Shown here: positions 1 through 64,000 of the stretch, in pieces
Numbering within the stretch: the stretch's first letter is position 1
How the letters are laid out: each line of letters opens with the position of its first letter
Assembly (NCBI RefSeq): GCF_008704655.1
Contig: NZ_CP023688.1
Location: 1,736,001 to 1,800,000, forward strand
DNA: 64,000 nucleotides
Direction of reading: 5' to 3'
Source: Streptomyces rimosus
GTDB lineage: Bacteria; Actinomycetota; Actinomycetes; Streptomycetales; Streptomycetaceae
Notes under the pieces: generated by a model
Database searches by the model: none
Told to the model about the DNA's origin: nothing
Seen by the model: the letters and a program-made list of their open reading frames with translations, nothing else
Position numbers and translations under genes: made by a program

Positions 1-289
1 GGTCGGGCCCGTCGAGCCGCTCGCCCTCCTCCTCGTCCCAGTCGCGCGCCGACCACTCCTGCCCGAGCGCGCCGGAGACCGGCATCAGATCGACGGCGGG
101 CGTGCCCACCGCTTCCTCCCGGGCGGGTCCGAAGAGCCTGCGTGCGCCCGTGCTCCAGTGGGAGACCAGTCCGTCGGCGTCCACCACCACGACGGCGAGC
201 GGTATCCGGCCGGGCACGGGGTCCCGTGGCGCCGGCACCCGAGGCACCGCGCCCACCCTGTCGTCGCCGTGCGACGGGCCACGCTCCAT
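1..289 (-). CDS. PAS-domain protein, 3' end outside the window
   Basis: The minus-strand frame stays open from an ATG at 289 to the window edge (96 codons). The start is supported by an AAGGAG ribosome site nine bases upstream. The visible part has a polar, proline-rich leader of about 30 residues and then a stretch reading AVVVVDADGLVSHW followed by RLFGPAREEAVGTP, which is the opening of a PAS sensor domain (a strand, then an acidic turn and a helix). In Streptomyces such N-termini usually belong to SpoIIE-type PP2C phosphatases or sensor kinases, but the catalytic part lies outside, so the output domain is unknown. It is divergent from the AraC gene. Confidence 0.65.
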   Translation of the reverse strand, partial: MERGPSHGDDRVGAVPRVPAPRDPVPGRIPLAVVVVDADGLVSHWSTGARRLFGPAREEAVGTPAVDLMPVSGALGQEWSARDWDEEEGERLDGPD

Positions 290-493
290 GGGCGGTTGCT
301 CCTTCGTACACCGATCTTGCACCACCGCTACCACGGTACGACCGCTTGGTGACAGCGGGGGCCGCATTCACCGAATAGGTGGTGCGCCCCGCGCGAACGA
401 CCATGGCGCAAGCCGATCGGTCGTCCCGCGCGGCGCCACCGCCCCGCCGGCACCACGGCGCCGTCCCGCCGGAAGCGGAACGGGCGGCCCCGG

Positions 494-520
494 TTGGGGT
501 CTTGCGGGCGCCCGTATGGT
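494..520 (+). promoter_or_regulatory. Candidate promoter for a leaderless AraC gene
   Basis: TTGGGG (494-499) and TATGGT (515-520) are separated by 15 bases, and TATGGT ends six bases before the GTG at 527, the usual geometry of leaderless Streptomyces genes. The -35 spacing is short, so the -10 is the stronger evidence. Confidence 0.4.
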
Positions 521-526
521 GAGGGC

Positions 527-1615
527 GTGCCCAGACGGACCGAACAGGTGACCGCGGGGGCCCGCCGGGCCGCCGCCCCCCGGGCCGGGCGGCAGGCCGG
601 CCCCGCACCGGACGTCTTCGCCCCGCGCGGCGGCAACGACCAGGCCGAAGGGCCGGTGCCGCTGCACCGCCTGGACGTCCCCGCACCGCATCTCCTGCCC
701 TTCGCCATCGGCTCGTTCGACACCATCGGGCCCCTGTCGCGGGCCGGTTTCCCGCACCGGCACTCCTTCCACGAGATCGTGTACGTGACGGGCGGCACCG
801 GCAGCCACGTCCTCGACGAGGACCGGTGGCCGTTGCGCCCGCCCCACCTGTGCTTCATCGCCCCTGGCCAGGTGCACTACTGGGACCGCGTCGCCGGCCT
901 GCGCGGCTGGGTGATCCTGTTCACCGACGACTTCCTGCTGGCACACCCCGGCGACCGGGACGCGCTGACGGAGCTGGGCGAGCGCCCGTGGATGCGGCCG
1001 GGACCAAAGGACGCGGCGCGGATGGCCGGCCTGGTGCGGGAGATGCTGTGGGAGTACGGCGAGCGGGCCCCGTCGTTCCGGTCGGTGCTCCAGGCGCAGT
1101 TGCACATCCTGATCGCCCGCGCGCTGCGGCTGTCCGCCCCGTACGGCGCGCCGGGCCCGTACGGCGCGGGCGGTTCCGACGGCGCGGCGGGCCGGCCCGG
1201 CGTACGGCGTACGGAGCCCGTGCCGGGCCGGGCCGCCCTGGTATCCCGGGAATTCACCCGGTTACTGGCCCAACCGGGTTCCGTGGGCCGTTCCGTCCGG
1301 TCCTACGCCGACGAACTCGGCGTATCGGTAGGGCATCTGACCGAGTTGGTCAAGCGCAGCACCGGCCGTACTCCGGGCCGTCTGATCCGGCACGCGCAGA
1401 CCGTGGAGGCCAAGCGGCTGCTGTCCGGTTCCCGGCTGACGGTCGCTCAGGTGGCCCGCAGGGTGGGGTTCGCCGACCCCGCGTACTTCTGCCGCTTCTT
1501 CCGCCGGGAGACGGGACTGAGCCCCGGCGACTTCCGCCGCGCGGCGGGCGGCGCCGGAGGAATTCACCATGAACTCCGCGCCGAGTCCATCGAAGGGCCC
1601 GCGCGGCCCGAATAG
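527..1615 (+). CDS. AraC-family regulator with N-terminal cupin
   Basis: A transcription factor of about 362 residues. The N-terminal half holds a cupin effector domain with the histidine cluster FPHRHSFHE near residue 78 and the strand-rich segment around PGQVHYWDRV. The last 100 residues hold the two helix-turn-helix units of the AraC family (YADELGVSVGHLTELVKR, then VAQVARRVGFADPAYFCRFF). The start is placed at the GTG at 527 because a TATGGT -10 box ends six bases upstream; a TTG at 494 is possible but would sit on the -35. The gene carries a rare TTA leucine codon at 1262-1264, so full translation should need the bldA tRNA. Its nearest likely target is the secreted dioxygenase gene 118 bp downstream on the same strand. 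The ligand is unknown. Confidence 0.85.
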   Translation: MPRRTEQVTAGARRAAAPRAGRQAGPAPDVFAPRGGNDQAEGPVPLHRLDVPAPHLLPFAIGSFDTIGPLSRAGFPHRHSFHEIVYVTGGTGSHVLDEDRWPLRPPHLCFIAPGQVHYWDRVAGLRGWVILFTDDFLLAHPGDRDALTELGERPWMRPGPKDAARMAGLVREMLWEYGERAPSFRSVLQAQLHILIARALRLSAPYGAPGPYGAGGSDGAAGRPGVRRTEPVPGRAALVSREFTRLLAQPGSVGRSVRSYADELGVSVGHLTELVKRSTGRTPGRLIRHAQTVEAKRLLSGSRLTVAQVARRVGFADPAYFCRFFRRETGLSPGDFRRAAGGAGGIHHELRAESIEGPARPE

Positions 1616-1733
1616 CGTCTGTCGCGGCCGCTCAGCCAGCACCGGCGGCGCGGACGCCCGGCTCCTGCCCACCCCCGCACCCGGGTTCCGCCCTGCCCTG
1701 TCCCCCTCCCCCCTGTACACAGGAGCGACTGCG

Positions 1734-2579
1734 ATGGAAGACGGACACACGGACCACACGGAGACCGCGCAGGAAGACGGCGCGCGCAGAGGCATCACCC
1801 GCAAGAACGTGCTCAAGGCCGCCGTCGCGGCGGTGCCGATACCCCTGTTGCTCGGCGGTGTCGCACTGGCCCGGGACAGCAAGTCCTCCGGCGGTCCGCT
1901 CACCCCCACCCCGTACTGCGACGACGGCGACGACCCGACGCCGCCGCAGATCGAGGGCCCGTACTTCAAGCCGAACTCGCCGCTGCGCGACTCGCTGGTC
2001 CAGCCCGGCACGCAGGGCACCCGGCTCACCGTGAGCGGCTTCGTCTTCGGGCTGACCTGCCAGCCGCTGTCGCACGTCCTGCTGGACTGGTGGCAGGCGG
2101 ACGCCAACGGCAACTACGACAACGTCGGTTTCCGCTTCCGCGGGCACCAGTTCACCGACCAGCGCGGCGCGTTCAAGCTCACCACGATCGTGCCGGGCCT
2201 CTACCCGGGCCGCACCCGCCACCTGCACGTCAAGGTGCAGGCACCGAACCAGCCGATCCTCACCACGCAGCTCTACTTCCCCGGCGAGCCGCGCAACAAC
2301 ACCGACCCGCTCTTCAACCCCGCGCTGCTGATGAACGTGCGGCAGAACGGGCCGGCCAAGGAAGCGTCGTTCGACTTCGTCCTGCGGGTGCGGGGCGGGT
2401 CCGGCCCGTCCCCCACGGATCAGCCGACCGCGCCCGGCGGCACCTGGGCCTCCGGGACCGACTACCGCACCGGTGACCAGGTCACGTACGGCGGCGCCGC
2501 GTACACGTGTCTGCAGCCGCACACCGCGCGCGACGGGTGGGAGCCGCCGGCCGTCCCGGCGCTGTGGCGCCGCACCTGA
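1734..2579 (+). CDS. Secreted intradiol ring-cleavage dioxygenase with C-terminal carbohydrate-binding module
   Basis: Predicted to open catechol-type rings between the two hydroxyls using Fe(III). The 281-residue protein starts at ATG 1734, behind AGGAG. It opens with a twin-arginine type leader (RR at 18-19, then a hydrophobic stretch 27-46), so export is likely. All four iron ligands of the family are visible: Tyr128 (NGNY), Tyr157 (PGLY), and His163 and His165 (RHLHVKV). Residues 238-281 (YRTGDQVTYGGAAYTC to the end) match the chitin/cellulose-binding CBM5/12 fold. The same fusion has been characterised in Streptomyces sp. SirexAA-E (SACTE_2871) as a secreted enzyme acting on lignin-type catechols, which is the best functional guess here. 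The AraC gene just upstream may control it. Confidence 0.9.
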   Translation: MEDGHTDHTETAQEDGARRGITRKNVLKAAVAAVPIPLLLGGVALARDSKSSGGPLTPTPYCDDGDDPTPPQIEGPYFKPNSPLRDSLVQPGTQGTRLTVSGFVFGLTCQPLSHVLLDWWQADANGNYDNVGFRFRGHQFTDQRGAFKLTTIVPGLYPGRTRHLHVKVQAPNQPILTTQLYFPGEPRNNTDPLFNPALLMNVRQNGPAKEASFDFVLRVRGGSGPSPTDQPTAPGGTWASGTDYRTGDQVTYGGAAYTCLQPHTARDGWEPPAVPALWRRT

Positions 2580-2669
2580 GCCGGGACGTCCGGTGACCGG
2601 TCCGCGAACCGGGACCGGTCGGGCCGGTGCCGGTTTCGCGTGACCGGCACCGGCCGCGCGGGCGCGCGG

Positions 2670-5162
2670 TCAGTCCCCGTGGCCGAGCTGGAGATCGCGC
2701 TCGGTACGGCCGCCGCCCGTGACCTGGAGTACGGTCGCCACCGGCGGATAACCCGCCGCGATGACGGTGTACTCGCCCGCCGACAGGTCGACGAAGCGGA
2801 ACAGCCCGTCCGGTCCTGTGGTCGCGGTGTCCACCACGTTGCCGGCCGCGTCCAGCAGCGTGACCCGGGCGTCCCCGACGGGGCGCCCGTCACCGGCCCG
2901 TACGGTGCCGCGCAGCACCGCGCCGCCCGACAGCTCGATGTCCTGCCGGGTCTCTCGGGCCGCCTGGGCGGTGACCGGCAGGGCGACGGGGCGGTAGCCG
3001 GGGGCGCCGGCGGCCAGCGTGTAGTCGCCGGCCACCAGTTCCGTCAGGACGTAGCCGCCCTCGCGTCCGCTGCGGGCGGTGGCGACGACCTCGCCGCGCA
3101 CGTCCGTCAGTGTGACCGTGGCATCGCGTACGGGAATGCCGTCGGCGGTGGTGACCGCGCCGGCCAGCCGCCCGGCCCCGCCGAGCACCACGTCCAGGCC
3201 GACCGGCCGCTCGCCGACCGTGACCGCGACCGCCTGCGGCCGGTGCCCGCCCGCCGACGCGATCAGTACGTACGAGCCGGAGCCCGGCGTGCTGAGCGCG
3301 TACCGGCCGTCGTCGCCGGTCGCGCCGCGCCCCACCTGGCGTCCGCCGGTGTCGATGAGCGTGAGGGCGGCGCTGGGCACCGTGCTGCCGTCGCGGTGCC
3401 GGACCGTGCCGCTCACCGGGACGCCGGGGACGGACGGGTCGTCGGGGACGGACGGGGCGGCGGCCGGTGTGTACGGCGCTGGGGCCGGGTCCGGACGCTC
3501 CGGCGCGCGGGGGACGGCCGTCTCCGTACGTGCCTGCGGGACCGGGGCCACCTCCCGCGGCCCGGCGGGTGGCGGAAGCGGGGCGTGCGGGGCGGGTGGG
3601 ACGTGCGAGGTGTGGGACACCAGGGGGTTCTCTTTCCGGAAGACGGCGAGCAGCAGGCCCAGGAGGAGCACCGGCAGGAGGTAGAGGAAGACCCGCGGCA
3701 CGGTGTGCGCGTAGGCCGCGGCCGGGCTGCCGTGCAGCGCCGCGGGCACCGCGCTCATCAGCCCCGGAACCAGCGCCTCCGGCTCGGCGTGCCGGCCGGT
3801 CCCGGCCGGGTGGTGGGCGAGGTGCGCGGCCAGCCGGTCGGCGAGGAAAGTGACGAACAGGCCCGCGGCGACACTGCCGCCGAGGCGCCGCGGCGTGGCG
3901 CCCGGGGCGGGGGCGGGCCCGGCACGCCGTACGGAGCTGCGTACGGCCAGCACGAGCACCGGCAGCACGCAGCCGACGCCCAGGCCCAGCACGCCCGTCC
4001 CGAGGCTGTGCACCGGCCGTCCGGCGTGCTGCGGCACCCGGCACAGCAGCCACATCGCCCCGCCCGCCAGCGCGCAGCCCAGGACGGGGAACAGGCGGTG
4101 GCTGCCGGTACGGCGGGCAAGGAGTCCGCTCAGGGCCGCGCCGAGCACCAGCCCCGCCGTCAGCGGCAGCATCAGCAGCCCGGACCGGGTGGGCGACGCG
4201 CCTTCGGTCACCGGCAGGAAGGTCGGCAGATAGCCCGCGATCCCGTAGAGCGCGGCGCCCAGGGCCGCGCCGACCAGCCCCGTGACGGCGAACACCGCGT
4301 CCCGGAAGAGGTGCAGCGGCAGCAGCGGGTCGGCGGCGAAGTACTCGACGGCGACGAAGAGCAGGGCGGTGCCGAGCGCGCCCAGCCCGAGCCCGAGGAC
4401 CGTCCGCGAGGTCCAGGCGTGTTCCGTACCGCCCCAGCTGACCAGCAGCACGAGGCAGGTGGCGCACCCGGCCAGCAGCAGCACACCCGTCAGGTCCGCC
4501 GTGCGCCGCACGGCGGGCCGCGGCAGCCTCGGTACGAACGCGGTCACCAGCAGCGCGAGGACGCCGAACGGCACGCCGGAGAAGAAGCACCAGCGCCAGG
4601 AGGCGTGATCGGTGAGGTAGCCGCCGAGCAACGGCCCCGCCGCGCCGACGAGTCCGCAGACGGCGCCCGTCACCCCCAGGGCCCGGCCCCGTACTCCCGG
4701 CGGAACCAGCCCCTCGAGAACCGCCTGGACGCCGACCACCAGTCCCCCGGCCCCGGCGCCCTGAAGGGCGCGGAAGGCCGTCAGTTCGCCCATCGTGTGC
4801 GCGCGGCCGGCCAGTACCGAGCCCGCGGTGAACAGGAGAGCCGCGAGGACGAGGGCGGCCCGGCGGCCGATGACGTCGCCGAGCTTGCCGTGCAGGGGCA
4901 GGCCGGCCGCGGCGGCGAAGAGGAACGCGGTCAGCAGCCAGGACACGGGCTCCGGGCCGCGCAGCTCGCCGGCGATCTCCGGGAGCGCGGTGACGGCGAC
5001 CGTCGGGCCGAGGGCCGCGGGCAGCAGGGCCAGCGGCAGGGCGACGGGGAGCCCCGGCGTCCGGCGGGTGTCCGGGGGCGGGCCGTCACCGCCCGGCCAG
5101 ACCGGACGCGGGCCCGGTGCTCCCTCCCGCCGCCCCTGTTCGATCAGGGTGGTACCGCCCAC
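2670..5162 (-). CDS. MFS transporter (DHA2-like) with three C-terminal carboxypeptidase-regulatory-like domains
   Basis: 830 residues from GTG 5162, behind GGGGAG. Residues about 30-515 form a 14-segment drug:H+ antiporter of the EmrB/QacA type, with VAVTALPEIAGEL in helix 1 and the loop GDVIGRRAALVLAALLF. A Pro/Ala-rich linker (about 515-590) leads into three tandem repeats of roughly 80 residues. Each repeat contains a DG.PV..A.VTL.D..G segment, a TG.DG.Y turn and a G.Y.L.A.GY.P end, which is the CarboxypepD_reg beta-sandwich pattern. The tail would lie on one face of the membrane, probably outside; its partner is unknown. The substrate cannot be told. The fusion is recurrent in Streptomyces but its role is not established as far as I know. 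Confidence 0.85.
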   Translation of the reverse strand: MGGTTLIEQGRREGAPGPRPVWPGGDGPPPDTRRTPGLPVALPLALLPAALGPTVAVTALPEIAGELRGPEPVSWLLTAFLFAAAAGLPLHGKLGDVIGRRAALVLAALLFTAGSVLAGRAHTMGELTAFRALQGAGAGGLVVGVQAVLEGLVPPGVRGRALGVTGAVCGLVGAAGPLLGGYLTDHASWRWCFFSGVPFGVLALLVTAFVPRLPRPAVRRTADLTGVLLLAGCATCLVLLVSWGGTEHAWTSRTVLGLGLGALGTALLFVAVEYFAADPLLPLHLFRDAVFAVTGLVGAALGAALYGIAGYLPTFLPVTEGASPTRSGLLMLPLTAGLVLGAALSGLLARRTGSHRLFPVLGCALAGGAMWLLCRVPQHAGRPVHSLGTGVLGLGVGCVLPVLVLAVRSSVRRAGPAPAPGATPRRLGGSVAAGLFVTFLADRLAAHLAHHPAGTGRHAEPEALVPGLMSAVPAALHGSPAAAYAHTVPRVFLYLLPVLLLGLLLAVFRKENPLVSHTSHVPPAPHAPLPPPAGPREVAPVPQARTETAVPRAPERPDPAPAPYTPAAAPSVPDDPSVPGVPVSGTVRHRDGSTVPSAALTLIDTGGRQVGRGATGDDGRYALSTPGSGSYVLIASAGGHRPQAVAVTVGERPVGLDVVLGGAGRLAGAVTTADGIPVRDATVTLTDVRGEVVATARSGREGGYVLTELVAGDYTLAAGAPGYRPVALPVTAQAARETRQDIELSGGAVLRGTVRAGDGRPVGDARVTLLDAAGNVVDTATTGPDGLFRFVDLSAGEYTVIAAGYPPVATVLQVTGGGRTERDLQLGHGD

Positions 5163-5512
5163 GTACTGCTCCCCTCGTCACGCCTGCGCCGCCGCTCCTT
5201 TTCTTGCACCGGGCGACGAGGGCGTTCAAGCGCGGCAGACGGGGCCGCAGGGGGCGACACCGGCCCCAACTACGGTTCCGGGCGCGTCCGTCGGGCGCCC
5301 ATCAGGGGTTTCCCGGAGGTGGCGGTACGTTCCGGCACGGACGGCAGGTCTACGGAAACCACTCGAACCGGTGAGCATGCCGCGGCCCCCGGAGGAGCCG
5401 CGGCGGCGTCGGGCCGGCCGACGGGGCGACAGCCGGAACGACCGGCCGCACGAGGACACCGGCTACGCGGGGGTGCCGGCTACGCGGGGTGCCGGTCACC
5501 CGGGAGTGCCGG
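5163..5512. other. 350-bp intergenic region with short direct repeats
   Basis: No convincing gene. The left part is the leader of the MFS gene, with GGGGAG at the start codon and a possible minus-strand TTGAAC -35 at 5224-5229. A CCGCGG-type inverted repeat near 5377-5402 could terminate the SRPBCC transcript. The right end (5459-5508) holds three direct repeats. Confidence 0.5.
5459..5508. repeat. Three tandem 16-17 bp repeats
   Basis: Units of the form CCGGCTACGCGGGGGTG lie at 5459-5475, 5476-5491 and 5492-5508. The first two differ by one base, the third is diverged, and a partial fourth copy runs into the stop codon of the SRPBCC gene. Probably replication slippage at a gene end. Confidence 0.6.
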
Positions 5513-5959
5513 CTACTTCTTCTCCGTCTCCGCGGCGAGGTTGGCGAGCACCGTGTCGTAGATGCGGCCCAGCCCCTTCGGCGCGAACGTCCGCTCGAAG
5601 AAGCCGCCGATGCCGCTCGCACCCTGCCAGGTCGTGGTGACGACCACCTTGGCGCGGCCCTCGCCCGCCGGGGTGACCACCCAGGTCGTCACCATGGAGG
5701 AGTTGCGGTCCTTCTCCACCAGCTGCCCGTCGGTCGGCTCGTCGACCTCCAGCAGGCAGTCGCGCACCCGCTTGCTCGTCGCCTGGAGCTTCCAGTGGAC
5801 GAGGGTGCCCTTGCCGTCGCCGCCCTCGCGCACCTCGTACTCGCTGAAGTGCTCGGGCAGCAGCTTGCCGCGCGTGCCGCTGTAGTCGGCGAGCGCGTCG
5901 AACACGTCCTCCGGGTCCGCCGCGATCTCGCGCTGCGTGGTGGCCTCGACCTGGCCCAT
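5513..5959 (-). CDS. SRPBCC (START/Bet v1-like) protein
   Basis: 148 residues from ATG 5959. It has the usual layout of a single SRPBCC ligand-binding fold: an N-terminal strand TTQREIAADPEDVFDALAD, a central set of beta strands (GTLVHWKLQATSKRV, SMVTTWVVTPAGEG, AKVVVTTTWQ) and a long C-terminal helix (FAPKGLGRIYDTVLANLA). Members bind lipids or aromatic molecules or act as polyketide cyclases; no catalytic residues can be assigned here. It stands alone, divergent from the radical SAM gene, so no pathway can be inferred. Confidence 0.8.
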   Translation of the reverse strand: MGQVEATTQREIAADPEDVFDALADYSGTRGKLLPEHFSEYEVREGGDGKGTLVHWKLQATSKRVRDCLLEVDEPTDGQLVEKDRNSSMVTTWVVTPAGEGRAKVVVTTTWQGASGIGGFFERTFAPKGLGRIYDTVLANLAAETEKK

Positions 5960-6268
5960 GTGTCTCTTCCTCCGGTGCTCGTCTGCTGTTCCCGCGGCCC
6001 GCGGGCCGTACCGGCGCCGTGCCGCGCCGCGGGAACACCACCTTAGGCGTGGCCCGGACCCGCGGGCGCCCGGCCGCCGTACGGACGGGCGCGGCTCCGC
6101 GACGCGCCCGGGCAGGGTTTGACAGACTCCATGGGAACAGTTGTTCTATTATCTCGAACAGCGGGGCCGCCGAGAGCCCCGGGGACAGCGCCCGAGCGGG
6201 GAGCCGGAGCGCCGGGACACAGCCGAGGGAACACCGCCGGGGGGCCGAGGGACTCAGGAGGAAGCGCG
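5960..6268. other. 309-bp divergent intergenic region
   Basis: Separates the SRPBCC gene from the radical SAM gene. It contains the LexA-like box and TTGACA element described separately. The remaining bases are GC-rich with no further element that I can support. Confidence 0.5.
6119..6152 (+). promoter_or_regulatory. Promoter with LexA (SOS) box-like operator
   Basis: A perfect TTGACA -35 lies at 6119-6124 and an AT-rich TATTAT at 6147-6152. Between them is GAAC-AGTT-GTTC at 6135-6146, which matches the core of the actinobacterial SOS box (TCGAAC-N4-GTTCGA) although the outer TC/GA bases differ. A LexA dimer here would block the promoter. My recollection is that the mycobacterial homologue Rv2578c was listed among LexA-controlled genes. 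The 22-base spacer to TATTAT is long, so the exact -10 is uncertain. Confidence 0.5.
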
Positions 6269-7279
6269 ATGCACTGGGAGAATCTGGGCGAGCAGTCCGC
6301 CGCCCTCTTCGGCACGGATGTCGTCAGCCGTACGGTCGACACCCCCGAATTCCGGGGGATCACCTTCCACGAGGTGCGCGCCCGCTCGATCATCAACCAG
6401 GTGCCCGGCGCCTCCCGCATGCCGTTCGAACGGACGGTGAACCCGTACCGGGGCTGCTCCCATGCCTGTGTCTACTGTTTCGCGCGCAAGACCCACAGCT
6501 ATCTCGACCTCGACACCGGGCTGGGCTTCGACTCGCAGATCGTGGTGAAGGTCAACGCGCCCGAGCTGCTGCGGCGCGAGCTGGCCGCGCCCCGCTGGCG
6601 CGGCGAGCACATAGCCATGGGCACCAACGTCGACTGCTATCAGCGCGCCGAGGGCCGCTACCAGCTCATGCCCGGCATCCTCACGGCCCTGCGCGATCGC
6701 GCCAACCCCTTCTCCATCCTCACCAAGGGCACGCTGATCCTGCGCGACCTCGACCTGCTGCGGCAGGCCGCAGCGGTCACCGACGTCGGCGTCTCGGTCT
6801 CGGTCGGCTTCGTCGACCGGGAACTGTGGCGCACCGTCGAGCCCGGCACACCCGCGCCGGAACGCCGCCTGGACGTCGTGCGCACCCTGGCCCACCACGG
6901 CATCCCGGCCGGCGTGCTGATGGCACCGGTGATCCCCTTCCTCGGCGACTCCCCCGGCCAACTGCGCGCGACCGTGCGGGCCGTCGCCGCCGCCGGCGCC
7001 ACCTCCGTGACCCCGCTCGTCCTGCACCTGCGCCCCGGCGCCCGCGAGTGGTTCATGGCCTGGCTGGCCCGGCACCACCCGCATCTCGTGCGCCGCTACG
7101 AGCGGATGTACGCGGACGGCGCATACGCCCCCAAGTGGTACCAGCGCCGGATCACCCGCCAGGTGCACGAGCTGGCGGACGAGTACGGCATCGGCCCGGC
7201 CCGCGCCGGGGAGGCCCGGCGCATCGACCGGCCGGCTCCCGGCCCCGCCCCCGAGCACACGCAGCTCGCGCTGCTGTGA
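6269..7279 (+). CDS. Rv2578c-family radical SAM protein
   Basis: A 336-residue radical SAM enzyme. The cluster motif is C63-S-H-A-C67-V-Y-C70 in NPYRGCSHACVYC, giving the CxxxCxxC that binds [4Fe-4S]. It is followed by TKGTLILRDLDLL and VSVSVGFVD, typical of the barrel. The start is ATG 6269 behind AGGAGG; longer frames would run through the promoter region. This family resembles spore photoproduct lyase at the sequence level and occurs across actinobacteria; its reaction is not established. The LexA-like box upstream suggests DNA-damage control. The adjacent MerR gene lies on the other strand, so this is a single-gene unit. Confidence 0.85.
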   Translation: MHWENLGEQSAALFGTDVVSRTVDTPEFRGITFHEVRARSIINQVPGASRMPFERTVNPYRGCSHACVYCFARKTHSYLDLDTGLGFDSQIVVKVNAPELLRRELAAPRWRGEHIAMGTNVDCYQRAEGRYQLMPGILTALRDRANPFSILTKGTLILRDLDLLRQAAAVTDVGVSVSVGFVDRELWRTVEPGTPAPERRLDVVRTLAHHGIPAGVLMAPVIPFLGDSPGQLRATVRAVAAAGATSVTPLVLHLRPGAREWFMAWLARHHPHLVRRYERMYADGAYAPKWYQRRITRQVHELADEYGIGPARAGEARRIDRPAPGPAPEHTQLALL

Positions 7280-7292
7280 TCGCTGCCGTGGC

Positions 7293-7643
7293 CTACGCCT
7301 CCGCCGTGGCGAGGGCCTGGGCGAGCCGGTCCCGGGCCCGGGTCTGGGCGGCTATCCGCTCGTCGATGACGGCGAGCCGCTCACGGGCTATGCGCAGCCC
7401 CTCCGCCGACGGCGGCGCCGTCGTCATGTCCCCGTCCAGACAGGCCGTGAAGCAGCTCACGTCGGTCAGGGTCAGTCCCGCGTCCAGCAGATGGCGGATG
7501 TTGCGCACGCGGACGGCGGCGCCCGCGTCGTACACCCGATAGCCGTTGTCCGCGCGGACCGATGTGATCAGTCCCGCCCCTTCGTAATGCCGCAAGGCCC
7601 GCGAGGACACCCCCGTCACCGCGGCCAGCTCGCCGATCCGCAC
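7293..7643 (-). CDS. MerR-family transcriptional regulator
   Basis: About 116 residues: an N-terminal winged helix (VRIGELAAVTGVSSRALRHYE, then GLITSVRADNGYRVY) and a long C-terminal dimerisation helix with two cysteines (SCFTACLDGD). The start is GTG 7643, because GGAGGT ends seven bases upstream; an in-frame GTG at 7652 would overlap that ribosome site. The cysteine pair could bind metal or a thiol-reactive ligand, but the same sequence is common in MerR proteins without a known ligand. The SDR gene upstream on the same strand is a plausible target. Its own promoter matches the PafBC-type damage motif. Confidence 0.85.
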   Translation of the reverse strand: MRIGELAAVTGVSSRALRHYEGAGLITSVRADNGYRVYDAGAAVRVRNIRHLLDAGLTLTDVSCFTACLDGDMTTAPPSAEGLRIARERLAVIDERIAAQTRARDRLAQALATAEA

Positions 7644-7663
7644 CGGCCCCACCTCCCGCCATT

Positions 7664-7686
7664 GTTGTAGCAGGAGGCACTGACAA
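7664..7686 (-). promoter_or_regulatory. PafBC-type (RecA-independent damage) promoter motif before the MerR gene
   Basis: Read on the minus strand: TTGTCAGTG (7686-7678), eight bases, then TACAAC (7669-7664). The published consensus is TTGTCRGTG-N8-TANNNT; only the last -10 base departs from it. A transcript starting near 7657 would lead directly into GGAGGT and the GTG at 7643. Confidence 0.55.
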
Positions 7687-7752
7687 GGGCGCCGGAGGGC
7701 GGATCCCAGGGAATCCCCTGGTAAGCGACCGGGCCGCGGAGCCGGGCCGGCG

Positions 7753-8526
7753 TCAGGCCACCACCGCCCCGCCGTCCACCGGAAGGATCACTCCGGTCAC
7801 GAACGACGCCTCCGCCGAGGCGAGCTGCACCACGGCCCACGCGACCTCCTCCGGCCGCCCGACCCGTCCCAGCGGCGTGTGCCCGACCTGCCACTCCCGC
7901 ACCGCCGCCCGCTGCTCGGCGGTCAGCCCCTGGTGCTCCCCGATGGGGGTGTCGACCGCGCCGGGAGCGACGCCCACGACCCGGATGCCGCGCGGCGCCA
8001 GTTCCACCGCCCAGCTGCGGGTGAGCAGTTCGAGCCCGGCCTTGGTGGCGCCGTAGACCGCGTTCCCGGGCCAGGCCCGCTGCCCGACCGAGGTGCTGAT
8101 GTTCACCACCACGCCGCCGGTCTCCTCCAGGTGCGGCAGCGCCGCCTGCGTCAGCAGCACCGGCGCCACCAGGTTCGTCGCGAGCTGCGGCTCGATCCGC
8201 TCCCGGGTCAGCGTCCCGAGGCCCCCGCTCCCCACGATCCCGGCGTTGTTGACCAGCACGTCCACCCGCCCGTGGCGCCGTACCGCGTGCCCGACGATCT
8301 CCTCGGCGGCCCCGTCGGCGGTGATGTCGGCGACGTACGGCTCGATCGCCCCGTACCCTTCAGCAGCCTCGGCCAGCGGCCCGGACCGCCGCCCCACCGC
8401 GACCACCCGGTCCCCTCCTGCCGCGAACCGCCGCGCCGTGGCCCGCCCGATCCCGGTCCCCGCGCCCGTCACCACAACGACACGGCCCCGCTCCTGCTGC
8501 CGCCCACGCGGCTGTTGCGTCCTCAT
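7753..8526 (-). CDS. SDR-family oxidoreductase
   Basis: A classical short-chain dehydrogenase of 257 residues using NAD(P)H. It shows the nucleotide motif TGAGTGIGRA (20-29), the structural NNAG (93-96), a catalytic Ser/Thr at 144-146, Tyr158 and Lys162 (YGATK), and the C-terminal PVDGG. A basic RR in the second strand region (VGRRSG, about 45-48) points to NADP. The substrate is unknown. It is divergent from the GNAT gene and lies upstream of the MerR gene on the same strand with about 110 bp between them, so the two may be functionally linked. Confidence 0.85.
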   Translation of the reverse strand: MRTQQPRGRQQERGRVVVVTGAGTGIGRATARRFAAGGDRVVAVGRRSGPLAEAAEGYGAIEPYVADITADGAAEEIVGHAVRRHGRVDVLVNNAGIVGSGGLGTLTRERIEPQLATNLVAPVLLTQAALPHLEETGGVVVNISTSVGQRAWPGNAVYGATKAGLELLTRSWAVELAPRGIRVVGVAPGAVDTPIGEHQGLTAEQRAAVREWQVGHTPLGRVGRPEEVAWAVVQLASAEASFVTGVILPVDGGAVVA

Positions 8527-8584
8527 GGGCCACAGCCTGAAACGTTGCCGCCAGTGACAAGGTCAAACGCATAGCGTCGCGCTC

Positions 8585-9097
8585 ATGGTGGTGGAGCGCT
8601 TACGCATACGGGACATGACAGCGGACGACGTGGACGCGGTGGCGGTCATCCGGACACGCGGCTGGCAGGCCGCCTACGCGGGGCTGATACCGCAGGCGTA
8701 CCTGGACGGGCTGAACCCGGCCGAGGATGCGGAACGACGGCGCGCGCTCTTCGCCGCGGCACCGCCCGAGGTGGTCGATCTCGTGGCGGAGCGGGACGGC
8801 GGCCTCGTCGGCTGGGCCGCTTTCGGACCGGCCCGCGGGCAGGACGAAGGCCCGCGGAGACCGCCCGGGGGCGAGCTGTACGCCCTCTACCTGTCTCCGG
8901 AGCACATCGGAACGGGAATCGGCCACGCGCTGATGGACGCCTGTCTGCTGCGGGCCGCGCAGCAGGGGTTCCCCGAGGTGGACGGCACCCCCACCCTCAG
9001 GACCCCGCCCTCTCCCCCGGCTCCTCCTGCACCCCCAGCCGCGCCAGCGAGGCCGCTGCCGCCGCGGCCAGCCGTGGGTGATCGCGGGCCGCGGTGA
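8585..9097 (+). pseudogene. GNAT acetyltransferase, C-terminally truncated
   Basis: The first 130 residues follow a GNAT acetyltransferase: IRDMTADDVDAVAVIRTRGW, a central LVGWAAF strand, and motif A (LYLSPEHIGTGIGHALMDACL) that grips acetyl-CoA. After GFPEV (about 8980), where the family continues into motif B with its strand, helix and conserved tyrosine, the frame changes to proline/alanine-rich sequence that is simply the antisense of the HEAT-repeat gene. The fold therefore lacks its last third. A TTA codon lies at 8600-8602, another accessory mark. A deletion or recombination junction at about 8980-8997 is the simplest explanation. Confidence 0.6.
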
Positions 9098-9623
9098 GGA
9101 CCGGGACCGCGCGTCGGTCGCCCAGGGCGCCCAGGCCCTCCACGCAGGCCAGGGCGACGCGCCAGTACGGGTTGTGCGGGGTGAGGAGACGTTCCAGAGT
9201 CGCTATCAGGGCGGGGACGGATTCGGGGGCGCGGAGTTCGGCCAGGAGACGGACCGGGTGCAGGGCGTAGGCGGTGCGCAGGGGGTTGGTGGCGAGGGCG
9301 GCGGCGGCGCGGGCGGTGCGCGGGTCGCCGAGGCGGCCGAGGGCGTGCGCGGCGGTGGCGCAGCGCACCGGGTCGCGGTAGTTGAGGAGCAGGATCAGGG
9401 TTTCGAAGGCCCGGCGGTCGCCCGCACTCCCCAGGATGAACGCCGCGATCTCCCGCGCCCACAGCGGGCGCTCGACCGCGGTGAGCACCCGGGCCAGTTC
9501 CTCGCGCCCCGCCGGGGTGTTCTTGCGCGCCAGCCCGAGGAGCCGCTCGTAGGCGACGAGATCCTGCGGGGAGCGGAGTTCGGCGCGCACCCGGTCCGTC
9601 AACTCGTGGAATTCATCTTCCAT
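8997..9623 (-). CDS. HEAT-repeat protein
   Basis: 208 residues starting at ATG 9623, behind a GGGAGGGAG ribosome site; the frame extends upstream but without comparable start signals. The sequence is a run of paired helices of about 30 residues with recurring AHALGRLGDPRTARAAAAL, LLAELRAPESVPALI and VEGLGALGDRRAVPVL units, the pattern of PBS-lyase/HEAT repeats. Such proteins act as scaffolds; no catalytic site is expected and the partner is unknown. The 3' end lies convergent to the broken GNAT gene. Confidence 0.8.
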   Translation of the reverse strand: MEDEFHELTDRVRAELRSPQDLVAYERLLGLARKNTPAGREELARVLTAVERPLWAREIAAFILGSAGDRRAFETLILLLNYRDPVRCATAAHALGRLGDPRTARAAAALATNPLRTAYALHPVRLLAELRAPESVPALIATLERLLTPHNPYWRVALACVEGLGALGDRRAVPVLTAARDHPRLAAAAAASLARLGVQEEPGERAGS

Positions 9624-9980
9624 TTGCCGCTCCCTCCCGCGGAATTCCCACGGTACGTGCGACGTGGCCAGAGCCACAGCCCAAATCCCGTGCCAACCCC
9701 TGGCGCTGCTGGTTACCGACGAGTTAAGGTGCTGAGCACGGGCAGTACCCCTGCCCCGGCGGCCTGGTGACGCAGCCGCCACAACGTGCAGTCGGTTCGG
9801 CGTTCAGCACGTCTTCACGACGGGACCCGGGGACAGGGCCCTGTCGATCAACATCCGCTAGGGTCATGCATGTTCTGCATGTGCCCGGCCCCTCCTCAGT
9901 CGTCACTCACCCCTGCGCACATGGGCCCTCCTGCCTCGGGAACCTCTGTCCGCACGGGATCCACTCCCTGGAGTCTCGCG
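9624..9980. other. 357-bp divergent intergenic region
   Basis: Lies between the HEAT gene and the hydroxyacyl-CoA dehydrogenase gene. A TAGGGT -10-like element (9859-9864) is followed directly by the inverted repeat CATGCA-N5-TGCATG (9865-9881), which would sit at the transcription start and could be an operator. A good -35 was not found. GGAG at 9970-9973 serves the downstream start. No gene recognised. Confidence 0.45.
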
Positions 9981-11843
9981 ATGGACCCTCAGTCCACACC
10001 TGGCCGCACGGCCGACGCCGCCACCGTTTCCCAGGTCTCCCCCACCTCTTCACCCCCCGCCGCGCCCCGAACGCCCGCCACCGTGGCCGTCGTCGGCCTC
10101 GGCACGATGGGCACCGGCATAGCCGAGGTGCTCACCCGCGCCGGCCGCGAGGTGATCGGCATCGACATCGACGACACCGCCGCCCGCCGCGCCGTCGCGA
10201 CCCTGGAGGCGTCCACCGCGCGGGCGGTGCGCCGGGAGCGCGTCACCGAGCGCGAGCGGCAGGACGCCCTGGCCCGCTTCCGTACGTTCCGCGATCTCCA
10301 GGCCGCCGCCGAAGCGGACCTCGTCATCGAGGTCGTGCCGGAGGACTACGAGCTCAAGCGGCAGGTCTTCGCCGAGCTGGACGGCATCGTGCGGCCCGAC
10401 GCCATCCTCGCCACCGGCACCAACGCGCTGTCCGTGACCCGCCTGGCGGCCGACTCCCGCCACCCGGAACGCGTCCTGGGCCTGCACTTCTTCAACCCGG
10501 CGCCGGCCATGAAGCTGGTCGAGGTGGTCTCCTGCGTGCTGACCGCGCCGACCGCCGTCACGGCCGTCACCGAGCTGGCGCGCGAGCTGGGCAAGGACCC
10601 GATCGCGGTCGGCGACCGGCCCGGCTTCGTCGCCGACGGGCTGCTGTTCGGCTACCTGAACCAGGCCGCCGCGATGTACGAGTCCCGGTACGCGACCCGC
10701 GAGGACATCGACGCCGCGATGAAGCTGGGCTGCGGCCTGCCGATGGGCCCGCTGGCGCTGCTCGACCTGATCGGCGTGGACACCGCCCGTACGGTCCTGG
10801 AGGCCATGTACGCCGCCTCCCACGACCGGCTGCACGCGCCCGCGCCGATCCTCGGCCAGCTCGCCGAGGCGGGGCTGACCGGCCGCAAGGCGGGCCGCGG
10901 CTTCTACACGTACGAGGCGCCGGGCAGCGCGGCCGTCGTGCCGGACGTCCACTCGCCCGCCGGGACCCACGAACCGACCGCCGGGCGCACGGTGCGCGGC
11001 GTCGGCGTGGCCGGGTCGGGGACGATGGCGAGCGGGATCGCCGAGGTCTTCGCCAAGGCCGGCTTCCCGGTGGTGCTGGCGGCCCGCAGCCTGGAGAAGG
11101 CCGAGGCGGCCAAGGCGCGCGTCGCCAAGTCGCTGGACCGCTCGGTGAAGAAGGGGCGGCTGACCGCCGAGGCGCGGCAGGCCGCCCTCGACGCGATCAC
11201 CCCCGCCGGGACGCTGGACGCGCTGGCCGACGTGGACCTGGCGATCGAGGCGGTCGCCGAGGACCTGGAGGTCAAGCGGCAGCTGTTCGCCACGCTGGAC
11301 AAGGTGTGCAAGCCGGGCGCCGTCCTGGCCACCACGACCTCCTCGCTGCCCGTGGTGGCCTGCGCGCGGGCCACCTCGCGCCCGCAGGACGTGATCGGGA
11401 TGCACTTCTTCAACCCGGCGCCGGCCATGAAGCTGGTCGAGGTCGTGCGGACGGTGCTGACCGCGGACGATGTGCACGCGACCGTGCGCGCGGTGTGCGC
11501 CCGGGTCCGCAAGCACCCGGTGGACTGCGGCGACCGGGCCGGGTTCATCGTCAACGCCCTGCTGTTCCCGTACCTGAACAACGCGGTCAAGATGGTGCAG
11601 GAGCACTACGCGACGCCGGACGACATCGACGCCGCGATGAAGCTCGGCGGCGGCTACCCGATGGGCCCGTTCGAACTGCTCGACGTGGTGGGCCTGGACG
11701 TGTCGCTGGCCATCGAGAAGGTGCTGCACGCCGAGTTCCGCGACCCGGGCCTGGCACCGGCCCCGCTGCTGGAACACCTCGTCGCCGCGGGCTGCCTGGG
11801 CCGCAAGACCGGCCGCGGCTTCCGTGAGTACGCCCGGCGCTGA
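9981..11843 (+). CDS. 3-hydroxyacyl-CoA (3-hydroxybutyryl-CoA) dehydrogenase with duplicated domains
   Basis: 620 residues from ATG 9981 (GGAG seven bases upstream). Two complete dehydrogenase modules lie head to tail, at about residues 33-320 and 338-620. Each has an NAD motif (VVGLGTMGTGIAEV; VAGSGTMASGIAEV), the conserved HFFNPAPAMKLVEVV and a C-terminal helical domain with MGPL or MGPF. Single-module relatives such as PaaH or Hbd work as dimers, so this looks like a covalent dimer. It probably interconverts acetoacetyl-CoA and 3-hydroxybutyryl-CoA, the feed for crotonyl-CoA in the pathway encoded from 13205. A 43-bp stretch is identical in both halves. Confidence 0.88.
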   Translation: MDPQSTPGRTADAATVSQVSPTSSPPAAPRTPATVAVVGLGTMGTGIAEVLTRAGREVIGIDIDDTAARRAVATLEASTARAVRRERVTERERQDALARFRTFRDLQAAAEADLVIEVVPEDYELKRQVFAELDGIVRPDAILATGTNALSVTRLAADSRHPERVLGLHFFNPAPAMKLVEVVSCVLTAPTAVTAVTELARELGKDPIAVGDRPGFVADGLLFGYLNQAAAMYESRYATREDIDAAMKLGCGLPMGPLALLDLIGVDTARTVLEAMYAASHDRLHAPAPILGQLAEAGLTGRKAGRGFYTYEAPGSAAVVPDVHSPAGTHEPTAGRTVRGVGVAGSGTMASGIAEVFAKAGFPVVLAARSLEKAEAAKARVAKSLDRSVKKGRLTAEARQAALDAITPAGTLDALADVDLAIEAVAEDLEVKRQLFATLDKVCKPGAVLATTTSSLPVVACARATSRPQDVIGMHFFNPAPAMKLVEVVRTVLTADDVHATVRAVCARVRKHPVDCGDRAGFIVNALLFPYLNNAVKMVQEHYATPDDIDAAMKLGGGYPMGPFELLDVVGLDVSLAIEKVLHAEFRDPGLAPAPLLEHLVAAGCLGRKTGRGFREYARR

Positions 11844-11979
11844 CGCGTGGCGGACGGCCCGGCCGCCGGCCGGCGGCGGATGGGGCGGGCTGCTGGATCC
11901 TTCCGGCGGCCCGCGCCCGGGAGGGGCCCGAGCGACGGCTGATGCCGCAGGCAGCGGGAATATGCAGTACCGTCCCCAC

Positions 11980-12792
11980 ATGTCCCAGCCCGCCCGTACG
12001 CAGCCGTCCGACGGAACCGAACCGACCACCCCCGGCACCCGCCGGGCCGCCGCCCAACGCCTGAAGATGCGCCGCGAACTGGCGGCCGCCGCGATGGAAC
12101 TGTTCGCTGCCAAGGGCTACGAGGCGACGACGGTCGACGAGATCGCTGCCGCGGCCGGTGTCGCCCGCCGCACGTTCTTCCGCCACTTCCGCTCCAAGGA
12201 AGAGGCGATCTTTCCCGACCACGACGACACCCTCGTACGGGCCGAGGCCGTCCTGGACGCGGCGCCGCCGCACGAGCACCCGCTCGACACGGTCTGCCGC
12301 GGCATCAAGGAGGTCATGCGGATGTACGCGGCCTCCCCCGCCGTCTCCGTGGCCCGCTACCGGCTGACCCGCGAGGTGCCCACCCTCCGCGAGGCCGAGA
12401 TCGCCTCGGTGGCCCGCTACGAGCGGCTCTTCACCCGCTACCTCCTCGGCCACTTCGACGAGGGCGCCCACCACGAGGGCGACGACGACCCGCTGCTCGC
12501 GGAGGTCGCCGCGTCCGCCGTCGTCACCGCGCACAACCACGTGCTGCGGCGCTGGCTGCGGGCGGGCGCGGAGGGGGACGTGGAGGCGCAGCTCGACCAC
12601 GCCTTCGCGATCGTCCGCGCGACCTTCGGCACGGGCATCGGCGCGGGCCGCGGCCGGGGCGGCGAGGCGCGCCAGGAGCCCCCGGCGCGGGCGGCGCGGC
12701 AGGGCGAGGTCCTGGTGACCGTGGCCCGTACGGACGCCCCGCTGGACGAGGTCATGCGCACGATCGAGAAGGCGCTGAAGCAGCGCTCCTGA
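11980..12792 (+). CDS. TetR-family regulator beside the ethylmalonyl-CoA operon
   Basis: 270 residues from ATG 11980; TACCGT at 11968-11973 ends six bases upstream, so it is probably leaderless (an upstream ATG at 11962 would overlap the -10). The N-terminal DNA-binding part is clear (AAMELFAAKGYEATTVDEIAAAAGVARRTFFRHFRSKE split over two helices plus the recognition helix). The remaining helices form the ligand domain, followed by a basic, arginine-rich tail. Its position between the hydroxyacyl-CoA dehydrogenase and ccr, and the paired dyads in the ccr promoter, make it the likely pathway repressor, possibly sensing an acyl-CoA. Confidence 0.85.
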   Translation: MSQPARTQPSDGTEPTTPGTRRAAAQRLKMRRELAAAAMELFAAKGYEATTVDEIAAAAGVARRTFFRHFRSKEEAIFPDHDDTLVRAEAVLDAAPPHEHPLDTVCRGIKEVMRMYAASPAVSVARYRLTREVPTLREAEIASVARYERLFTRYLLGHFDEGAHHEGDDDPLLAEVAASAVVTAHNHVLRRWLRAGAEGDVEAQLDHAFAIVRATFGTGIGAGRGRGGEARQEPPARAARQGEVLVTVARTDAPLDEVMRTIEKALKQRS

Positions 12793-12811
12793 GCTACGCA
12801 ACGCCCTGGCA

Positions 12812-12837
12812 CCGGGGGTGGCGTGCACCACCCCCGG
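12812..12837 (+). terminator. Hairpin after the TetR gene
   Basis: CCGGGGGTGG and CCACCCCCGG pair perfectly over 10 bp around a six-base loop, 20 bases after the stop codon. There is no U tract, as is common for high-GC terminators. Confidence 0.6.
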
Positions 12838-12946
12838 GCGGGCGTCCTGCCAACCATTACGTCCCACAAAGGGCGACATTTCACCATTTCAGCTGGCCAC
12901 CAGGCCGCTCATGCGTGCCCCCCAGATGACATCTGAGAGAAATTGT

Positions 12947-12989
12947 TGGCACTCAGTGTCTTGTCGGCTGGCACGCGGTGTCATACGTT
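12947..12989 (+). promoter_or_regulatory. ccr promoter with two tandem dyad operators
   Basis: TTGTCG (12961-12966) and TACGTT (12984-12989) are 17 bases apart, a good vegetative promoter. Two copies of TGGCAC-N3-GTGTC(A/T) lie at 12947-12961 and 12969-12983, with centres 22 bp (two helical turns) apart. The second fills the spacer exactly and the first abuts the -35. This is the geometry of cooperative repression, probably by the adjacent TetR protein. Confidence 0.6.
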
Positions 12990-13204
12990 GATGTTGTCCG
13001 GGCGGCCGGCACGCGGAAAACCCCCGCGCGCCGGCTGTCCCAGCAAGCCCTTCGCGCCTGCCCGCCCGGACGCCTGCGTCACAGGCACCCGCACCGCGCT
13101 CACCCGCGCAGCCGGAACACCCCTCAGCCGGACCGACGGCCCCTTCCGCACCACCCCCGACGTACCCTCAAGCCGCTTTCGACTGGCTTCGCCGGAGGCA
13201 CACC

Positions 13205-14542
13205 GTGAACCAGATACTTGACGCGATCCTCGCGCCAGAGAGCACCCGCGAAGACTTCGCCGCTCTGCCCCTGCCCGACTCCTACCGCGCGGTGACCGTG
13301 CACAAGGACGAGGCCGACATGTTCGACGGCCTGCCCACCAAGGAGAAGGACCCCCGCAAGTCGCTGCACGTGGAGGAGGTGCCGGTGCCCGAACTGGGCC
13401 CCGGCGAGGCCCTGGTGGCCGTCATGGCCTCCTCGGTGAACTACAACAGCGTCTGGACCTCGATCTTCGAGCCGATGTCCACCTTCGGCTTCCTGGAGCG
13501 CTACGGAAAGCTGTCGCCGCTGACCAAGCGCCACGACCTGCCGTACCACGTCATCGGCTCCGACCTGGCGGGCGTCGTGCTGCGCACCGGGCCCGGCGTG
13601 AACTCCTGGAAGCCCGGCGACGAGGTCGTCGCGCACTGTCTGTCCGTCGAGCTGGAGTCCGCCGACGGGCACAACGACACGATGCTCGACCCCGAGCAGC
13701 GCATCTGGGGCTTCGAGACCAACTTCGGCGGCCTGGCCGAGATCGCGCTCGTCAAGTCCAACCAGCTGATGCCCAAGCCGGATCACCTGAGCTGGGAGGA
13801 GGCGGCGGCGCCCGGGCTGGTCAACTCCACCGCGTACCGCCAGCTGGTCTCGCGCAACGGCGCCGGCATGAAGCAGGGCGACAACGTGCTGATCTGGGGT
13901 GCCAGCGGCGGACTCGGCTCGTACGCCACGCAGTTCGCGCTGGCCGGCGGCGCCAACCCGATCTGCGTGGTCTCCAGCGACCAGAAGGCGGAGATCTGCC
14001 GGAAGATGGGCGCCGAGGCGATCATCGACCGGAACGCCGAGGGGTACAAGTTCTGGAAGGACGAGCACAGCCAGGACCCGCGCGAGTGGAAGCGGTTCGG
14101 CAAGCGCATCCGCGAGCTGACCGGCGGCGAGGATGTCGACATCGTCTTCGAGCACCCGGGGCGCGAGACGTTCGGCGCGAGCGTGTACGTCACGCGCAAG
14201 GGCGGCACGATCGTCACCTGCGCCTCCACCTCCGGGTACACCCACGAGTACGACAACCGCTACCTGTGGATGTCGCTGAAGCGCATCGTGGGCTCGCACT
14301 TCGCCAACTACCGCGAGGCGTGGGAGGCCAACCGCCTGATCGCCAAGGGCAAGATCCACCCGACGCTGTCGAAGACGTACTCCCTGGAGGAGACCGGGCA
14401 GGCGGCGTACGACGTGCACCGCAACCTCCACCAGGGCAAGGTCGGCGTGCTCGCGCTGGCCCCCGAGGAGGGCATGGGCGTGCGCGACGCGGAGATGCGG
14501 GCCAAGCACATCGACGCCATCAACCGCTTCCGGAACGTCTGA
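13205..14542 (+). CDS. ccr: Crotonyl-CoA carboxylase/reductase
   Basis: Reductively carboxylates crotonyl-CoA with NADPH and CO2 to (2S)-ethylmalonyl-CoA, the committed step of the ethylmalonyl-CoA pathway; the product also feeds polyketide synthesis. The 445-residue medium-chain dehydrogenase fold has the nucleotide motif WGASGGLGSYA (231-241). The four residues that form the CO2 pocket of the Kitasatospora enzyme are all present at the same numbers: Asn81, Phe170, Glu171 and His365. Start GTG 13205 with GGAGG upstream. First gene of an operon continuing through meaA, the lyase, the hydratase and the acyl-CoA dehydrogenase. Regulation is probably through the tandem dyads in its promoter. Confidence 0.96.
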   Translation: MNQILDAILAPESTREDFAALPLPDSYRAVTVHKDEADMFDGLPTKEKDPRKSLHVEEVPVPELGPGEALVAVMASSVNYNSVWTSIFEPMSTFGFLERYGKLSPLTKRHDLPYHVIGSDLAGVVLRTGPGVNSWKPGDEVVAHCLSVELESADGHNDTMLDPEQRIWGFETNFGGLAEIALVKSNQLMPKPDHLSWEEAAAPGLVNSTAYRQLVSRNGAGMKQGDNVLIWGASGGLGSYATQFALAGGANPICVVSSDQKAEICRKMGAEAIIDRNAEGYKFWKDEHSQDPREWKRFGKRIRELTGGEDVDIVFEHPGRETFGASVYVTRKGGTIVTCASTSGYTHEYDNRYLWMSLKRIVGSHFANYREAWEANRLIAKGKIHPTLSKTYSLEETGQAAYDVHRNLHQGKVGVLALAPEEGMGVRDAEMRAKHIDAINRFRNV

Positions 14543-14573
14543 CCCGGACGGACGCGAGAGTACGGGACCCCAC

Positions 14574-16586
14574 ATGACCGAACGTCACAAGGATCGTCCG
14601 TGGCTGATGCGGACGTACGCCGGGCACTCCACCGCCGAGGCGTCCAACGCGCTCTACCGGCGCAACCTCGCCAAGGGCCAGACGGGCCTGTCGGTCGCCT
14701 TCGACCTGCCGACGCAGACCGGTTACGACCCGGACCACGTCCTCGCCCGCGGCGAGGTCGGCCGGGTCGGGGTCCCCGTCTCCCACCTCGGTGACATGCG
14801 GCGCCTGTTCCAGGACATCCCCCTGGAGCAGATGAACACCTCGATGACCATCAACGCCACGGCCATGTGGCTGCTGGCGCTGTACGAGGTCGTCGCCGAG
14901 GAGCAGGGCGCCGACATCGGCAAGCTGTCGGGCACCACGCAGAACGACATCGTCAAGGAGTACCTCTCGCGCGGGACGCACGTCTTCCCGCCGGGGCCGA
15001 GCCTGCGGCTGACCACCGACATGATCGCGTACACGGTGGCGCACATCCCCAAGTGGAACCCGATCAACATCTGCAGCTACCACTTGCAGGAGGCCGGGGC
15101 CACGCCGGTACAGGAGATCGCGTACGCGATGAGCACCGCGATCGCCGTGCTCGACGCGGTACGGGACTCGGGGCAGGTGCCGTCGGAGAAGTTCGGCGAC
15201 GTGGTCGCGCGGATCTCGTTCTTCGTCAACGCCGGGGTCCGGTTCATCGAGGAGATGTGCAAGATGCGCGCCTTCGGCCGCATCTGGGAGCAGGTCACCC
15301 GGGAGCGGTACGGCGTCGAGAACCCCAAGCAGCGCCGCTTCCGGTACGGCGTCCAGGTCAACTCGCTCGGCCTGACCGAGGCGCAGCCGGAGAACAACGT
15401 CCAGCGGATCGTGCTGGAGATGCTGGCCGTCACCCTGTCCAAGGACGCCCGCGCCCGCGCCGTACAGCTCCCGGCCTGGAACGAGGCGCTGGGGCTGCCG
15501 CGGCCGTGGGACCAGCAGTGGTCGCTGCGCATCCAGCAGGTGCTGGCCCACGAGTCGGACCTGCTGGAATATGAGGACATCTTCGCCGGGTCGCACGTCG
15601 TCGAGGCCAAGGTCGAGGAGCTGGTACAGGGCAGCCTGGCGGAGATGGACCGGATCGCGGAGATGGGCGGGGTGATGGCGGCCGTCGAGTCCGGCTACCT
15701 GAAGTCGCAGCTGGTCTCCTCGCACGCGGAGCGGCGGGCCCGGATCGAGTCGGGCGAGGAGAAGATCGTCGGCGTCAACTGCTACGAGTCGACCGAGCCG
15801 AACCCGCTCACCGCCGACCTGGACACCGCCATCATGACCGTCGACCCGGACAACGAGGCGAACGTGGTGCGGGCGCTGCACGCCTGGCGGGACAACCGCG
15901 ACGAGGGCCGCGCGCAGGAGGCGCTCTCGGAGCTGAAGAAGGCCGCGGCGGGCGACACCAACCTGTTCGCCGCGACCCTCGAATGCGCCCGCGCGGGGGT
16001 CACGACCGGCGAGTGGGCCTGGGCCCTGCGCGACGTCTTCGGCGAGTTCCGGGCTCCGACCGGCGTCTCCGGCGCGCCGCTCGCGGTCACCGCCGAGGCG
16101 GGCACCCCGCTCGCCGAGGTCCGCGCCAAGGTCGAGCGCACCGCCGCCGACCTGGGCGGCGGCCGGCTGCGCCTGCTGGTCGGCAAGCCCGGCCTGGACG
16201 GGCACAGCAACGGCGCCGAGCAGATCGCCGTACGGGCCAGGGACGCCGGCTTCGAGGTGGTCTACCAGGGCATCCGGCTGACCCCCGAGCAGATCGTCAC
16301 GGCGGCCGTCGCCGAGGACGTGCACTGCGTGGGCCTGTCGATCCTGTCCGGCTCGCACGCCGAGCTGGTGCCGGACGTGCTGGAGCGGATGCGCCGCAGC
16401 GGCGCTCCGGACATTCCCGTCATCGTGGGCGGCATCATCCCCGCCGCCGACGCGGCGGCCCTCCGGGAAGCCGGAGTGGCGGCCGTCTTCACCCCGAAGG
16501 ATTTCGGTATCACGGAGATCATCGGCCGTATCGTCGACGAGATCCGTACCGCGAACAAGCTCGACCCTCTGGAGGTCCCCGCATGA
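14574..16586 (+). CDS. meaA: Ethylmalonyl-CoA mutase (MeaA type)
   Basis: An adenosylcobalamin-dependent carbon-skeleton mutase that turns (2R)-ethylmalonyl-CoA into (2S)-methylsuccinyl-CoA. The 670-residue single chain has the catalytic barrel at residues about 10-500 ([49 protein letters not shown]) and the C-terminal B12 domain, where Asp542-Gly-His544 of LDGHSNG supplies the lower cobalt ligand. Methylmalonyl-CoA mutase would normally come with a second subunit; the single chain and the position after ccr favour the ethylmalonyl enzyme. It overlaps the following gene by four bases (ATGA), which indicates coupled translation. No epimerase gene is in the window. Confidence 0.93.
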
Positions 16587-17572
16587 CCCGCCCGTCCCCC
16601 GCCACCGCCCCTTCCGAAGGCAACCGCCTGCGCCCGCGCCGCTCCTGCCTCGCCGTGCCCGGCAGCAACCCGCGCTTCCTGGAGAAGGCCCAGGGCCTGC
16701 CCGCCGACCAGGTCTTCCTGGACCTGGAGGACGCCTGCGCGCCGCTGGCGAAGCCGGGCGCGCGGCACAACATCGTCGACGCGCTGAACACCGGCGACTG
16801 GACCGGCAAGACGCGCGTCGTGCGGGTCAACGACTGGACCACGGAGTGGACCTACCGGGACGTCATCACCGTCGTCGAGGGCGCGGGCCAGAACCTGGAC
16901 TGCATCATGCTGCCGAAGGTGCAGGACGCCCAGCAGGTCGTCGCGCTGGACCTGCTGCTGAGCCAGATCGAGAAGACCATGGGCTTCGAGGTGGGCCGGA
17001 TCGGCATCGAGGCGCAGATCGAGAACGCCAAGGGCCTGGTGAACGTGGACGACATCGCCGCCGCGTCGCCGCGCCTGGAGACCATCATCTTCGGCCCGGC
17101 CGACTTCATGGCCTCCATCAACATGAAGTCGCTGGTGGTGGGCGAGCAGCCGCCCGGGTACGGCGCCGACGCGTACCACTACATCCTCATGCGCATCCTG
17201 ATGGCGGCGCGCGCCCACGATCTCCAGGCGATCGACGGGCCCTACCTCCAGATCAAGAACGTGGAGGGCTACAAGGAGGTCGCCGGGCGGGCCGCGGCGC
17301 TGGGCTTCGACGGCAAGTGGGTGCTGCACCCGGGCCAGGTCGAGGCCGCCAACGAGGTGTTCTCGCCCACGCAGGAGGACTACGACCACGCGGAGCTGAT
17401 CCTGGACGCGTACGCGTGGCACACCTCCGAGGCCGGCGGGAAGAAGGGCTCCGCGATGCTCGGTGACGAGATGATCGACGAGGCCAGCCGCAAGATGGCG
17501 CTGGTCATCGCCGGAAAGGGCCGCGCCGCCGGCATGACCCGTACCTCGAAGTTCGAAGCCCCGGAGGCGTGA
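16583..17572 (+). CDS. beta-Methylmalyl-CoA/(S)-malyl-CoA lyase (HpcH/HpaI family)
   Basis: Predicted to split beta-methylmalyl-CoA into glyoxylate and propionyl-CoA, the last carbon-carbon cleavage of the pathway. The 329-residue protein starts at ATG 16583 with GGAGG upstream and overlaps the meaA stop. It has the CitE-like barrel with LDLEDACAPLAK, the Mg2+ region GIEAQIENAKGLVNV and IIFGPADFM. The C-terminal LHPGQV segment (KWVLHPGQVEAANEVF) is typical of malyl-CoA lyases. Operon context decides between malyl-CoA lyase and a plain citrate-lyase beta-subunit relative. A thioesterase role, as for Mcl2 proteins, cannot be excluded. Confidence 0.88.
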   Translation: MTRPSPATAPSEGNRLRPRRSCLAVPGSNPRFLEKAQGLPADQVFLDLEDACAPLAKPGARHNIVDALNTGDWTGKTRVVRVNDWTTEWTYRDVITVVEGAGQNLDCIMLPKVQDAQQVVALDLLLSQIEKTMGFEVGRIGIEAQIENAKGLVNVDDIAAASPRLETIIFGPADFMASINMKSLVVGEQPPGYGADAYHYILMRILMAARAHDLQAIDGPYLQIKNVEGYKEVAGRAAALGFDGKWVLHPGQVEAANEVFSPTQEDYDHAELILDAYAWHTSEAGGKKGSAMLGDEMIDEASRKMALVIAGKGRAAGMTRTSKFEAPEA

Positions 17573-18099
17573 GCGCGATGCAGTTCGGCCGTACTTATGA
17601 GGAATTCACCGTCGGGGACGTCTACAAGCACTGGCCGGGAAAGACGGTCACGGAATACGACGACCACCTCTTCTGTCTGCTGACCATGAATCACCATCCG
17701 CTGCACATGGACAGCAACTATGCGGAGCGGACCACCGACTTCGGAAAGAATGTCGTCGTCGGGAACTACATCTACTCGCTGCTGCTGGGGATGTCGGTTC
17801 CGGATGTGTCGGGCAAGGCGATCGCGAATCTCGAAATCGAGTCGCTGAAGCATGTGGCGCCGACTTTCCACGGGGACACGCTGTACGGCGAGACGACGGT
17901 ACTGGACAAGACGCCGTCGAAGTCCAAGAGCGACCGCGGGATCGTGTACGTGGAGACCAAGGGCTACAAGCAGGACGGCACCCTGGTGTGCGTCTTCCGG
18001 CGCAAGGTCATGGTGCCCACGGCCACCTACGTCAAGGAGCGCGGCGGGGAGCAGCCGGGCCGCCCGGAGCTGCGGGAACCGGCCCGTAAGGAGAAGTGA
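17569..18099 (+). CDS. Mesaconyl-CoA hydratase (MaoC hot-dog fold)
   Basis: Probably hydrates mesaconyl-C1-CoA to beta-methylmalyl-CoA. The 176 residues contain one hot-dog domain; the hydratase signature region reads MNHHPLHMDSNYAE, followed by FGKNVVVGNYIYSLLLGM. Bacterial mesaconyl-CoA hydratases in Rhodobacter are about twice as long, so this is the short actinobacterial form and likely a homodimer. The start is the GTG of a GTGA overlap with the lyase stop; an ATG at 17578 is an alternative. The C-terminal 20 residues are charged and probably disordered. Confidence 0.85.
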   Translation: MSAMQFGRTYEEFTVGDVYKHWPGKTVTEYDDHLFCLLTMNHHPLHMDSNYAERTTDFGKNVVVGNYIYSLLLGMSVPDVSGKAIANLEIESLKHVAPTFHGDTLYGETTVLDKTPSKSKSDRGIVYVETKGYKQDGTLVCVFRRKVMVPTATYVKERGGEQPGRPELREPARKEK

Positions 18100-18100
18100 G

Positions 18101-19309
18101 ATGAGCGGACGCCTCGCGCAGACCGAGGGCCTGACGGACATCCAGCGGGAAATCCTCTCGACGGTCCGTGACTTCGTCGACAAAGAGATCCTGCCGGTCG
18201 CCACCGAACTGGAGCACCGCGACGAGTACCCGACGCAGATAGTCGAGGGGCTGAAGGAACTCGGCGTCTTCGGGCTGATGATTCCGGAGGAGTACGGCGG
18301 GCTCGGCGAGTCGCTGCTGACGTACGCGCTGACGGTGGAGGAGATCGCCCGCGGCTGGATGAGCGTGTCGGGCATCATCAACACCCACTTCATCGTGGCG
18401 TACATGCTCAAGCAGCACGGCACGCAGGAGCAGAAGGAGTACTTCCTGCCGAAGATGGCGGCCGGGGAGATCCGGGGTGCCTTCTCGATGTCGGAGCCGG
18501 CGCTCGGTTCGGACGTCTCCGCCATCACGTCCAAGGGCGTGGCGGACGGCGGGGATTATGTACTGACCGGTCAGAAGATGTGGCTGACCAACGGCGGTTC
18601 GTCAACTCTGGTCGCGGTGCTGTGCCGTACGGACGAGGGCCATCCCGAGGGCACCCCGCCGCACAAGTCGATGACCACCTTCCTCGTCGAGAAGGAGGCC
18701 GGTTTCGGTGAGGTGCGGCCGGGCCTGACCATCCCCGGCAAGATCGACAAGATGGGCTACAAGGGGGTCGACACCACCGAGCTGATCATGGACGGGCTGC
18801 GCGTCCCCGCCGACCGGGTCCTCGGCGGCGCGACCGGACGTGGCTTCTATCACATGATGGACGGCGTCGAGGTCGGCCGGGTGAACGTGGCCGCGCGGGG
18901 CTGCGGTGTCGCGCAGCGCGCCTTCGAGCTGGGCGTTTCGTACGCACAGCAGCGGCACACCTTCGGCAAGCCGATCGCGCAGCACCAGGCGATTCAGTTC
19001 AAACTTGCCGAAATGGCGACAAAGGTGGAAGCCGCCCATGCGATGATGGTCAACGCCGCGCGCAAAAAGGACTCCGGGCAGCGAAACGACCTGGAAGCGG
19101 GCATGGCCAAGTACCTGGCCTCCGAGTACTGCAAGGAGGTGGTGGAGGACGCGTTCCGCATTCACGGCGGCTACGGCTTCTCCAAGGAGTACGAGATCGA
19201 GCGCCTCTACCGGGAGGCACCGATGCTCCTCATCGGTGAGGGAACCGCCGAGATCCAGAAAATGATCATCGGCCGGCGGCTACTGGAGGAGTACCGAATC
19301 CAGGGGTGA
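18101..19309 (+). CDS. (2S)-Methylsuccinyl-CoA dehydrogenase (acyl-CoA dehydrogenase family)
   Basis: A FAD enzyme expected to oxidise methylsuccinyl-CoA to mesaconyl-CoA. The 402-residue protein has the standard three parts: an N-terminal helical domain (SGIINTHFIVAYML), a middle strand domain with the FAD segment AFSMSEPALGSDVSAI and MWLTNGG, and a C-terminal helical domain with GVAQRAFELGVSYAQQR and IHGGYGFSKEYEIERLYR. The substrate is inferred from the operon, because sequence alone would only say acyl-CoA dehydrogenase. It lacks the N-terminal extension of the proteobacterial methylsuccinyl-CoA dehydrogenases. It starts one base after the hydratase stop and is the last gene of the pathway operon. 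Confidence 0.88.
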   Translation: MSGRLAQTEGLTDIQREILSTVRDFVDKEILPVATELEHRDEYPTQIVEGLKELGVFGLMIPEEYGGLGESLLTYALTVEEIARGWMSVSGIINTHFIVAYMLKQHGTQEQKEYFLPKMAAGEIRGAFSMSEPALGSDVSAITSKGVADGGDYVLTGQKMWLTNGGSSTLVAVLCRTDEGHPEGTPPHKSMTTFLVEKEAGFGEVRPGLTIPGKIDKMGYKGVDTTELIMDGLRVPADRVLGGATGRGFYHMMDGVEVGRVNVAARGCGVAQRAFELGVSYAQQRHTFGKPIAQHQAIQFKLAEMATKVEAAHAMMVNAARKKDSGQRNDLEAGMAKYLASEYCKEVVEDAFRIHGGYGFSKEYEIERLYREAPMLLIGEGTAEIQKMIIGRRLLEEYRIQG

Positions 19310-19323
19310 ATGCCCGATTTGGG

Positions 19324-19348
19324 GTGATTTCTTCAGGACGAAGATCAC
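19324..19348 (+). terminator. Possible weak terminator behind the pathway operon
   Basis: GTGA and TCTTC pair with GAAGA and TCAC around a five-base loop, with a two-base bulge, starting 15 bases after the stop codon. The stem is short and has no U tract, so it may only stabilise the 3' end. Confidence 0.3.
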
Positions 19349-19478
19349 ACCCGGTCATCGTTGTTCGGCCACGGATTGGCTCTGGCTCTTGGCCAGTTGC
19401 CGCCCGCAACCGATACCATCCCGGGAAAGCCGCCGTCCCCCATTGCATATGCGGCATCCTCCGCTACGAAGGTCATCC

Positions 19479-20126
19479 ATGCCCCACAGCCAATCCTCTG
19501 CACAACGCGGTCGCGTCCGCCTCGCGCGCGGAGCGTCGCCGTGGCTTCTGCCGACCGTCGCGACGGCAGCGGTCAGCCTGGCCCGTTCCCGTCGCTCGGG
19601 ACGCTGGGCTGCCGCCGCCGTGCCCGCCACCGCCCTGGCGGCGGGCATGCTGTGGTTTTTCCGCGACCCTGAGCGCGAGATCGCTCAGGGCCGGGTCATC
19701 TCCCCGGCCGACGGCGTGGTGCAGAGCATCATGCCGTGGAAGGACGGACGCACTCGCGTCGCGATCTTCATGAGCCCGCTGAACGTCCACGTCAACCGCG
19801 CGCCGCTGGCCGGCACGGTGACGTCCGTGGAGCACATCCCCGGCGGGTTCGTCCCGGCGTTCAACAAGGAGAGCGAGAACAACGAGCGGGTCGTCTGGCA
19901 CTTCGACACCGAGCTCGGCGACATCGAGATGGTGCAGATCGCCGGTGCCGTGGCCCGCCGCATCGTCCCGTACGTGCCCCAGGGCACCAAGGTGGAGCAG
20001 GGCGAGCGCATCGGCCTGATCCGCTTCGGGTCGCGCGTCGACGTCTACCTCCCGGCGGGTGTCGAGGCCGCGGTCGAGGTCGGCCAGGCCACCACCGCGG
20101 GGGTGACACGCCTTGACCGTGATTGA
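19479..20126 (+). CDS. psd: Phosphatidylserine decarboxylase
   Basis: Makes phosphatidylethanolamine from phosphatidylserine at the membrane. The 215-residue protein is the short PSD-A form. The hydrophobic N-terminal segment (about 25-50) anchors the beta subunit. The sequence then shows FRDPEREIAQGRVISPADG and FMSPLNVHVNRAP, ending with the self-cleavage site RFGS, whose serine becomes the pyruvoyl cofactor. The start is ATG 19479; upstream in-frame codons run into intergenic sequence. It overlaps pssA by 14 bases, so the two enzymes of the pathway are translationally coupled. Confidence 0.92.
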   Translation: MPHSQSSAQRGRVRLARGASPWLLPTVATAAVSLARSRRSGRWAAAAVPATALAAGMLWFFRDPEREIAQGRVISPADGVVQSIMPWKDGRTRVAIFMSPLNVHVNRAPLAGTVTSVEHIPGGFVPAFNKESENNERVVWHFDTELGDIEMVQIAGAVARRIVPYVPQGTKVEQGERIGLIRFGSRVDVYLPAGVEAAVEVGQATTAGVTRLDRD

Positions 20127-20976
20127 TTCCGACACACAGCCCGGCTGGGTCGCGGACGTCGACGAGGAGGACGTGGCCGACGACATGCCGCTGTCCACGC
20201 GGCTGTCGATCGCGGACACCCTCACCCTGGGCAACGCCATCTGCGGCTTCATGGCCGTCTACTTCACCACCACCGGCGTGCTGATCCCGCACCTGACGGG
20301 CCACGACGACGGCGGGATGGCACGGCACAGCGCCGCCATGGCGGTGATCCTGATGCTGCTGGCCTCCATCTTCGACCTGTTCGACGGGCTCGTCGCGCGC
20401 AAGCTGCGCGCCTCGGCGATGGGGGCCGAGCTCGACAACCTCTCCGACCTGATCAGCTTCGGGCTGGCGCCGGCGTACTTCGTCGTCACCTGGGGCATGG
20501 TCGCCCCGGACTCGCACCAGCGGGTCTCGGTGGTCGCGGCGGTGGTGGTGCTGCTGGCGGTGGTGCTGCGGCTGGCCCGGTTCTCCTGCGTGACGCTGCG
20601 CGACGGCATCTTCCAGGGCATGCCGAGCCCGTTCGGCGCCCTGACCGTCGTCGCGATCGTGCTGCTGGAGCTGCCCTTCGTACCGACGCTGCTGGCGATC
20701 ATCGGCGTGGCCTGGCTGATGGTGAGCCGGGTCGAGTACCCGAAGCCGCGGGGACGGCTCGCGGTGGCGATGCTCAGCTGGATCGTGCTGAGCATGGGCA
20801 TGCTGGCGGCCTGGGCGCTGGACGCCCCCGGCGGCCAGACCCTCCTGCAGACCGGCTGTGCCCTGCAGATCGTGCTGGGCGCGATGATCCCGGTCTTCGC
20901 GACGGCCCGCCGGGTCAACACCTTCCGCGACAACCGCCGCGAGGCGCGCAGCGCGCAGGTACAGCAGATCCAGTAG
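20113..20976 (+). CDS. pssA: CDP-diacylglycerol-serine O-phosphatidyltransferase
   Basis: A membrane enzyme that joins serine to CDP-diacylglycerol, making the substrate for Psd. The 287 residues contain the full CDP-alcohol phosphotransferase signature D-G-x2-A-R-x8-G-x3-D-x3-D (DGLVARKLRASAMGAELDNLSD in pieces: DGLVARK, then GAELDNLSD) and several hydrophobic helices. The N-terminal 25 residues are acidic and cytoplasmic. Start uncertain: TTG 20113 gives the usual MTVIDSDT beginning, and GTG 20119 is two codons later; both overlap the psd stop. The gene order psd-pssA is conserved in Streptomyces. Confidence 0.93.
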   Translation: MTVIDSDTQPGWVADVDEEDVADDMPLSTRLSIADTLTLGNAICGFMAVYFTTTGVLIPHLTGHDDGGMARHSAAMAVILMLLASIFDLFDGLVARKLRASAMGAELDNLSDLISFGLAPAYFVVTWGMVAPDSHQRVSVVAAVVVLLAVVLRLARFSCVTLRDGIFQGMPSPFGALTVVAIVLLELPFVPTLLAIIGVAWLMVSRVEYPKPRGRLAVAMLSWIVLSMGMLAAWALDAPGGQTLLQTGCALQIVLGAMIPVFATARRVNTFRDNRREARSAQVQQIQ

Positions 20977-21000
20977 CGGCCACCGGCCTTCGGACGACAG

Positions 21001-21039
21001 AGGCCCCCGCCGGGCGCAGCAGCTCGGCGGGGGCCTTTT
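21001..21039 (+). terminator. Strong rho-independent terminator after pssA
   Basis: AGGCCCCCGCCG and CGGCGGGGGCCT pair over 12 bp around a 12-base loop, followed by TTTT. It lies 25 bases beyond the pssA stop, between convergent genes. Confidence 0.85.
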
Positions 21040-21141
21040 GTCGTATCCGGAAGCGCGGGAGGTGCACAGGGCGCGCTCAGGCGCCTGCCGCGCCCCCTGG
21101 CATTCGGGTCAGCGCCGTACGGTCACCACACCGTCCCGCCG

Positions 21142-22317
21142 TCACCGCAGGAAATCCCGGGCCAGGGCCTCCGCGGCGCGCTCCAGGAGCGGCCCCGCCT
21201 CGGCCATGCAGCGCGCCGGGTCCGGCTCCAGGTCGGTCAGCGGGTAGGCGCGGCGGATGCCGGCCCGGCCCAGCGCCTCGGGCGGCAGGGCCAGGCGCCC
21301 GCAGACCGCCACCACGTCCAGGCCCGCGGCACGGGCCGCCGCCGCGACGCCGGCCGGGGCCTTGCCGTGCAGGGTCTGCTCGTCCAGCGAACCCTCCCCG
21401 GTGACGACGAAGGTGGCGCGGGCCAGGGCCGGGCCGAAGCCCAGCACCTCCAGCATCACGTCGATGCCAGGACGGAAGGTGGCGCCCAGGCCGACCAGGG
21501 CGCCGTAGCCGATGCCGCCCGCCGCGCCCGCGCCGGGCGCGAGGGCGCATTCCGCGGCGCGCGGCCCCACCGCGGTCTCCAGCACCTTGGCGTAATGGGA
21601 GAGGGCCGCGTCCAGCGCCGCGACGTCCTGCTCGCTCGCGCCCTTCTGCGGCCCGTAGACGGCGGGCGCGCCCTTCGGCCCGGTGAGCGGGTTGTCCACG
21701 TCACTGGCGAGGACCACGTCCGTACCGGCGAGCCGGGGATCCAGACCCGTCAGATCGGCGGTGGCCAGATCGCGCAGCGGGCCGCCGCCCGGTGGGAGCG
21801 GGTCGCCCGCGGCGTCCAGGAAGCGGGCGCCGAGGGCTGCGAGCATGCCCGCGCCGCCGTCGGTCGTGGCGCTGCCGCCGACGCCGAAGACGATCCGGCC
21901 GGCGCCCGCGTCCAGCGCCGCGCGCAGCAGCTCGCCGGTGCCGTACGTGGTGGCCGTGAGCGGTGCGAAGCGCCCCTCGGGCAGGTGCTGGAGGCCGGAC
22001 GCCTCCGCCATCTCGACCACCGCCGTGCCGTCCTCGTGGAGCGCGAAGGTGGCCGTCACCGGGTCGCCGACGGGGCCGGTGACCCGGACCTCGTGCCGTG
22101 CGAAGCCCGCCGCCAGGGCGGCCGCGACCGTGCCGTCGCCGCCGTCCGCGACCGGGACGGACTCCACCGCCAGGCCGGGTACCGCCCGGCGGAGCCCGGC
22201 CGTGACGTGCTCGGCGACCTCGACGGCGGTGAGCGAACCCTTGAATTTGTCCGCGGCGACCAGCACCCGCGGTGCCCGGTCCCGGTCTGCCGCCGGTGTC
22301 CTTGCTGCGTCCGCCAC
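21142..22317 (-). CDS. Glycerate kinase
   Basis: Phosphorylates glycerate with ATP. The 391-residue protein starts at GTG 22317, behind AGGGGAA; the frame is open further upstream, but that part crosses the divergent promoter region. Family motifs are VLVAADKFKGSLTAVEV at the N-terminus, PVADGGDGTV, the glycine-rich FGVGGSATTDGGAGML and the late VTGEGSLDEQTLHGKAP. Lying beside a pathway that ends in glyoxylate, it may complete glyoxylate-to-phosphoglycerate conversion, but the carboligase and reductase needed in between are not in the window. Confidence 0.9.
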   Translation of the reverse strand: MADAARTPAADRDRAPRVLVAADKFKGSLTAVEVAEHVTAGLRRAVPGLAVESVPVADGGDGTVAAALAAGFARHEVRVTGPVGDPVTATFALHEDGTAVVEMAEASGLQHLPEGRFAPLTATTYGTGELLRAALDAGAGRIVFGVGGSATTDGGAGMLAALGARFLDAAGDPLPPGGGPLRDLATADLTGLDPRLAGTDVVLASDVDNPLTGPKGAPAVYGPQKGASEQDVAALDAALSHYAKVLETAVGPRAAECALAPGAGAAGGIGYGALVGLGATFRPGIDVMLEVLGFGPALARATFVVTGEGSLDEQTLHGKAPAGVAAAARAAGLDVVAVCGRLALPPEALGRAGIRRAYPLTDLEPDPARCMAEAGPLLERAAEALARDFLR

Positions 22318-22445
22318 TGTTTCCCCTTGCTTTCGAACTGGCAGTCGCGCCGCTGCAACCTTATCCGGCGCGGGGGCCGGCGAACAGGGAGCGGCGGCGC
22401 GCCAATCCGACGGAACAACCGTTTTTCCGGTCATAGTGGGACGTC

Positions 22446-24167
22446 ATGAGCGTGCAGACGTCCGAGGAACCGACGCCGCATTCCGGGCCCGGCAGCGCGG
22501 AGCACGATCCGCCGCCCGACCTCGTTCTGGTCGGCGTCGGAGTGGCCGCGGTACTCGCGGTGGTCGCCTGGGCGGCGCTGGGCAAAAAGAATTTCGAATC
22601 GGTCACCGATTCCGCGCTGAACTGGGTTCTGGGGAATTTCGGCTGGCTGTTCGTGGTAGCGGCGGATGTCTTTCTCGTGCTGTGCGTCCTCATCGCCTTC
22701 AGCCGATTCGGCCGGGTCCGGCTCGGCACGGACGACGCGGAGCCGGAATTCAGCAATCTGGCGTGGATCGCGATGATGTTCAGCGCCGGAATGGGAATCG
22801 GCCTGATGTTCTACGGCGTGGGCGAGCCGCTGCAGCACTACGTCTCCCCGCCGCCCGCCAGCGGCGTCACACCGCACACCGGCGCCGCGGCCCGTACCGC
22901 GCTGGAGTACTCGTTCTTCCACTGGACCCTGACGCCGTGGGCCATCTACGGCATCGCGGGCCTGGCCCTGGCGTACGCGGGCTTCCGCAAGGGCCGCAGC
23001 AACCGGCTCAGCTCCGCCTTCGTCCCGCTGATCGGCGAGCGGCGGGCCGGCGGACGACTGGGGCACCTGATCGACCTGCTGGCCGTCTTCGCGACCGTCT
23101 TCGGCACGGCCACCAGCCTGGGCCTGGGCGCCCTCCAGGTCAGCAAGGGGCTCAACATCACCACGGGCACGGCGGACAGCACAACCGTCCAGCTGGTGAT
23201 CATCGTGGCGCTGTCCGCCGCGTTCGTGGCCTCGGCGTTCTCCGGCCTGCACAAGGGCGTCAAGTGGCTGTCCACCCTGAACATCGTGCTGGCGGCGCTG
23301 CTGATGCTGTTCGTCTTCCTGCTCGGCCCGACCGTGTACGTCCTGGACAGCATCCCGGCGAGCGTCGGCGGCTACCTCGCCGACCTGCTGCCGATGGCCT
23401 CGCGGACCGGCGCGTTCACCGACGCGGACTGGCTGGGCGTCTGGACGATCTTCTACTGGGCGTGGTGGCTGTCCTGGACCCCGTTCGTCGGCACGTTCAT
23501 CGCCCGGATCTCGCACGGGCGGACCGTACGGGAGTTCCTGATCGGCGTCCTGCTGGTGCCCAGCGGCGCGACCATGATCTGGTTCTGCGTGCTGGGCGGC
23601 AGCGCGATCCGGCTGGACGCCGGCGGCGTGGCGGACCTGGCGAAGAACGCCAAGGACGCGGAGGCGTCGCTGTTCGGCATGCTGGACGCGCTGCCGGCCG
23701 GGGCGGTGACCTCGTGGGTGGCGATGATCCTGGTGATGACGTACTTCATCACCAGCGCCGACTCCGCTTCCCTGGTGATGGGCTCGCTGACCAGCCGCGG
23801 CGCGCTGCATCCGCGTACCTGGCTGGTGGTGACCTGGGGCATCCTGATGGCCGCGGTCGCCGCGGTGCTGCTGGTGGCGGGCGGGCTCGGCGCGCTCCAG
23901 ACGGCGACGATCCTGGTCGCGCTGCCGTTCGTGTTCGTGATGCTGGCGCTGTGCTGGGCGCTGCTGAAGGAACTGCGCGAGGACCCGGGTGCCGGCCCCG
24001 CCCGGCACCCCGCGATGCACGGCCTGCGGGACGCCGTACGCACCATCGTCGGCGAGGAGATCACCGACCGCGGCCGCACCCGCCACCCACGCCTGCGCCG
24101 CGCGGCCGACGCGAAGCGGTCGGGCGACGACCCGGAGACGCCGGGGCAGGGCACGCCGGGTCCGTGA
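22446..24167 (+). CDS. BCCT-family transporter (betaine/choline/carnitine type)
   Basis: A 573-residue membrane protein with 12 predicted segments. It contains the BCCT signature region MMFSAGMGIGLMFYGVGEP and the tryptophan-rich FYWAWWLSWTPFVGTFIAR, which form the substrate box and coupling helix of this family. Members take up betaine, choline or carnitine with Na+ or H+, often for osmoprotection. The C-terminal 70 residues are charged and lie in the cytoplasm, where osmosensing tails occur in BetP. No biosynthetic betaine genes are near, so the substrate is open. It is divergent from glycerate kinase. Confidence 0.92.
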   Translation: MSVQTSEEPTPHSGPGSAEHDPPPDLVLVGVGVAAVLAVVAWAALGKKNFESVTDSALNWVLGNFGWLFVVAADVFLVLCVLIAFSRFGRVRLGTDDAEPEFSNLAWIAMMFSAGMGIGLMFYGVGEPLQHYVSPPPASGVTPHTGAAARTALEYSFFHWTLTPWAIYGIAGLALAYAGFRKGRSNRLSSAFVPLIGERRAGGRLGHLIDLLAVFATVFGTATSLGLGALQVSKGLNITTGTADSTTVQLVIIVALSAAFVASAFSGLHKGVKWLSTLNIVLAALLMLFVFLLGPTVYVLDSIPASVGGYLADLLPMASRTGAFTDADWLGVWTIFYWAWWLSWTPFVGTFIARISHGRTVREFLIGVLLVPSGATMIWFCVLGGSAIRLDAGGVADLAKNAKDAEASLFGMLDALPAGAVTSWVAMILVMTYFITSADSASLVMGSLTSRGALHPRTWLVVTWGILMAAVAAVLLVAGGLGALQTATILVALPFVFVMLALCWALLKELREDPGAGPARHPAMHGLRDAVRTIVGEEITDRGRTRHPRLRRAADAKRSGDDPETPGQGTPGP

Positions 24168-24275
24168 GCGCTCCTGGGGCGCGTCCCGCCGGACGGCGCC
24201 GCCACCGCGTACCGGAACCGAACCGACCGGTGAACGCACCTTCTCCCAGGGCGGCTTGATCAGCACAATGAGGCT

Positions 24276-24650
24276 GTGCCGCATTACGACTACGTGGAGT
24301 TTCCGCTCGGCGAGGCCATGGTCCGGGTTGCGCTGGCACCCGTCGGCGAACCGGCCGGGGGCGCGGACGGGCCGGATCTGCCCGGCGGGATCGGCGGTGT
24401 CACGCCGGTGGGCAGGGGCGACCGGGTCACCACCCTGGCGTCCGACGCGCTGCGGGCCGTGCTCAGTCCGCTGGGGCCGGTGCTCCAGCAGGTGCGCGAC
24501 GCCGTGCTGGCCACGCCCGACCCGCCCCAGGAGCTGGCCGTCACCTTCGGCGTGCAGATCGGCCAGGACCTGAAGCTGGGCGTGGTGGGCACCGGCGAGC
24601 AGGCGAGCATGACCGTCTCGGCGAGCTGGCAGTTCCCGGTGCGGGACTGA
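24276..24650 (+). CDS. Trypco1 (CU044_2847-type) small protein
   Basis: 124 residues from GTG 24276; CACAAT (24264-24269) ends six bases upstream, so the gene may be leaderless. The sequence YDYVEFPLGEAMVRVAL, the middle helix ALRAVLSPLGPVLQQVRDAV, and the C-terminal LAVTFGVQIGQDLKLGVVG match the trypsin-co-occurring domain 1 family. In comparative studies of actinobacterial conflict systems this domain is found next to trypsin-like peptidases and NTPases. The next gene begins four bases downstream with a trypsin-like fragment, which supports the assignment. No enzymatic residues are expected; it may be a regulatory or recognition module. Confidence 0.75.
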   Translation: MPHYDYVEFPLGEAMVRVALAPVGEPAGGADGPDLPGGIGGVTPVGRGDRVTTLASDALRAVLSPLGPVLQQVRDAVLATPDPPQELAVTFGVQIGQDLKLGVVGTGEQASMTVSASWQFPVRD

Positions 24651-24654
24651 CGCC

Positions 24655-25401
24655 ATGGGCTGGTTCACGGTGCCCGCGGACGCGCCCTCGGCGGACGCCC
24701 GCGGGGCGCTGGTCAAAGTGGTGCACGACGACACGGCCCGGACGGCGGGCGCGGGCGTCCAGCTCGCCGCCCGGTCTCTGCTGACCTGCGCCCACGTGGT
24801 CAACATCGCGCTCGCGCGGCGCGTCTACCGCAACACCGCGGCCCGGCTGACGGAGCTGGCGCACTCCGCGGGCGAGGTGCACAGCTTCGACGTCTTCAGG
24901 CTGTTCGTCTCGCAGCACCGGTCGGGCCTGTTGGTGCTGGCCAACGACCCCGTCCACCGGTTCGGCCCGCCCGATCAGTTCACCGACTGGGACTATGCGC
25001 AAGTGGCCGCGCCGGCGGAGCGGTACTGTCCCGTCGTCCTCGCCGACACCGACCGGTTCCCGCAGGCGGTGCTGTACCGCACCGACCGGGTGGTGATCGT
25101 GTCCCGGGCCGACCCGGCCGGGCTGACGCACGCCCAGCAGGCCATGGACCGGCTGTTGACGGCGGGCCTGCCGCATCTGGCGGCGGACGCGGTTGTGGTG
25201 CTCAACCACAGCCGCCCGGAGGCCGGCTGGACGCTGGACCCGGCCTCCGTGCACGCGCTCGCCTCGCGCTGCCGGGACGTGGTCATGGTGCCGCGCGACA
25301 GCCACCTGGCCACCGGCAGCGTGGTGGAGCTGTCCTGGCTGGCCCCGGAGACGTACCGGGCGTATCTGCGGCTGGCGGCGCTGCTCCTCGAAGGCCGGTG
25401 A
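24655..25401 (+). CDS. Chimeric remnant: trypsin N-terminus joined to MinD/ParA C-terminus
   Basis: 248 residues. Residues about 15-50 look like the first strands of a trypsin-like peptidase, with the catalytic-histidine motif LLTCAHVV, but no catalytic Asp or GDSGG follows. From about residue 50 ([32 protein letters not shown]) the sequence follows a MinD/ParA-like ATPase from just after its missing Walker A, through [19 protein letters not shown] and VVVLNHSRP, to the end [12 protein letters not shown]. Neither domain is complete. A deletion joining two neighbouring genes is likely; a functional adaptor is the alternative. It is probably co-transcribed with the Trypco1 gene. Confidence 0.6.
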
Positions 25402-25436
25402 GCCGGGGCGGGCCTGTGTTCAGCCCATCCCCTGTT

Positions 25437-25448
25437 CGAATGCATTCG
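25437..25448. promoter_or_regulatory. Perfect 12-bp palindrome upstream of tyrosinase
   Basis: CGAATGCATTCG lies 97 bp before the tyrosinase start, in the only non-coding stretch (143 bp) between it and the chimeric gene. It is a candidate operator; the binding protein is unknown. Confidence 0.35.
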
Positions 25449-25544
25449 GGAGGACCAGGCATCCGGGCCCCCGGGACGGGTGAGGCTCCGGACAGGACCG
25501 GCCGCCGACGGCCGGGCGGCCACCGCCGGACGAGGGAGTGCCTG

Positions 25545-26825
25545 GTGCGACGACGCGACGTGTTCCTGGGCGCCACGGCAGCCGGTGCCGCGGCCCTGCT
25601 GCCCGCGGCGGCCGGCTCGTACGGCCCGCGCCCGTACACCGAGCGCTACCTCGGCCGGACCATCCGCATCGGCGCCGGCGCCGCCCACGGCGTCCCCCGC
25701 GTCACGATCGACGACCGGGAACTCCAGCTGATGTGCATGGGGCAGAACGCCTACCTGTCCCCCCTGTGCCATTACGGCTTCGACCGCACCCCGCTGGAGG
25801 CCGCGCGCCGCGCCGTACGACGGCTGCACGGCGCCCGGCTGCTGCCGACCCCGCCCGTCCGCACGTGGAAAGGCCCCGTGGTCCCGCCCGGCCTCACGCC
25901 GCCCGCCCGCCCGTACATCCGCAAGAACCACCTGGCGATGACCGCCCAGGAGCGGCGGCGCTTCGTCCACGCCGTCCTGGAGACCAAGCGGCGGGGCCTG
26001 TACGACGCGATGGTCGCCGTCCACGTCATGGTGAACTCCCACGACTACATCCACCGGGACCACGGGCGGCGCACCGCGCACCTGACGCCCTCCCTGCTCC
26101 CCTGGCACCGGCAGTTCCTCCTCTACTTCGAGCAGGCCCTGCGCGCGGTCGACCCCGGCGTCACGCTGCCGTACTGGGACTGGACCAGCGACCGCGACCC
26201 GCACTCGCCGCTGTGGGCCGACGACTTCCTGGGCGGTGACGGGCGGCCCGGCGACCGGCAGGTGACGACGGGGCCCTTCGCCCGGCGCAACGGCTGGCGG
26301 CTGGGCGTCAACATCCGGCCCACCGGCCATGACGTGGTGTGGGCCAACGGCTACTACACCCAGGACGACCGGGACTTCCTGACCCGCGAGCTGCGCCCGC
26401 CCGGCACCCTCTCGACGGCCCGGCAACTGGAGGCGGCCCTCGCACTCCCGGTTTACGACTGCCCGCCGTGGAACCACCGCAGCGGTGCGACCCCTCCGTA
26501 CCGCAGCTTCCGCAACCATCTGGAGGGCTATGCGAAGTTCCCGTGGGAGCGGACCTGGGGCAAGCTGCACGGCTCCGCCCACGTCTTCGTCGGCGGCCAC
26601 ATGGTTTTCCTCGCCTCGCCCAACGACCCGGTCTTCTACCTCCACCACTGCTTCGTGGACAAGATCTGGGCCGACTGGCAGCGCCGGCACCCCGACGTCC
26701 CCCACTATCTCCCCCTGGAGCCCGCCGACGGCGTCCCCGGCCTCCACACACCACTGGCCCCCTGGCACACCATGACCCCCGCCGACCTCCTGGACCACAC
26801 CCGCTTCTACCGCTACGACACTTGA
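25545..26825 (+). CDS. Tyrosinase-type copper oxidase fused to its MelC1-like caddie
   Basis: 426 residues from GTG 25545 (GAGGGAG upstream). A twin-arginine leader ([22 protein letters not shown], split at about 22) is followed to about residue 102 by a MelC1-like copper chaperone ([29 protein letters not shown]). The rest is a tyrosinase: CuA His160, His179, His188; CuB His342, His346, His368; the conserved Glu327 of NHLEGY. The Asn that normally follows the first CuB histidine is Gly343, and an insertion lies before CuB. In other Streptomyces melC1 and melC2 are separate genes. The missing Asn suggests a catechol or aminophenol oxidase rather than a true monophenolase. Confidence 0.9.
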
Positions 26826-26876
26826 GCGGCCGCCCGCCCCAGCAAGCGCCCCGTCCGTCCCCACTACGCTCACCGT

Positions 26877-27371
26877 ATGACCACGGACTACGCCACCTAT
26901 ATCGCCGGTCTCCCCCGTGTGCTCGCGGGCGCCGGTGTCATCTTCCGCGACGCCGACGACCGGGTGCTGTACGTCGAGCCGAACTACCGCGACACCTGGA
27001 TCCTGCCCGGCGGCACCGTCGAGTCGGACACGGGCGAGTCGCCCCGCCAGGCCGCGCGGCGGGAGACCGCCGAAGAGATCGGCCTGGACGTCGAGCCGGG
27101 CCGGCTGCTGGCCATCGACTGGGTACGCGGCCCCGGCCGCCCGCCGCTGGTGTCGTACCTGTACGACGGCGGCGTGCTGAACGCGGACCAACTGGCGGCC
27201 ATCCGCCTCCAGGAGACCGAGCTGCTGTCCTGGTCCCTGCTGACCTGGGAAGAGGCGCACCCCCGGCTGTCCGCCCCGATGGCCCTGCGCATGCGGGCCG
27301 CGCTGGACGCGCTGGCGGACGGACGCGGACCGGTCGAGCTGGAGGACGGCATCGCACCGGCCGCCTCCTGA
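26877..27371 (+). CDS. Nudix hydrolase
   Basis: 164 residues, leaderless start: TACGCT (26865-26870) ends six bases before ATG 26877. The Nudix helix is visible as ARRETAEEIGL after a glycine loop (LPGGTVESDTGES) that is slightly longer than the standard box; the REXXEE metal ligands are intact. It would hydrolyse a nucleoside diphosphate linked to another group. The substrate is unknown. The C-terminal tail (after about 140) is acidic. No operon partner is clear, since the next gene has its own promoter 25 bp downstream. Confidence 0.85.
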   Translation: MTTDYATYIAGLPRVLAGAGVIFRDADDRVLYVEPNYRDTWILPGGTVESDTGESPRQAARRETAEEIGLDVEPGRLLAIDWVRGPGRPPLVSYLYDGGVLNADQLAAIRLQETELLSWSLLTWEEAHPRLSAPMALRMRAALDALADGRGPVELEDGIAPAAS

Positions 27372-27395
27372 CGCCCGGCCGGCACCCACCTCCCC

Positions 27396-27426
27396 TTGAC
27401 TTCAAGTCCCCTTGAGGTTGCATCGT
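27396..27426 (+). promoter_or_regulatory. MerR/SoxR-type promoter with 19-bp spacer
   Basis: TTGACT (27396-27401) and CATCGT (27421-27426) are 19 bp apart, the stretched spacing used by MerR-family activators. The spacer region carries ACTTCAAG-N4-CTTGAGGT (27399-27418), seven of eight positions symmetric and close to the SoxR box CCTCAAG-N4-CTTGAGG. The -10 ends six bases before the ATG at 27433. Confidence 0.6.
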
Positions 27427-27432
27427 CACCGC

Positions 27433-28365
27433 ATGACGTTCTTCCCGGATGCGGCGATCCCGCCGGGCCGCCTGGCGGTGGGCGTGGTACTGCCGTCGCC
27501 CGCCGTGCGGCGCGAGCAGAAACTCCCCCTCACCGAGGCGGCCCGGCACGCGGAACGGGCCGGACTCGACCTCGTCGCCCACCGGGATGCCCCGGCCGGT
27601 GAACCGTCACTGGACCCCGCGGTGGCCGTGGCGGCGGTGTCCGCGGCGACCGACCACATCACCGTCGTCAGCACGGCCTACGCACCGGCACTCCAGTCGC
27701 CGCCCCGGGCCGCCGAGCAGATCGCGAGCCTCCAGTACGTCGCGGACGGCCGCCTGGTGCTCGGCGTGGGCACGGGCGGCGGACGCGCGCGCTGGACGGC
27801 TGCGGGCGTTCCGTACGAGGAACGGGGCCGCCGCACCGACGCGACACTACGGCTGCTGCCACGCCTCCTCGCAGGCAATCGGGACCCACTGCCGCCCGAA
27901 CACCCTACTGTCACACCCGAGTTGCTCCCCGCCGCACCAATGCCGCCCATCTGGATCAGCGGCAACACCCGCAGCGCGATACGCCGCGCCGCCCGCCTCG
28001 GCGACGGCTGGTACCCCACCCTGGCCCCACCCGCCGAAGTGGCCGCAAGCACCGTCCACCTGGCCGAACTAGCCGCCGCCCTCGCCCGCCCGGCCCCAAC
28101 CGTCATAGTCGGCACCATCGGCGCCCTCGGCACGTCCCCGGACCTCCCCACCCGCCCCGACCTCGCACGGGACCTGGCCAAGGCCAACGGCACCACTTCC
28201 GAACGCTACGCGGAGGTCCCCGTGACCGGCAGCACCCGGGAAGCCGCCGAGCATCTGCACAACTACTGCGGCGCGGGCGTCTCCCGCGTGCTGATGACGG
28301 TCGCGGGCGGGGACTGGCGCGATCAGGTGGAGTTGCTGGCGGAGGTGCGGGAGCTGTTGCGGTGA
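27433..28365 (+). CDS. LLM-class (F420- or FMN-dependent) oxidoreductase
   Basis: 310 residues, leaderless ATG 27433. Luciferase-like barrel features include VGVVLPSPAVRREQKLP at the N-terminus, SLDPAVAVAAVSAATDHI, the QSPPRAAEQIASLQYVADGRLVLGVGTGGG segment in pieces typical of the family (EQIASLQYVADGRL, LGVGTGGG) and the late PPIWISGNTRSAIRRAARLGDGW that binds the cofactor phosphate. Streptomyces makes F420, so F420 is the likelier cofactor, but it cannot be read from sequence. The SoxR-like promoter suggests a role with redox-active or quinone-like compounds. Confidence 0.85.
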   Translation: MTFFPDAAIPPGRLAVGVVLPSPAVRREQKLPLTEAARHAERAGLDLVAHRDAPAGEPSLDPAVAVAAVSAATDHITVVSTAYAPALQSPPRAAEQIASLQYVADGRLVLGVGTGGGRARWTAAGVPYEERGRRTDATLRLLPRLLAGNRDPLPPEHPTVTPELLPAAPMPPIWISGNTRSAIRRAARLGDGWYPTLAPPAEVAASTVHLAELAAALARPAPTVIVGTIGALGTSPDLPTRPDLARDLAKANGTTSERYAEVPVTGSTREAAEHLHNYCGAGVSRVLMTVAGGDWRDQVELLAEVRELLR

Positions 28366-28389
28366 GCGCCGCGCCGTAGGCTGCCCGGC

Positions 28390-29253
28390 ATGAGGGAGAG
28401 CACGGACCGCCGCGAAGAGCCGCACGAGAACTACTGGACCGACCACGGAGCCCCCGCCCTCACCGAAGTCCCCGGCATCATCGGCGTAACCCTGGGCGGC
28501 AGCCGGGCCCGGGGCACTCACCGGCCCGACTCCGACTGGGATCTCGGCCTCTACTACCGCGGTGAGCCCGATCTCGCCGCTCTCGCGGAGCTGGCCGCCG
28601 AGGTCACGGGTGTGCCGGTGGAGATTCACGGGCCGGGGGCCTGGGGTGACTGGGTGAATGGTGGGGCTTGGCTGGTGATGCCGGATGGGCGGCAGGTGGA
28701 CTGGTTGTTGCGGGATGTGGACCGGGTGGGGAAGGTGTGGCGGGAGTGCCGGGCGGGGCGGTTCGAGATCGGGGCTCAGGTGGGGCATCCGATGGGGTTC
28801 TGGTCTCCGGCGTACGCGGGTGAGCTGGCGTTGGCGCGTGTCCTGGCCGATCCGTCCGGTGAACTGGGGCGGTTGAAGGCGGAGATGCGGGAGTATCCGG
28901 AGCCGCTGCGGGGCGCGTTGACCGGGACGGCGGTCTGGGACGCCGGGTTTTCCGTAGCCATGGCGGGCAAGTCGCAGGCGGCGGCGGACACGTTGCACGC
29001 GGCGCTGTGCCTGGCGCGGGCGGTGGGCGATCTGACCCAGGCCCTGCACGCCCACCACCGGACCTGGCTGATCAACGAGAAGGGCGCGCTCGCCGCCGCC
29101 GCTGCCCTGCCCGACGCGCCGCCCGGCTTCGAGGAGCGGGCGAGCGCGCTGCTGGGCGGGCTGGGGCGTACGGGGCCGGAGTTGGCGCGTTCGCTGAAGG
29201 CGGCGGAGGAGCTGGTGGCGGACGTACGGGCGGTGGTGGAGAGCGCGGGCTGA
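28390..29253 (+). CDS. Nucleotidyltransferase-domain protein (aminoglycoside adenylyltransferase-like fold)
   Basis: 287 residues. TAGGCT (28377-28382) ends seven bases before ATG 28390. The active-site pattern GGSRARGTHRPDSDWDLGLYY carries the GS and the D-x-D metal ligands of the polymerase-beta nucleotidyltransferase superfamily; the rest is helical and resembles the minimal drug- or tRNA-type transferases (VDWLLRDVDRV, WLINEKGAL). The substrate is unknown. Convergent with the ogt gene 21 bases away. Confidence 0.8.
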   Translation: MRESTDRREEPHENYWTDHGAPALTEVPGIIGVTLGGSRARGTHRPDSDWDLGLYYRGEPDLAALAELAAEVTGVPVEIHGPGAWGDWVNGGAWLVMPDGRQVDWLLRDVDRVGKVWRECRAGRFEIGAQVGHPMGFWSPAYAGELALARVLADPSGELGRLKAEMREYPEPLRGALTGTAVWDAGFSVAMAGKSQAAADTLHAALCLARAVGDLTQALHAHHRTWLINEKGALAAAAALPDAPPGFEERASALLGGLGRTGPELARSLKAAEELVADVRAVVESAG

Positions 29254-29274
29254 GGGTGCGGATGGCCCCTCGCC

Positions 29275-29856
29275 TCACTCGAACAGCGGCTCCTGCCCCC
29301 GCACGCCGTCTCCCCGCTCGGCGCCGCCCCGCTCGAAGGACAGCAGCCGGCGCTTGCGGTCCAGCCCACCGCCGTAGCCCGTGAGGCTGCCGCTCGCCCC
29401 GATGACGCGGTGGCAGGGGATGATGATGCCGATCGGGTTCTTGCCGTTGGCCAGGCCGACCGCGCGGGCGGCGGAGGGCTTGCCGAGGCGTTCGGCGAGC
29501 TGTCCGTACGAGAGTGTCGCGCCGTACGGGATCTCGCGCAGGGCGTCCCAGACGCGGCGCTGGAAGGGCGTGCCCCGTGGGGCGAGGGGCAGGTCGAAGT
29601 CGGTGAGCGTGCTGTCGAAGTAGGCGCGCAGTTGCTGGACGACCGCCGCGAAGGGCGGCTCCGTGATGTCCTCCGGCAGACCGAAGGACTCCTGGGGCGG
29701 GCGGTGGCGCTGGTCGGTCATGTAGAGGCCGACGAGCGCGTCGCCCTCGGCCACGAGGGTCAGCGGGCCGTACGGCGTGTCGGGCAGCAGGGCGTGGCGG
29801 CGTGTGCCGCCGTCGGGAGCGGGTGCGCAAGAGGGTGCGGAACCGGGTGTGGGCAT
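29275..29856 (-). CDS. ogt: Methylated-DNA-[protein]-cysteine S-methyltransferase (Ogt/AdaB type)
   Basis: A suicide repair protein that takes the methyl group from O6-methylguanine. The 193 residues carry the catalytic Cys148 in IPCHRVIG, the helix-turn-helix [13 protein letters not shown] with the arginine finger and Asn hinge, and the start of the domain at [19 protein letters not shown]. It follows the AdaA-AlkA gene by seven bases on the same strand, so one transcript provides both direct reversal and base excision of alkylation damage. Confidence 0.93.
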
Positions 29857-29863
29857 GGTGGCC

Positions 29864-31339
29864 TCAGTCGGTGGGGAGGTGGTTGATGGGGTGGTCGTCG
29901 GTGGCCCAGAGGTACTGGACGGCGTACGCGCGCCACGGGCGCCAGCGTGCCGAGTGCCGTATCAGCGCCGCCGGGGTGGCCGGCAGTCCGAGGCCGGCGG
30001 CGGCGCGGCGCAGGCCCAGGTCGGTCGGTGTGAACGCGTCGGGGTCGCCGAGGGCCCGCATGGCGATGCATTCGACGGTCCAGGGGCCCACGCCGGGCAG
30101 CGCCGCCAGCTGGGCGCGGGCCCGGTCGCGGTCGCTGCCGACGCCGAGCTGGACGGTACCGTCGGCGAGAGCGGTGATCATCGTGGTGAGGGTGGCGCGC
30201 CGGGTGCGCGGCATGGCGAGCGTCTCGGGGTCCAGTGCGGCCAGCTCGGCGGGGGCCGGGAAGAGGTGGGTGAGGCCGCCCGCCGGGTCGTCGATCTTCC
30301 GGCCGTACGCGGTGACCAGCCGGCCCGCGTGCGTACGCGCCGCGGCGGTGGACACCTGCTGGCCCAGGACGGCCCGTACCGCGAACTCGTCCGCGTCCAC
30401 CGTGCGCGGCACCCGCCGCCCCGGTGCCTTGCGGACCAGCGGGGCCAGTACGGGGTCCTCGCCCAGCAGCCCGTCCACCGCCTCCGGGTCGGCGTCCAGG
30501 TCGAGCATCCGGCGGCAGCGGGCGATGGCCCCCGCCAGATCGCGCAGGTCGGTCAGGGAGAGCCGGCATTCGATGTGGTCGGCGCGCGGGGTGAGGGCGA
30601 CGATGCCGTGTCCGTACGGGAGGGCGAGCGTGCGCCGGTACGCGCCGTCCCGCCACTCCTCCACGCCCGGCACGGCGGTCGCGGCCAGGTGTCCGAAGAG
30701 GTTGTCCGGGCACAGCGGCTGCCGGAAGGGCAGCCGCAGGGCGAGTGTGCCGGGCAGGGCCGCCGCGCCGGTGCCCGGCCGGGCGCGCCGCCGCAGTTCG
30801 GTGGGCGCGAGCGCGAACACCTCCCGCACCGTGTCGTTGAAGGTGCGGATGCTGGCGAAGCCGGCGGCGAACGCCACGTCGGCCATGGGCAGTTCGGTGG
30901 TCTCGATGAGCAGCCGCGCGGTCTGGGCGCGCTGCGCGCGGGCCAGCGCGAGCGGCCCGGCGCCGAGCTCGGCGAGCAGCTGCCGCTCGACCTGGCGGGT
31001 GCTGTAGCCGAGGCGGGCGGCCAGCCCCGGCACGCCCTCGCGGTCCACGACGCCGTCGGCGATCAGCCGCATGGCGCGCGCGACGCAGTCGGCGCGCTCG
31101 TCCCACTGCGGCGATCCGGGGCTGGCGTCCGGGCGGCACCGTTTGCAGGCGCGGTAGCCGGCCTGCTGCGCGGCGGCGGCGCTCGGGTAGAAGGTCATGT
31201 TCTCGGGTTTGGGCGGCACGACCGGGCAGCTGGGGCGGCAGTAGATGCGCGTGGTGCGTACCGCCGTGTAGAACCACCCGTCGAACCGGGCGTCCTTGGA
31301 CCGGACGGCGCGCAGACAGCGCTCGAAGTCGGTGTGCAT
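29864..31339 (-). CDS. AdaA-AlkA fusion: methyl-sensing regulator and 3-methyladenine DNA glycosylase
   Basis: 491 residues from ATG 31339. The first part is the Ada zinc domain with Cys34, Cys38, Cys65 and Cys68 (YCRPSC, CKRC), which accepts a methyl group from a DNA phosphotriester and activates DNA binding. An AraC-type double helix-turn-helix follows (about 80-175). The C-terminal half is an AlkA-like glycosylase with the AlkA N-domain and the helix-hairpin-helix [18 protein letters not shown], then the catalytic aspartate in [10 protein letters not shown]. The same fusion is known in Mycobacterium tuberculosis AlkA. It presumably activates its own operon with ogt. Confidence 0.92.
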
Positions 31340-31639
31340 GGGTCCAGGATCGGGCAGCCGCGGGCGCCGGGCTGGCGGTTTTCCGACATCAGTGTTCGGT
31401 GACCTGCGGCGGTCCGGAGATAAGAGGGCGGAAATGGCGGTCCAACCCGACGTGGCATACGGCACTCGCCGCGAATTTGCGCCGGTCCGGGGGCGGTGTG
31501 CGAGAGTGGGCGACCCGGTTGGCCGGGCGCGCACGCGTGCGCTGCCGCTGCCGGGACCCCCTACTTCAGACGAACGGTTCCGGCCGCGCCTCCAGCGTGT
31601 CCGGAGTCGTTCCCTCCGCTACGTCCTTCTCAGAGAGTG
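31340..31639. other. 300-bp divergent intergenic region upstream of the AdaA-AlkA gene
   Basis: Expected to contain the Ada-dependent promoter of the repair operon and the promoter of the GNAT gene. An imperfect dyad around CCGACATCAGTGTTCGG (31384-31400) lies about 50 bp upstream of the repair gene and is the best operator candidate. No further gene seen. Confidence 0.4.
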
Positions 31640-32401
31640 ATGCAGGCAACGACTCTTCTCCCCCGGACCGAGGACCTGTTCACCCAGGGCCTTCAGCTCC
31701 AGGAGGGCGCCGCCCTCCTGCGTTTCGGCGCCGCGCGGCAGCGGCCCGCCGACCGGACCAGTTGGTGCAACACCGGCGCCGTCGCCTGGCTCGACGCCGT
31801 CCGCGGGCACGTATGGAGCGTCGGCGAGGCGGACGCCGCCGCCGGTCTCGTGCTGCGTGCGGCGCAGGGCTTTCCCGACGGCGTACGGGAGTTCACCGGG
31901 CCGCGCGGCACCGAGACGCTGGTCGGCCGCCATCTCGCGGTGACGGACGTGGTCGAGTGGGTCTTCCGCTGGACGCTGGAGGAACCGGCCGTCCACCCGG
32001 CGGAGGACCGCGTGGTCGCGCTCGACGAGAGCCATCACGGGGAGCTGCTCGCCTTCCTCAACGAGCACAGTCCGGCCCATTCGACGGGCCCCGGTTCGGC
32101 GGACGTGAGCCTGTGGGCCGGTATCCGCGACGCGGACGGGCGGCTGGTGGCGTGCGGCGCGATGAGCAGCCTGCGGGACAGCGGCGCGCCGCTGATGGCG
32201 TCGGTCGCGACCGACGCCGCCCAGCGCGGCCAGGGCCTCGGGGCCGCGCTGACCTCGTGGCTGACCCGGCACACCGTACGGCGGCACGGCTTCTGCACGC
32301 TGTGGCAGCTGGCCGACAACGCGCCCGCCGAGCGGCTCTACGACCGGCTCGGGTACCGCAACGAGGACCCGTGCGTGTCGGCGCGGTTCGCCTGGCACTG
32401 A
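31640..32401 (+). CDS. GNAT-family N-acetyltransferase, two-part
   Basis: 253 residues from ATG 31640 (a GTG three bases earlier overlaps it). The first 115 residues form a separate domain (FGAARQRPADRTSWCN, VWSVGEADAAAGLVLRAAQGFPDG). The rest is a standard GNAT fold with the acetyl-CoA loop ATDAAQRGQGLGAALTSWL and the C-terminal LWQLADNAPAERLYDRLGYR. The substrate is unknown. It is convergent with the macro-domain gene. Confidence 0.8.
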   Translation: MQATTLLPRTEDLFTQGLQLQEGAALLRFGAARQRPADRTSWCNTGAVAWLDAVRGHVWSVGEADAAAGLVLRAAQGFPDGVREFTGPRGTETLVGRHLAVTDVVEWVFRWTLEEPAVHPAEDRVVALDESHHGELLAFLNEHSPAHSTGPGSADVSLWAGIRDADGRLVACGAMSSLRDSGAPLMASVATDAAQRGQGLGAALTSWLTRHTVRRHGFCTLWQLADNAPAERLYDRLGYRNEDPCVSARFAWH

Positions 32402-32432
32402 GCCGCGCCCGGCGGGCCCGCTTCGCGGCCGG

Positions 32433-32954
32433 TCAGCCCACCTGCGCGGCGAACGCCTGGTAGGCCCGCTCGTCGAACAGGACGAAGCGCACCTCCGCCA
32501 CGGACGTCTTCGCGGCCCGTACCGTCCCGACCGCGATACGGGCCGCGTCGTCCAGCGGCCAGCGGTAGATCCCGGCGGAGATCGCCGGGAAGGCGACGGT
32601 GCGGGCGCCCAGCTCGTCGGCGACCCGCAGCGACTCGCGGTAGCAGGAGGCGAGCAGGTCCGAGCGGTCCTCGGACTTCGCCCAGACCGGGCCGACGGTG
32701 TGGATCACCCAGCGGGCCGGCAGGCGGCCCGCCGTGGTCGCCACGGCCTGTCCGGTGGGCAGGCCCTTGCCGTAGTGGGAGGCGCGGAGCGCGCGGCACT
32801 CGGCCAGGATGTCCGGGCCGCCGCGCCGGTGGATCGCGCCGTCCACTCCCCCGCCGCCCAGCAGCGAGGAGTTGGCGGCGTTCACGACGGCGTCGACCGG
32901 CTGCTCGGTGATGTCGCCGGCGACGAGGGTGAGGGCGGGTGCGGATGCGGTCAT
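32433..32954 (-). CDS. Macro-domain O-acetyl-ADP-ribose deacetylase
   Basis: 173 residues of a MacroD/YmdB-type macro domain. The ADP-ribose site is clear: [16 protein letters not shown], the [14 protein letters not shown] loop, and [17 protein letters not shown]. Members remove ADP-ribose from glutamate or hydrolyse O-acetyl-ADP-ribose made by sirtuins; a sirtuin gene lies about 8 kb away in this window. The gene follows the RimJ-like GNAT gene by seven bases, so both are likely co-transcribed. Confidence 0.9.
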
Positions 32955-32961
32955 ACGTCCA

Positions 32962-33519
32962 TCATGGCCCGGTGTCCCGGTCGCCGGCGGCGGACGGGTC
33001 CGGGGGCCCGGCCGGACTCGCCGCCGGGGCGGGCCAGGCGATCTCGAAGTACTTCACCCGCTCGTCCTCGCCCGCCGGCCGCATTCCGGCGGCGGCCATG
33101 ACGCGCTGGGAGGCGACGTTGTCGTGGTCGGCGTCGCCCTTGACGCAGGTGACGCCGCGTTCCCTGGCGAGGCGCAGCAGCTCGCGCAGGGCCTCCGTGG
33201 CGTATCCGTGGCCGCGTGCCGCGGGGACCAGGCCGTAGCCGACGGTCACACTGCCGTCCGCGGCGGGCGGCCGGTTGAAGCCCAGGCTGCCGATGACCAG
33301 CCCGTCCGCCCGGCGGCGTATCTCGTAGTCGCCGAAGGGCCGCGGGTTGCCGGTGGCCGCGCAGCGCCGCAGGAAGTCGGTGGCGGACTCGACGTCGCCG
33401 TCCGCCGGATAGCCGGGCGCCCACCGGTCCCCGGCGGCCGGGGTACGCGCCGCCAGCCGCTCCGCCTCGGCGACGGTGAGCGGGTGGAGCACCAGCCGTG
33501 CCGTCTGAAGATCGCTCAT
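32962..33519 (-). CDS. GNAT-family N-acetyltransferase (RimJ/RimL-like)
   Basis: 185 residues from ATG 33519. The order of elements is that of ribosomal-protein-type GNATs: [17 protein letters not shown], a [17 protein letters not shown] strand pair, the acetyl-CoA loop [17 protein letters not shown] and [16 protein letters not shown] disordered Pro/Ala tail ends the protein. Substrate unknown; translationally close to the macro-domain gene. Confidence 0.85.
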
Positions 33520-33604
33520 GGCAAGGGGATTACCACGCGCGGCGGACGGACCGCACCGGGATTTCCTGCCGCGGCGCCCGCCGGTGCCGCGGGCGCCCGT
33601 ACCG

Positions 33605-34228
33605 TCAGCGTTCCGTCGTGAGGTAGCCGGTGAGCATCGCCACCAGCTCGTTCTCGAACCGGGTGACGTCCACGGGGTCGGGTGCCGCCAGGAGCTGGTG
33701 GGCGAGGAGTTCGATCGTGGCCACGGCGAGCCGGGCGGCGACGTGGGTGTCCGCCACCCGGACCTGCGGATGGCGCTCGAACAGCGCCTGGACGGAGGCG
33801 ACTCGCGCCCGGTGGTGCCGGGCGACCTTGTCCAGGAGTTCCGGGGTCCGGGGGCCCTGTTCGGCCATGACGCGCAGCAGTTGGGGATCGTCCAGGTGGT
33901 TGTCGATCGAGGTGCGGACGAAGAGCCGGATGGTCTCTTCGAGGGAGTCGGGCAGCTGCCCGTCCAGCCGCTCCCCGACGGCGGCGGCCCCGGCGTCGAG
34001 GTGCCGGATCAGCAGCTCCGCCAGGATCGCGTCCTTGTTCGGGTAGTACTGGTACAGCGATCCGATCGAGACCCGCGCCCGTGCTGCGATGCGGTTGGTG
34101 GTCCCCGCGGCGTAGCCGTACTCGGCGAAAACGTGAGCAGCCGCGGTGAGGATGCGCTGCCGGGTGGCTTCGGCGCGGGCCTGGCGTGGCTGTTTACGTG
34201 GCGTTAGTCCCCGGTGGTCCGGCGCCAT
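33605..34228 (-). CDS. TetR-family regulator of the flavoprotein-reductase divergon
   Basis: 207 residues from ATG 34228, which is preceded by a near-perfect AGGAGG. The DNA-binding part runs RQRILTAAAHVFAEYGY and RIAARARVSIGSLYQYYPNKD; the rest is the helical ligand domain (FVRTSIDNHLDDPQLLRVMAEQ). It is divergent from the PPOX flavoprotein and reductase genes, with a TGAG...CTCA dyad in between, so it probably represses both itself and them. The inducer is unknown. Confidence 0.88.
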   Translation of the reverse strand: MAPDHRGLTPRKQPRQARAEATRQRILTAAAHVFAEYGYAAGTTNRIAARARVSIGSLYQYYPNKDAILAELLIRHLDAGAAAVGERLDGQLPDSLEETIRLFVRTSIDNHLDDPQLLRVMAEQGPRTPELLDKVARHHRARVASVQALFERHPQVRVADTHVAARLAVATIELLAHQLLAAPDPVDVTRFENELVAMLTGYLTTER

Positions 34229-34270
34229 GACACCTCCTGAGCAGCCTCTCGAATGCGAGTGGCAGAGACC

Positions 34271-34284
34271 TGAGCAATTACTCA
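34271..34284. promoter_or_regulatory. Dyad operator in the TetR divergon
   Basis: TGAGCAATTACTCA is symmetric at 12 of 14 positions and lies between the divergent starts at 34228 and 34387. A TAGTGT element (34288-34293) just to its right could be the -10 of the flavoprotein gene. Size and position fit a TetR operator. Confidence 0.5.
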
Positions 34285-34386
34285 CAATAGTGTCATGAGC
34301 TGCGGCGGAGCGGCCGTTGCCGCTGCCGGTCGAGCGTACGGGCGCGCCGCGCCCCCGCCGTGCCGCCCCTCCTGGAAGGAGCCTTC

Positions 34387-35016
34387 ATGACGCAGGTAGC
34401 CACCCGCCCCCGCCGGCTGCCCCCGGACGAGGTCCGCGCCCTGCTCGGTGAGCCCGAGCCCATGCTGGAGAACAAGAAGATCGACCACATCGACGCGTTC
34501 GCCCGCCGCTTCATCGCGCACTCGCCCTTCGCGTCGCTGGCCACGGCGGACGCGGCCGGACGCGCCGACTGCTCGCCGCGCGGCGACTACCCGGGGTTCG
34601 TGAAGGTCCTCGACGAGCACACGCTCGCGATACCCGACCGGCCGGGCAACCGGATCGCCGACTCGTTCCGCAACATCGCGGAGAACCCCGAGGTGGGGCT
34701 GCTCTTCCTGGTGCCCGGGATGTCGGAGACGCTGCGGGTCAACGGCCGGGCCTACCCCACCGACGAGCCCGATGTGCTGGCCCGGATGCGCACCGAGGCC
34801 AAGGCGCCGGTGCTGGCGATCGTCGTGGAGGTGACCGAGGCATTCTTCCACTGCGGCCGCGCGCTGCTGCGGTCCCGGCTGTGGGACCCGGCGAGCCAGG
34901 CCCTCGCCGACGAGCTGCCGTCGGTCGGTGAGATCGCCGCCGCGCAGTTCGGGGGCGACATCGACCCGCAGCACTTCGAAGCCGTCCTCGAAGAGTCGTA
35001 CCGGAAGCTCTTCTGA
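34387..35016 (+). CDS. FMN-dependent PPOX-type flavoprotein (MSMEG_1061-like)
   Basis: 209 residues from ATG 34387 behind AAGGAG. The split-barrel flavin fold of pyridoxamine-phosphate-oxidase relatives is recognised from FARRFIAHSPFASLATADAAGR, SPRGDYPGFVKVLDEHTLAIPDR and the GNRIADSFRNIAENPEVGLLF region. These proteins use FMN or F420 but most have no proven substrate. A ferredoxin reductase gene starts 24 bases downstream, suggesting that it supplies electrons to this protein or that both serve an oxygenase elsewhere. Confidence 0.85.
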   Translation: MTQVATRPRRLPPDEVRALLGEPEPMLENKKIDHIDAFARRFIAHSPFASLATADAAGRADCSPRGDYPGFVKVLDEHTLAIPDRPGNRIADSFRNIAENPEVGLLFLVPGMSETLRVNGRAYPTDEPDVLARMRTEAKAPVLAIVVEVTEAFFHCGRALLRSRLWDPASQALADELPSVGEIAAAQFGGDIDPQHFEAVLEESYRKLF

Positions 35017-35040
35017 CCCTGCCGGAAAGGGAATTCACCG

Positions 35041-35949
35041 ATGCAGCGGACCCTCCTCGAACGCCTCGACCCGGTCACCGACGACGTCGTCTCGCTCGTG
35101 CTGCGCGGCGCCGACGGCCCGCTGGCTCCCTGGGAGCCGGGCGCCCATGTCGACGTGGCCCTGCCGAACTGGCTGACCCGGCAGTACTCCCTGTGCGGCG
35201 ACCCCGCGGACCGCGGGACCTACCGCGTCGCCGTACGGTACGACCCGCTCAGCCGGGGCGGCTCCGAATACATCCACCGCTTCCTGCGCCCGGGCCGCAC
35301 GCTGGACGTGTCCCTGCCGCGCAACCACTTCCCCCTCGTGCCCGCGCCGCGCTACCTCTTCCTCGCGGGCGGGATCGGCATCACGCCCGTCCTGCCGATG
35401 CTGCGCGCGGCGACCGCGGCGGGCATACCGGCCTCGCTCGTGTACGCGGGGCCTTCGGTCGACGCCATGCCCTTCGCCGGTGAACTGCGCGCCGCCTACG
35501 GGGATGCCGTACGTATCGTCGCCACCCGCGAGCACGGCAGGCCGGACTTCGACGCACTGGCGGCGGGTCTGGAACCCGGCACCCTGGTCTACTGCTGCGG
35601 CCCGGCCTCCATGCTCGCGGCGGCGGAGGCCGCCTTCCCCGCCGGGCGGCTGCACGCCGAGCGGTTCCAGCCGCTGCCCAGGGTGTTCGCGCCCAACACG
35701 GCGTTCGACGCGGTGTGCGCGCGATCGGCGCGTACCGTCCCGGTGCCGGCCGACGAATCGCTGCTGGACGCCCTGAACCACGCCGGGTTCCCGGTGCCGT
35801 CCGGCTGCCGCGAGGGCGTCTGCGGCAGTTGCGAACTCCGCGTCCTGGACGGGGAGCCCGAGCACCGGGACGACATAGGCGCCCCCGAGGGCCGGATGTA
35901 CGCCTGCGTGTCGCGGGCGCTGGGGCCGCGGCTGGTGCTGGACCTCTGA
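35041..35949 (+). CDS. PDR/VanB-type flavin reductase with C-terminal 2Fe-2S domain
   Basis: 302 residues in the order FMN/FAD domain, NAD domain and plant-type ferredoxin, as in phthalate dioxygenase reductase. Motifs are RQYSLCG (flavin), AGGIGITPVLPML (NAD phosphate), YCCGPASML, and the cluster ligands in SGCREGVCGSCELRV plus a last cysteine in YACVSRA. It passes electrons from NADH to an oxygenase or flavoprotein. No terminal oxygenase is adjacent; the PPOX flavoprotein is the only partner in the operon. Confidence 0.9.
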   Translation: MQRTLLERLDPVTDDVVSLVLRGADGPLAPWEPGAHVDVALPNWLTRQYSLCGDPADRGTYRVAVRYDPLSRGGSEYIHRFLRPGRTLDVSLPRNHFPLVPAPRYLFLAGGIGITPVLPMLRAATAAGIPASLVYAGPSVDAMPFAGELRAAYGDAVRIVATREHGRPDFDALAAGLEPGTLVYCCGPASMLAAAEAAFPAGRLHAERFQPLPRVFAPNTAFDAVCARSARTVPVPADESLLDALNHAGFPVPSGCREGVCGSCELRVLDGEPEHRDDIGAPEGRMYACVSRALGPRLVLDL

Positions 35950-35957
35950 GCGGCGGG

Positions 35958-36743
35958 TCAGCCCCTTTCGAGGATCGTCTTCAGCTCCGACAGCATCATG
36001 ATCCAGCCGCCGCTGACGCCCTCCAGCATCTTGGAGTCGGCCGAGTCGAAGCCGTCGTGGGTGATGGTCAGCTTCACGCCCAGCTCCGGCTCCTCGGCCG
36101 GCTCGATGTCGAAGGCGACCTTCGAGCGCTCCTTGACCGCCTCGGCGAACTCCGCGTCGCTCATGCCGAACATCTCCTGGTGCATCGGCTGCAGCGTGTG
36201 CCAGGTGTAGGCGAGCCGCTTGCCGGGCTCCGACTCGGTGACGACCTGGCCGAGGTCCTGCGGCTCGCCGCCGTCCTCGATGGGCCACAGCACCTTCGAG
36301 CCGGCCTTCCAGTCGGAGGAGGGCGCCCAGCCGCCGTGGTACTGCTTCAGGAACTCCGGGCTGGTCAGGCCCTCCCAGAGCTTCTCGGGCGTGGTGTGGA
36401 TGTAGATCGTGTAGACGAACTCGGGCTTGCTCATCGCCGTTCCTTCCAGGGCGTGTTTCAGATTGCCGAGCGCGGCCATCCGGCCCCGCTCGTACCGGCC
36501 GATCCAGCGGTCGGCAAGATCGTGGATGGGTACGGGATTGAGGTAGTGCAGCCTCTCCCGGCCGTGCCGGACCGTGGTGACCAGACCCGCGCCCTCCAGC
36601 ACCGCCAGGTGCTTGGACACCGCCTGCCTGCTCATCTCCAGTCCCGCGCACAGCTCGCGCAGGCTCTGCCCGTTCCGCTCGTTCAGCCGGTCCAGCAGCC
36701 GCCTGCGGCTCGCGTCGGCGAGCGCCTTGAACACCTCGTCCAT
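35958..36743 (-). CDS. ArsR-type regulator fused to an AHSA1/SRPBCC domain
   Basis: 261 residues from ATG 36743. Residues 1-95 are an ArsR winged helix (VFKALADASRRRLLDRL, LCAGLEMSRQAVSKHLAVLEGAGLV) without metal-binding cysteines. Residues 103-261 are an AHSA1-like SRPBCC ligand domain (FVYTIYIHTTPEKLWEGLT, GWIMMLSELKTILERG). In many bacteria these are two overlapping genes. Here they are in one frame, but a ribosome-site-like GGAAGG precedes an internal ATG at 36434, so the SRPBCC part could also be made alone. The promoter carries a dyad, suggesting autoregulation. Confidence 0.85.
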   Translation of the reverse strand: MDEVFKALADASRRRLLDRLNERNGQSLRELCAGLEMSRQAVSKHLAVLEGAGLVTTVRHGRERLHYLNPVPIHDLADRWIGRYERGRMAALGNLKHALEGTAMSKPEFVYTIYIHTTPEKLWEGLTSPEFLKQYHGGWAPSSDWKAGSKVLWPIEDGGEPQDLGQVVTESEPGKRLAYTWHTLQPMHQEMFGMSDAEFAEAVKERSKVAFDIEPAEEPELGVKLTITHDGFDSADSKMLEGVSGGWIMMLSELKTILERG

Positions 36744-36762
36744 TGCCAACCCCCTCACCTTC

Positions 36763-36791
36763 AGATTGGCAACCGTTTGGTTGCACGTCAA
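36763..36791 (-). promoter_or_regulatory. Promoter and operator of the ArsR-SRPBCC gene
   Basis: On the minus strand TTGACG (36791-36786) and CAATCT (36768-36763) are 17 bases apart. The spacer contains the perfect inverted repeat GCAACC-N4-GGTTGC (36769-36784), so a bound ArsR dimer would lie exactly between -35 and -10. Further TTGCCAA/TTGGCAA halves flank it. Confidence 0.65.
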
Positions 36792-36840
36792 GCCGGGAGT
36801 GGCAAACGAGGTGTTTCAGCAGGTGGGAGAGCCGGCCCGG

Positions 36841-38268
36841 TCAGCGGACGGGTCGCAGGCGCCGCCAGACCGCCCTGGCGGCGTGGTGCCCCGCCATGCC
36901 GTGCACGCCGGGGCCGGGCGGGGCGGACTGGGAGCACAGGAAGACCGCCGGATGGGCGGTGGTGTACGGGTTGCGGGCGAGCTTGGGGCGGATGACCAGG
37001 CCGAGGCCCGCGGCGGAGCCGGCGCAGATGTCGCCGCCGACGTAGTTCGCGTTGCGGGCGGCCAGCTGGGGCGGTCCGGCGACGGCGCGGGCCAGCACCA
37101 GGTCGCGGAACCCGGGCGCGAAGCGCTCCAGTTGGCGTTCCACCGCTTCCGTGGCGTCGCCCTCCCAGCCGTGCGGGACATGGCCGTACACCCAGAAGGT
37201 GTGTTTGCCCTCGGGGGCGCGGGTGGGATCGATCAGGCTCGGCTGCGAGGTGATCAGGAACGGTACGGACGGGGCGCGGCCGTCGGCGGCGGCGCGCAGC
37301 GCGGTGCCGATCTCGCCGCTGGTGGGGCCGAGGTGCACGGTGCCCGCCCGGCGGGCCTCGGCGGAGGTCCACGGCACCGGGCCGGACAGCGCGTAGTCGA
37401 TCTTGAAGACGCCGGGGCCGTACCGTACGCCGCGATAGGCGTTGCCGAGCCCGGCGATCCGGGCGAGGGCGGTCGGCGAGGTGTCGAAGATGTACGCACG
37501 GGCCGGGGGCAGGTCGTCCAGCCGCTTGACCTCGAAGTCCGTGTGCACGACACCGCCGTGCAGGCGCAGCAGCGCGGCCAGGGCGTCGGGGACGGCCTGC
37601 GAGCCGCCGCGCGGGACCGGCCAGCCGCCCGCGTGCGCGGCGAGGGCGAACATGATGGCGGCACCGGCCGTGCCGGGGCTGGTGAGCGGGGCGATGACAT
37701 GGGCGGCGAGCCCGGCGAACAGGCCGCGCGCCTTCTGATCCCGAAAGCGCCGGTCGAGGAGCGCGACCGGCTGGGCCGCGGCCAGGCCGAACCTGGCGTA
37801 CGTCACCGGGTCGCGCGGCAGGCCGAGCCACTGCGTCCGCAGGAAGTCCGCGGCCAGGGAGTCCCACTTGCCGAGGAACGGCGCGAGGAGTCTGCGGTAC
37901 GTGCCGGCGTCGTGCGCGCCGAGGGACATCGCCGTCTCGCCGACGGAACGGGCGAGCACCGCGGCCGTGCCGTCGGGAAAGGGGTGCGCCATCGGGATGT
38001 CGGGGTGCAGCCATTGCAGGCCGAACCGCTCCAGGCCCATGGCGGTGAAGGCGGGCGAGCCCGCGGCGAGCGGGTGCACCGCCGAACAGGGGTCGTGCCG
38101 GAAGCCGGGCAGCGTCAGCTCTTCGGTACGGGCGCCGCCCCCGATGGTGGCGTGCGCCTCGAAGACCTCGACGGCCATGCCGCGGCGGGCCAGTTCGACG
38201 GCCGCGGTCAGCCCGTTGGGGCCCGCCCCGATCACCACGGCATCGAGCATCGTCGGCACCTGCGCCAC
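36841..38268 (-). CDS. Phytoene-desaturase-like FAD oxidoreductase
   Basis: 475 residues if the GTG at 38268 is used; ATG 38250, with CAGGTG upstream, is equally plausible and begins right at the FAD motif. The N-terminal dinucleotide fold is [22 protein letters not shown], followed by [21 protein letters not shown]. The C-terminus has the second FAD contact [15 protein letters not shown] and [17 protein letters not shown]. This clan includes carotenoid desaturases/isomerases and all-trans-retinol saturases. No carotenoid genes are nearby, so the substrate is unknown. Confidence 0.87.
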
Positions 38269-38299
38269 TCCCCTCGTCTGCGACCCTCGCCCTTGAGGA

Positions 38300-39196
38300 T
38301 CAGTCGGCGGCCGCCAGCAGTCCGAGGATACGCCGGGCCGTCGCCGCGTCCCGGGCCGCGGTGAACGGCAGCGCGTTGCCGCCGGCTATACGGAACGGCT
38401 CGCCGGCGACCGTGCCGCTCGCACCGCCCGTCTCGTGGACGAGCAGCAGCCCGGCCGCATGGTCCCAGGCGTTCTCCCAGCTGAAGGCCACCGCGTCCAG
38501 CTCGCCGCGCGCGATGTGCAGATACTCCAGGCCCGCCGAGCCGCAGGGGCGCGGGGCGACGCCGTCGGTCTCCAGCAGGGCCAGGACCCGCTTCTGCTCG
38601 TCGTCGGTGAAGTCGTAGTGCGATATCGCCACCTCCAGCACCGCGCCGGGCGCCGGGGAGCCGGGGCGCAGCGGCTGCCCGTTCAGCTCGGCGCCCGCGC
38701 CGCGGCGGGCGACCGCCATCAGGTCCAGGGCGGGGGCGTACGTCCAGGAGGCGAGCAGTTCGCCGCGCAGCGCCAGGGTGACGAGCGTGGCGAAGCCCGG
38801 GTCGCCGTGCACGAACTGGCGGGTGCCGTCGACCGGGTCGACGATCCACACCGGCGCGTCGCCGCGCAGCGCGCCGAGCACGGCCGGGTCGGCGTGCACC
38901 GCCTCCTCGCCGACGACCAGCGAGCCGGGCAGCAGGCTCGTCAGGGCGGCGGTCAGCTGCTCCTCGGCGAGCCGGTCGGCGACCGTGACGAGGTCGTGCG
39001 GGCCGTTCTTCTCCACCACCTCGTGGGCGGCGAGCTGCCGGAACCGCGGCATGATCTCGGCCGCCGCCGCCTTGCGGACGGCGTCCTCGACGGCGGCCGC
39101 GTCCAGCGCGCGCAGCACCTCGTCCGCCGTGTGTATGGAGGCGCCGCCCGTCTCGTCCGTCGTGTCTCCCGTGTCCGTACGAATTGCTTCGATCAT
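38300..39196 (-). CDS. Inositol-monophosphatase-family phosphatase
   Basis: 298 residues from ATG 39196. The metal site is complete: VGEEAVHA (Glu), [15 protein letters not shown] (DPxDGT) and [14 protein letters not shown] (WD and the AG loop). A 40-residue polar leader precedes the domain. Such enzymes hydrolyse inositol-, histidinol- or nucleotide-phosphates; the subgroup cannot be fixed by eye. It is 31 bases upstream of the FAD oxidoreductase gene on the same strand and may be co-transcribed. Confidence 0.88.
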
Positions 39197-39287
39197 GACT
39201 CCATCGAACCACGCCCCACTGACACGGCGCCTGGACAGGAGGTGAACTCCGGATGCCGGGCGTCCGGGACCGAGGGGCGCGCCCCGT

Positions 39288-41132
39288 CTACCGCCCGACC
39301 GCGTACCCCTGCATCCCGCGCGGGTTCGCCGCCGCCGACAGCACCCCCGTCTCCGGGTCCCGCGCCACCGCCGACAGCCGCCCCTCCGACCAGGCGTCGC
39401 CCACCGTCACCCGGTGCCCGCGCCGCCGCAGCTCCCCGATCACGTCCGGACCGATACGGGACTCGACCGTGACGCTGCCCGGCACCATGGCGCGCGGGAA
39501 GAACGAGCCGGGGAAGGAGTCGTTGTGCCAGTTCGGCGCGTCGATGGCGCCCTGGAGGTCGAGGCCGCCGCGTACCGGCGCGCGCAGCGTCGCGGCGAGG
39601 AGAAAGTGCATCTGCCACTGGTCCTGCTGGTCACCGCCGGGCGTACCGAACGCCATCACCGCAACCCCGTCGCGCAGCGCCAGCGAGGGCGTGAGCGTGG
39701 TGCGCGGACGGCGCCCCGGGGTGAGCGAGTTGGGCAGCCCCTCCTCCAGCCAGGCCATCTGGAGGCGCGTGCCGAGCGGGAACCCGAGCGCCGGGACCAC
39801 CGGGTTGGACTGGAGCCAGCCGCCGGAGGGCGTCGCGGAGACCATGTTGCCCCAGCGGTCCACGATGTCGATGTGGCAGGTGTCGCCGCGCGTGGCGCCG
39901 CTCCGGTCGACCTCGGGCGCGATGGCGGGAGCCGCGCCGGGACGGTCGGCCGTCGCCACCGTCGGCTCGCCCGCACCGGCGGCGCCCGGCGCCTCGCCGG
40001 CGTCCTCGCCCGCCGCGACGGCCAGGGCGTGCTTGCTCAGCCGCGGCGTACGGCCGTCCGGGCTGCCGGGCCGCAGCTCGTACGAGGCGTGCTCGCCGAT
40101 CAGCGCCCGCCGCGCCGCGTTGTAGTCATCGCTCAGCAGCGCCGCGACCGGCACCTCGGCCGCGTCGCCGTACCACGCCTCACGGTCGGCCATGGCGAGC
40201 TTGCACCCCTCGACCAGCAGGTGCACATATTCGGGACTCCCGTACGCGGGCAGCTCCGGCGGCAGCAGAGCGAGCTGCTGGAGCAGAGCGGGCCCCTGCG
40301 ACCAGCCCCCCGCCTTCGCCACCGTCCACCCGTTCCAGTCGTACGTCACCGGGTCCTCGTACGTAGCGGAGAAGGCCGCCAGGTCATCGCCCGTCAACGT
40401 GCCCGCGTGCCGCTCACCGGAGGTGTCCATGGCGGGACGGGCGGCGAACGCGGCCAGCGCCTCGCCGATGAAGCCCTCGCGCCAGATCCGCCGGGCGGCG
40501 TCGATCTGCGCCTCCCGGCCCGCCGCCGCGGCCTCGGACTCGCTGATCAGACGGCGCCAGGTGGCCGCCAGCGGCCGGTTCCTGAGCAGCCCGCCGGGCG
40601 CCACCGGCCGCCCGTCCGGCAGATAGATCTCGGCGGACGATATCCACTCCGTCTCGAACAGCTCCCGGACCGTCGCCACCGTCCGGCCCACCCGCTCGAC
40701 CGCCGGGTGCCCGTGCTCCGCGTACCCGATGGCGTACTTCAGCACCTCCCCCAGCGTCCTCGTACCGTAATCACGGAGCAGCAGCATCCATGCGTCGAAC
40801 GCGCCGGGGACGGCGGCGGCGAGCGGCCCGGTGCCGGGCACCAGCCCGAGCCCCAGCGAGGTGTAGTGCGCCACGCTCGCCCCGGCCGGCGCCGGCCCCT
40901 GCCCGCACAGCACCCGCACCGCCCCGTCCACAGGCGCGATGATCACGGGCACCTCACCCGCCGGCCCGTTCAGATGCGGCTCGACGACATGCAGCACGAA
41001 CCCGGCGGCCACCGCCGCGTCGAAGGCGTTGCCACCGTCCTCCAGCACGCCCATCGCGGACTGCGAGGCCAGCCAGTGCGTGGTCGCGGCCATACCGAAG
41101 GTTCCCTGAAGGGTGGGGCGGGTGGTGAACAC
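39288..41132 (-). CDS. Gamma-glutamyltransferase-family protein (cytoplasmic form)
   Basis: 614 residues from GTG 41132, four bases behind AGGAG; the frame is open far upstream, but only through the sirtuin region. An N-terminal nucleophile hydrolase that would cleave itself before the threonine in RGDTCHIDIVDRWGNMVS. Other family marks are GGNAFDAAVAAGFVLHVVEPHLNG and the late FGTPGGDQQDQWQMHFLL. No signal peptide is present, unlike classical secreted GGT, which suggests an intracellular amidase or acylase role. An Ala/Gly-rich insert precedes the nucleophile. Confidence 0.87.
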   Translation of the reverse strand: MFTTRPTLQGTFGMAATTHWLASQSAMGVLEDGGNAFDAAVAAGFVLHVVEPHLNGPAGEVPVIIAPVDGAVRVLCGQGPAPAGASVAHYTSLGLGLVPGTGPLAAAVPGAFDAWMLLLRDYGTRTLGEVLKYAIGYAEHGHPAVERVGRTVATVRELFETEWISSAEIYLPDGRPVAPGGLLRNRPLAATWRRLISESEAAAAGREAQIDAARRIWREGFIGEALAAFAARPAMDTSGERHAGTLTGDDLAAFSATYEDPVTYDWNGWTVAKAGGWSQGPALLQQLALLPPELPAYGSPEYVHLLVEGCKLAMADREAWYGDAAEVPVAALLSDDYNAARRALIGEHASYELRPGSPDGRTPRLSKHALAVAAGEDAGEAPGAAGAGEPTVATADRPGAAPAIAPEVDRSGATRGDTCHIDIVDRWGNMVSATPSGGWLQSNPVVPALGFPLGTRLQMAWLEEGLPNSLTPGRRPRTTLTPSLALRDGVAVMAFGTPGGDQQDQWQMHFLLAATLRAPVRGGLDLQGAIDAPNWHNDSFPGSFFPRAMVPGSVTVESRIGPDVIGELRRRGHRVTVGDAWSEGRLSAVARDPETGVLSAAANPRGMQGYAVGR

Positions 41133-41303
41133 GGGGCTCCTCACGTGCGTACGGGCGCGGTCGGGGGTCTTCTGTCCGCCCTCTCCCCCATGGAAGCGCC
41201 GGCCATGCCCGTGAGCGGGCCGCGTCCTGGTCACATCGGCCGGCCCGCGGGTCCGTCGCAAATCCGTTCGCCGCCCCGGCCGCCCTCCGCCTACGCTCGC
41301 ACC

Positions 41304-42071
41304 ATGACCGGTACGGCCCCCACCAGCCCCGCGCCCCACAACGCCCCGCGACGCCCCTTGGTGGCGATCCTCAGCGGCGCCGGCATCTCCACCGACTCCG
41401 GCATCCCGGACTACCGCGGCCCGAACGGCCTGTGGCGGCAGGACCCGGAGGCCGAGAAGCTGGTGACGTACGAGTACTACATGAACGATCCGGAGATCCG
41501 GCGCCGTTCCTGGCGGATGCGGCAGGACGGTCCCGCCCTGCGGGCCCGGCCGAACGCCGCCCATGAGGCGATCGCCCGGCTGGAGCGCTCCGGCGTTCCG
41601 GTCCGCGTCATCACGCAGAACGTCGACGGGCTGCACCAGCTCGCGGGCGTACCCGACCGCAAGGTGCTCGAACTGCACGGCACCGCGCGCACCGTGCTCT
41701 GCACCGGCTGCGGCGCCCGGTCGCCGATGTCCGAGGCCCTGGAGCGGGTGGCCGCGGGCGACCCCGACCCGGCGTGCACCGGCTGCGGCGGCATCCTGAA
41801 GTCGGCCACCGTCATGTTCGGCGAACGCCTCGACCCGGAGGTGCTCGGTACGGCCGTCAGCGTCGCCCAGGCCGCCGATGTCTTCATCGCGGTGGGGACC
41901 AGCCTCCAGGTGCAGCCCGCCGCCTCGCTCGCGGGCCTGGCCGCCGAGCACGGCGCCCGGCTGATCATCGTGAACGCCGAGCCCACCCCGTACGACGAAC
42001 TCGCCGCCGAGACCATCCGCACCCCCATCGGCACCGCCCTCCCGGAGCTGCTCGCCACGCTGGCCCCCTGA
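41304..42071 (+). CDS. Sir2-family NAD-dependent protein deacylase
   Basis: 255 residues, leaderless: TACGCT (41292-41297) ends six bases before ATG 41304. Sirtuin motifs are in order: LSGAGISTDSGIPDYRG (NAD), TQNVDGLH, ELHGTART with the catalytic histidine, two CTGCG zinc knuckles, and FIAVGTSLQVQPAASL. It removes acyl groups from lysine and releases O-acyl-ADP-ribose. It is divergent from the GGT-like gene. The macro-domain gene at 32433 could act on its product. Confidence 0.94.
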   Translation: MTGTAPTSPAPHNAPRRPLVAILSGAGISTDSGIPDYRGPNGLWRQDPEAEKLVTYEYYMNDPEIRRRSWRMRQDGPALRARPNAAHEAIARLERSGVPVRVITQNVDGLHQLAGVPDRKVLELHGTARTVLCTGCGARSPMSEALERVAAGDPDPACTGCGGILKSATVMFGERLDPEVLGTAVSVAQAADVFIAVGTSLQVQPAASLAGLAAEHGARLIIVNAEPTPYDELAAETIRTPIGTALPELLATLAP

Positions 42072-42085
42072 CCGGACCGCCCCCT

Positions 42086-42116
42086 TTGCCGGAAATGAAA
42101 CCGGCAACGCTACGGT
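42086..42116 (+). promoter_or_regulatory. Candidate promoter of the lipoate ligase gene with inverted repeat
   Basis: TTGCCG (42086-42091) and TACGGT (42111-42116) are 19 bases apart. TTGCCGG-N8-CCGGCAA (42086-42107) overlaps the -35 and most of the spacer. It begins only 14 bases after the sirtuin stop, so it may also act as a weak terminator hairpin. Confidence 0.4.
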
Positions 42117-42175
42117 TGACCCGGCTGCCGGCCGCCGGGCCGTGCGCCGGGAACAGGACAGCGGGAGGATGCGCC

Positions 42176-43243
42176 GTGCAGGGCAAGCACCACGGTGAGT
42201 ACAAGGTGCCGGGCGGCAAGCTGGTGGTCGTCGATCTCGACGTGACGGGCGGGGCGCTGCGCGACGTCCATGTCGCGGGGGACTTCTTCCTGGAGCCGGA
42301 CGAGGCGCTGGGCGCCATCGACGCGGCGCTGGAGGGCGCCCCGGCGGACACCGACGCGCGCGGGCTGGCGGCCCGGATCGACGCGGCGCTGCCGCCCGGG
42401 GCGGTGCTGTTCGGGTTCACCTCGGAGGCGGTCGGCATCGCGGTGCGCCGCGCGGTCGCGCAGGCCACCGACTGGACGGACTTCGACTGGCAGATCATCC
42501 ACGAGGCGCCCCAACCGCCCGCGCTGCACATGGCGTTGGACGAGGTACTGACCGCCGAGGTGGCCGCCGGGCGTCGGCCGCCGACGCTGCGGGTGTGGGA
42601 GTGGGACCGCCCGGCGGTCATCATCGGCAGCTTCCAGTCCCTGGCCAACGAGGTGGACCCGGAGGGCGCCGCGCGGCACGGCGTGACGGTGGTGCGGCGG
42701 ATCAGCGGCGGGGGCGCGATGTTCGTCGAGCCCGGCAACACCATCACCTACTCCCTGTGCGTACCCGCCTCCCTCGTGCAGGGGCTGACCTTCGCCGAGA
42801 GCTACGCCTATCTGGACGACTGGGTGCTGACCGCCCTCGGCGACATGGGCATCAACGCCTGGTACAAGCCGCTCAACGACATCGCGACGGACGCCGGGAA
42901 GATCGCCGGCGCCGCGCAGAAACGCATGGTGGCCGGTGACGGGGCGGTGCTGCACCACGTGACCATGTCGTACGACATCGACGCGGACAAGATGGTCGAG
43001 GTCCTGCGGATCGGCAAGGAGAAGCTGTCGGACAAGGGCACCCGCAGCGCGAAGAAGCGGGTGGACCCGCTGCGCCGGCAGACCGGACTGCCGCGTGCCG
43101 AGGTCATCGAGCGGATGATCGGTTCGTTCCGCGCGCGGTACGGCGGCAGCGACGGGGCGGTCACCCCGGAGGAGATGGAGCGGGCGCAGGAACTGGCGGG
43201 CGGCAAGTTCAGCTCGCCGGAGTGGACTGCGCGGGTGCCGTAG
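42176..43243 (+). CDS. Lipoate-protein ligase with the accessory domain at the N-terminus
   Basis: 355 residues from GTG 42176 behind GGGAGG. Residues 1-90 (HHGEYKVPGGKLVVVDLDV, VHVAGDFFLEPDEALGAID) match the small accessory domain that is C-terminal in E. coli LplA and a separate LplB in archaea. Residues about 105-330 are the ligase catalytic domain: RPAVIIGSFQSLANEVD, VVRRISGGGAMFVEPGNTI and the lysine region DIATDAGKIAGAAQKR. It would attach lipoate or octanoate to E2 or GcvH proteins using ATP. The domain order is swapped compared with E. coli; activity is expected. Confidence 0.87.
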   Translation: MQGKHHGEYKVPGGKLVVVDLDVTGGALRDVHVAGDFFLEPDEALGAIDAALEGAPADTDARGLAARIDAALPPGAVLFGFTSEAVGIAVRRAVAQATDWTDFDWQIIHEAPQPPALHMALDEVLTAEVAAGRRPPTLRVWEWDRPAVIIGSFQSLANEVDPEGAARHGVTVVRRISGGGAMFVEPGNTITYSLCVPASLVQGLTFAESYAYLDDWVLTALGDMGINAWYKPLNDIATDAGKIAGAAQKRMVAGDGAVLHHVTMSYDIDADKMVEVLRIGKEKLSDKGTRSAKKRVDPLRRQTGLPRAEVIERMIGSFRARYGGSDGAVTPEEMERAQELAGGKFSSPEWTARVP

Positions 43244-43246
43244 CAG

Positions 43247-43930
43247 GTGGCAGGGGGGCGGCTGCCCCTGACCGCCTTCGTCGTGTGCCTGCTGCTCGAC
43301 ACCGAGGTCCCGGCTCGGCCGGCCGGGCGGCGGCACCGGCTCGGGCCGCTCACCTCCGCGCCCCTGCGGCGCCTGCTGATCGCGGACGGCCTCTTCGTCC
43401 TGGCGGTGACCGCCACCGACGTACTGCTGCCGGTCTACGCGAAGGAACACGACGCGGCGGTGTCCACCGGCGCCTGTCCGAGCGCCCTGTCCATCGGCAG
43501 CGTGCTGGGCAGCCTCGTCCTGGGCACCATGCCCGGCTTCTTGGCCCGCGGGCCCAAACTCTCCGTTCTGCTCCTCGTCTTCGCGGCCGGGGGCGGCGCG
43601 CTCGCCCTGGGCGCCGGGCTCTCCCCGGTCGCCGTCCTCGTCCTCGGCCCGGTGGCCGGTCTGGTCCTCGGTTCGGTTTTCGGCACGCTGCGTACGGTGG
43701 GCAGCGACCTCGCGCAGGAGGGCGAGGTCACCGGGACGATGTCCTGGCTCACCAGCCTCGACATGGCGGGCGGCGCGGTCGGCGCGGCGGTCTTCGCCCA
43801 TCTCGCCGCCGCCGAGGGGAGCCGGACGGCGCTGGCGTGGGTGCCCGCGGTGGTCCTGCTGAGCGCGCCGGCGGACTGGACGGCACGGTCGCCGTCGCCC
43901 AAGCAGAGCAGAAAGAGCCGGCGCGGCGCC
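43247..43930 (+). pseudogene. MFS transporter remnant (C-terminal half)
   Basis: From GTG 43247 the frame encodes about 215 residues with six or seven hydrophobic segments (LIADGLFVLAVTATDVLL, LSIGSVLGSLVLGTMPGFL, VAVLVLGPVAGLVLGSVFG, LAWVPAVVLL) resembling the second half of a 12-segment MFS protein. The first half and its start are missing; the sequence before it is the lipoate ligase gene. At the 3' end the frame has no stop and reads into the antisense of the P-loop gene up to 44434. Loss of both ends points to a decayed gene. Confidence 0.6.
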
Positions 43931-43933
43931 GGC

Positions 43934-44635
43934 CTAAGCCGCCGTCCCCAGCCGGAACCGCTCCGCCACCTCGTCCGCGAGGTCGGTGGCCGGCCGGCCG
44001 CCGTCCATGGTGATGACCGTGTTCCCGTGGGCGGCCGCCTGACGGCGGACCTCCGCATCCCACAGCTCGTCCCGGGCCAGCCGCTGGGCCAGCGTGGCTT
44101 CCGGGGTCCCGCTGCCCCAGCTGACCAGGGAGCGCACCGGGACGCTGCGCCGGGAGCGCAGTGCGGCCAGGCGGAACTCCGGGGTGGGGAGCAGGAAGAC
44201 CGCCTGGTCGGGGCGGGTGAGCAGGGGCGCGATCTGGCTCGGCAGGTTGCCGAACCAGTCCACCAGGACGGGCCGGTCGGTGGGCATCGCGAGCAGGTCC
44301 TCGACCTCGAAGGCAAAGGTTTCGGCAACCACGCGCTGAGCGAACCCGCACGCCTCGTCGGGGTCGCGGCTGTCCCACAGGGAGCCGGGCGGCTCGTCGC
44401 GGGCGGCGTGGAAGTGCGGGTGCTGCCGGGGTGAGCAGCGCGGCAGCCAGGTGTGCTGGGCCAGGTCACCGCGGTAGATGACGGCGCCGTGCCGCCGCGC
44501 CAGGATTATCGCCAGGGTGCTCTTGCCCGCTCCGGTGCCGCCGGCGATCCACCGCACGTGGGAGAGCCGGCCGGCCGAAGCCGACGTCGTACGGATACCG
44601 GTTCCGAGATGTGTCTCCAATGGGGGGCGCCTCAT
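43934..44635 (-). CDS. P-loop NTPase, adenylate-kinase-like
   Basis: A single kinase-like domain of about 233 residues. Walker A is IAGGTGAGKSTLAIILARR, followed by AVIYRGDLAQHTW and a hydrophobic strand ending in VLVDWFGNLP, as in small-molecule kinases and zeta-toxin-like folds. The arginine-rich C-terminal half (LAQRLARDELWDAEV) fits a lid. ATG 44635 is the best start, although the GGAGGT there touches it; a TTG at 44671 is the alternative. The phosphate acceptor is unknown. Convergent with the MFS remnant. Confidence 0.65.
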   Translation of the reverse strand: MRRPPLETHLGTGIRTTSASAGRLSHVRWIAGGTGAGKSTLAIILARRHGAVIYRGDLAQHTWLPRCSPRQHPHFHAARDEPPGSLWDSRDPDEACGFAQRVVAETFAFEVEDLLAMPTDRPVLVDWFGNLPSQIAPLLTRPDQAVFLLPTPEFRLAALRSRRSVPVRSLVSWGSGTPEATLAQRLARDELWDAEVRRQAAAHGNTVITMDGGRPATDLADEVAERFRLGTAA

Positions 44636-44790
44636 ACCTCCATGGTCCCCGTATCGGCCGCCGGGCTCCAAGGCCGCCTCGTATGGGGAGCATCAGGAGT
44701 GGGCAAAGAGTTGGGAGAGGCGGGTGAGTTGGTGCGCGCCCCCGAGCGCCTTCGCGCGTCCTGCGCGCCCCCGCCGGAACCGTGCGCCGG

Positions 44791-45897
44791 TCAGCGCACC
44801 GGGTCGTACGCCCCCAGGTCGAGCCCCGGGTCCGCGCCCGTGGCCAGCAGCGCGGCCACCCGGCCCGCCCAGGGGCCGACGGTCAGCCCGGTCGGGCCGA
44901 GGCCGTCGGCGACGATCAGACCGTCCAGGCCCGGGACCCGGCCGAGCAGCGGGCGGAAGTCCGGGCCGACGGGGCGGAAGCCGACGCGCGTCTCCAGGTG
45001 GGTGGCGTCCGCCAGGCCGGGCGCGACCGCCAGGGCCTCGGCCAGCACCTCGGCCAGTCCCCCGGCCGTCACCCGGTGGTCGAAGCCGGTGCCGGACTCG
45101 CGCGTGGCGCCCGCCACGACCCGCGAGCCGTCGAACGGGACGAGGTAGTGCCCGGTGGCGCGGGGCATGACGACGGGCCAGCGCCCGGTGCCGGCGCCGG
45201 GCAGCGACAGGTGCGCGATCTGCCCGCGCTGCGGCGCGATCCGTACGGTGATGCCCACCGGCGCCAGCAGCTCCGGCGCCCAGGCCCCGGCCGCGACGAC
45301 GACCGCGTCCGCTGCGATGCGCTCGCCGTCCACCTCGACGCCGGTGACGCGGTCGCCCGTACGGAGCAGTGCCGCGCGCCCGGAGCGTACGTCCGCGCCC
45401 CGCCACCGCGCCTGCCGCAGCAGCGCGTCGCGCAGCCGGCCGCCGTCGACGCGGGCGCCGGCGGCTATCCGTACGGCATGCAGGCCGGGCGCCAGCGGTG
45501 GGAACAGCGAGCGGGCCGCGGACGTGTCGAGCAGATCCACCTCGCCGGTGTCCGCGGCGTCGCGCCGCCGTTCCAGCACGAGCTGCCGGATGCGGTACAG
45601 GTCCGCGTCGTCGGCGGCCAGGGCGAGCGCGCCGACGGTGCGGTGGCCGAGGCTGCGCTCGCCCGCCTCGGTCAGTTCGGCGACCAGGCCCGGGTAGTAC
45701 CGCGCCCCTTCCGCGGCGGCGCGGAACCAGTCCGGGTCGTCGTTCTCGGAGGCCCAGGGGCAGACGATGCCCGCGCCGGCCGCGGTCGCCTCGCCGGGCT
45801 GGGCCCGGCCCGCCAGCACGACGTCCGCGCCCAGCCCGGCCGCGTGCCAGGCGGTGCTCGCGCCCACGATGCCCGCACCCACCACGGCGACGCGCAT
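44791..45897 (-). CDS. FAD-dependent oxidase of the DadA/glycine-oxidase family
   Basis: 368 residues from ATG 45897. FAD fold VAVVGAGIVGASTAWHAA at the N-terminus, IAPQRGQIAHLSL in the middle, HYLVPFDGSRVVAGATRE, and the C-terminal FAD contact LIVADGLGPTGLTVGPWAG. Members oxidise D-amino acids, glycine or sarcosine-like amines. It is the last gene of a minus-strand operon with dihydropyrimidinase and the TIGR03842-type oxidoreductase, so a substrate from N-carbamoyl amino acid or pyrimidine breakdown is likely, but this is inference. Confidence 0.87.
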   Translation of the reverse strand: MRVAVVGAGIVGASTAWHAAGLGADVVLAGRAQPGEATAAGAGIVCPWASENDDPDWFRAAAEGARYYPGLVAELTEAGERSLGHRTVGALALAADDADLYRIRQLVLERRRDAADTGEVDLLDTSAARSLFPPLAPGLHAVRIAAGARVDGGRLRDALLRQARWRGADVRSGRAALLRTGDRVTGVEVDGERIAADAVVVAAGAWAPELLAPVGITVRIAPQRGQIAHLSLPGAGTGRWPVVMPRATGHYLVPFDGSRVVAGATRESGTGFDHRVTAGGLAEVLAEALAVAPGLADATHLETRVGFRPVGPDFRPLLGRVPGLDGLIVADGLGPTGLTVGPWAGRVAALLATGADPGLDLGAYDPVR

Positions 45898-45924
45898 GTC
45901 CGTCTCCCCTCCCCTGACGGGCTC

Positions 45925-46926
45925 TCAGCCCGCGAACTCCGGAATGATCCGTTCGCCGTACGCGTCGATGGTGGCGTCCCGCGCGTCGTGCATCGCGTAC
46001 AGCGCGAACTGGTCGACGCCCAGCTCCCGCAGCCGGTGCAGCTTCTCCAGCTGGGCCGCGGGCGGCCCGAGCAGGCAGAAGCGGTCCACGATCTCGTCCG
46101 GCACGAACGCGGTGTCGGGGTTGCCGGAGCGGCCGTGGTGGGCGTAGTCGTAGCCCGCGCGTTCCTTGATGTACGAGGTGAGCGCCTCGGGCACCATGCC
46201 GGAGTGCTCGCCGTACCGTTTGACCAGGTCCGCGACGTGGTTGCCGACCATGCCGCCGAACCACCGGCACTGCTCGCGGGCGTGCGCGAGGTCGTCGCCC
46301 ACGTAGGCGGGCGCGGCGACGCAGATCGTCACGTCGGACGGGTCGCGGCCGGCCGCCGTCGCGGCGTCGCGGACCGCCTTGACCATCCACTCCGTCAGGA
46401 ACGGGTCGGCCAGCTGGAGGATGAAGCCGTCCGCCAGCTCCCCGGTCATCTTCAGGGCTTTCGGCCCGTACGCGGCCATCCACACCGGCAGCCGCCCGTC
46501 GCGCACCCACGGGATGCGCAGGGTGTGGCCGCCCACGTCCGCCTCCCGGCCCTCCGCGAGGTCGCGGATGACACGGATCGACTCGCCGAGGCGGGCCAGC
46601 GTGTTGGGGGCGCGGCCCGCCACCCGCATCGCCGAGTCGCCGCGTCCGATGCCGCAGACGGTGCGGTTGCCGTACATGTCGTTGAGGGTGGCGAAGGTGG
46701 AGGCGGTGACCTCGGGGGTGCGGGTGGAGGGATTGGTGACCATCGGGCCGACGATGAGGCGTTCGGTGTGCTCCAGGATGCGGCTGTAGATGACGAACGG
46801 CTCCTGCCACAGGACGGAGGAGTCGAAGGTCCAGCCGTAGCGGAAGCCTTGGCGCTCGGCGCGGCGCATGGTGGTGACGACGTCGGATGCGGGCGGGTCG
46901 GTCTGCAGGACGACTCCGAAGTCCAT
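45925..46926 (-). CDS. TIGR03842-type LLM-class F420-dependent oxidoreductase
   Basis: 333 residues from ATG 46926. Luciferase-like barrel: MDFGVVLQTDPPASDVVTTM, the region IVGPMVTNPSTRTPEVTAS with the bulge that binds the deazaflavin, GIGRGDSAMRVAGR, and ADGFILQLADPFLTEW. The TIGR03842 subgroup is named as an F420-dependent family found beside hydantoinase/dihydropyrimidinase genes, which is exactly the context here: it begins 11 bases after the dihydropyrimidinase stop. The reaction is not established; a redox step on a dihydropyrimidine or hydantoin is plausible. Confidence 0.88.
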   Translation of the reverse strand: MDFGVVLQTDPPASDVVTTMRRAERQGFRYGWTFDSSVLWQEPFVIYSRILEHTERLIVGPMVTNPSTRTPEVTASTFATLNDMYGNRTVCGIGRGDSAMRVAGRAPNTLARLGESIRVIRDLAEGREADVGGHTLRIPWVRDGRLPVWMAAYGPKALKMTGELADGFILQLADPFLTEWMVKAVRDAATAAGRDPSDVTICVAAPAYVGDDLAHAREQCRWFGGMVGNHVADLVKRYGEHSGMVPEALTSYIKERAGYDYAHHGRSGNPDTAFVPDEIVDRFCLLGPPAAQLEKLHRLRELGVDQFALYAMHDARDATIDAYGERIIPEFAG

Positions 46927-46937
46927 CTCGGCCTCCT

Positions 46938-48344
46938 TCAGTTCAGGTACTGGCAGGTGCCGCGCGGGGTGTACTGGCCGTGCCCCGCGCGCCCGGTGTA
47001 GCGCCGCTCGTCGATCACGGTCTCGCCGCGCGAGAGGACGGTCTCCACGCGGCCGGTGACGGTGCGCCCCTCGTACGCGGAGTAGTCGACGTTCATGTGG
47101 TGGGTGGCGGCCGAGAGGACCTGTTCGGCGGCCGGGTCGTAGATGACGAGGTCGGCGTCCGAACCGGGCGCGATGGTGCCCTTCTTGGGGTAGAGGCCGA
47201 ACATCCGGGCCGGTGTGGCACAGGCGATCTCGATCCAGTGGCGGCGGCTGATGTGCCCGTCCACCACGCCCTGGTGGAGCAGGTCCATCCGGTGCTCGAC
47301 GCCCGGCAGCCCGTTGGGGATCTTGGAGAAGTCGCCGCGGCCCAGCTCCTTCTGGCCCTTGAAGCAGAACGGGCAGTGGTCGGTGGAGACCACCTGGAGG
47401 TCGTTGGTGCGCAGCCCGCGCCACAGTGCCGCCTGGTGCTCCCGCGGCCGCAGCGGTGTGCTGCACACGTACTTGGCGCCCTCGAAGTCCGGCTCGGCCA
47501 GGTTGTCGGTGGACAGGAACAGATACTGCGGGCAGGTCTCGCCGAAGACGTTCAGCCCCTTGTCGCGGGCCTGCGCCAGTTCGGCGACGGCTTCCTCGGC
47601 CGAGACGTGCACGACGTACAGCGGCGCGCCGGCGACCCGGGCGAGCTGGATCGTACGGTGGGTGGCCTCGGCCTCCAGCAGCTCTCTGCGCACCTCGCCG
47701 TGGTAGCGGGGGTCGGTGCGCCCTTCCGCCAGGGCCTGTTCGACCAGGACGTCGATCGCGATGCCGTTCTCGGCGTGCATCATGACCAGCCCGCCGTTGG
47801 CCGCCGAACGCTGCATGGCGCGCAGGATCTGGCCGTCGTCGCTGTAGAAGACGCCCGGGTAGGCGGTGAACAGCTTGAAGGAGGTGACGCCTTCCTCGAC
47901 CAGCAGGTCCAGCTCCTTGAGCGCGTGCTCGTTCACATCGGAGAGGATCATGTGGAAGGCGTAGTCGACGGCGCACTGGGCATCGGCCTTGGCGTGCCAG
48001 GCGTCCAGGCCCTCGCGCAGTGCCCGGCCGCGCGTCTGGACTGCGAAGTCGACGATGGTGGTCGTGCCGCCCCAGGCCGCTGCCCGGGTGCCGGTCTCGA
48101 AGGTGTCGGAGGAGGACGTCCCGCCGAACGGGAAGTCCATGTGGGTGTGGGCGTCCACGCCGCCCGGGATGACGTACTTGCCGGTGGCGTCGATGGTGCG
48201 GTCGGCGCCCTCGGCCCAGCTCTCGGCGGTGGTCGTGCCGTGCGCGGCGAGGGCGGCGATCCTGCCGTCCTCGACCAGGACATCGGCATGGATCTCATCG
48301 GCGGCGGTGACGACCAGACCGCCGCGGACGACTGTTCGGCTCAT
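46938..48344 (-). CDS. Dihydropyrimidinase (D-hydantoinase)
   Basis: Opens the ring of dihydrouracil, dihydrothymine or hydantoins. The 468-residue amidohydrolase starts at ATG 48344. The binuclear metal site is seen as VDAHTHMD (His66, His68), the carbamylated lysine in SFKLFTAYPG (about 156), VVHVSAEEA and STDHCPFCFKG. First gene of a minus-strand operon with the F420 oxidoreductase and the FAD oxidase. The enzymes for the next two steps, a beta-ureidopropionase-like nitrilase and an aminotransferase, are encoded on the same strand about 4.4 kb upstream. Confidence 0.94.
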   Translation of the reverse strand: MSRTVVRGGLVVTAADEIHADVLVEDGRIAALAAHGTTTAESWAEGADRTIDATGKYVIPGGVDAHTHMDFPFGGTSSSDTFETGTRAAAWGGTTTIVDFAVQTRGRALREGLDAWHAKADAQCAVDYAFHMILSDVNEHALKELDLLVEEGVTSFKLFTAYPGVFYSDDGQILRAMQRSAANGGLVMMHAENGIAIDVLVEQALAEGRTDPRYHGEVRRELLEAEATHRTIQLARVAGAPLYVVHVSAEEAVAELAQARDKGLNVFGETCPQYLFLSTDNLAEPDFEGAKYVCSTPLRPREHQAALWRGLRTNDLQVVSTDHCPFCFKGQKELGRGDFSKIPNGLPGVEHRMDLLHQGVVDGHISRRHWIEIACATPARMFGLYPKKGTIAPGSDADLVIYDPAAEQVLSAATHHMNVDYSAYEGRTVTGRVETVLSRGETVIDERRYTGRAGHGQYTPRGTCQYLN

Positions 48345-48689
48345 GCTTCCGGCTCTCCCTTCCACACACAGCACAGGTGCTCGGCGGCGCCGGAAGGGAC
48401 ACGGCCCGGCGTGGTCGGCCGGCCGGGCGGCGCGTCCCGGGTGACGCCGCGTCACGGCCGGTCTACACCCGTAGAACGCGGCCGTGCAGCTGACCGTAGA
48501 AGCATGTCACCCACCGTGGCAACACCATGACCGCGGTTCAGCGGGAACCGGTGGGACGTGCCCGGTTGCCGCCCGTAAAACTTCATCGATTGCGCAATCC
48601 GGGAACCTTGGTGCGGGCCGCCGCGTTGCCCCGGTGGGAAAACCCGACACACCGGACCCAACCGCATACGCAACAGGAGACACAGCACC
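48345..48689. other. 345-bp divergent intergenic region before terD
   Basis: Separates dihydropyrimidinase from the first terD gene. The only symmetric element I can support is the dyad TCTAC-N4-GTAGA at 48462-48475, entered separately. GGAGA at the end serves terD (AACAGGAGACACAGCACC before ATG 48690). No gene recognised. Confidence 0.45.
48462..48475. promoter_or_regulatory. Dyad upstream of the first terD gene
   Basis: TCTAC-ACCC-GTAGA, five-base arms, 215 bp upstream of terD. It resembles the larger dyad in front of the second terD gene (49978-49993) and may be a shared operator; short arms make chance possible. Confidence 0.3.
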
Positions 48690-49268
48690 ATGGGCGTCAG
48701 CCTCAGCAAGGGCCAGAACGTCGTCCTCAACCAGGACGGCACTCCCCTCGCGGACGTCACCGTCGGCCTGGGCTGGGACGCCCGGCCCGCCGGCGGCGCG
48801 GACTTCGACCTGGACGCCTCGGCGGTCGTCTGCGGCCCCGACCAGCGTGTCCTGTCCGACGCGCACTTCGTCTTCTACAACAACCTGACCAGCCCGGACG
48901 GCGCGGTCCGGCACACCGGCGACAACCTCACCGGCGAGGGCGACGGCGACGACGAGCAGATCCTGGTCGACCTGGACCGCCTCGGCGAGCAGACCGGCCA
49001 GGTCGTCTTCACCGTCTCCATCCACGATGCCGAGGCGCGCGGGCAGAATTTCGGCCAGGTCGAGGACGCGTACATCCGCGTCGTGGACAACCTGACGGGC
49101 CGTGAGATGTGCCGCTACGAGCTGTCGTACGACGCCGCCGGCGAGACGGCGATGGTCTTCGGGGCGCTCTACCGGCGCGGCGGCGAGTGGAAGTTCCGCG
49201 CCATCGGCCAGGGTTACGCGACCGGGCTGGCCGGTATCGCCACCGACTACGGCGTCAACGTCGGCTGA
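48690..49268 (+). CDS. terD: TerD-family protein (first copy)
   Basis: 192 residues of a Ca2+-binding beta sandwich of the tellurium-resistance/stress family. Signature segments are MGVSLSKGQNVVLNQ, VGLGWDARPAGGADFDLDASAVV and VRHTGDNLTGEGDGDDEQILVDL, whose acidic residues bind calcium, and WKFRAIGQGY near the end. In Streptomyces TerD proteins affect differentiation and stress survival. No terB, terC or terF gene is near, so this is a stand-alone pair with the convergent copy at 49321. Confidence 0.94.
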   Translation: MGVSLSKGQNVVLNQDGTPLADVTVGLGWDARPAGGADFDLDASAVVCGPDQRVLSDAHFVFYNNLTSPDGAVRHTGDNLTGEGDGDDEQILVDLDRLGEQTGQVVFTVSIHDAEARGQNFGQVEDAYIRVVDNLTGREMCRYELSYDAAGETAMVFGALYRRGGEWKFRAIGQGYATGLAGIATDYGVNVG

Positions 49269-49283
49269 TACCGGTACGCGAAA

Positions 49284-49308
49284 GGGCGCGCCCGGGAAGG
49301 GCGCGCCC
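49284..49308. terminator. Hairpin between the convergent terD genes
   Basis: Two copies of the self-complementary GGGCGCGCCC (49284-49293, 49299-49308) pair around a five-base loop. On the minus strand the stem is followed by TTT, so it serves mainly the second terD gene and possibly both. Confidence 0.7.
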
Positions 49309-49320
49309 CCGGGGCCCCGC

Positions 49321-49902
49321 CTACAGGTGCGAGGCGATGGCCGGCATCAGGTCCTGGAAGGTGCGGCCGGCCGCGGGCTCGCCGATGGCGGCCATCTCCC
49401 AGCCGCCGCCGGCCCGGCGTACCTTCGCCATGATCTGCGCGGTGTACTGGCCGCCGCCGGTGAGGGTGTAGCGGGCCAGCTCCTGGCCGGTGCTCTCGTC
49501 GACCAGGCGGCAGAACGCGTTCTGCACCTCGGCGAAGGTCTGCCCGGTGAAGGAGTTCACCGTGAAGACGATCTGGTCGATATGGGCGGGCACCCGCTGG
49601 AGATCGACGTAGATCACCTCGTCGTCGCCGCCCTGTCCCGCGCCGCCCACCAGGTTGTCCCCGGTGTGCCGCACGGAGCCGTCGTCGCTGATCAGGTGCT
49701 GGAAGAAGACGACGTCGACGGGCTCCTGACCGGCGAACAGCACGGCGGAGGCGTCCAGGTCGATCTCGCGGGCCATCAGCTTGGCGAGGAAGCCCTTGCG
49801 GGCGGCGGCCTGCCAGCCCAGGCCCATGCGGACCACGCTGAGTTCGCCCCCGCCGGACTTGCTCAGACTGATCTTCTGACCCTTGTCCAGGTTCACGGTC
49901 AT
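49321..49902 (-). CDS. TerD-family protein (second copy)
   Basis: 193 residues from ATG 49902. Same fold as the neighbour: MTVNLDKGQKISLSK, MGLGWQAAARKG, IDLDASAVLF, VRHTGDNLVGGAGQGGDDEVIYVDL and WEMAAIGEP. It differs by an insertion (KGFLAKLMAREIDLDAS) and aligns only moderately with the first copy, so the duplication is old. Its promoter region contains a 16-bp dyad (49978-49993). Confidence 0.92.
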   Translation of the reverse strand: MTVNLDKGQKISLSKSGGGELSVVRMGLGWQAAARKGFLAKLMAREIDLDASAVLFAGQEPVDVVFFQHLISDDGSVRHTGDNLVGGAGQGGDDEVIYVDLQRVPAHIDQIVFTVNSFTGQTFAEVQNAFCRLVDESTGQELARYTLTGGGQYTAQIMAKVRRAGGGWEMAAIGEPAAGRTFQDLMPAIASHL

Positions 49903-49977
49903 GTGCTGTCACTCCTGCGTCGGGATGGCATGCCCCGGGCAGAGCGGCGGCCGCCGCCACCGGCCGGGAATCGCAAA

Positions 49978-49993
49978 TCTACAGCACTGTAGA
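49978..49993. promoter_or_regulatory. 16-bp perfect dyad upstream of the second terD gene
   Basis: TCTACAG-CA-CTGTAGA, perfectly symmetric, 76 bp before the start codon. The CTACAG/CTGTAG arms recall operators of BlaI/MecI-type winged-helix repressors, but no such gene is in the window. Confidence 0.5.
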
Positions 49994-50156
49994 GGTAATG
50001 ACGAAGTAAAGAAGCAGGGCCGCGGGGTGGAAACCGGACGGACGCCGCCCGACCGGACACTTGGCGGGCCCCGCCGGAATACTCACAGCGGGGCCCAGTC
50101 GTACGGTACCCAGCCGGGCGCGCGCACAACAGACCGCGTCGGCGGCTTTCCCGGTA

Positions 50157-51035
50157 TCAGGCCACCCGCTCCGCCGGCCCCTCCGCCCGGCGCGCCTGAG
50201 GCTCCGCCGACCACTGCGCCAGCCGCCGCAGCGCCAGCGCCGAAGCGGACCCGGGCTCGGCGTGGTAGGTGACCAGCTGCTGGTCCGGATCGGCCGGCAG
50301 GGCGAGCGTCTCGTACGCCAGCGACAGGCTTCCCACCAGCGGGTGCGTCAGCCGCTTGCGGCCGAACCCCTTGTCCTGGACGTCGTGGGCCGCCCAGATC
50401 CGCCGGAAGTCCGCGCTCTTCGCGGACAGCTCATCGACCAGCGCGCACAGCTTCGGGTCGTCCGGGAACCGGCCGACGTCGCCGCGCAGCTGGGCCACGA
50501 CGTGCGCCGCCTTGCCCTCCCAGTCGGCGTACAGCTCGCGCGTCGCCGGAGCGAGGAAGAGCTGCCAGGCCATGTTGCGCTCCTCGGCGGGCATCGCGGC
50601 GAAGTCGCCGAGGAGCGCGCGGGCCAGCCGGTTCCAGCCGAGGATGTCCAGCCGCCGGCCGATCACGTACGCGGGGACACCGTCCATCGCGTCGATCAGG
50701 TCCTGCAAGGCCGGACGCATCCGCTGCGGCCGGGGCGCCGGGCGGCGCCGCCGGGAGACCGGCCTGGCCAGATGGCTCAGGTGGGAGCGCTCGGCCCGGG
50801 TCAGCCGCAGCACGTCCGAGATCGAGTCCAGCACGGCCGCGGAGACGTTCTGCCCCCGCCCCTGTTCGAGCCGTATGTAATACGCCACGCTGACCCCCGC
50901 CAGCTGCGCCAGTTCCTCCCGCCGCAGGCCGGGTACCCTGCGCCGCCCGCCGTGAGGGGCGAGACCGACATCCTCGGGCTGGAGCCTGGCGCGGCGGGAG
51001 CGGAGGAATTCGCTCAGTTCGGTGCGCTGGTCCAT
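50157..51035 (-). CDS. XRE-family regulator with MmyB-like ligand domain
   Basis: 292 residues from ATG 51035. The N-terminal helix-turn-helix (LRREELAQLAGVSVAYYIRLEQGRG) is followed by a C-terminal MLTR/MmyB domain (DILGWNRLARALLGDF, NMAWQLFLAPATRELYADWE, DFRRIWAAHDV) that binds fatty-acid-like ligands in characterised relatives. Regulators of this type usually control a divergent oxidoreductase gene; here that is the zinc alcohol dehydrogenase starting 124 bp away. Confidence 0.9.
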   Translation of the reverse strand: MDQRTELSEFLRSRRARLQPEDVGLAPHGGRRRVPGLRREELAQLAGVSVAYYIRLEQGRGQNVSAAVLDSISDVLRLTRAERSHLSHLARPVSRRRRPAPRPQRMRPALQDLIDAMDGVPAYVIGRRLDILGWNRLARALLGDFAAMPAEERNMAWQLFLAPATRELYADWEGKAAHVVAQLRGDVGRFPDDPKLCALVDELSAKSADFRRIWAAHDVQDKGFGRKRLTHPLVGSLSLAYETLALPADPDQQLVTYHAEPGSASALALRRLAQWSAEPQARRAEGPAERVA

Positions 51036-51158
51036 CCCTGAATTATGACGGGCGCCGTCCGCGGTACGGCCAGGGTGGTTCTCGCAGTGGTACGACCGGC
51101 GAGCGTAGGTTCAGCAGGGCACTGGTTGCCCCGGGCACGCAACCCCACCCTGGAGAGC

Positions 51159-52214
51159 ATGAACCGCACCTCTGTACCCGCATACGCAGCACCCGCCCCG
51201 AAGGCTCCGCTGGAGCGCACCACCATCGAGCGCCGGGAGCTGGGCGCGCACGACATCCTCATCGACATCAAGTTCGCGGGCATCTGCCACTCCGACATCC
51301 ACACCGTGCGGGCGGAGTGGGGCGACGGCGGGAACTTCCCCATCGTCCCCGGCCACGAGATCGCCGGCGTGGTCAGCGAGGTCGGCCCCGAGGTCACCCG
51401 GTACGCGGTCGGCGACCGGGTCGGCGTCGGCTGCTTCGTCGACTCCTGCCGCGAGTGCGAGAACTGCCGGGCCGGCCTCCAGCAGTACTGCACCGGCGAG
51501 CTGGGCCAGGTCGGCACGTACAACGCCATCGGCCGGGACGGCCTGGCCACCCAGGGCGGCTACTCCACCCACCTCGTCATCGACGAGAACTACGCCCTGC
51601 GCATCCCGGACAGCCTGCCGCTCGACGCCGCCGCGCCGCTGCTGTGCGCCGGCATCACCCTCTACTCGCCGCTGGCGCACTGGAAGGCCGGCCCCGGCAA
51701 GAAGGTCGCCGTCGTGGGCATCGGCGGCCTCGGCCACATGGGCGTCAAGATCGCGCACGCGATGGGCGCGGAGGTCACCGTACTGAGCCAGTCGCTGCGC
51801 AAGAAGGACGACGGCCTGCGGCTCGGCGCCGACCACTACTACGCCACGTCCGACCCGGCGACCTTCGAGGAGCTGGCGAGCAGCTTCGACCTGATCGTCA
51901 ACACCGTCTCCGCGCAGCTCGACCTGAACGCCTACCTGGGCCTGCTGCGCACCGACGGCACCCTCGTCCAGCTCGGCGCGCCGGAGCACCCGCTGCCGAT
52001 CGCCCCGTTCGCCCTGATCGGCAACCGCCGCTCGCTGGCCGGTTCGCTGATCGGCGGCCTCCAGGAGACCCAGGAGATGCTGGACTTCTGCGGTGAGCAC
52101 GGGCTGACCTCGGAGATCGAGGTGATCTCCGCCGACCGGATCAACGAGGCGTACGAGCGGGTGCTCGCCAGCGACGTCCGCTACCGCTTCGTGATCGACA
52201 CCGCGACGATCTGA
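51159..52214 (+). CDS. Zinc-dependent alcohol dehydrogenase (YahK/CAD type)
   Basis: 351 residues from ATG 51159, behind GGAGA. Catalytic zinc ligands lie in [21 protein letters not shown] and the later cysteine of LLCAGIT; the structural zinc is held by [15 protein letters not shown]. The NADP motif is [19 protein letters not shown] with a following SQSLRKK that favours NADP. Relatives reduce a wide range of aldehydes. A TAGGTT element (51106-51111) could be its -10. Control by the divergent XRE regulator is likely. Confidence 0.92.
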
Positions 52215-52298
52215 CGGCCGGGCCCGCGCCCCGGGTGCCGCCACACGGCCGACACCCGGGGGTCACGGTCGGTACCGGTACGATCACCGATCGCGTGC

Positions 52299-52471
52299 TA
52301 CGGTCGCTCCAGTTGCAGTTTTGGTACCCATGAACGTCATGTGCGCCTGACGGGATGTGTCCGTCGGGCGCCTTCTGTTTCTGCCGGTCACATCCGGATG
52401 GGCTCAATTGCGGCGACCCTGGAGACCGCGCCGTGCGGAATCCTCAACTGCCTCGATCGAAGGATAGGGAC
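52299..52471 (+). promoter_or_regulatory. cspA promoter and structured 5' leader
   Basis: TACGGT (52299-52304) is a good -10, giving a leader of about 160 bases. It contains a six-codon ORF (ATG 52330 to TGA 52350, Met-Asn-Val-Met-Cys-Ala) whose stop lies in the left arm of a hairpin: GCGCCTGACGG (52343-52353) pairs with CCGTCGGGCGC (52361-52371) over 11 bp, followed by CTTCTGTTT. This could act as an attenuator or an RNA thermometer-like element. Confidence 0.5.
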
Positions 52472-52675
52472 ATGGCAACCGGCACCGTGAAGTGGTTCAA
52501 CTCCGAAAAGGGCTTCGGCTTCATCGAGCAGGACGGCGGCGGCGCCGACGTCTTCGCGCACTACTCCAACATCCAGGCCCAGGGCTTCCGTGAGCTGCAG
52601 GAAGGCCAGAAGGTCAGCTTCGATGTCACGCAGGGCCACAAGGGCCCGCAGGCGGAGAACATCGTCCTCGCCTGA
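52472..52675 (+). CDS. Cold-shock protein
   Basis: 67 residues from ATG 52472. A complete cold-shock domain that binds single-stranded [26 protein letters not shown] contains RNP1 (KGFGFI), and DVFAHYSNI is RNP2. Such proteins melt RNA structure and act in cold and stationary phase. The long structured leader suggests post-transcriptional control. Monocistronic, closed by a strong terminator. Confidence 0.96.
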
Positions 52676-52707
52676 GCCGCCCGGCTTCGGACGGCGGAGC
52701 GACAACA

Positions 52708-52754
52708 CGGCACGAGCCGGAACGCCCGAACGGGTGGCGTTCCGGCTCGTGCCG
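52708..52754. terminator. Bidirectional terminator with a 19-bp perfect stem
   Basis: CGGCACGAGCCGGAACGCC (52708-52726) pairs with 52736-52754 without mismatch around a nine-base loop. It lies between the convergent cold-shock and aminotransferase genes. No long U tract, but the stem is exceptionally stable. Confidence 0.85.
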
Positions 52755-52785
52755 GTTCGGGGCCGGACATGCCCGATGCCGCCGC

Positions 52786-54135
52786 TTATCCCGCCGTCAT
52801 TCCCCGCTCCGCCTCCCGCAGCGCCTCCGCGAGGATGCGCGCTCCCGTCTCCGCCTCCTCGACCGTCAGCGACAGCGGTGGCGCGATGCGCAGGGCGGAG
52901 CCCGACAGGCCGCCCTTGCCGATCAGCAGGCCGCGCTCGCGGGCGGCCTCCACGACGAGGCCCGCCGCCCGCGGCGACGGCTCGTCCGTGCCGGGCGCGA
53001 CCAGCTCGACGCCGATCATCAGGCCGCGTCCGCGCACTTCCCGTACGACCCGCAGCCCCGCGCAGGCCGCCCGCAGCCGCTCGATGAGCAGGCCGCCGAC
53101 GCGCCGGGCGTTGCCCTGGAGGTCGTGGGCCAGGAGGTGGTCGAGGTTGGCCAGGGCCGCCGCCATGGTGACCGGGCTGCCGCCGAAGGTGGAGATGGAG
53201 TTGGCGCCCAGGCAGTTCATCACCTCGGCGCGGGCGACGACGCCGCCGACGGACATGCCGTTGCCGATCCCCTTGGCGAAGGTGAGCAGGTCCGGCGGCC
53301 CGTTGCCGGCGTGCGCCTGCCAGCCCCAGAAGTGGTCGCCGGTCCGGCCCCAGCCGGTCTGCACCTCGTCCGCGATCCACAGGATGCCGTGCCGGTCGAG
53401 CACCTCGCGGAAGGCCGCGTACAGCCCGTCGGGCGGTGAGGTGAAGCCGCCGACGCCCTGCACCGGCTCGGCGATCAGCGCCGCGACGCCCGCCGTCTGG
53501 CCGAGCAGGTCCTCCAGGTCGGCGACGCAGGCGTCGATGTACGCGGCGTCGGACAGCCCCGCGTACGGGCCGCGGGTGCGCACACCTCCGTGTACGTACA
53601 GCGTCTGGAGCGGGGACAGGCCGGTCGGCGACCAGCCGGCGTTGCCCGTGACGCCGATGGCCGAGAAGGACCGGCCGTGGTAGCTGTTGCGCATCGCCAG
53701 GATCTGGTTGGAGCGCCGGTACACCGTCGCCAGCAGGAGCGCGGTGTCGTTGGCCTCCGTACCGGACGTGGTGAAGAAGACCCGGGCGTCCGGGATGCCG
53801 GAGAGCGCGGCGATCCGCTCCGCCAGGTCCACCATCGGGCGGGACAGGTAGAGCGTCGAGGTGTGCAGGATGCGGCCCGCCTGCTCGGCGACCGCCTTGG
53901 CGACCTCGGGCAGCGCGTGGGCGGTCATGGTGGTGAGGATGCCGCCGAAGAAGTCCAGGTAGCGGTTGCCGTCCGCGTCCCAGACGTGGCGTCCCTCGCC
54001 GTGCGTCAGCTCGATGGGCCGCTCGTACAGCAGCGTGAGCCAGTCGGGCAGCACGGCGCGGTGCCGGGCGTGCAGGCCGGTGGGGGCCGGCCCGGTGTCC
54101 GGTTGAGCGCCCGGTCCGGCCTCCGGGGCCCTCAC
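52786..54135 (-). CDS. Class III (omega) aminotransferase, probably beta-alanine or beta-aminoisobutyrate:pyruvate type
   Basis: 449 residues. The GTG at 54135 overlaps the nitrilase stop (GTGA), so the two are translationally coupled. A PLP fold type I enzyme with SGTEANDTALLLA, NSYHGRSFSAIGVTG, WIADEVQTGWGRTGDHFW and the cofactor Lys288 in LLTFAKGIGNGM. Sequence resembles AGXT2-like enzymes. Paired with a beta-ureidopropionase-like nitrilase, it would transaminate beta-alanine or beta-aminoisobutyrate, the last step of reductive pyrimidine breakdown. Confidence 0.9.
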   Translation of the reverse strand: MRAPEAGPGAQPDTGPAPTGLHARHRAVLPDWLTLLYERPIELTHGEGRHVWDADGNRYLDFFGGILTTMTAHALPEVAKAVAEQAGRILHTSTLYLSRPMVDLAERIAALSGIPDARVFFTTSGTEANDTALLLATVYRRSNQILAMRNSYHGRSFSAIGVTGNAGWSPTGLSPLQTLYVHGGVRTRGPYAGLSDAAYIDACVADLEDLLGQTAGVAALIAEPVQGVGGFTSPPDGLYAAFREVLDRHGILWIADEVQTGWGRTGDHFWGWQAHAGNGPPDLLTFAKGIGNGMSVGGVVARAEVMNCLGANSISTFGGSPVTMAAALANLDHLLAHDLQGNARRVGGLLIERLRAACAGLRVVREVRGRGLMIGVELVAPGTDEPSPRAAGLVVEAARERGLLIGKGGLSGSALRIAPPLSLTVEEAETGARILAEALREAERGMTAG

Positions 54136-54986
54136 GGCCGGACCAGCCCCTCGTACGCGTCGGGCCGGCGGTCCCGGTAGAAGGCCCACTGCTGCCGCAC
54201 CTCGTCGATGAGGCCGAAGTCCAGGTCGCGGACGACCAGCTCCTCCTTGGTGTCGCTGGCGACCTCGCCGACGAACTGCCCGCGCGGATCGACGAAGTAG
54301 CTCGTCCCGTAGAAGTCGTTGTCGCCGTACTCCTCGACGCCGACGCGGTTGATCGCGGCGACGAAGTACTCGTTGGCGACCGCGGCGGCGGGCTGTTCCA
54401 GCTGCCACAGGTAGGCGGACAGGCCGCGGGAGGTGGCGGACGGGTTGTAGACGAGCTGGGCGCCGTTCAGGCCCAGCTGGCGCCAGCCCTCGGGGAAGTG
54501 GCGGTCGTAGCAGATGTAGACGCCGATCCGGCCCACGGCGGTCTCGAAGACCGGCCAGCCCAGGTTGCCCGGCTTGAAGTAGTACTTCTCCCAGAAGCCC
54601 TTGACCTGCGGGATGTGGTGCTTGCGGTAGGTGCCGAGCACGGTGCCGTCGGCGTCGATGACGGCCGCGGTGTTGTAGTAGAAGCCGGACTGCTCGACCT
54701 CGAAGACCGGCACCACGATCACCATGCCGGTCTCCCGGGCCAGTTCCTGCATCCGGCGGGTGGTGGGGCCGTCCGGTACCGGCTCGGCCCAGCGGTAGTG
54801 CTCCGGCTCCTGGACCTGGCAGAAGTACGGGGCGTTGAAGACCTCTTGGAAGCCGATCACCTGCGCGCCCTGCGCGGCCGCCGCCCTGGCGTGTTCCTCG
54901 TGCTTCGCGATCATCGATTCGGTGTCGCCGGTCCAGGACGCCTGAACCAGTGCGGCGCGTACGACGTTACGGACAACATCGGCCAT
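54132..54986 (-). CDS. Nitrilase-superfamily amidohydrolase, beta-ureidopropionase-like
   Basis: 284 residues from ATG 54986. The catalytic triad is complete: Glu48 (GFQEVFNAPYFC), Lys122 (TYRKHHIP) and Cys159 (YICYDRHFPEGW). The sequence FWEKYYFKPGNLGWPVF is typical of the N-carbamoyl-beta-alanine amidohydrolase branch. It would release CO2, ammonia and the beta-amino acid, which the coupled aminotransferase can use. Dihydropyrimidinase, which makes the substrate, is on the same strand downstream beyond the terD-cspA block. Confidence 0.92.
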   Translation of the reverse strand: MADVVRNVVRAALVQASWTGDTESMIAKHEEHARAAAAQGAQVIGFQEVFNAPYFCQVQEPEHYRWAEPVPDGPTTRRMQELARETGMVIVVPVFEVEQSGFYYNTAAVIDADGTVLGTYRKHHIPQVKGFWEKYYFKPGNLGWPVFETAVGRIGVYICYDRHFPEGWRQLGLNGAQLVYNPSATSRGLSAYLWQLEQPAAAVANEYFVAAINRVGVEEYGDNDFYGTSYFVDPRGQFVGEVASDTKEELVVRDLDFGLIDEVRQQWAFYRDRRPDAYEGLVRP

Positions 54987-55142
54987 GAGCTGCTCCTTCG
55001 TCGAGCCGTCGGCCAGCGGGCCATGCGGATCTACGCGTGTGGAGCGACCGTAGGCCCCGTGCAGCGGCGAGGCAAGACCATCTCCCGTACGGCGGCGGGC
55101 GGCACCGGAAGCGGGCCGGAGGGGCGCGCGCCCGGCGCACGG

Positions 55143-56273
55143 TCAGAAGCCCGCGCCGCCCGCGCGCAGGGCGTGCGAGATGTCGCGATGGCGGTACGGC
55201 GAGACGTCGGCGGCGGCCTCCAGGAGCAGCGGGACCAGCTCGCCCGGCGCGCTCGCTGTCGCCTCGACCGCCTCCTCGGGCGTACGGGCCCGGACGAGCG
55301 CCGCGAACAGTTCGCGGGCCTCGGCCGGGCGGCCCGCGCCGAGCAGCGCCAGCGCCGTGTGCGCCACTTCCCCGACGGGCCGGGCAACGCCCTGGCGCAG
55401 CAGCCGCACGCTCTCCGCGGTGCGGCCGGCGGCGGTCAGCGCGTCGGCGGCAGCGGCGAGCCGGGGCGGTGGCAGACAGGCCACCTCCCAGAGCAGCGTC
55501 GGCACTTCGGCCGCCAGGCCCACGCTTTCCAACTCGTCCATGAGGCGCGGAAGTTCCGAAGGGTGCGCGTGGGCGGCGGCGCACAGCAGGGCGTGCGCCT
55601 CGCCACCGCGCCCGGTGGCACGGAGCCGGGCCAGGCGGGTGGCGTTGGCGGGAGGGGGTGGAGGGGCGGGGGCGACGGGCGTTCCGGAGGTGCGGGGAGC
55701 ACTGCCGGCGTCCGGCTCGCGCTCGTACGGACCGGTGCCGCCGCCCGGGAAGCGGCGGCTCACCGCCGCGCTCGCCAGTGCGTCGAGGCGCCCCTGAAGT
55801 TCGCGCGCCCTGGCACCGGACCGTACGTGATCGTCGCGGGCCCAGGCCAGTTCGTCCGCCAGCCGTGCCGCGCCGGGGCCGCCCGCCGCCGCCAGCAGGG
55901 CGGCCCGTAACTCCCGTTCGCGCAGCGCCGCGTACTGCCGCTCGCGCAGCATCATGTCCAGCCGGTCCCCGAGGCGCGCGGGGGCGCCCGGCCGGGCGTC
56001 GTACGCCGCGACCGCCTCCTCGTGGAGCCGACGTGCCCGCGGCCCGGCGGTGCGCACGGCGTACTCGCCGCGCCAGCCGGCGAGGTCGTGCAGCAGCGAC
56101 TCCACCACGTCCCAGGGCGGCACGTCCGTACCGTCCAGACAGGCCCGCATGCCCTCGGGGTCGCGGAGCGTGAAGACGGCGTACCATCCGGCCGTCTCGT
56201 CGAGCAGCCGCGTCAGCCCGCGCAGGAACCGCGCGAACTCCGCCACCGGCGCTTCGAGTTGGTCCGTTGCCAC
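55143..56273 (-). CDS. Unknown helical, repeat-like protein
   Basis: 376 residues from GTG 56273, behind GGAGAGGGGAAC. I do not recognise the family. The N-terminal 200 residues are charged helices, some probably coiled (DRLDMMLRERQYAALRERELRAALLA, split across two helices). A proline-rich linker APAPPPPPANAT separates a C-terminal part of short helix pairs (LMDELESVGLAAEVPTLLWEV, AAADALTAAGRTAESVRLL, ALALLGAGRPAEARELFAAL) that resembles TPR-like alpha-solenoids. No signal peptide or membrane segment. It is divergent from the FAD-Rieske gene. Confidence 0.7.
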   Translation of the reverse strand: MATDQLEAPVAEFARFLRGLTRLLDETAGWYAVFTLRDPEGMRACLDGTDVPPWDVVESLLHDLAGWRGEYAVRTAGPRARRLHEEAVAAYDARPGAPARLGDRLDMMLRERQYAALRERELRAALLAAAGGPGAARLADELAWARDDHVRSGARARELQGRLDALASAAVSRRFPGGGTGPYEREPDAGSAPRTSGTPVAPAPPPPPANATRLARLRATGRGGEAHALLCAAAHAHPSELPRLMDELESVGLAAEVPTLLWEVACLPPPRLAAAADALTAAGRTAESVRLLRQGVARPVGEVAHTALALLGAGRPAEARELFAALVRARTPEEAVEATASAPGELVPLLLEAAADVSPYRHRDISHALRAGGAGF

Positions 56274-56429
56274 GTTCCCCTCTCCCCTCCCCCACCCCCC
56301 GTGCGCCCGCCCGTTCCCACCCCACGCCCGACCCGCATGCGGCACCAGCCGGGTTTCGGCCTCGATTGCACCGGTCTACGCGCGGTTCGCCGGGGCTCCC
56401 GGGATGGGCGGAGCAGCGGCCATCCGCCG

Positions 56430-56452
56430 TTGTCAGTGGTGGGCCCTAGTCT
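56430..56452 (+). promoter_or_regulatory. Consensus PafBC-type damage promoter before the FAD-Rieske gene
   Basis: TTGTCAGTG (56430-56438), exactly eight bases, then TAGTCT (56447-56452): a full match to the RecA-independent damage promoter TTGTCRGTG-N8-TANNNT bound by PafBC. The -10 ends six bases before ATG 56459, so the transcript would be leaderless. Confidence 0.75.
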
Positions 56453-56458
56453 GCGGAC

Positions 56459-58189
56459 ATGACTGAGACACTTCGGTCACGCCGGGGCGCCCTGCCGGAT
56501 GACGCACGTTCTGACGCCGCGCGGCGACGGGACGGACCTGGAGCCGGTCATCGACCGGTGGAGCCCCGCCCGGCCGCGGGTCCGTCCGGGGGAGCCGGGG
56601 CACGGACGGGCTTCGGGGCGGCCGCGCGGGGCACCCGGTGTCGCATGACCGACAACGATGGAGCGTCCGGCCCCGACGAGTCGTACGAGTCGTATTGGAT
56701 CGCGACGACGCCCGGCACGTCCTATCCGCCGCTCGCCGAGGACGCCGAGGCCGATGTGACGGTGATCGGCGGCGGGATCGCCGGGTTGAGTACCGCCTGG
56801 GAGCTGGTCCGGGCCGGGCGCCGGGTCGTCGTGCTGGAGGCGGACCGGATCGCCGCCGGGGTCACCGGCTGCACGACCGCCAAGCTCTCGTCCCTGCACA
56901 CCCTGATCTACGACCGGCTGCGCCGTACCCGCGGCGCCGAGGGAGCCCGCCGGTACGCCGAGTCCCAGCAGGCCGCCGTCGAGCGCGTCGTCGAGATCGC
57001 GGATCTGCTGGGCGTCGACTGCGACCTCGAACGCGGCCCGGCGTTCACCTACGTACGGGACCCGGCGGGTGCCGGGCAGCTGCGCGCGGAGGCGGAGGCG
57101 GCGCGCGAGGCCGGGCTGCCGGCTTCCTTCGTGACCGCAACCGGGCTGCCGTTCCCCGTGGCCGGCGCGGTGCGGGTGGAGGAGCAGGCCCAGTTCCACC
57201 CGCGCAGGTATCTGCTCGCGCTGGCGGAGGATTTCCGCTCCCGCGGCGGCGTCATCCACGAGCGCACCCGCGCGACCGGCCTGCACGAGGGCTCGCCCTG
57301 CCGCGTGACGACCGAGTCGGGCGCCACCGTCACCTCGCGGGACGTCGTGGTCGCCACCCACTACCCGGTCTTCGACCGCGCCCTGCTGTTCACCCGGCTG
57401 TCGCCGCGCCGGGAGGTCGTGGTGGCCGCCCCCGTGGACGCGGGCCGTGACCCTGGCGGGATGTACATCACGGAGGAGGAGGGCAAGCGGTCGGTGCGCA
57501 CCGCCCCGTACGACGACGGGCGCCGGCTGCTGATCGTCACGGGCGAGACGTTCAAGCCGGGCACGGCGGACGCCGGCGAGAAGTTCGCGCGGCTGACCGC
57601 CTGGATGCACCGGCACTTCCCCGGTACGGAGGTGGCGTACCGCTGGGCGACCCAGGACAACGACTCCACCGACACCGTTCCGCTGATCGGGCCGTTCCAC
57701 CCGGCCGCCCGCCACACCTATGTCGCCACCGGGTTCGGCGGCTGGGGCCTGAGCGGCGGCGTGGCCGCCGGGCGCCTGCTGACCGGCCTGATCACCGGGG
57801 ACCCGCCGCCGTGGGCGGGCCTGTACGACCCCCGCCGGCTGTGGAGCGCCGTCCGCGAGGCGCCCGCCTTCCTCAAGCACCAGGCCGAGGTCGGGCGGCA
57901 CTTCATCGGCGACCGGCTGCGGACGACGCACGCCGACTCGGTGGCGGAGATCGCGCCCGGCTCCGGCGCGATCGTCCGGGTGCGCGGCAGGCGCTGCGCG
58001 GTCCACCGGGACGAGGACGGGACCACCCTGGCGGTGTCGGCGCGCTGCACCCACCTGGGCTGTCTGGTCGCGTTCAACGCGACCGAGAAGGCGTGGGAGT
58101 GCCCGTGCCACGGCTCCCGCTTCGCACCGGACGGCTCGGTGCTCCAGGGCCCGGCCACGGAGCCGCTGGAGCGGCGGGAGGTGGAGTAG
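56459..58189 (+). CDS. FAD-dependent oxidoreductase with C-terminal Rieske [2Fe-2S] domain
   Basis: 576 residues if the leaderless ATG at 56459 is used; ATG 56645 removes a 62-residue low-complexity leader and starts closer to the fold. The FAD domain shows DVTVIGGGIAGLSTAWELVRAG, the DAO-type middle region and GFGGWGLSGGVAAGRLL. The last 50 residues hold a Rieske cluster: CTHLGC and CPCHGSRF, giving two cysteines and two histidines. This YhfW-like architecture is widespread but has no proven reaction. The consensus PafBC motif directly in front implies induction by DNA or replication stress. Confidence 0.88.
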   Translation: MTETLRSRRGALPDDARSDAARRRDGPGAGHRPVEPRPAAGPSGGAGARTGFGAAARGTRCRMTDNDGASGPDESYESYWIATTPGTSYPPLAEDAEADVTVIGGGIAGLSTAWELVRAGRRVVVLEADRIAAGVTGCTTAKLSSLHTLIYDRLRRTRGAEGARRYAESQQAAVERVVEIADLLGVDCDLERGPAFTYVRDPAGAGQLRAEAEAAREAGLPASFVTATGLPFPVAGAVRVEEQAQFHPRRYLLALAEDFRSRGGVIHERTRATGLHEGSPCRVTTESGATVTSRDVVVATHYPVFDRALLFTRLSPRREVVVAAPVDAGRDPGGMYITEEEGKRSVRTAPYDDGRRLLIVTGETFKPGTADAGEKFARLTAWMHRHFPGTEVAYRWATQDNDSTDTVPLIGPFHPAARHTYVATGFGGWGLSGGVAAGRLLTGLITGDPPPWAGLYDPRRLWSAVREAPAFLKHQAEVGRHFIGDRLRTTHADSVAEIAPGSGAIVRVRGRRCAVHRDEDGTTLAVSARCTHLGCLVAFNATEKAWECPCHGSRFAPDGSVLQGPATEPLERREVE

Positions 58190-58484
58190 CGGGTCCGGGC
58201 CGGGCCACCCGGCGGGTGGGGGCGGTCCGGGTGCGGCGGTCCCGGTGCGGGAGATCCCGGTGCCGGAGGCCCCCGTGCGGTGATCCCCGTGCCGGAGGTC
58301 CTGGTGCGGTGATCCCCGTGCGGGCGGTCCCGGTGCGGGTGATCCGGTGTGAGTGGTCCAGACCGTTGGTGATTACATTGGCTTCTTGCGGAACCGGGCG
58401 ACCGTTCCCGTGGGGTTCACCGCCGGGTCCGTACGCCGTGCCATCCGGCGGCAGCGGCGCCGCCCGAGAGAATGGACCTCTTCC
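58190..58484. other. 295-bp region before the metallo-beta-lactamase-fold gene
   Basis: Holds the tandem repeats and, at about 58374-58379, a TACATT -10-like element that argues against starts upstream of it. No gene recognised, although the downstream frame is formally open from GTG 58353. Confidence 0.45.
58231..58345. repeat. Eight degenerate 14-15 bp tandem repeats
   Basis: Units close to GTGCGG-T/GA-TCCCCG follow each other from the FAD-Rieske 3' side toward the next gene, with copies at roughly 58231, 58245, 58260, 58275, 58289, 58304, 58318 and 58333. Each has GTGC(C/G)GG followed by GATCCC or GGTCCC. Too short for CRISPR; either slippage or an array of binding sites. Confidence 0.6.
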
Positions 58485-59420
58485 TTGACCACGCCCCGCC
58501 TCGTCCCGCTCTCCCCGACCACCTGGGCGTGGACGCACGACAGCACCGCCTGGGGTTACAGCAACTGCGGCCTGGTCGCGTCCGACGGCGAAGCGCTCCT
58601 GATGGACACCCAGTTCACCCTGGAGGGCACCCGGGAACTGCTGGCCGCGATCGCCGGCGCCGTACCGGACGCGACGATCACCACCGTGGTCAACAGCCAC
58701 CAGAACGGCGACCACACCTGGGGCAACGAACTGGTCGGGGACGCGGAGATCATCACGTCCGAGGCGTCCGCCGCGCACCGGTGCCATGAGATGACGCCGG
58801 ACATGCTGTCGGCCCTGAGCCGCGGCGAGCCGGCCACCGCGGTCGCGGCCTACGCCGTCGAGCACTTCGGCGGTTTCGACTTCGGCGGCATCACCCTCAC
58901 CGGGCCGACCCGGACCTTCACCGGCAGCCTGGAGCTGACCGTCGGCCGTACGGCGGTGCGCCTGCTGGATCTCGGCGCCGGGCACAGCGCGGGCGATGTC
59001 GCGCTGCACGTGCCCGAGGACGGCGTGGTGTTCACCGGCGACGCCCTGTTCCGCGGCGGCCACATGATCGTCTGGTCGGGCTCGCTCTCCTCGTGCGTCA
59101 CGGCCTGCGACACCCTGCTGGCCACCGGCGCCACGACCTTCGTACCGGGCCACGGGGAGCTGACGGACCGGGCGGGGCTGACGCACTTCCGCGACGAGCT
59201 GTCCCGGATCTTCGAGACGGCCACCGCGTACGCCCGCGAGGGCCGGGAGCTGGACGAGGCGGCCCGCCTGGTCAAGGCCGCGCACGCCGGCGACCTGGCG
59301 CACCCGGAGCGGCTGTTCACCGCGGTCGCGGGGGCCTACCAGGAGGCGGGCGTGCCGGACGTACCGTCCACCACGTTCGAGCTGGTCGAGGGCATGGCCC
59401 GGCTGGCGGCCGCCGCGTAG
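58485..59420 (+). CDS. Metallo-beta-lactamase-fold hydrolase
   Basis: About 311 residues. The start is uncertain: TTG 58485 begins right at the domain (TTPRLVPLSPTTWAW), GTG 58410 adds 25 residues, and GTG 58353 would lie upstream of a likely -10. The metal site is the variant NSHQNGDHTWGN (His, Asp, His), followed by GAGHSAGDVALHV, VVFTGDALF and VPGHGELTD. The fold binds two metal ions; the substrate is unknown. Its last 85 bases overlap the convergent XRE gene. Confidence 0.85.
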   Translation: MTTPRLVPLSPTTWAWTHDSTAWGYSNCGLVASDGEALLMDTQFTLEGTRELLAAIAGAVPDATITTVVNSHQNGDHTWGNELVGDAEIITSEASAAHRCHEMTPDMLSALSRGEPATAVAAYAVEHFGGFDFGGITLTGPTRTFTGSLELTVGRTAVRLLDLGAGHSAGDVALHVPEDGVVFTGDALFRGGHMIVWSGSLSSCVTACDTLLATGATTFVPGHGELTDRAGLTHFRDELSRIFETATAYAREGRELDEAARLVKAAHAGDLAHPERLFTAVAGAYQEAGVPDVPSTTFELVEGMARLAAAA

Positions 59421-60235
59421 CCGGACGCGGCGGGCTCCGTGGCCACCGGGTAGTCGGACGGCACCACCAGCATGAGCCGCTGCGTACGGTCGCTGAGCGG
59501 CGCGAAGCAGCGGAAGGTGACCTCGAACTCCTCGTCGCCGTGGCCGGGCAGGTACAGCCAGCGCCGGTCGCCGTCCGGGTGGGTGACCGTCGTCAGATCG
59601 TCGGTGAGCAGCCGGGCGGCGACCCGGTCGCGCTCCTTGATCTCCGCGACGACCTCCGTCAGCCGGCGGTTCTCCGGCTGTTCGGCGGCGGCCAGGCGCA
59701 GCTGGGACGCCATCGGCTTGGCCCAGTCCTCCTCCCAGTTGATCAGCTGGAGGCGGGCCTCCGGGTACGTCAGCGCCCAGATCATGACGTTGATGCCGTG
59801 CTTCATCCACGGCCAGTCCTTCTCGCAGGCCGCGTTGTACAGGAGCACGTCCCACGCCGAGTCGGACAGGTACGCGGGCCAGGGCTGGACCTGGATGAGC
59901 GCGGACGTCGACGGGTCGACCGCGCCGGTGGGGCGGTAGAGCGGCGGCGGCACCTGGCCCCGCGCGTACACGAAGAGGGTGTGCCGCTGCGCCTCGTCGA
60001 GGTCGAGGATGCGCACGATGCGCTCCAGCCACTCGGTCTTCGGCCGCTCGATCCGGCCGGACTCCAGCCTGCGGTACCAGCCCTCGGTGACGCCGGTGAG
60101 CACCGCCATCTCGGCCTGCGTGATACCGAGCCGGTCCCGGTGGCCGAATTTCGCGGTGAAACCCGGCACCTGGTTGGGGTCCCGCGGGGCGCGCCAGTCG
60201 CGCAGGAAGTCGCCGAGGCGCTGCTTACGGGACAT
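59336..60235 (-). CDS. XRE-family regulator with MmyB-like ligand domain (second)
   Basis: 299 residues from ATG 60235 (a TTG three codons earlier is possible). N-terminal helix-turn-helix: GITQAEMAVLTGVTEGWYRRLESGRIERP. The ligand domain follows: WPAYLSDSAWDVLLYNAACEKDWP, INVMIWALTYPEARLQL and FRCFAPLSDRTQRLMLVVPSDYP. The last 30 residues lie antisense to the end of the metallo-hydrolase gene. The divergent gene across 347 bp is fabG-like; either neighbour could be the target. Confidence 0.88.
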   Translation of the reverse strand: MSRKQRLGDFLRDWRAPRDPNQVPGFTAKFGHRDRLGITQAEMAVLTGVTEGWYRRLESGRIERPKTEWLERIVRILDLDEAQRHTLFVYARGQVPPPLYRPTGAVDPSTSALIQVQPWPAYLSDSAWDVLLYNAACEKDWPWMKHGINVMIWALTYPEARLQLINWEEDWAKPMASQLRLAAAEQPENRRLTEVVAEIKERDRVAARLLTDDLTTVTHPDGDRRWLYLPGHGDEEFEVTFRCFAPLSDRTQRLMLVVPSDYPVATEPAASGYAAAASRAMPSTSSNVVDGTSGTPASW

Positions 60236-60582
60236 TCGGCACAAAGCCCCCTTCGGTTCGGTAAAAGGATCGAAAAGTTACGGCCGACTTTATCGCCACT
60301 CCACTACGGACCGAACGAGCCCCCGGGCCCACCGCGGACCACCCGCCACCCCACGAATCACCCGAAAGCCCACATCCTCCGCATTTTCCGGGCCGGAGCG
60401 GCACCCCGCCTACCGGAACTCCCAGTACCGGTCACCGTGTGTGACCCCCGGCGAACGAGAACGCCGGATCGGTTTGTGCCAGAGTGACTGACCGCGGCAG
60501 GGCCCGCACGGCGCCCCCGCCGACGCCCCGCCGCCGTGCCACCGGCCGAGCCGGGCACACCCGCAGCAATCGAGAGGGACCC
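60236..60582. other. 347-bp divergent intergenic region before the fabG-like gene
   Basis: The left part is unusually AT-rich for this genome (AAAAGGATCGAAAAGTTACGG), probably the XRE promoter. A perfect inverted repeat, GGTCAC-N5-GTGACC (60430-60446), lies 137 bp before the fabG-like start and is a candidate operator. GAGAGGGA serves as ribosome site. No gene recognised. Confidence 0.5.
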
Positions 60583-61287
60583 ATGAGCCGCAGCGTCTTC
60601 ATCACCGGTGGCAACCGAGGCATCGGGCTGGCGATCGCGCAGGCCATGGCCGCCGACGGCGACAAGGTCGCCGTCACCTACCGGTCGGGCGAGCCGCCCG
60701 CCGGCGTCCTGGGCGTCAAGTGCGACATCACCGACCCGGAGCAGGTCGAGGCGGCGTTCCAGCGGATCGAGGAGGCGCACGGCCCGGTCGAGGTCCTGGT
60801 GGCGAACGCGGGCATCACCCGCGACGCGCTGCTGATGCGCATGTCCGAGGACGACTTCGGCGACGTGGTGGGCACCAACCTCACCGCCGCCTACCGGGTG
60901 GCCAAGCGCGCCACCCGCGGCATGCTGCGCGCCCGCAAGGGCCGCATGATCTTCATCGGCTCCACCGTCGGGCTGCGCGGCGAGGCGGGCCAGGCGAACT
61001 ACGCGGCGGCCAAGGCCGGTCTGGTCGGCCTCGCCCGCTCCATCGCCCGCGAACTGGGCTCGCGCGGCATCACCGCCAACGTGGTCACCCCCGGCCTCAC
61101 CGAGACCGACATGACCGCGGCGCTCCCGCAGGAACGCCTGGACGCCATGCTGGAGGAAATCCCGCTGCGCAAGGCCGCCCGCCCCGAGGACATCGCCGCG
61201 GCGGTGCGCTTCCTCGCCGGCGAGGAAGCGTCGTACATCACCGGGGCCGTCATCCCGGTCGACGGCGGCGCGGGCATGGGTCACTGA
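60583..61287 (+). CDS. 3-Oxoacyl-ACP reductase-like SDR (FabG type)
   Basis: 234 residues from ATG 60583. A short-chain dehydrogenase with FITGGNRGIGLAIA (NADPH), CDITDPEQVEAAFQ, VANAGITRDALLMRMSEDDF, the catalytic IGSTVG...YAAAKAG triad and PVDGGAGMGH. The wording is very close to the Streptomyces FabG of fatty acid synthesis, whose gene is normally followed by fabI. No enoyl reductase follows here; three hairpins and a MarR operon do, so this may be a paralogue for another acyl-ACP pathway. Confidence 0.9.
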   Translation: MSRSVFITGGNRGIGLAIAQAMAADGDKVAVTYRSGEPPAGVLGVKCDITDPEQVEAAFQRIEEAHGPVEVLVANAGITRDALLMRMSEDDFGDVVGTNLTAAYRVAKRATRGMLRARKGRMIFIGSTVGLRGEAGQANYAAAKAGLVGLARSIARELGSRGITANVVTPGLTETDMTAALPQERLDAMLEEIPLRKAARPEDIAAAVRFLAGEEASYITGAVIPVDGGAGMGH

Positions 61288-61315
61288 CCCTGCCGGCCCG
61301 CACCACTCCACACCT

Positions 61316-61470
61316 CCCACGCCCTCACTCCCGGGGGCGTGGGCGAAGACACCCACCCCCGTACGGGGCGGTTGGGTGAGCGCTTGGACGGGGGTCAGGC
61401 GCTCACCCACCCAGGGAGAAGAAGCCTGTGAGGCGCCGCATCATGGCGCCTCACAGGCTTCGGCGTTTTC
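61316..61470 (+). terminator. Three consecutive hairpins after the fabG-like gene
   Basis: CCCACGCCC/GGGCGTGGG (61316-61343), GGGTGAGCGC/GCGCTCACCC (61374-61408) and a 17-bp perfect stem, GAAGCCTGTGAGGCGCC with its complement (61421-61461), followed by TTTT at 61466-61469. The last is a textbook rho-independent terminator; the first two may be backups or processing structures. Confidence 0.8.
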
Positions 61471-61518
61471 CGGGGCGGATCACGAGGACACTCGCGGGAT
61501 ACACATTTTCGACAGGCT

Positions 61519-61551
61519 AACTTGCAAGTTCATCTGTCGTCATCCTAGGCT
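61519..61551 (+). promoter_or_regulatory. MarR operon promoter with overlapping operator
   Basis: TTGCAA (61522-61527), 18 bases, TAGGCT (61546-61551), then six bases to ATG 61558. The perfect 12-bp palindrome AACTTGCAAGTT (61519-61530), a typical MarR-family site, covers the -35 completely. Confidence 0.7.
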
Positions 61552-61557
61552 GCCGCC

Positions 61558-61989
61558 ATGCCCGACAAGGATCAGGAACGCCTGGCGACCGACCTGGGCG
61601 CCACCGTGAGCCTCCTCATGCGCCAGCTGCGCGCCGTCTCGCACGCCGGCGGACTCACCGCCTCGCAGCGCGCGGCACTCGCCCGTATCGACGCCGAGGG
61701 GCCCACCACCATCGCGGCACTGGCCCGCGCGGAATACGTACGGCCGCAGTCGATGCGGATGACGATCGGAGCCCTGGAGGAGCAGGGCATCCTGCGGCGG
61801 AGCCCGCATCCGACCGACGGCCGGCAGGTCGTCTTCTCCTTCACCGAGGAGGGGCGGCGGGTGCTCGCCGAGGCCCGGCAGGCCAAGCAGAACTGGCTCG
61901 CCGTCGCCATCGCCGAACGCCTCGGCCCGGCCGAACAGCACACGCTGGCCGAAGCCACCGAGCTGCTGAAGCGGCTGATACAGGAATGA
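61558..61989 (+). CDS. MarR-family regulator
   Basis: 143 residues, leaderless ATG 61558. Winged helix in the middle (GPTTIAALARAEYVRPQSMRMTIGALEEQG, in two helices, then the wing SPHPTDGRQVVFSFTEEG), flanked by the dimerisation helices. It overlaps the MFS transporter gene by four bases (ATGA) and has a palindrome over its own -35, so it should repress its operon until a ligand, probably a substrate of the transporter or hydrolase, is bound. Confidence 0.92.
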   Translation: MPDKDQERLATDLGATVSLLMRQLRAVSHAGGLTASQRAALARIDAEGPTTIAALARAEYVRPQSMRMTIGALEEQGILRRSPHPTDGRQVVFSFTEEGRRVLAEARQAKQNWLAVAIAERLGPAEQHTLAEATELLKRLIQE

Positions 61990-63527
61990 GGGCCGAGGGA
62001 GCGGCGGCGGACGCGGCAAGCGCCGCAGGGGCGGCGCCCGGAGGCGGTGAGCGGGGGTTCGGGGCGCGGCTGATGACGCCGCTGCTGCTCGGCTCGGTGC
62101 TCAACCCGGTCAACTCGACGATGATCGCCACCGCGCTGGTGGCCATCGCCCGGGACTTCCGCGTCGGCGCCGCCGACACCGCCTGGCTCATCTCCGCGAT
62201 GTACCTGGCCAGCGCGGTCGCCCAGCCTTCCATGGGCCGGCTGGCCGACCGGCTCGGCCCGCGCCGGGTCTTCGTCGCGGGCCTGGTGACGGTGCTCGGC
62301 GCCGGTCTGCTCGGCGCGCTCGCGCCCACCTTCACGCTGCTGATCGTCTCCCGCGTCGTCCTGGGCGTCGGCACCTCGGCGGCGTACCCGGCCGCGATGG
62401 CGATGCTGCGTACCGAGGCGGAACGGGTGGGCCGCGGCACGCCGCGCGCCGTCCTGGGGCGGCTGTCCCTCGCCGCCCTGGGCAGCGCCGCCGTGGGCCC
62501 GGCGCTCGGCGGCCTGCTGGCGGCGACCGCGGGCTGGCGCGCGGTCTTCGCGGTGAACGTCCCCCTCGCCCTGGTCGCCCTCGCCTGCGCACTGGCCTGG
62601 CTGCCCGCGGACGGGCGTACCGCTGCGGACCGTACGGCACACCGCGCGACGGCCGGTACAGCGGCTCGTGCAGCGGACCGCCCAGGCTCCCTCGACCCGC
62701 TCGGCATCGCGCTGTTCGCGGCCACGCTCACCGTCGCGATGTTCTTCCTGCTGGACCTCGCGCACCCCCGCTGGCCGCTGCTGGCACCGGCCGCCGCGCT
62801 CGCCGCCGTCCTGACGTGGTGGCAGCTGCGCCACCCCGAACCCTTCCTGGACCTGCGGATGCTCGCCCGCAACGGCGCGCTGCTGCTGACCTACCTCCGA
62901 CACGGGCTGACGTACCTCGTCATCTACTGCGTGCTGTACGGCTACAGCCAGTGGCTGGAGGAGGGGCACGGCTACAGCGCCTTCCACGCCGGGCTGATCA
63001 TGCTGCCGATGTCCGGGGCTGCCGCTCTCTGTTCCCTCGCCGGTGCCCGTACGAAGGGCATCCGGGCCCCGCTCACGGCCGCCGCGGCGTGCCTCGCCGT
63101 GGGCAGCGGTGTCTGTCTGCTGCTGGGCGGCGGTACGCCGCTGGCTCTCCTGCTGCTGGCCGGAGTCCTCTTCGGCATCCCCCAGGGCCTCGCCTCCACG
63201 GGCAACCAGGCCGCGGTCTACGCGCAGGCACCGGCCGACGGCATCGGCGCGGCGGCCGGGTTCCAGCGCACCGCGCAGTACCTCGGCGCGATCACCGCTT
63301 CGAGCCTGATCGGGCTGCTGTACGGGCAGCGGGCCACGGACGCGGGGCTGCACGAGATCGCCGTCGTCGGACTCGTCCTCGGCGGGCTGCTGCTCGTACT
63401 GACGGCCGCGGACCGCACGTTGCGGCCCCGGACCGTCCCGTCGTCACCCGCCCGTACGGCCGCACCGTCCCGCACCCGTACGTCCTCCGACCGCCACCGC
63501 ACCGAAGACTCGTCCCCCCGTCCCTAG
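61986..63527 (+). CDS. MFS efflux transporter (DHA2-like)
   Basis: 513 residues with 12-14 membrane segments. Family marks are NSTMIATALVAIARDF in helix 1, AVAQPSMGRLADRLGPRR in the 2-3 loop and the motif C region LAALGSAAVGPALGGLLA in helix 5. A long arginine/serine-rich cytoplasmic tail ends the protein. It lies in an operon with its MarR repressor, the standard arrangement of multidrug exporters. Substrate unknown. Confidence 0.9.
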   Translation: MRAEGAAADAASAAGAAPGGGERGFGARLMTPLLLGSVLNPVNSTMIATALVAIARDFRVGAADTAWLISAMYLASAVAQPSMGRLADRLGPRRVFVAGLVTVLGAGLLGALAPTFTLLIVSRVVLGVGTSAAYPAAMAMLRTEAERVGRGTPRAVLGRLSLAALGSAAVGPALGGLLAATAGWRAVFAVNVPLALVALACALAWLPADGRTAADRTAHRATAGTAARAADRPGSLDPLGIALFAATLTVAMFFLLDLAHPRWPLLAPAAALAAVLTWWQLRHPEPFLDLRMLARNGALLLTYLRHGLTYLVIYCVLYGYSQWLEEGHGYSAFHAGLIMLPMSGAAALCSLAGARTKGIRAPLTAAAACLAVGSGVCLLLGGGTPLALLLLAGVLFGIPQGLASTGNQAAVYAQAPADGIGAAAGFQRTAQYLGAITASSLIGLLYGQRATDAGLHEIAVVGLVLGGLLLVLTAADRTLRPRTVPSSPARTAAPSRTRTSSDRHRTEDSSPRP

Positions 63528-63536
63528 GAGCGCCCC

Positions 63537-64000
63537 ATGCCCGTCACCACCCTCGACCCCACCACCGCCCTCGTCCTGATCGACCTTCAGAAGGGCATCA
63601 CCGCACTGCCGACCGCCCACCCCGCCGCCGAGATCGTCGAGCGTTCCGCGCGGCTCGCCGCGGCCTTCCGGGAGCGGGACCTGCCCGTGGTGCTCGTCAA
63701 CGTCACGGGCGGCGCGCCGGGGCGTACGGAAGCCGGGCGGCCCGGGGGCACGCCGCCGGCCGACTGGGCCGAGCTGGTGCCGGAACTCGACCGGCAGCCC
63801 ACCGACATCACCGTCACCAAGCAGACCTGGGGCGCCTTCCACGGCACCGGCCTCGACGCGGAGCTGCGCAGCCGGGGCGTCACGCAGATCGTCCTGGCGG
63901 GCATCGCGACGAGCATCGGTGTGGAGTCCACCGCGCGCGCCGCGCACGAGCACGGTTACCACGTCACCGTCGCGACGGACGCGGTGACCGACATGGACGA
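63537..64000 (+). CDS. Isochorismatase-family hydrolase, 3' end outside the window
   Basis: The first 154 codons from ATG 63537 (AGGAG six bases upstream). Isochorismatase fold with the catalytic aspartate in LVLIDLQKG and the lysine in TKQTWGAFHGTGLD. At the nucleophile position the sequence is GIATSIGVESTAR: the usual cysteine is glycine, as in true isochorismatases such as PhzD rather than in nicotinamidases. It sits ten bases behind the MFS gene and is probably the third gene of the MarR operon. Confidence 0.88.
   Translation, partial: MPVTTLDPTTALVLIDLQKGITALPTAHPAAEIVERSARLAAAFRERDLPVVLVNVTGGAPGRTEAGRPGGTPPADWAELVPELDRQPTDITVTKQTWGAFHGTGLDAELRSRGVTQIVLAGIATSIGVESTARAAHEHGYHVTVATDAVTDMD

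Follow-up and report, generated by a model that had tools for sequence, protein, structure and literature searches.

We have analyzed a locus in a 64,000-nucleotide stretch of the Streptomyces rimosus genome, hereafter the window, whose features are collected in Table 1. The locus holds a gene for an FAD-dependent oxidoreductase in which the DAO domain (PF01266) and the Rieske domain (PF00355) both score above the gathering cut-off, in agreement with the original prediction of a DAO-type FAD protein carrying a Rieske domain. Upstream of it, at 56430-56452 on the + strand, the sequence TTGTCAGTG-GTGGGCCC-TAGTCT matches the RecA-NDp/PafBC damage promoter pattern exactly, with 0 mismatches. Six bases (56453-56458) separate the -10 element from an ATG at 56459 that shares the frame of the FAD gene, and the reading frame from this ATG is open through to 58189. 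No sigma-70-type sites were found between 56290 and 56700, and no terminator-like site lies between the RecA-NDp promoter and the FAD gene. Further downstream, the ORF for an XRE/MmyB-type regulator (59336-60244, - strand) and that for a metallo-beta-lactamase-fold protein (58353-59420, + strand) share 85 bp at their 3' ends.

Table 1. Features of the FAD-Rieske locus in the window, and members of the 192-aa family found at other loci
Feature	Position	Strand	Remarks
Divergent gene, VATDQLE..	55143..56273	-	synteny anchor; 0 Pfam families
PafBC/RecA-NDp upstream element TTGTCAGTG	56430..56438	+	exact match; 39 genome-wide sites vs 0 for the control
-10 element TAGTCT (TAnnnT), after 8-nt spacer	56447..56452	+	TACTCT in G072; lost in G036, S. 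monomycini and G361
Start stub of deleted SRPBCC gene (MTETLR..)	56459..56477	+	90% DNA match to G072; leaderless position
C-terminal SRPBCC stub, another frame (MTHVLTPRGDGTDLEPVIDRWS)	56478..56564	+	92% DNA match to G072
49-aa residual ORF holding the C-terminal stub	56499..56648	+	TGA overlaps the FAD start (ATGA); no Pfam match
5' flank travelling with the FAD gene	56563..56644	+	common to G036 and S. monomycini, unmatched in G072 (alignment/blastn)
FAD-dependent DAO + Rieske oxidoreductase, 514 aa	56645..58189	+	likely start ATG 56645; Pfam PF01266, PF00355
DAO domain	56753..57784	+	PF01266, E 7.8e-50
Rieske [2Fe-2S] domain (CTHLGC ... CPCHGS)	57938..58171	+	PF00355, E 4.3e-14
Metallo-beta-lactamase fold protein	58353..59420	+	PF00753; directly after the SRPBCC gene in G072
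192-aa family members	L047:789-1364, L079:2298-2879, L153-L182

The consensus applied here, TTGTCRGTG-N8-TAnnnT, is said to go back to Gamulin 2004. The form TTGTCAGTGGCN6TAGggT, as quoted in PMC2375139, is consistent with it. With up to 3 mismatches allowed, 56430-56452 is the sole match in the window. In the 9.36-Mb genome the strict pattern (TTGTCRGTG-N8-TANNNT) occurs at 39 sites, vs 0 for the reversed control, and these counts together with the register place the window site far beyond chance. A merely fortuitous match deserves next to no credence: loose matches (≤3 mismatches) average 0.23 per window in shuffled sequences and lend it little support, and against it stand the 0 mismatches, the genome-wide counts of 39 vs 0, the leaderless register and the retention of the motif in a related genome, G072. 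On this evidence the motif is a genuine PafBC-type (RecA-NDp) promoter, and the full-consensus site of the original prediction is confirmed.

Among the 39 sites of the genome, 21 have the start codon of an ORF of at least 100 aa 5-9 nt downstream, by a mechanical count that includes the window site; at 17 sites no ORF of at least 100 aa begins within 15 nt. Sites located 6-8 nt before starts belong to uvrB, dnaX, and the genes for a UvrD-type helicase, MGMT, MazG, an AlkZ-like glycosylase and an MgsA-type ATPase. The recA site lies 1 or 7 nt ahead of two possible starts, and those of dnaE, ruvC and the uracil-DNA glycosylase gene are found 37-68 nt before theirs. It is understood in the field that PafBC, when bound to ssDNA, enables the housekeeping RNA polymerase to act at promoters bearing a RecA-NDp element. 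The genome encodes PafB and PafC beside pafA: in one locus (L148) a PafA-matching ORF is followed by a WYL/WCX protein, which we take to be PafB, and then by a protein with the HTH_PafC domain (PF19187). The PafA ORF, of 286 aa, matches PafA positions 168-457 and scores 448.6 bits against TIGR03686, below the cut-off of 551.3, probably because the gene is cut by the edge of the locus.

The strict pattern is present in 199 of 199 genomes of the genus, with 5 to 44 sites each and 0-2 per genome in the reversed controls. The Streptomyces element has already been described, in PMC2375139, PMC5087735 and PMC9411070. An initial search mentioned in PMC9380542 pointed to a lack of conservation of the M. 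smegmatis motif in S. venezuelae. Our genus sample, in which S. venezuelae was not singled out, clearly carries the motif, at odds in spirit with that remark.

Two other groups of sites may be recorded here. Identical RecA-NDp sites lie within ~3.4 kb of both contig ends (G000:C1:3318-3340, +, and 9357815-9357837, -; loci L001 and L147), each 6 nt before the same 182-aa ORF, which has a hydrophobic middle by eye and no Pfam match; the terminal repeats thus probably carry a damage-promoter gene. A flavin amine-oxidase-type protein (PF01593; L025:3-1493, -) has a full site 7 nt ahead of its start. In G072, G361 and G215, too, there are 23-mers with this -10 (TAAAGT), the comparison covering the 23-mers themselves. 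As an FAD enzyme under damage control, this protein seems more plausible than that of the window gene.

A DNA search with 56290-56760 against 392 genus genomes (E up to 1e-3) matched 177 of them, nearly all of the matches listed being short. The strong matches were to G036 (79% over the stretch), G361 (76%, window 56290-56477) and G072. The last falls into two pieces, window 56297-56477 at 90% and 56478-56564 at 92%, separated in G072 by 245 bp of a gene that are missing from the window. There the promoter, TTGTCAGTG-GTGGGCCC-TACTCT, is followed after 6 nt by the ATG of an intact 148-aa SRPBCC/AHSA1-type gene, whose product begins MAETLR and scores above the cut-off for PF08327 (AHSA1; 32.1 vs 22.1 bits) and PF10604 (Polyketide_cyc2). 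In G072 a nitrilase-like ORF (named by eye) is followed in turn by the VATDQLE gene, the site with the SRPBCC gene, the metallo-beta-lactamase fold protein and the XRE-type regulator; the window has the same order, but with a scar and the FAD-Rieske gene in place of the SRPBCC gene. DNA of the VATDQLE gene is matched in G072, G036 and S. monomycini, and in parts in G361, and matching ORFs support the synteny. No full-length FAD-Rieske match was found anywhere in G072 or G361; for G072, an assembly of 290 contigs in which the locus itself is continuous, the absence could in principle be an assembly gap.

The scar consists of the start codon and about six residues, a frame jump to MTHVLTPRGDGTDLEPVIDRWS, and the 5' flank of the FAD gene. 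By tblastn the MTHVLTPRGDGTDLEPVIDRWS stub is 79% like residues 89-121 of the G072 SRPBCC protein, a match of only 33 residues, and Pfam finds 0 families in the two stub frames. Codon-position GC is 0.73/0.56/0.96 in the FAD gene from 56645, vs 0.84/0.81/0.69 in the 62-codon extension before it. ATG 56645 and its surroundings are conserved in G036 and S. monomycini, and the extension is not; no clear ribosome-binding site was seen by eye before this ATG. The FAD gene most likely begins at ATG 56645, not ATG 56459, and the preceding 62 codons are, judging from their sequence, a scar without gene-like composition whose frame is open by accident. The original prediction had placed the motif six bases before an in-frame ATG, and in position this is correct; as a start of the FAD gene that ATG does not hold, its frame crossing the scar.

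Orthologues of the SRPBCC gene are rare. In 392 genus genomes (E up to 1e-8) there is 1 intact copy, in G072, besides the window stub. The family sample yields 2 of 394, the same 2 being found among 70 genomes of genus g27, which, going by database names, is probably Kitasatospora. A protein database search for relatives returned 4, then 58 proteins, including S. rimosus SRPBCC proteins (P0001). The elements before the g27 orthologues are CTGTCGGAA-N8-TACGCT-6 nt-ATG and CTGTCGGTA-N8-TACGAT-7 nt-ATG, and the motif is in register upstream of the SRPBCC gene in 3 of the 3 loci with upstream DNA: exact in G072, with 2 mismatches in G489 and 3 in G564. The chance of an element as good as those of g27 is ~1-2 in 10,000 each, under independent bases and allowing up to 3 mismatches, TAnnnT and four registers. 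The SRPBCC gene is best filed as a putative new and rare member of the known PafBC regulon. A literature search that lacked most subscription journals found no paper on SRPBCC, mitomycin and Streptomyces.

Three relatives have lost the -10 element, and all that each retains of the SRPBCC gene is its first codons. Their sites read TTGCCGGTG-GCGGGCCC-CGGGCC in G036, TTGTCGGTG-GTGGGACC-GGTCCG in S. monomycini and TTGCCGGTG-GTCGGGCC-CGCTCC in G361; the FAD-Rieske gene is present at the locus in the first two and absent in G361. The regulon as such persists in the relatives, with 33 strict sites in G036, 39 in G072 and 36 in G361, and 21 of the 39 sites of the window genome have a near-identical counterpart in G036 (≤1 difference at 12 free positions). 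Since G036 has kept these sites and lost the -10 together with the SRPBCC gene, the loss is local, tracking the SRPBCC gene rather than the FAD gene. A search of 100 relatives of G072 for further scar-bearing genomes recovered only G036 and G072.

The original prediction named a lack of motif conservation in orthologues as grounds for refutation, and a survey of FAD-Rieske loci shows just this lack: none of the 60 other loci, including those of the two relatives that share the locus, has a site at the window's position. Sites with spacer 8, TAnnnT and ≤2 mismatches in the 9-base element occur at 3 of 61 loci, namely the window, L047 and L079. This count leaves out L092-L095 (cyanobacterial and clostridial), which were scanned separately. 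The upstream DNA extended to at most ~1.5 kb for L031-L060 and up to 3 kb for L061-L091, and there may be genomes common to the two sets. Remote and partial homologues are among the loci, with identity falling to ~46% in L031-L060. In L047 and L079 the site is ~740 bp upstream of the FAD-Rieske gene. It precedes, in leaderless register, a gene of 192-194 aa located on the same strand immediately ahead of the FAD-Rieske gene. This 192-aa family (MGVYLVS..) has no Pfam match and was found in 67 of 372 genus genomes. A leaderless RecA-NDp site with ≤2 mismatches stands in register before the gene in 31 of 31 loci from 30 genomes, the sample being the best 30 loci of the 67 genomes plus L079 (L159 and L079 are one genome). 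We regard the family as a strong candidate for an unknown member of the Streptomyces damage regulon. The FAD-Rieske gene is next behind it, co-directional, in 4 of the 30 genomes (G013, G134, G250 and G363, the last being the genome of L079), and all four cases are in one syntenic neighbourhood.

The FAD-Rieske gene might be a true part of the PafBC regulon throughout Streptomyces, a reading implied by the original prediction and favoured by the full-consensus window site and the four genomes with the 192-aa gene. With any site in only 3 of 61 loci, and with those of L047 and L079 directly preceding another gene, this is highly improbable. When the window is set aside, having been found via its site, one independent locus type is left, so no enrichment is claimed; the 192-aa and FAD-Rieske pair is one further locus type and no general rule, but the FAD gene may be induced as a passenger. 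A broader proposal would have FAD-Rieske genes landing repeatedly behind PafBC-driven first genes (SRPBCC here, the 192-aa gene in four genomes) as damage-inducible passengers, some lineages retaining a useful post-damage redox enzyme; we think this rather unlikely. A literature search on Rieske, FAD-dependent oxidoreductase, Streptomyces and DNA damage, which lacked most subscription journals, found no paper.

A general-stress promoter was also considered for the FAD-Rieske loci. The sigma-B-like consensus is G.TT-N13-17-GGGTA. Such sites occur upstream of the gene at 4 of 61 loci, compared with 0.34 on average, and never more than 3, in 100 mononucleotide shuffles. This is a slight excess, but 57 of the 61 loci are without a site, so the candidate was rejected and no common promoter is named.

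The window site is very probably the relic PafBC promoter of a recently deleted SRPBCC gene, the FAD-Rieske gene lying behind the scar with the stub frame running into it by chance. In favour of this are the promoter and intact SRPBCC gene at the same syntenic place in G072 and the survival of both stubs as 90-92% identical DNA in the window. Motif, regulon, stubs, synteny and non-conservation are observed, and the order of events may be pictured as follows. The promoter would have evolved with, and served, a small gene of the SRPBCC/AHSA1 fold with a leaderless start at ATG 56459, and damage would have induced a leaderless SRPBCC mRNA in the ancestor. The gene would then have lost its middle and tail in the window strain, where the FAD-Rieske gene with ~80 bp of its own 5' flank would have come to lie behind the scar. 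A start at 56459 would now yield a stub message running into the FAD gene, and the promoter, if it still fires upon damage, would transcribe that gene by accident. Against the relic interpretation, G072 alone shows the intact gene combined with a full-consensus site at the locus; the 9-base element departs from the consensus at 3 positions in one g27 orthologue and at 2 in the other; and the position of the FAD-Rieske gene behind another RecA-NDp gene, seen in 4 of 30 genomes, could reflect a genuine regulatory connection.

As no terminator-like site intervenes before the FAD gene, damage control in the window strain is conceivable. The promoter may have been captured, the FAD-Rieske gene being usefully damage-induced, with a 576-aa product made from the leaderless in-frame start at 56459 or else by transcripts reading through to ATG 56645. 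The intact motif, the 6-nt leaderless register, the open frame into the FAD gene, the absence of a terminator-like site and the second locus type with a FAD-Rieske gene behind a RecA-NDp gene would all fit such a capture. However, the -10 is lost in both relatives that share the locus and the FAD gene, the extension is without coding composition, and recency explains the intact motif, given stubs that have kept 90-92% identity to G072. We therefore consider capture improbable.

On the relic interpretation the promoter, which the original prediction had assigned to the FAD gene itself, is that of the gene intact in G072 and deleted here, and the proposed damage control ceases to be a functional clue. 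A promoter most likely derived from a mostly deleted small gene tells little about the role of the oxidoreductase, and a false clue is avoided for an uncharacterised enzyme family. The case illustrates how a deleted gene can leave behind a motif that then stands beside an in-frame ATG. Better targets behind damage promoters would be the rare SRPBCC protein and the 192-aa family without a Pfam match.

The window protein shares with other DAO and Rieske oxidoreductases the order of its domains, DAO followed by a C-terminal Rieske domain. None of the solved structures listed matches it at full length, the 56 matched sequences covering the Rieske part or the FAD-binding motif only. The intact G072 protein resembles the small SRPBCC/AHSA1-like proteins (PF08327) in matching PF08327 as well as PF10604, and represents a narrow subfamily, of which the 392 genus genomes sampled yielded one intact member and the window a pseudogene. 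The RecA-NDp element is known in Streptomyces from recA and SCO6735, according to PMC2375139 and PMC5087735. The promoters of S. rimosus recA, of SCO6735 and of the mycobacterial regulon have the same element, spacing and -10 as the window site. Unlike these known RecA-NDp/PafBC promoters, that of the window has had its cognate gene deleted and now has another gene behind it.
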